Assembly: GCA_003139735.1 (NCBI GenBank)
Contig: PLGA01000579.1
Span: 17,820-30,251 of the forward strand
From: Bryobacterales bacterium
GTDB lineage: Bacteria > Acidobacteriota > Terriglobia > Bryobacterales > Bryobacteraceae
Reading direction: 5' to 3'
Length of the DNA: 12,432 bases
Notes under the pieces: generated by a model
Databases searched by the model: none
What the model saw: the letters and a program-made list of their open reading frames with translations, nothing else
Told to the model about the DNA's origin: nothing
Shown: positions 1-12,432 of the stretch, one piece after another
Numbering within the stretch: the stretch's first letter is position 1
Layout of the letters: the number at the start of each line of letters is the position of its first letter
Position numbers and translations under genes: made by a program

Positions 1-795
1 TTTAGCGTCACGGTCAAGGACAGCGCCGGCAACACTTCGCCCGCCCAGTCTCTCACGATCACGATTACAGTCCAGCCGGTGCAAGGGCTCACCGTCACCC
101 AGAACGGCGGTGCGAGTGCGCCCAATCAGACGAACCTGTTGGTTTCGTTCGGGCAGGCGGCTCAAAGCACTTACACGGGAACGCTTTCGGCGAGTTTCCA
201 GCCCGACCCTAGCGTCACAAATGTGCCTGCCAATTACATCGATCCTGCTGGCGGGTTCCCCGTGAGCGCGCAAAGCACCGCGCTGACCCAGAACTTTACC
301 ATGAGCCCGGGGGCGACCCAGTCCTCGATCCAGTTTGGACTGGGAACGGTTGCCGGAACCTGGACCGTAATTCTGACCTCCCTGAGCACTGGTGGCGAGC
401 CTGCCTTGCCGACCTCCCCTCCCAGCTGTACGGTTCCCGTCGCGGCGGCGGCCCCATCGATCACTGCGGGAAGCGTCCAGATCGTGAACCTCACTTCGAG
501 TGGATTTTCCGTCCAGCTTACTGGATTTGCGACGACACGCGATGTTTCCAGCGCGGCGTTCGTATTTACAGCCGCGGCGGGCGCGCAGTTGCAAGGGACC
601 ACGGTTACCGTTCCCTTTAATGGCCAGGACCAAAGCCAGTGGTTCGATACGACCGCCAGCCTAAGCGCGGGGGGGACGTTCAGCCTGCTGCTCCCGTTCG
701 GTTACAGTGGGGATCCGAGCGCCCTTGGTTCGGTAGCGGCTACCTTGACCAACTCGAGAGGACAGACATCCGCATCGGTAACTGGTGCGCCATAG
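1..795 (+). CDS. Secreted Ig-like repeat protein, C-terminal part (5' end outside window)
   Basis: The frame is open from base 1 to the TAG at 793-795, giving 264 residues of a longer protein. The first residues (FSVTVKDSAGNTSPAQSLTI) have the alternating pattern of the last strand of a putative Ig (He_PIG-like) domain. The rest is rich in Ser, Thr, Gly, Ala and Val, has almost no charged residues, a single Cys and no membrane helix. It looks like two further beta-sandwich modules (roughly residues 30-150 and 155-264, each led by a strand such as SVQIVNLTSSGFSVQL). This composition fits a secreted or surface protein. A GTG at 79 is in frame but has no reason to be the start, because the Ig-like strand lies upstream of it. 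The next gene follows after 28 bases on the same strand, so the two are probably co-transcribed. The exact function is unknown. Confidence 0.8.
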   Translation, partial: FSVTVKDSAGNTSPAQSLTITITVQPVQGLTVTQNGGASAPNQTNLLVSFGQAAQSTYTGTLSASFQPDPSVTNVPANYIDPAGGFPVSAQSTALTQNFTMSPGATQSSIQFGLGTVAGTWTVILTSLSTGGEPALPTSPPSCTVPVAAAAPSITAGSVQIVNLTSSGFSVQLTGFATTRDVSSAAFVFTAAAGAQLQGTTVTVPFNGQDQSQWFDTTASLSAGGTFSLLLPFGYSGDPSALGSVAATLTNSRGQTSASVTGAP

Positions 796-810
796 AAGGG
801 AATCGCTTGA

Positions 811-818
811 GGAGGTGA
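811..818 (+). promoter_or_regulatory. Strong ribosome binding site that fixes a TTG start
   Basis: GGAGGTGA lies five bases before the TTG at 824. It is close to a perfect anti-SD match. It selects TTG 824 over the in-frame GTG at 785, which would overlap the upstream gene, and over the GTG at 815, which lies inside the SD itself. Confidence 0.75.
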
Positions 819-823
819 GTCTC

Positions 824-1864
824 TTGAATCAACGACATCGTGTTCTATGGATTTTCCTGAGCGCCTGCTTCCTCGGTTCGGGGAGTGCCGCGCGCGCCCA
901 AACTGTTTCCCCGAGCAGGATCGCGGCGCCGCTAGCCGGGCTGTTGGCGAACCCAGAGACGACTGAAGTCTGCGCCATTGAGGGCGTGCCCGGAGCATCC
1001 ATCATCGGCAGCCCGATCGCACTGCCCGTAGGAGTTCTCCGGGTGCACCTCGCTCCCGCTCAGGGATGGGCGCTGGTGGAGCAGGCGCCCGCTGGAACAC
1101 TCGGTGTTATGACGTTTAGCGGGATCCAGCCCGGCAGCGTGATCCCCATCGACAATGCCATGTCCGCGCCCGACATCGTCAGCTTTAGCCCAGTCGGCAA
1201 GTCCGCGGTGGTAGTTTCGAACGCAGCCGCGATGTTACAGGTACTTACTCGACTCGATAGCACGCCGGAGCTGACGATGCAGACTGCGATTTCTGGCTTG
1301 GGGGAGGTGAGTGCGGCCGCAGTCAGCGATGATGGAACCTCGACGGTCGCGCTCACAAGCGACGGCCGCGTGTTCCTGCTTTCATCCACGCAAACTCCGC
1401 AATCGATCTTCCAGGCAGTATCCCCGGTCGGATTGAGCTTCCTCCCGGGGCAGCCGGCAGTTGCTATCGTCGATGGCGGAGCGGCGACCATTTCCGTCAT
1501 TGATGGATTGAATAGCGCACCATTTACGCGAATTGGGATGCCAGGGCCGAGTTTATCCGGCGATAGCGTCTTGGTGCAGGCCTCCAGCGACGCTCAGTCG
1601 TTATTCGTTGCGGCTAACGGAGGGACATCCGCTTATCGGATCGGTCTTGCGAACCAGAGTGTATTGACGCTGGCGGTTCCGGCAAGTCTTTCCCAGCTCG
1701 AACGGCTTCGCGGCGGAGACATTTTCCTGTTCTCAGCGAACCCAGGTGAGGCCGCGTGGCTGCTGCTGTCCGATGGCCCGAATTTCAGCGTCGCGTTTGC
1801 GCAGTGGACAGGTGGACACGAAGCAAGAAGGGTCCCGCCAATGCCCCCGCAAGGTAGGCGATAG
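824..1864 (+). CDS. Secreted beta-propeller-like protein of unknown function
   Basis: This gene encodes 346 residues from the TTG at 824, chosen for the SD at 811-818. The N-terminus is a clear export signal: a basic stretch (NQRHR), a hydrophobic core (VLWIFLSACFLGSGSA) and an Ala-X-Ala type site ARA|Q near residue 26. An LSAC at residues 12-15 could instead act as a lipobox. The mature part shows repeated short blade-like units with an 'SPVG/SDDG...VxVxxxx' pattern (for example PDIVSFSPVGKSAVVVS, AAVSDDGTSTVALTSDGRVF and AIVDGGAATISVIDG). This resembles YVTN/WD-type propellers, but no catalytic motif is visible. It follows the Ig-like gene by 28 bases and probably works with it at the cell surface. 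The last ~17 residues are Arg/Pro-rich and unlike the rest, so the natural C-terminus may have been altered. The propeller call is an inference from pattern only. Confidence 0.75.
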   Translation: MNQRHRVLWIFLSACFLGSGSAARAQTVSPSRIAAPLAGLLANPETTEVCAIEGVPGASIIGSPIALPVGVLRVHLAPAQGWALVEQAPAGTLGVMTFSGIQPGSVIPIDNAMSAPDIVSFSPVGKSAVVVSNAAAMLQVLTRLDSTPELTMQTAISGLGEVSAAAVSDDGTSTVALTSDGRVFLLSSTQTPQSIFQAVSPVGLSFLPGQPAVAIVDGGAATISVIDGLNSAPFTRIGMPGPSLSGDSVLVQASSDAQSLFVAANGGTSAYRIGLANQSVLTLAVPASLSQLERLRGGDIFLFSANPGEAAWLLLSDGPNFSVAFAQWTGGHEARRVPPMPPQGRR

Positions 1865-1904
1865 AGGCGATAGAGCGAGCGTTCGGCGAAGTTGATTGGG
1901 ATCC

Positions 1905-1930
1905 CGGTTTTCGGCTCGCCGGAAAAGCCG
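1905..1930 (+). terminator. Imperfect hairpin after the propeller gene, possible terminator
   Basis: CGGTTTTCGGC and GCCGGAAAAGCCG can pair over about 11 base pairs, with two bulged G residues and a tight loop. The hairpin lies 40 bases after the stop codon. A second small hairpin, CCACA-N5-TGTGG, lies at 1938-1952. Neither is followed by a T-run, so intrinsic termination is uncertain. Otherwise the 212 bases between 1864 and 2077 contain only a tandem 9-bp repeat (AGGCGATAG, 1856-1873) and a short signal-peptide-like reading frame described under findings. Confidence 0.25.
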
Positions 1931-2076
1931 CGCGGAACCACATGCTTTGTGGCAGAATTGGATGCATCGTATCGGCGTGGTTGCCGGAAGGTATTGCGTG
2001 CCGCTCGAAAGGACGCTCTTGTTCAGTCCTGGGAGCAGCCGCTTTATTCGCCCAGACCGGCGCGCCTAAGTCCCCC

Positions 2077-2340
2077 CTAACGGCTCTGTTGCATCATCAG
2101 TTGTCTAAGGTAGGCGTTGATTCGAGTTTGATACCCTTCGCCCGATGCTTTTATCCACGCTACTACATCCGCATCCAGGCGAATGGTCACCGTGGTTTTC
2201 TTTGGCCGATAAAATTTTCCAATCACGGCATCCGAAGGAATCTCCCGAATTTCAGGGATATCCGTCAGGTCGATTTCATGGTCCGGCCGGGCAGCGAGCT
2301 TCTGAAGCTCCTTTCGTTTCTCAGCCGATAGCTTGGGCAT
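2077..2340 (-). CDS. brnA: BrnA family antitoxin
   Basis: The product is 87 residues from the ATG at 2340. The start was chosen because AAGGAAG lies just upstream, and because the longer version (GTG at 2397) only adds codons that overlap the toxin gene. The N-terminal half (residues 1-45) is charged and contains DLTDIPEIREIPSDAVIGKF, a form typical of the toxin-binding part of BrnA. The C-terminal half (about 48-85) is the DNA-binding part, with TTVTIRLDADVVAWIKASG followed by GYQTRINAYLRQLM, matching the BrnA (COG3514) ribbon-helix-helix signature. In this family the antitoxin binds and blocks the RNase toxin BrnT and represses its own operon. It overlaps the brnT remnant by 20 bases, the usual toxin-first order. 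All key segments are present, so it should still fold and bind DNA. Confidence 0.9.
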   Translation of the reverse strand: MPKLSAEKRKELQKLAARPDHEIDLTDIPEIREIPSDAVIGKFYRPKKTTVTIRLDADVVAWIKASGEGYQTRINAYLRQLMMQQSR

Positions 2341-2512
2341 ATAGCTTCCTTTCTCGCCGGGTCGCAGGACGCCAACGTTCTTCGCCATCCGTGACACGCT
2401 CTACAAACGTCACGCAGCAGGGATCGTCGAAAACGAGTTGCGCTGTTTCAAAATCGATGCCATGCTTCGTTTGGTTGATATCGTTTTTCGCCCGATCCCA
2501 TTCGACGCGCAT
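2321..2512 (-). pseudogene. brnT: BrnT family toxin with an in-frame internal deletion
   Basis: The 63-codon frame starts like a normal BrnT (MRVEWDRAKNDINQTKHGI, then FETAQLVFDDP and an acidic DGEERW) and ends like one (ATRRERKLY). Family members are usually about 90 residues. Between EERW and ATRRER they carry roughly 25-30 residues that form the central beta-strands and end in a conserved I-R-I-I-S-A-R-type segment. Here W47 is followed directly by R-P-A-T-R-R-E-R, so that block is missing and the frame is kept. BrnT proteins have a RelE-like fold and cleave RNA. Losing the central sheet should abolish activity, so this is most likely a disarmed toxin. The deletion is inferred from memory of the family, not from an alignment run. 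The ATG at 2512 immediately follows the promoter/operator. Confidence 0.8.
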
Positions 2513-2514
2513 CT

Positions 2515-2554
2515 GTATTTACAATATAGTACATACGGTTACGTCAAGGCTCAA
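2515..2554 (-). promoter_or_regulatory. brnTA promoter with overlapping palindromic operator
   Basis: On the - strand, TTGACG (2547-2542) is followed after 18 bases by TGTAAA (2523-2518). A second reading is TTGAGC (2554-2549), 17 bases, TACTAT (2531-2526). Both put the transcript start within a few bases of the brnT ATG, so the message would be leaderless or nearly so. A 22-bp imperfect palindrome, GTATTTAC-N6-GTACATAC, lies at 2515-2536 (7 of 8 positions match between arms) and covers the -10 region. That is the expected place for BrnA autorepression. The local AT-richness contrasts with the GC-rich surroundings. Confidence 0.5.
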
Positions 2555-2561
2555 CAGGCCA

Positions 2562-2648
2562 GAAGAAGGCAGACGGGCCCACGGAGACGGTGGGCGCCCC
2601 GGTCCGCCCCACCGAAGAAGGCAGGCCACAAAAAAACGATGGCCTGCC
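2562..2648. repeat. Cluster of short repeats and hairpins between brnT and the FkbH-type gene
   Basis: The 11-mer GAAGAAGGCAG occurs at 2562-2572 and 2614-2624. A perfect 9-bp inverted repeat, GGCAGGCCA / TGGCCTGCC, lies at 2620-2628 and 2640-2648 around a loop with seven A residues. Between the two 11-mers, GGTGGGCG...CGCCCCACC forms another near-perfect hairpin. No T-run follows on the + strand, and no + strand gene ends just upstream, so a terminator role is not supported. From 2649 to 2700 I see no convincing promoter, only an AGGT-type ribosome site before 2701. Confidence 0.55.
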
Positions 2649-2700
2649 CCACTTCTAGTTGTTTCCTGGACACTACACTAAAGTGAAGGTATAGGTAAAC

Positions 2701-4452
2701 GTGAAGCTTACGGAAGCGCTCAAGATACTGCAGCAGGCGCCGGAGAATGCTCCGCCTTTCCATGTAGCCTTGGCTTGCGGGTATACCCCATTACACGTAG
2801 AGACTTTCCTGGGGGCGCATCTGCAACAGCGGCTGGCGGATCGGCGGGTGACGATTTCGACGGGGGTGTACGGCGATGTGCCCGGGACTTTGGCGGGTTT
2901 GAAAGACGCTGCCGCGCACGGTGTAGCCGTTCCCTTGGAATGGGCGGACCTGGACCCGCGGTTGGGCTACCGGGAAGCGGGCAACTGGGGCATCAAGGCC
3001 TTGCCAGGCATCATTTCGGGCGCAATGGCCGTGTTAGACCGGATTGCCGCGGCGGTTGAAGAAATACGGCTGGACATTCCCGTGGCCGTCTGTCTGCCCA
3101 GCTTGCCGCTGCCCCCCATTTTCCACACGGCGGGTTGGCAGGCCGCGGAAGCTCAGTTGGCGCTTGATCGAAAAGTGGCCGAATTCGCTTCCCGGATCGG
3201 GCGCCGATGCTCCCTGGTCAACTCCGCGCGATTGGCCGAAGATTCACCCCCGGGGGAGCGCTACGACCTGAAATCAGATTTGCTGACCGGCTTGCCGTAC
3301 ACGCTGCCGCACGCCGCGGCGGTAGCTTCGGCGTTGTCGCGCCTGCTGGCGCCGCCGCTTCCCAAGAAGGGCCTGATTACGGACCTGGATAATACCTTGT
3401 GGCGCGGCATAGCGGGCGAGATCGGTCCGGAGAACGTAAGCTGGGATCTGGCGAGCCATTCGCAACTGCATGGGTTGTACCAGAAGCTTCTGGCGGCCCT
3501 GGCCGAGGAAGGCGTGCTGATCGGGGCCGCCAGCAAGAACGATCCGGCGGTGGTCCAGCGGGTTTTCGAGCGGGAGGACCTGCTCTTGCGGCCGGACCGT
3601 ATTTTCCCACTGGAGGTACATTGGAGCGCCAAGTCCGGCTCAATCGAACGGATCTTGCGGACCTGGAATATCTCGGCGGACGACGTGGTTTTTGTGGACG
3701 ACAGCGCAATGGAACTGGCCGAGGCCGCCTACGCGCATCCGGGGATGGAGTGCCTTTTGTTCCCGACGAACGATTACGCCGCGGCCTATGCGCTGCTGCG
3801 GCGCCTGCGCGACCTGTTTGGGAAGCCTCGCGTCTCCGAGGAGGACGCCATTCGTCTCGAAAGCATCCGCCAAAGCGCTCCCTTTCAAGCGGCGTCCGGC
3901 GAATCGACTTCGGAAACGTTCCTACAGGAAGCCGAAGCCGTCGTTACGTTCGATTTTCCGGCCGGCAACGACCCACGGGCTTTGGATCTGGTCAATAAGA
4001 CGAATCAATTCAACCTGAACGGCATACGCTATCAAGAAGCCGATTGGAAGAACCGGCGGACGCGTCCGGGAGCGTTCCTGGTGATTGTCAGTTATCGGGA
4101 TAAGTTCGGCCCGCTGGGAAAGATCGCGGTGCTCGATGGGCGGCAGGAGAATGACAACCTTTTTATCGACACGTGGGTCATGAGCTGCCGCGCATTTTCC
4201 CGCCGCATCGAGCATCAATGTCTAGAGGCGATGTTCGACCGCTGCGCGGCCCGGGAGATCTTCTTCGATTTCCGGCCCACGCCAAAAAACGGCCCGCTCC
4301 AGGATTTTTTGGCGTCGGTCTCCGGCCGGCGGCCCGATGCGCCTTTCCGCCTGAACCGCGCCCTGTTTGAGGAGAAACGCCCGCGGCTTTATCATCGCGT
4401 CACGGAATCCCCCACGAGTTCAAATTCATGGATCACATCGCGCTCCGCTTAA
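2701..4452 (+). CDS. FkbH-like HAD-IIIC family protein (predicted acyl-ACP forming enzyme)
   Basis: The protein has 583 residues from a GTG preceded by AGGT. Residues 1-205 form the N-terminal domain common in long FkbH-like proteins. Residues 222-375 are the HAD core: motif I LITDLDNTLWRG with D228 and D230, motif II GAASKN with S278, motif III Lys at WSAKSGS (K311), and motif IV VFVDDS with D333/D334. Residues 400-583 are the C-terminal acyltransferase-like domain, with VNKTNQFNLNG and TWVMSCRAFSRRIEH. In characterised FkbH-type enzymes of macrolide pathways, the protein takes a glyceryl unit from 1,3-bisphosphoglycerate, removes phosphate and loads it on an ACP as a thioester. An ACP gene overlaps its 3' end by 25 bases, which strongly supports an ACP-linked role here. 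No polyketide synthase is visible. The acyl group actually made (glyceryl or another three-carbon unit) is inferred, not shown. Confidence 0.9.
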   Translation: MKLTEALKILQQAPENAPPFHVALACGYTPLHVETFLGAHLQQRLADRRVTISTGVYGDVPGTLAGLKDAAAHGVAVPLEWADLDPRLGYREAGNWGIKALPGIISGAMAVLDRIAAAVEEIRLDIPVAVCLPSLPLPPIFHTAGWQAAEAQLALDRKVAEFASRIGRRCSLVNSARLAEDSPPGERYDLKSDLLTGLPYTLPHAAAVASALSRLLAPPLPKKGLITDLDNTLWRGIAGEIGPENVSWDLASHSQLHGLYQKLLAALAEEGVLIGAASKNDPAVVQRVFEREDLLLRPDRIFPLEVHWSAKSGSIERILRTWNISADDVVFVDDSAMELAEAAYAHPGMECLLFPTNDYAAAYALLRRLRDLFGKPRVSEEDAIRLESIRQSAPFQAASGESTSETFLQEAEAVVTFDFPAGNDPRALDLVNKTNQFNLNGIRYQEADWKNRRTRPGAFLVIVSYRDKFGPLGKIAVLDGRQENDNLFIDTWVMSCRAFSRRIEHQCLEAMFDRCAAREIFFDFRPTPKNGPLQDFLASVSGRRPDAPFRLNRALFEEKRPRLYHRVTESPTSSNSWITSRSA

Positions 4453-4670
4453 CAAATTGTTTTCAAACGGTGTTTCCGCATCTGCCCGAAGGGGAGATTG
4501 CGGCCGCCAGCCAAACGAACGTGGCGGCCTGGGACTCCGTCGCCGCCATCACCCTGGTCAACGTGATCGAGGAAGAATTCGGAATCGAGATGGATCTCGA
4601 TCAGCTCGCGGACCTGGATTCCTTCAGCCGCATCGAGGAATATCTGAACCGGGAAATGCCACTCTCGTGA
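4428..4670 (+). CDS. Acyl carrier protein
   Basis: An 80-residue acidic protein with the size and helical pattern of an ACP. The attachment site is S37 within AAWDSVAAITLVNVIEEEFG. The Asp-Ser pair and the following hydrophobic/acidic helix II are diagnostic for 4'-phosphopantetheine attachment, although the more usual DSL is DSV here. The final helix DSFSRIEEYLNR also fits. The ATG lies 25 bases inside the FkbH-like gene, with no strong ribosome site, so translation is probably coupled. Its stop TGA overlaps the next GTG. Stand-alone ACPs paired with FkbH enzymes (FkbJ in the methoxymalonyl-ACP pathway) hold the glyceryl or derived unit, and the same job is inferred here. It is unlikely to be the fatty-acid synthesis ACP, which has a more canonical DSL motif and sits among fab genes. 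Confidence 0.92.
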   Translation: MDHIALRLTNCFQTVFPHLPEGEIAAASQTNVAAWDSVAAITLVNVIEEEFGIEMDLDQLADLDSFSRIEEYLNREMPLS

Positions 4671-5095
4671 CTGCGACAAGCGCGGGTTTGAAGCTCCACC
4701 ATTTCGGATTCGTGGTTGCGGATATTGCGGCAGGCATGGCGGGCTTCACGCGCTCGCTGGCGGCGCATTGGGACGGCCGCCTCTACGACGATCCACTCCA
4801 GAAAGTGAAGGTGGCCTTCCTGACGACGCGTCCGGGCGACGCGCAGATCGAGCTGGTGCAGCCGAACGCGGAAGACTCTCCCGTCACCCGTTTCCTCAGG
4901 GAGAAAGGCGGCGGGTTCCATCACGTCTGTTACGAAGTTGCGGACCTCGAGGAAGAGATGGCGGGAATGAAATCGCGCGGGGCGCTGATCGCCAGGCGTC
5001 CGAAGCCGGCGGTGGCGTTCGAGGGACGCCGCATCGCCTGGATGCTCACGGCGGAGAAGATGCTGGTAGAGTTGCTCGAACGACAAGCCGAATGA
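4667..5095 (+). CDS. VOC family protein resembling methylmalonyl-CoA epimerase
   Basis: The product has 142 residues from the GTG at 4667, whose GTGA overlaps the ACP stop, so it is the last gene of a coupled three-gene operon. An upstream extension of the frame to 4367 is only antisense-free read-through of the neighbours and was not used. The fold is two beta-alpha-beta-beta-beta modules of the vicinal oxygen chelate type. Residues at metal-ligand positions by motif are H12 (LHHFGFVV), E62 (QIELVQP), H86 (FHHVCYEV) and E135 (LVELLE). This set resembles methylmalonyl-CoA epimerase more than glyoxalase I. The enzyme family moves a proton next to a thioester carbonyl through a bound metal. Next to FkbH and ACP, it might change the configuration of the ACP-bound acyl group. 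This substrate assignment is inference, and other VOC chemistry (isomerase, lyase) remains possible. Confidence 0.85.
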   Translation: MTATSAGLKLHHFGFVVADIAAGMAGFTRSLAAHWDGRLYDDPLQKVKVAFLTTRPGDAQIELVQPNAEDSPVTRFLREKGGGFHHVCYEVADLEEEMAGMKSRGALIARRPKPAVAFEGRRIAWMLTAEKMLVELLERQAE

Positions 5096-5130
5096 ACGCG
5101 CGCTGGACCGCGTCGCAGGATTTGAGAAGG

Positions 5131-5253
5131 CACCGCCGAGGCGCCGAGGCGCGGAGAAAACCGTTTAAAGAATTAGGGCTCGGTTTGCATCCAAATACGC
5201 GCTCTTCCCGAGGTTCGTGCGCAGAGGAAGCGGAGGGCGCGGAGTAACGCAAA
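5131..5253 (+). repeat. Left copy of a ~123-bp dispersed repeat flanking hipBA
   Basis: The unit starts with CACCGCCGAGGCGCCGAGGC, a tandem of the 8-mer CCGAGGCG, then GGAGAAAACCGTTTAA. It ends with GTGCGCAGAGGAAGCGGAGG followed by GCGCGGAGTAACGCAAA. The second copy is at 7006-7127. The two outer parts are almost identical and the ~35-bp centre has diverged. The unit lies 35 bases after the VOC stop and 12 bases from the end of hipA. I see no coding potential in it. Confidence 0.85.
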
Positions 5254-5265
5254 TCTGACGCGGCT

Positions 5266-6564
5266 TCACCGAGTTGCCGGACGCGGTTGAACCATCCTTC
5301 GCGCCGGCGAGCAAAGGGATAGCGCAGCCTTCAGATCTTCATGGTCGAATGCGGACGCCATGCGGTCGATGTCCGCCGGAGTGAGGCCGAGTTTGGCCGC
5401 CTGTCTTCGCCACCTCGCAACCGCCCTCCCGGTCTCCCCTGCGATTCGATGGGCTTCGCCCTCTTCCAGATCGAAATAACCGGCGACTTGAAGCGCCAAC
5501 TTCAGGGAAGCGGCGTCGTCGTCAAGATCGATCGTGGTGGACAGAACCCGCGGCTTGATGTCGGTGGGAACCGGATTGAGGTCGTAGGCCGGGGACAGCC
5601 GCCACCCGGACGGACCCGCCCACAAGAAGCCGTGATTGCGCAAATGATCGTCCGTGTTTGAAATCAGGATGCTGAACACGATCCGGCGCCAGAGGGCGCG
5701 CATGTCTTCCTTCGGGGCTGCGCCATGTTGGCGGAGAACGTCGACGAATTCCAGATAGCTCCGCGCCTCGCCGTCTTTGGCGTCGAGCATGCTCATGGCC
5801 GATAGGAACGGAACACGCATCCCGCCGTCCCTGTCGAAACGGCGCAGCAAGAGAATGGACTTGCCGGCCACAGTTTCGAGCCGCCATGCGGGCACGGCGA
5901 TACCGGCCACCGCTGCGAGCGTCAGGGCCAGAGCCTCCCAGAGGACCGTATTCACCTCGTCCCCCTTGTTGGGAAACTTAGCGATCGCGAGATGGCCATC
6001 GCGATCCCGGACCGATGCTTTTGGGCGGGCGCCGCCGAGCGATGAGCCCGGCGCAAGCAGCAGGCGCAAATCCTCGTCGGTGTCGGTGTCGCTCAGAACG
6101 CGTTCGACGGCCGAGAGCAGTCGCGGCAGCTCAATCAGGGGCGGGATCCGTTGCGGGCCGGGCGCGGCCAGAAACGGTCCGCCTTCCCGCTCGGCGAAAC
6201 GGAGCGCGCCCTGGCGCGCCTCATCGTCCACCGTAAGCAGATAGTCGATTTCCCGGACGGTGCGCGGTGCGCGGCCCTCATGTTCGGCGCGCCGGCGCTC
6301 AGCGCGCCGCATCAGAACCCGTCCCCATCGATCGGGGGCGGAATCGCCGATAGCGCCGAAAAGCGGTTTGCCGGAAGGCGCATGAAACGGTCCCGGCCCT
6401 AGCTGAAGGGCCGGTTCGAGCGAGAAACGCTCGGAATGAGCGAGCCAGCCTTTGTCGTATTCAAAAGTTGCGCTCTCCCTGTCCTTGCGCAGGCGCGCCC
6501 AAAGCCGCCCCACCAACTGGGGCGCGCCTTGGAGATCTACGTATACTAGAACTTCCTTTTCCAT
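5266..6564 (-). CDS. hipA: HipA family serine/threonine kinase toxin
   Basis: The product has 432 residues, close to E. coli HipA in length, and seems intact. The N-terminal coupling subdomain spans about residues 5-110 (VLVYVDLQGAPQLVGRL). The kinase part carries the flexible serine loop SSLGGARPKAS (174-184, matching the autophosphorylated Ser150 region of E. coli HipA) and the ATP lysine in AIAKFP (K196). It also has the catalytic loop SNTDDHLRNHG with D305 and N310, and the metal-binding Asp in SPAYDLNP (D328). In this family the kinase phosphorylates targets such as glutamyl-tRNA synthetase and stops growth until restrained by HipB. The ATG shares one base with the hipB stop (TAATG), so the two are translationally coupled. 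All recognisable active-site residues are present. It lies opposite to the polysaccharide genes and has no evident role in them. Confidence 0.93.
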   Translation of the reverse strand: MEKEVLVYVDLQGAPQLVGRLWARLRKDRESATFEYDKGWLAHSERFSLEPALQLGPGPFHAPSGKPLFGAIGDSAPDRWGRVLMRRAERRRAEHEGRAPRTVREIDYLLTVDDEARQGALRFAEREGGPFLAAPGPQRIPPLIELPRLLSAVERVLSDTDTDEDLRLLLAPGSSLGGARPKASVRDRDGHLAIAKFPNKGDEVNTVLWEALALTLAAVAGIAVPAWRLETVAGKSILLLRRFDRDGGMRVPFLSAMSMLDAKDGEARSYLEFVDVLRQHGAAPKEDMRALWRRIVFSILISNTDDHLRNHGFLWAGPSGWRLSPAYDLNPVPTDIKPRVLSTTIDLDDDAASLKLALQVAGYFDLEEGEAHRIAGETGRAVARWRRQAAKLGLTPADIDRMASAFDHEDLKAALSLCSPARRMVQPRPATR

Positions 6565-6902
6565 TACTCTGCACCCGGCTCCTCGCGACGGCGCGAGAGT
6601 CGAATGCGTTGAGGCAGGTTCTCCTCTTCAAGAGCAAGCCCGACCGCATCGTGCCGGGGGTCAGCCACGTCGGCGAGCCGATCGACCATTCCCAGGGCGA
6701 ACAGAACGGTGGCGTAAGCGCCGAGCGAGACGCCGGGGTCGCCCTTCTCCGCCTTGTTCAATGTCGTCCGGCTAATGGAAGCGCGCTCCGCCAGTATCGC
6801 GACGGGGATCCGGCGGCGGCGGCGCGCATCGCGAATGTCGCTGCCGAGTTTTCTGAGAGATCGGCGTACAGGCACCGGGACCGCTGAGGAGGCCTGGTTC
6901 AT
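6564..6902 (-). CDS. hipB: HipB-like antitoxin, XRE-type helix-turn-helix regulator
   Basis: The product has 112 residues from the ATG at 6902; a GTG at 6914 would add four residues and sits in the operator. Residues about 17-72 form the XRE/Cro helix-turn-helix: LGSDIRDARRRRRIPVAILA, then ASISRTTLNKAEKGDPGVS as the turn and recognition helix, then LGAYATVLFALGM. The C-terminal tail (85-112) is charged, as in HipB proteins whose tail contacts the kinase. In this family the protein neutralises HipA and represses the operon. Gene order hipB-hipA with a one-base overlap is the usual type II arrangement. No strong SD precedes either start, and the ATG overlaps TATAATG, so the exact start is uncertain. 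Confidence 0.9.
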   Translation of the reverse strand: MNQASSAVPVPVRRSLRKLGSDIRDARRRRRIPVAILAERASISRTTLNKAEKGDPGVSLGAYATVLFALGMVDRLADVADPRHDAVGLALEEENLPQRIRLSRRREEPGAE

Positions 6903-6966
6903 TATAACGTCCACTATAGGTTACGTTCCACGCCTTAATGTACATATTTATGGACGTAACAGTCAA
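6903..6966 (-). promoter_or_regulatory. hipBA promoter and operator sites
   Basis: On the - strand, TTGACT (6966-6961) and TACATT (6942-6937) are separated by 18 bases, placing the transcript start near 6930. Two inverted half-sites frame this promoter: GTTACGTTCC at 6920-6929 and GGACGTAAC at 6952-6960. A further AACGTCC lies at 6906-6912 inside TATA-N8-TATA (6903-6918), a shape like the E. coli HipB operator (TATCC-N8-GGATA). The arrangement fits cooperative autorepression by HipB. The region is AT-rich compared with its neighbours. Confidence 0.5.
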
Positions 6967-7005
6967 GCAGGTTAAGCGGGCTCGGGGCAGAGATCAATGA
7001 AGAAT

Positions 7006-7127
7006 CACCGCCGAGGCGCCGAGGCGTGGAGAAAACCGTTTAAGAAATGGGGTGGTTTGGCATTGGAGTATGTGCTCTTCCCCGAGGGTCGTGCGCAGAG
7101 GAAGCGGAGGGCGCGGAGTAACGCAAA
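7006..7127 (+). repeat. Right copy of the ~123-bp repeat flanking hipBA
   Basis: The same unit as 5131-5253, in direct orientation. The first ~38 bases differ by one substitution (T at 7027) from the left copy. The last ~50 bases, from about GTGCTCTTCCC to GTAACGCAAA, are nearly identical, and the centre is diverged. Together the two copies bracket the whole hipBA module with its promoter. From 6967 to 7005 I see nothing further. Confidence 0.85.
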
Positions 7128-7153
7128 GCCTGCCGCGGATCCATAACGGGCTT

Positions 7154-7178
7154 CTCCGCGCCTCGGCGCCTCGGCGGT
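7154..7178 (-). repeat. Inverted 25-bp copy of the repeat end
   Basis: This stretch is the exact reverse complement of 5132-5156 (ACCGCCGAGGCGCCGAGGCG plus CGGAG) and differs by one base from 7007-7031. With the right-hand unit it gives a ~172-bp segment (7007-7178) that starts and ends with 25-bp inverted repeats, like a small non-autonomous element. The left unit has no such inverted end. Confidence 0.8.
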
Positions 7179-7218
7179 CGCCTCCGCGTTATCAGGTTAG
7201 AATTGTAGCGTTACGAAC

Positions 7219-7225
7219 GGGGAGA
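7219..7225 (+). promoter_or_regulatory. Ribosome binding site that fixes a TTG start at 7232
   Basis: GGGGAGA lies six bases before TTG 7232. The frame stays open upstream to 7052, but only through the repeat at 7006-7178, so the upstream GTG/ATG choices are rejected. A possible -10 (TAGAAT, 7198-7203) lies between the inverted repeat and this site, but no convincing -35 accompanies it. Confidence 0.6.
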
Positions 7226-7231
7226 CAGTTT

Positions 7232-7960
7232 TTGGCTAACGCCTTTGTTCTGAAAATCAAGCGCGGCGAAACGCCGTTCTATCGCGGGTTGGGGACTTTG
7301 GCGAAGAGGCTTCAGACCGGCATTCTGCCCGTGCCCCGCTTTTTTAATCCGGTGCTGCGTCCGCTCTTTTACCTCCATCAGGCGGTGTGGAGGGGAATGC
7401 TTTGGGCCGCCGGATATTTCTATATCGGGCCGGTGTTCCGCAGCCGGTGCGCCTCGATAGGCCGGCGATTCCATATTTCCCGGATGCCTTTCGTGGTGGG
7501 CCACGCAAAGATTTGCATTGGGAACAACGTGAACTTCTTCGGGAAGGTGGACATCTTCAGCGGCCGGATGTTCGACGAACCGACGCTGACGATCGGGGAC
7601 CGGGTCGATATCGGCCACAACGTGGTCTTCGTGGTGAATCGGGAGATTGTCATCGAAGAAGACGTGAACGTGGCCAGCGGCGTCCGCTTTATGGACTCGG
7701 ACGCGCACCCCAGGGACGCCGCGGAGCGCATCGCGGACCTGCCGCCGCGCCTGGAGGAGATCAAGCCCGTGCGAATTTGCCGGCGGGCGTGGATCGGGCA
7801 GAATGCGTTTATTCTCAAGGGCGTCACCATCGGAGAAGGCGCCGTGGTGGGGGTCAACAGCGTGGTGGTTTCCGATATCCCTCCCTATGCGGTCGCCATG
7901 GGCAATCCCGCCAGGGTCGTGGTGAAGGCGCAGCCCCGGACCGTTGACGCCGGGAGATGA
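7232..7960 (+). CDS. Left-handed beta-helix O-acyltransferase, WbbJ/WcaF type
   Basis: The product has 242 residues from TTG 7232. Residues 1-85 form a positively charged, partly hydrophobic N-terminal region (PRFFNPVLRPLFYLHQAVWR). From residue 93 on, hexapeptide repeats of the LbH fold are visible: KICIGNNVNFFGKVDIF, LTIGDRVDIGHNVVFV and IVIEEDVNVASGVRF. The catalytic-type histidine is H159 in MDSDAHPRD. The C-terminal coils (RICRRAWIGQNAFILKGVTI, then GEGAVVGVNSVV and the hallmark AMGNPARVV) match sugar O-acetyltransferases such as WbbJ and WcaF. These normally move acetyl from acetyl-CoA to a sugar hydroxyl of an exopolysaccharide or O-antigen. The gene overlaps the next one by ATGA and heads the acyltransferase-methyltransferase-flippase group. 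Because an orphan acyl-ACP system lies upstream, an ACP-linked donor is a possible alternative, but this is inference. Confidence 0.9.
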   Translation: MANAFVLKIKRGETPFYRGLGTLAKRLQTGILPVPRFFNPVLRPLFYLHQAVWRGMLWAAGYFYIGPVFRSRCASIGRRFHISRMPFVVGHAKICIGNNVNFFGKVDIFSGRMFDEPTLTIGDRVDIGHNVVFVVNREIVIEEDVNVASGVRFMDSDAHPRDAAERIADLPPRLEEIKPVRICRRAWIGQNAFILKGVTIGEGAVVGVNSVVVSDIPPYAVAMGNPARVVVKAQPRTVDAGR

Positions 7961-8697
7961 CGACGAACATCCAGGTTCGGATTCTGAAAGCCATCTGTCC
8001 GGTAGCGGCGGATTTTCCTAGTGAAAGCTTCTACCAGGGGAAATCGAAACTGGCCATCCAGTGCGGGGAGGATTTTTTCGACAGGATCGCGGGGAAAACC
8101 GTGATCGACTTCGGGTGCGGCGAAGGGGACGATGCCATTGAAATGGCTCGAAGGGGCGCGCGGCGGGTGATCGGTTTCGAAATTCGCGAGGAGCTCATCG
8201 AGACCGCCCGGAGGAAGGCCCTCGCCGCGGGTGTTTCCGAGACTTGTTCCTTCGAGTCTTCGACCAAGGAACTCGCGGATATCGTCATTTCCCTGGACGC
8301 CTTCGAGCATTTCGCCGACCCGGCTGAAATCCTGCGCATCATGAACGCGCTTCTCGAACCGGCGGGCGAGGCATTCATCAGCTTCGGGCCGCCCTGGCAT
8401 CACCCCTTGGGCGGACATATCTTTTCGGTTTTTCCATGGGCCCATCTGATATTCAGCGAGAAGGCCCTGATGCGTTGGAGATCCACTTTTAAGACGGATG
8501 GGGCGACGCGTTTCGGAGAGGTGGCCGGCGGGCTGAACCAAATGACCATCAAGAGGTTCACCGGGTTAATTCAGGGCAGCGGCTTCGAGATCGCCCGCCT
8601 GGAACTTGTGCCCATCCGGAAACTCCGGCTGTTTCACAACCGCCTGACGCGCGAGTTTACTACGGCGGCCGTGCGCTGCCGTTTGGTCAAACGGTAA
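7957..8697 (+). CDS. Class I SAM-dependent methyltransferase
   Basis: The product has 246 residues from ATG 7957, overlapping the acyltransferase stop as ATGA, which implies coupled translation. The Rossmann-like core is clear: motif I TVIDFGCGEG (residues 48-57), the acidic end of strand 2 in VIGFEIREE, the strand 4 region DIVISLDAFEHFADP (108-122, Methyltransf_11 type), then the helix LRIMNALLEPAGEAFISFGPP. The C-terminal region (150-246) is aromatic and basic (HIFSVFPWAHLIF) and may form the acceptor site. Similar enzymes are common in polysaccharide loci, where they O-methylate a sugar, a terminal residue or an acyl side group. Which acceptor is used cannot be told from the sequence. The flippase follows 47 bases later on the same strand. 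Confidence 0.9.
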   Translation: MTTNIQVRILKAICPVAADFPSESFYQGKSKLAIQCGEDFFDRIAGKTVIDFGCGEGDDAIEMARRGARRVIGFEIREELIETARRKALAAGVSETCSFESSTKELADIVISLDAFEHFADPAEILRIMNALLEPAGEAFISFGPPWHHPLGGHIFSVFPWAHLIFSEKALMRWRSTFKTDGATRFGEVAGGLNQMTIKRFTGLIQGSGFEIARLELVPIRKLRLFHNRLTREFTTAAVRCRLVKR

Positions 8698-8744
8698 CGC
8701 CCGCACGGAAGGTCCGAAGCGGCGCACGCGGCGATGCCATTACA

Positions 8745-10268
8745 ATGGGGTTCAATCGAATGCCGGAACCTTCCTCAGGGAGCACCACCGCGACCGTTGT
8801 GACGGGCGCGAGTTGGAGCGCAGTAACCCGCGTCGGCCTGCAACTTTTCTCGGTGGCGAGCGCAACCGTTCTGGCGCGGTTCGTCTCGCAGCGGGCGTAC
8901 GGTCTGGCCGGAATGGCGCAAGTGGTGATCGGTTTCGCCGCGTTATTCGGCAGTCTGGGCACCTCCAACGCGATCATCCGGCAGAAGGATCTCGACGACG
9001 ATGTGCTCACGAGCATTTTCTGGCTGACTCTCGCGATTGGCGTTTGCGTGACCGTCGCCTGTTTTCTGAGCGCTCCTTATGTCGCGAAGTTTTACAACGA
9101 ACCATCGCTGCCGGGTATTTTTCGAGCGCTCGGCCTCTACTTTACGATCAGCGCCACGGCGAGCGTACACGGGGCCCTCATGAACCGCGACCTTCAGTTC
9201 GCGCGGATGGCGGTGGTGGATCTGGTGGCCGGGGCCACGTCGGCGACGGTTGGCATTGTGAGCGCGGTGCTGGGCGCGGGCGTCTGGAGCCTCATTACCG
9301 GGGCCCTGGCGAACGCCGTGGTCACGGCGGGCCTGTATATTACGCTTAACCCCTGGCGGCCATCCCTGCGCTTCTCATTCCGGCGGCTGGGGCCGGTGCT
9401 CGGCTTCGGGCTGAACCTCTCAGGATCCAACATCGTCAATTACTTCAGCCGCAACACCGATAACTTGCTTATCGGGAAATACCTGGGGGCCGTCCCGCTA
9501 GCCTATTACAACTGGGGATACACGTTGATGCTGTATCCGCTGCAAGCCATCAGTTGGACGCTAGGGCGGGTTCTATTTCCGACTTTCTCGCTGATGCAGG
9601 ACGATCCGGAACGTTTTCAGCGCGCGTACTTGCGAGCCTGCGCGACGGTTGCGTTCGTGACATTCCCGCTGATGGCCGGCGTAACGGCGCTGGCGCCGGA
9701 GTTTATCGTGGCGCTGCTAGGTCCGAACTGGGCCCCCGTGGCGCCTATTCTGCGGATTTTGGCGCCGGTGGGACTGTTGCAATCGATCACCTCGCTGACC
9801 GGATACATTTACATGGCGATGGGGAAGACGGACCTCATGTTCCGATGGGGCCTGTTATTCACCGGGCTTACGGTTGCGGGGTTTGCCCTGGGCCTGCATT
9901 GGGGAATCGCCGGCGTGGCAACCTCTTATGCGATCGTCACGCTGCTCACGCTGATCCCCGTGTTTTGGATCCCGTTCCAGTTGATTCGCCTGCGGATTCG
10001 GGATCTTTGGATTGCGCTATGGCCGGTCACTCGCGCGACCGCCGCGATGGCCATCGCGACGGCGGCGTTCCGGCGGATGGTGATGGGATGGGTACACCTC
10101 CCGCCGGGCCTTGCGCTGCTGGTTTTCGTTCCTTTTGGCGCGGCCGTCTACTTCGCCACAATGTACTGGCTGAGCAGGCCGCTGTTGATGGATCTGATTT
10201 CGCTGGCTCGCGCCGGGCTGGGCATATTCGGGCGGGGAAAATTCCGCGCGGCAAGCACGACGAGCTGA
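8745..10268 (+). CDS. Wzx-type polysaccharide flippase (MOP/MATE-like superfamily)
   Basis: The product has 507 residues and about 12-14 predicted membrane segments, starting with ASWSAVTRVGLQLFSVASAT (22-41) and continuing to VFVPFGAAVYFATMYW near 460-475. The segment FSRNTDNLLIGKYLGAVPLA (234-253), followed by YYNWGYTLMLYPLQ and LFPTFSLMQDDPERFQRAY (277-295), is typical of WzxC-like lipopolysaccharide biosynthesis flippases. Such proteins move undecaprenyl-diphosphate-linked oligosaccharide units across the inner membrane. The soluble N-terminus is short. The start is ATG 8745; an in-frame ATG at 8760 is equally possible, since neither has a clear SD. The gene ends the + strand group, and its product would export the unit modified by the two upstream enzymes. 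No Wzy polymerase is visible in the window. Confidence 0.92.
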   Translation: MGFNRMPEPSSGSTTATVVTGASWSAVTRVGLQLFSVASATVLARFVSQRAYGLAGMAQVVIGFAALFGSLGTSNAIIRQKDLDDDVLTSIFWLTLAIGVCVTVACFLSAPYVAKFYNEPSLPGIFRALGLYFTISATASVHGALMNRDLQFARMAVVDLVAGATSATVGIVSAVLGAGVWSLITGALANAVVTAGLYITLNPWRPSLRFSFRRLGPVLGFGLNLSGSNIVNYFSRNTDNLLIGKYLGAVPLAYYNWGYTLMLYPLQAISWTLGRVLFPTFSLMQDDPERFQRAYLRACATVAFVTFPLMAGVTALAPEFIVALLGPNWAPVAPILRILAPVGLLQSITSLTGYIYMAMGKTDLMFRWGLLFTGLTVAGFALGLHWGIAGVATSYAIVTLLTLIPVFWIPFQLIRLRIRDLWIALWPVTRATAAMAIATAAFRRMVMGWVHLPPGLALLVFVPFGAAVYFATMYWLSRPLLMDLISLARAGLGIFGRGKFRAASTTS

Positions 10269-10431
10269 AAGCCGGGGCGCGCCTTACCGCGGCGGTTGGG
10301 CCAGCCGGCTGGACCGGGTTTGCGGTTGATTTGCCGGCAACCGGAGGGCGCTCACGGTTCACCCGCCAGGCTGGCTCTGCACATAGGAGGATGAGCATAC
10401 CGCACTTGGGGGGTGCTTTGCGGACCTGCTC

Positions 10432-10638
10432 CTAACGGAAGGCGGTGCGAATGCAGCGGACCAAGCCCATGCAAACAGCGAAAATCGCCAGTGCCAGGAT
10501 GGTGTGCTCGCTCAAATCCAAAGCTCGCTCAGTGCCCAGGTCCGCGATCCGCCAAAAGAATTGGCTAACCATCTGCCCTATTACATCGATTCCGGCGCTG
10601 ATATGCCGGCCGCCGATCATGAATATCTGTCCGCTCAC
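10432..10638 (-). CDS. Possible small membrane protein, unknown
   Basis: This frame gives 68 residues from a GTG at 10638 with GGGAGA nine to fourteen bases upstream; a TTG at 10656 would add six residues. The first half is mixed (GQIFMIGGRHISAGIDVIGQ). The second half has one likely membrane helix, TILALAIFAVCMGLVRC, ending in a basic tail IRTAFR, as in single-pass proteins with the C-terminus inside. No family is recognised. It could be a real small membrane protein, the tail of a decayed gene, or a chance frame. Its position in an otherwise empty gap and its plausible composition keep it on the list. Confidence 0.35.
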   Translation of the reverse strand: MSGQIFMIGGRHISAGIDVIGQMVSQFFWRIADLGTERALDLSEHTILALAIFAVCMGLVRCIRTAFR

Positions 10639-10712
10639 AACCCGATTCTCCCGCAAGGTACACGGCCAGAGAAAGTACTATTCCTGCTGTAGGACGTATA
10701 GAACTTGGTGCT

Positions 10713-10835
10713 TTAGGGCGACCGCTTGCGAATCCGGTAGATCCGCCCCTTCCCTGCAACGCCGACTTGGTCGCTGTAGCCGTCAAGTTGGCGCTCGCAC
10801 GTCTGGTCCACGCCATAGGTATAGCGGCGCGAAGC
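10713..10835 (-). other. Protein-like 40-codon remnant just after the GT-C stop codons
   Basis: Directly after the double stop TAATAA of the GT-C gene, the same frame stays open for 40 codons. The translation looks protein-like, containing YTYGVDQTCERQLDGYSDQV and ending GKGRIYRIRKRSP before a TAA at 10713. A GTG inside could start a 33-residue peptide, but no SD is seen. The 'GxIYRI' ending recalls the C-termini of some propeller-type sugar dehydrogenases. A decayed gene end is the most likely reading. Confidence is low because the frame is short. Confidence 0.25.
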
Positions 10836-10838
10836 TTA

Positions 10839-12416
10839 TTATCCGCCGCCCGACGCCGGCAGCGGCTGCAGATCGACCCGGAAAATGTCAAAATTGCCCG
10901 CCTTGCCCAACCAGGAGAAGCGCGCGGAGGAGTGCTTCTGCAAATATAGGAATTGCCATTCCAAAGGGGCGGCCACTTCGCCGAGGACCGCCATATACCA
11001 GTGGGTATGGGTGGCCCTATAGGAATCGAAGGGAAGAATCCTGGCCTGCGTGAGACCGGGGAGAAGGGCAAAGCTTATTTCAAGAGAGTCACAGCCCACT
11101 TCGGCGGCCGCCTTAGTAGTGTCGAAGAGATAGACCAGATTATTGGACGGGTCGAGGCGGTTCCTTTCGTACAACGGCAGAAAGTGGTGCGCGGAAAGGA
11201 CGGCAATATCCGGATTGGGTTCGGGAATCCTGCTGCGGAACTCTTCCAAGCTGGGGTAAGCATCTTGCGGCCTCCAGAATCCTGAAATCCCGCGCGCGGT
11301 CACCATCAGGCCGTTGGCGAGAAGAGCAAGGAAGAGGCAGAGGCCAATGGTCCGGTTGCGGCCGGTAAGGATGGCGAGCAGCAAGGGCAGTCCCAAGACC
11401 ACTCCGAAAACGGCGAGCATGTGGTAGTAAGGCACAAAGAAGCCCGTGTACAAGGCTCCAATCGCATAGCCGACCACCGGAAGCAGCAGGGCGCCGGCCG
11501 CGGCGGCGAGAAGGGCGCGCGGAGGTTCGGCAGGCGGCTCAGTTTGGGAAACCGCGTCTTCACCAAGACCGCCGGGCAGCAGCGCCATGAGTATGAGCAA
11601 TAGCAGGAACAGGGCCATCGGCAAGCTTTCGATCTCATTGCCGTAAAAGTCGTACAGATTCTTGAAGGCCGTTGGGAAAAAATAATTCTGCGTGAAAAGG
11701 TGCTTGGCGTTAATGAGGATGGGACTCCAGAACAGGTACGGGATGAGGCCCAGGGCGATGGAGAACAAGGTCGCCCAGTCCAGGCGCTTGCGCACAATCC
11801 ATTTCGCCAGTTCTCCGCAGGCCAGCGGAAACAGGAGCAGGATGCTGTAAAAATGCGTCGAAAAGGCGGCCATCAGGCTGAGCGTCAGAGCAATCCGCCA
11901 GGCGGTTTTACGGGACGAGCGCTGGATGCCATCCCAACAAAACAGAGCCAAGGCGCTGCAACCCATCATGGCGGCGTAGGGCCGCACCTGCATGGCCCAG
12001 CCACGGACTAAGGTGGCATAAGGGAAAAAGAACGCGGCCGCGGCGTAAACCGGCGGAGCGTGGCGCTTCACCAATAGACTGACGCAAACGCAAAGCAAGG
12101 TGAAGGAGGCAATTGCGGGGAACTCGGCCAGATACCAATGTTCCCCGAACAGCCGAAAGACGAAGTGGACGGCCGTATCGATAACCGGCGGATCGACCTG
12201 AATTCCACCTTTGAGCGCGCGCCAGATGGCGCCGGCGCTGGCTTGGCGCATGACGATCATGGCGAGCACGTCGTCGCTCAAGAGGGGCCGCACGTGGGCA
12301 TAGCCGCTGAATGTCAGCAAACTCAGCGTGGAAGCCGCGATGAGATAGCGGCGCCAGTGGGCATCGAGCCAGCCGTTCCACAGCAAGGCAAGTTCGTTGA
12401 GCCGGTTGGATCTCAT
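10839..12416 (-). CDS. GT-C family membrane glycosyltransferase (ArnT/PMT-like)
   Basis: The product has 525 residues from ATG 12416. The upstream frame is open to the window edge, so a start outside the window cannot be excluded. The N-terminus has a short cytosolic part, one membrane helix (YLIAASTLSLLTFSGYA) and then the periplasmic acidic pair SDDV (D48/D49), placed as the catalytic Asp of GT-C enzymes. It is followed by the family pattern QVDPPVIDTAVHFVFRLFGE and about ten more membrane segments. The C-terminal ~150 residues are soluble and periplasmic. Such enzymes use polyprenyl-phosphate sugars and glycosylate lipid or glycan acceptors outside the inner membrane. The gene is convergent with the flippase, ends in TAATAA, and fits the same polysaccharide locus. 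The sugar and acceptor cannot be deduced. Assignment to the PMT_2-like group is by pattern, not by search. Confidence 0.85.
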   Translation of the reverse strand: MRSNRLNELALLWNGWLDAHWRRYLIAASTLSLLTFSGYAHVRPLLSDDVLAMIVMRQASAGAIWRALKGGIQVDPPVIDTAVHFVFRLFGEHWYLAEFPAIASFTLLCVCVSLLVKRHAPPVYAAAAFFFPYATLVRGWAMQVRPYAAMMGCSALALFCWDGIQRSSRKTAWRIALTLSLMAAFSTHFYSILLLFPLACGELAKWIVRKRLDWATLFSIALGLIPYLFWSPILINAKHLFTQNYFFPTAFKNLYDFYGNEIESLPMALFLLLLILMALLPGGLGEDAVSQTEPPAEPPRALLAAAAGALLLPVVGYAIGALYTGFFVPYYHMLAVFGVVLGLPLLLAILTGRNRTIGLCLFLALLANGLMVTARGISGFWRPQDAYPSLEEFRSRIPEPNPDIAVLSAHHFLPLYERNRLDPSNNLVYLFDTTKAAAEVGCDSLEISFALLPGLTQARILPFDSYRATHTHWYMAVLGEVAAPLEWQFLYLQKHSSARFSWLGKAGNFDIFRVDLQPLPASGGG

Positions 12417-12432
12417 GCTTGTCCGCCGCCGG

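Follow-up and report, generated by a model that had tools for sequence, protein, structure and literature searches.

An FkbH-ACP-VOC gene cassette in a Bryobacterales genome and its proposed role in glycan decoration

Three genes, coding for an FkbH-like protein, a stand-alone acyl carrier protein (ACP) and a VOC-superfamily protein, overlap one another in the window, a 12,432-nucleotide stretch of a Bryobacterales contig, and the presence of this trio is confirmed. Relatives carry a left-handed beta-helix (LbH) acyltransferase gene as the fourth gene of the same operon. On balance we interpret FkbH-ACP-VOC-LbH as a cassette for acyl-ACP-dependent glycan decoration. That an ACP-bound acyl group decorates a glycan is likely, and the group is probably derived from glyceryl, while the chance that the VOC protein epimerises or isomerises the acyl group on the ACP is a little short of even.

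The three overlapping genes

The FkbH gene (2701..4452, plus strand) has a GTG start and encodes 583 amino acids, which score 217.6 bits against TIGR01686 in an NCBIfam profile search (curated cut-off 146.65). The protein consists of an N-terminal alpha/beta domain, a HAD-IIIC phosphatase domain with the HAD catalytic motifs and a C-terminal domain with the conserved SCR cysteine. Residues D228, D230, T232, S278, K311, D333, D334 and C496, whose roles in FkbH we take to be those of the known catalytic positions, are invariant in an alignment of 30 sequences that takes in two FkbH proteins from KASIII/PKS clusters. Among 46 rows of the subfamily, fragments included, S278 and D334 are each kept in 45, and C496 is kept in 45 with one gap. 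The AF2 model has a pLDDT of 85.4 and its best PDB match is 3slr.

The ACP gene (4428..4670, plus strand; 80 amino acids) matches PF00550 with 29.2 bits against a cut-off of 20.8, and its phosphopantetheine serine, S37, lies in a WDS motif found in all 40 aligned ACP rows from FkbH loci. The VOC gene (4667..5095, plus strand), a proposed acyl-ACP epimerase of 142 amino acids, reaches 72 bits against PF13669, where the cut-off is 27. The coordinates of the open reading frames bear out the placement of the three genes in the preliminary description as well as the overlaps, which are 25 bases between FkbH and ACP and 4 bases (GTGA) between ACP and VOC. The 25-base overlap is not due to chance because it is seen again in locus L040 of a same-genus genome (G170) and in loci L006 and L041.

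Gene context in the window and in related loci

The LbH gene of the window (7232..7960, plus strand; about 242 amino acids) is not contiguous with the trio. A hipBA-like toxin-antitoxin module (5266..6914, minus strand), apparently an insertion, lies between VOC and LbH and is flanked by two copies of a repeat of about 122 bases (5131..5253 and 7006..7127, both plus strand). The module has a HipA_C match (PF07804, 160.6 bits) and a small gene that matches HTH_31 below the cut-off. The longest LbH reading frame begins at 7052, but the gene-caller estimate places the likeliest start near 7232. The protein matches PF00132 with 36 bits (cut-off 27), and H159 is found in all 11 family rows of at least 225 amino acids. 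It resembles the acetyl-CoA-type acetyltransferases WbbJ, LacA and Mat, which are not proven users of acyl-ACP.

A SAM-dependent methyltransferase gene (7957..8697, plus strand; PF13489) overlaps the LbH gene by 4 bases, and a Wzx-type MOP flippase gene follows (8745..10268, plus strand; PF13440 at 285 bits, NF007773 above cut-off). Pfam thus agrees with the LbH, methyltransferase and flippase genes of the preliminary description, but its GT-C glycosyltransferase at 10839-12416 (minus strand) is an unverified label because neither Pfam nor NCBIfam matches that frame. PADLOC gave weak matches only. Polysaccharide genes are also found at the contig start, about 10-20 kb upstream of FkbH, in the form of AsnB-like, polysaccharide deacetylase and glycosyltransferase genes, the last resembling TIGR03087/TIGR03088 (XrtA systems) below those cut-offs.

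In genome G170 the genes run FkbH-ACP-VOC-LbH and overlap by 25, 4 and 4 bases in turn. LbH, 73% identical to that of the window, is thus contiguous with VOC as the fourth gene, which extends the previously suggested association between the trio and LbH. VOC and LbH are uninterrupted in L040, L010, L043, L047 and L049, with gaps of -4 to 55 bases. The FkbH subfamily is narrow, with hits in 3 of 297 sampled Acidobacteriota genomes, its own included (E<=1e-60).

Comparison of 45 subfamily loci shows an ACP within 1.5 kb of FkbH in 35, an LbH gene within 9 kb in 18 and a VOC gene within 1.5 kb in 16, whereas none of 21 generic FkbH loci from the order has one at this distance. Overall, VOC is present in 17 of the 45 loci and missing from 28. 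Across the FkbH tree its presence is scattered, with 13 changes of which 10 are forced (shuffled mean 14.3, with 141 of 500 as low), and VOC is optional because it is both frequently missing and scattered. Fisher tests on such counts take no account of relatedness and carry no weight here. The models for context genes (LbH, GNAT, flippase and glycosyltransferase) were derived from gene families at the subfamily loci themselves, and the absence of such genes from the 21 generic loci is therefore biased. At E<=0.01 a VOC-like reading frame is found about 6-7 kb from FkbH in three of the generic loci and a weak LbH match in one. The GNAT18 neighbour model lacks Pfam support and enters none of the counts given here, and representatives of the neighbour families F11, F12 and F19 gave no useful sequence match in PDB.

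LbH, glycosyltransferase, flippase, deacetylase or AsnB genes lie near 15 of the 17 trio loci, a few of which rest on weak glycosyltransferase matches (34-48 bits), L069 on these alone. The preliminary description proposed scoring LbH together with Wzx; the glycan context is common, but no more than 4 of the 17 trio loci have both LbH and a flippase nearby. In L045 a flippase gene follows VOC at a distance of 4 bases, and in L046 one follows FkbH at 5 bases. In Bryobacterales the trio occurs neither mostly with polyketide synthases nor mostly apart from glycan genes, the pattern that had been named as contrary to the proposed glycan pathway. That pathway is thus partly supported, in that an acyl-ACP is supplied away from polyketide synthases and beside glycan genes, but the pairing of LbH with a flippase and the constancy of VOC are its weaker parts.

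Outside the phylum, one plasmid FkbH locus from each of 15 genera was picked by hand from 106 and 117 records, and the Sinorhizobium locus came by way of a VOC search, so the comparison is not systematic. VOC accompanies FkbH and ACP again in three alphaproteobacterial loci: ACP-FkbH-MBOAT-hypothetical-VOC-LbH on a plasmid of Rhodobacteraceae SC52, where VOC and LbH overlap by 4 bases, ACP-FkbH-MT-VOC in Paroceanicella, and VOC-MBOAT-x-ACP-FkbH on pSymB of S. meliloti.

The VOC protein and alternative explanations

The metal-ligand pattern described earlier in the VOC protein is conserved. The candidate ligands E62, H86 and E135 are found in all 22 aligned rows and H12 in 21, with a gap in the remaining row; two of the rows, L009 and L050, come from one genome. 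The AF2 model (pLDDT 94.6) is structurally most similar to 3hdp, annotated as glyoxalase I, and 2qh0, both of Clostridium acetobutylicum, followed by methylmalonyl-CoA epimerases.

These matches agree with a chance neighbour of the usual methylmalonyl-CoA epimerase or glyoxalase kind, which would leave FkbH-ACP-LbH as the cassette. So do the automated JGI names of the homologues (methylmalonyl-CoA/ethylmalonyl-CoA epimerase) and the 28 loci where VOC is missing. This explanation is nevertheless unlikely. The protein shares the VOC fold and the H/E/H/E residues with methylmalonyl-CoA epimerase but scores 62.1 bits against TIGR03081, below the cut-off of 114.95, and the host genome has a separate above-cut-off protein on another contig (C323, 134 bits). 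The overlap with ACP in the window, the overlaps with both ACP and LbH in G170, the difference between 16/45 subfamily and 0/21 generic loci, and the recurrence in alphaproteobacteria all argue against a chance neighbour.

The Bryobacteraceae proteins also have two signatures, DPxQ and PAVAFxGRRIAW, the latter setting the window protein apart from methylmalonyl-CoA epimerase, and its Phe118 corresponds to Ser115 in the S. coelicolor epimerase and to Ala in 24 of 29 epimerases compared. In alignments both signatures are missing from the VOC proteins of SC52 and Paroceanicella, whose sequence in this region appears nearer to methylmalonyl-CoA epimerase. This favours the ordinary enzyme, and these two proteins may for that reason have been recruited separately. 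The catalytic glutamate of methylmalonyl-CoA epimerase was dropped as a discriminator. This position, E43 in S. coelicolor, was placed by means of the E43L and wild-type sequences and aligns to Val49 in the window, but the difference is uninformative because human, Aureimonas and Ilyobacter proteins also lack Glu there.

The H/E/H/E pattern is common to glyoxalase I and epimerases. FkbH might accordingly load a glyceryl group that VOC then turns into a different acyl group on the ACP, for instance by an isomerisation of the glyoxalase type. The annotation of 3hdp fits this. So do MaoC-SDR fusions that follow FkbH-ACP at other loci, so that members of the family probably differ in their acyl group. 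Against it, the scanned window proteins include no dehydrogenase for an oxidised intermediate, and we consider such a reaction improbable.

FkbH-ACP pairs are usually read as polyketide precursor genes in genome mining. Supply of methoxymalonyl-ACP or glyceryl-ACP to a polyketide or tetronate pathway encoded elsewhere in the genome is very unlikely, even though six ketosynthase (PF00109) matches are found on other contigs of the host genome (82% complete) and FkbH occurs with ketosynthase or KASIII genes in plasmid clusters of Methylosinus, Pseudalkalibacillus, Streptomyces NBC_00523 and Burkholderia: a ketosynthase model that fires on positive controls found none within 9 kb at the 45 subfamily loci and none at the 21 generic loci, KASIII was found at one of the 45, and the 10 scanned window proteins include neither KASIII nor dehydrogenase. 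The window thus lacks the ketosynthase or KASIII partner of such cassettes, and the earlier statement that it has no ketosynthase extends to its entire contig. The VOC model has no match at the Methylosinus, Pseudalkalibacillus, Streptomyces, Niallia and Burkholderia FkbH loci, though the Burkholderia locus has a gene annotated as VOC 3.6 kb away.

Proposed pathway and comparison with known systems

FkbH-like proteins are assigned the formation of glyceryl-ACP from 1,3-bisphosphoglycerate in polyketide clusters, and supply of polyketide units, as in the alternative above, is the role assigned to FkbH/ACP pairs in an actinomycete polyether tetronate cluster (available text of PMC7489565). In the glycan cassette favoured here FkbH would transfer the same group to its dedicated ACP. 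The VOC protein, with a bound metal, would deprotonate the carbon beside the thioester and set its stereochemistry, converting D-glyceryl-ACP to L-glyceryl-ACP before transfer. The acyl group would next be transferred by LbH from ACP onto a sugar or lipid-linked glycan, at a hydroxyl or an amine. The methyltransferase may add an O-methyl group to the acyl group or the sugar, and Wzx would export the decorated glycan. A broader proposal is more tentative: that VOC represents a new activity, a 2-hydroxyacyl-ACP epimerase, and that FkbH-ACP-VOC-LbH is an exchangeable module of several phyla that decorates surface glycans with stereo-defined (O-methyl)glyceryl groups diverted from a glycolytic intermediate, with Campylobacter dimethylglyceric acid and the MBOAT versions as branches. 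If this is true, the polyketide-precursor name for FkbH-ACP and the methylmalonyl-CoA epimerase name for VOC are both misleading, glycolysis provides a general source of glycan acyl groups through one of its intermediates, and there are named candidate genes for making the Campylobacter flagellin dimethylglyceric acid.

Literature searches on FkbH with O-antigen and ACP, or HAD-IIIC with ACP and glycosylation, found nothing, and those on FkbH with polysaccharide, ACP and glycosyltransferase matched only work on pathway reconstruction software. A stand-alone specialised ACP has reportedly been proposed for a surface glycan, going by the title of a study.

Tetronate and methoxymalonyl-ACP pathways (tetromadurin Mad7/Mad8 and Mad14/Mad12; FK520) likewise supply glyceryl-ACP by FkbH and ACP, and share with the window a TIGR01686 FkbH with HAD motifs and SCR cysteine and an adjoining stand-alone WDS-type ACP. 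Unlike them, the window has VOC and LbH in place of ketosynthase, KASIII and dehydrogenase among the proteins scanned, and conservation in the FkbH N-terminal domain differs.

The Campylobacter jejuni flagellin locus, in another phylum and sugar context, also combines fkbH and an annotated epimerase within a glycan locus, with dimethylglyceric acid on pseudaminic acid. Data from this locus agree with the proposed cassette: in the available text of PMC7099621, strain 11168 has dimethylglyceric acid on its flagellin glycan and none was detected in 12664, where the fkbH gene cj1302 is a pseudogene, or in 12661, which lacks cj1301, the annotated epimerase, a comparison of three strains with further locus differences. 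The gene shown there to be needed is cj1295, and the authors draw no link to fkbH in that text.

Dlt-type D-alanylation, with the carrier DltC and the MBOAT protein DltB, directs a carrier-bound small acyl group to an envelope polymer, and the same is proposed here with FkbH as the loader. MBOAT (PF03062) has no match in the window's genome at its 82% completeness. FkbH is paired with MBOAT in some relatives, namely S. meliloti, SC52, Tistrella and Paludibaculum.

The FkbH operon and its fourth gene

The genes for FkbH (2701-4452, forward strand; above the TIGR01686 cut-off), ACP (4428-4670, forward; above the PF00550 cut-off) and VOC (4667-5095, forward; a strong PF13669 match well under the methylmalonyl-CoA epimerase cut-off) overlap by 25 and 4 bases according to their ORF coordinates, as the preliminary description had it. 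Downstream of VOC, gene order places a reverse-strand hipBA-like pair, followed 3' by a left-handed beta-helix (LbH) hexapeptide acyltransferase, a methyltransferase whose gene shares 4 bases with LbH, a MOP flippase and, at the downstream end on the reverse strand, a 525-aa protein with no Pfam or NCBIfam match. The hipBA-like module is flanked by direct repeats of ~122 bases (5131-7127 with the repeats) and sits at the junction of VOC and LbH, parting the two. Four more near-full copies of the repeat are found on other contigs (C641, C639, C533 and C31) of the host genome, which is 82% complete and belongs to the Bryobacteraceae (Acidobacteriota), also the family of Paludibaculum.

LbH is the fourth gene of the FkbH-ACP-VOC operon. 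In a genome of the same genus (G170) the order is FkbH, ACP, VOC and LbH with overlaps of 25, 4 and 4 bases, and LbH also follows VOC in loci L010, L043, L047 and L049, at distances of -1 to 55 bases. L006 and L041 have FkbH-ACP-LbH with just 17 bases at the VOC position, although the FkbHs of L041 and of the VOC-bearing L043 share 84% identity, which makes VOC an optional tailoring gene. On the FkbH tree the presence of VOC requires 13 changes, at least 10 of them forced. The next genes at other loci are MaoC-SDR fusions, GNAT-like proteins, an FkbM methyltransferase or a flippase, and the cassette is read as a loader pair that stays the same, joined by tailoring and transfer genes that can be exchanged. 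Three protein families recur beside FkbH: F12 (about 369 aa; L064, L065, L068 and L077), F11 (about 534 aa; L064, L069, L071 and L074) and F19 (about 360 aa; L067, L070 and L072). A PDB sequence search with one representative of each gave no hit for F12 and F11 and none convincing for F19, and the representatives of F12 and F19 had no Pfam match.

Toxin-antitoxin pairs lie directly upstream of the FkbH operon on the reverse strand in three genomes. The window has BrnTA (2077-2512; the BrnT ORF covers just 44 of 77 profile positions), G061 likewise has BrnTA (L050:8292-8904), and G170 has Phd with PIN (L040:8320-8936). The region of the operon may act as an island.

FkbH loci and their glycan setting within the order

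FkbH matches at E<=0.001 were found in 127 of 200 genomes of the order, and close relatives of the window FkbH (E<=1e-60, about 42-66% identical), here called the subfamily, were counted by hand in 39. The 45 subfamily loci, read up to about 9 kb on each side, comprise the window, four of five from one set and 40 others; L009 was left out as identical to L050, G142 and G064 contribute two loci each, several loci stop at contig ends and some FkbHs are cut. ACP lies within 1.5 kb of FkbH in 35 loci and VOC in 16 (17 within 9 kb), while LbH lies within 9 kb in 18. A profile search of up to about 9 kb on each side found no ketosynthase (KS) in any of the 45; the model was positive on KS stretches of the host genome and on KS-bearing plasmid loci. 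A KASIII match occurs in one locus (L073, G079:C602), which also has MaoC-SDR fusions and where the product may be a longer acyl group. Among 21 generic FkbH loci of the order (20 hand-picked and L005; about 30% identical), six have ACP and none has VOC, LbH or KS; at the looser E<=0.01, a VOC-like ORF appears in three of them, some 6-7 kb away from FkbH, and a weak LbH match in one.

The glycan hypothesis would fail if the trio lay mostly with polyketide synthases or without glycan genes. This is not so in the order, where none of the 17 trio loci has a KS and 12 have a glycosyltransferase, flippase, deacetylase or AsnB, rising to 15 when LbH is added. LbH (10 of 17) and a flippase (7 of 17) do each occur near the trio as proposed, but the two together in just 4. 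The flippase (Polysacc_synt) is 4 bases 3' of VOC in L045; in L046 it is 5 bases 3' of FkbH and followed by LbH, and no ACP was found there within the locus as read (up to about 9 kb each side). Another locus, L053 (G135:C195), combines two subfamily FkbH genes with ACP-like, VOC, LbH and deacetylase genes in a single cluster.

The opening 11 kb of the window's contig, which lie some 10-20 kb upstream of FkbH, encode an AsnB-like protein, a PgaB-like polysaccharide deacetylase, an FkbM methyltransferase, a second LbH protein and two glycosyltransferases like TIGR03087 and TIGR03088 of XrtA systems, both under those cut-offs. An exosortase of the host genome is on a different contig.

VOC and methylmalonyl-CoA epimerase

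Judged by its sequence, the window VOC is not the housekeeping epimerase; a separate protein above the TIGR03081 cut-off (134 bits) is encoded on contig C323 of the host genome. The 22 VOC rows taken from FkbH loci were aligned with 29 epimerases, of which 27 come from the order's genomes and score over the cut-off and two are annotated in mutase operons. Most of the FkbH-linked rows carry a DPxQ motif (D42 in 19, P43 in 20 and Q45 in 19 of 22) and the signature PAVAFxGRRIAW. Phe118 is present in 19 of the 22, whereas 24 of the 29 epimerases have Ala there and the methylmalonyl-CoA epimerase of S. coelicolor has Ser115. Many close VOC homologues, among the best 120 of 863 from JGI, are automatically named methylmalonyl-CoA/ethylmalonyl-CoA epimerase, a name that is probably wrong.

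Plasmid loci of other genera and Campylobacter glycans

Fifteen plasmid FkbH loci were picked, one per genus, and inspected. KS is present in five (Methylosinus, Pseudalkalibacillus, Streptomyces, Burkholderia and Niallia), where our own model found no VOC, and was not found in ten (Paludibaculum, Sinorhizobium, Rhodobacteraceae SC52, Paroceanicella, Tistrella, Niveispirillum, Maritalea, Rahnella, Aquisphaera and Subdoligranulum). Three of these ten, Sinorhizobium, SC52 and Paroceanicella, have VOC beside FkbH-ACP, and in Paludibaculum ACP-VOC lies about 19 kb from FkbH on one 55-kb plasmid. The order in SC52 is ACP-FkbH-MBOAT-hypothetical-VOC-LbH, and its VOC-LbH overlap of 4 bases matches that of G170. 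The VOCs of SC52 and Paroceanicella lack DPxQ and PAVAFxGRRIAW, look epimerase-like at both and have no settled place in the VOC tree; they count against one single VOC family.

MBOAT lies close to FkbH at four of the plasmid loci (Paludibaculum, Sinorhizobium, SC52 and Tistrella) and at 3 of the 21 generic loci of the order. This points to a variant whose acyl group would cross the membrane, by analogy with D-alanylation through DltB. In Maritalea, FkbH is close to pseB, a gene of the N-acetylneuraminate synthase family and a DUF4910 protein, which we take to be the family of Cj1295.

The hypothesis of glycan decoration from an acyl-ACP is extended by a fourth gene in the operon and by comparable loci in another phylum. 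The acyl group is inferred to be glyceryl, which VOC would adjust and LbH would transfer to a glycan. No description of the FkbH-ACP-VOC-LbH combination was found in the literature searched, which covered few subscription journals.

In the excerpted text of PMC7489565, conversion of 1,3-bisphosphoglycerate to glyceryl-ACP is the role assigned to FkbH-like proteins in tetronate and methoxymalonyl pathways. According to excerpts of PMC7099621, C. jejuni 11168 bears dimethylglyceric acid on pseudaminic acid, and the acid was not detected in strain 12664, where the fkbH gene cj1302 is a pseudogene, or in strain 12661, from which the annotated epimerase gene cj1301 is missing; in those excerpts the authors draw no link between the state of these genes and the absence of the acid. 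The pattern is suggestive only, as it covers three strains with further differences among them. The gene with a demonstrated requirement, in the excerpts of PMC3068675, is cj1295.
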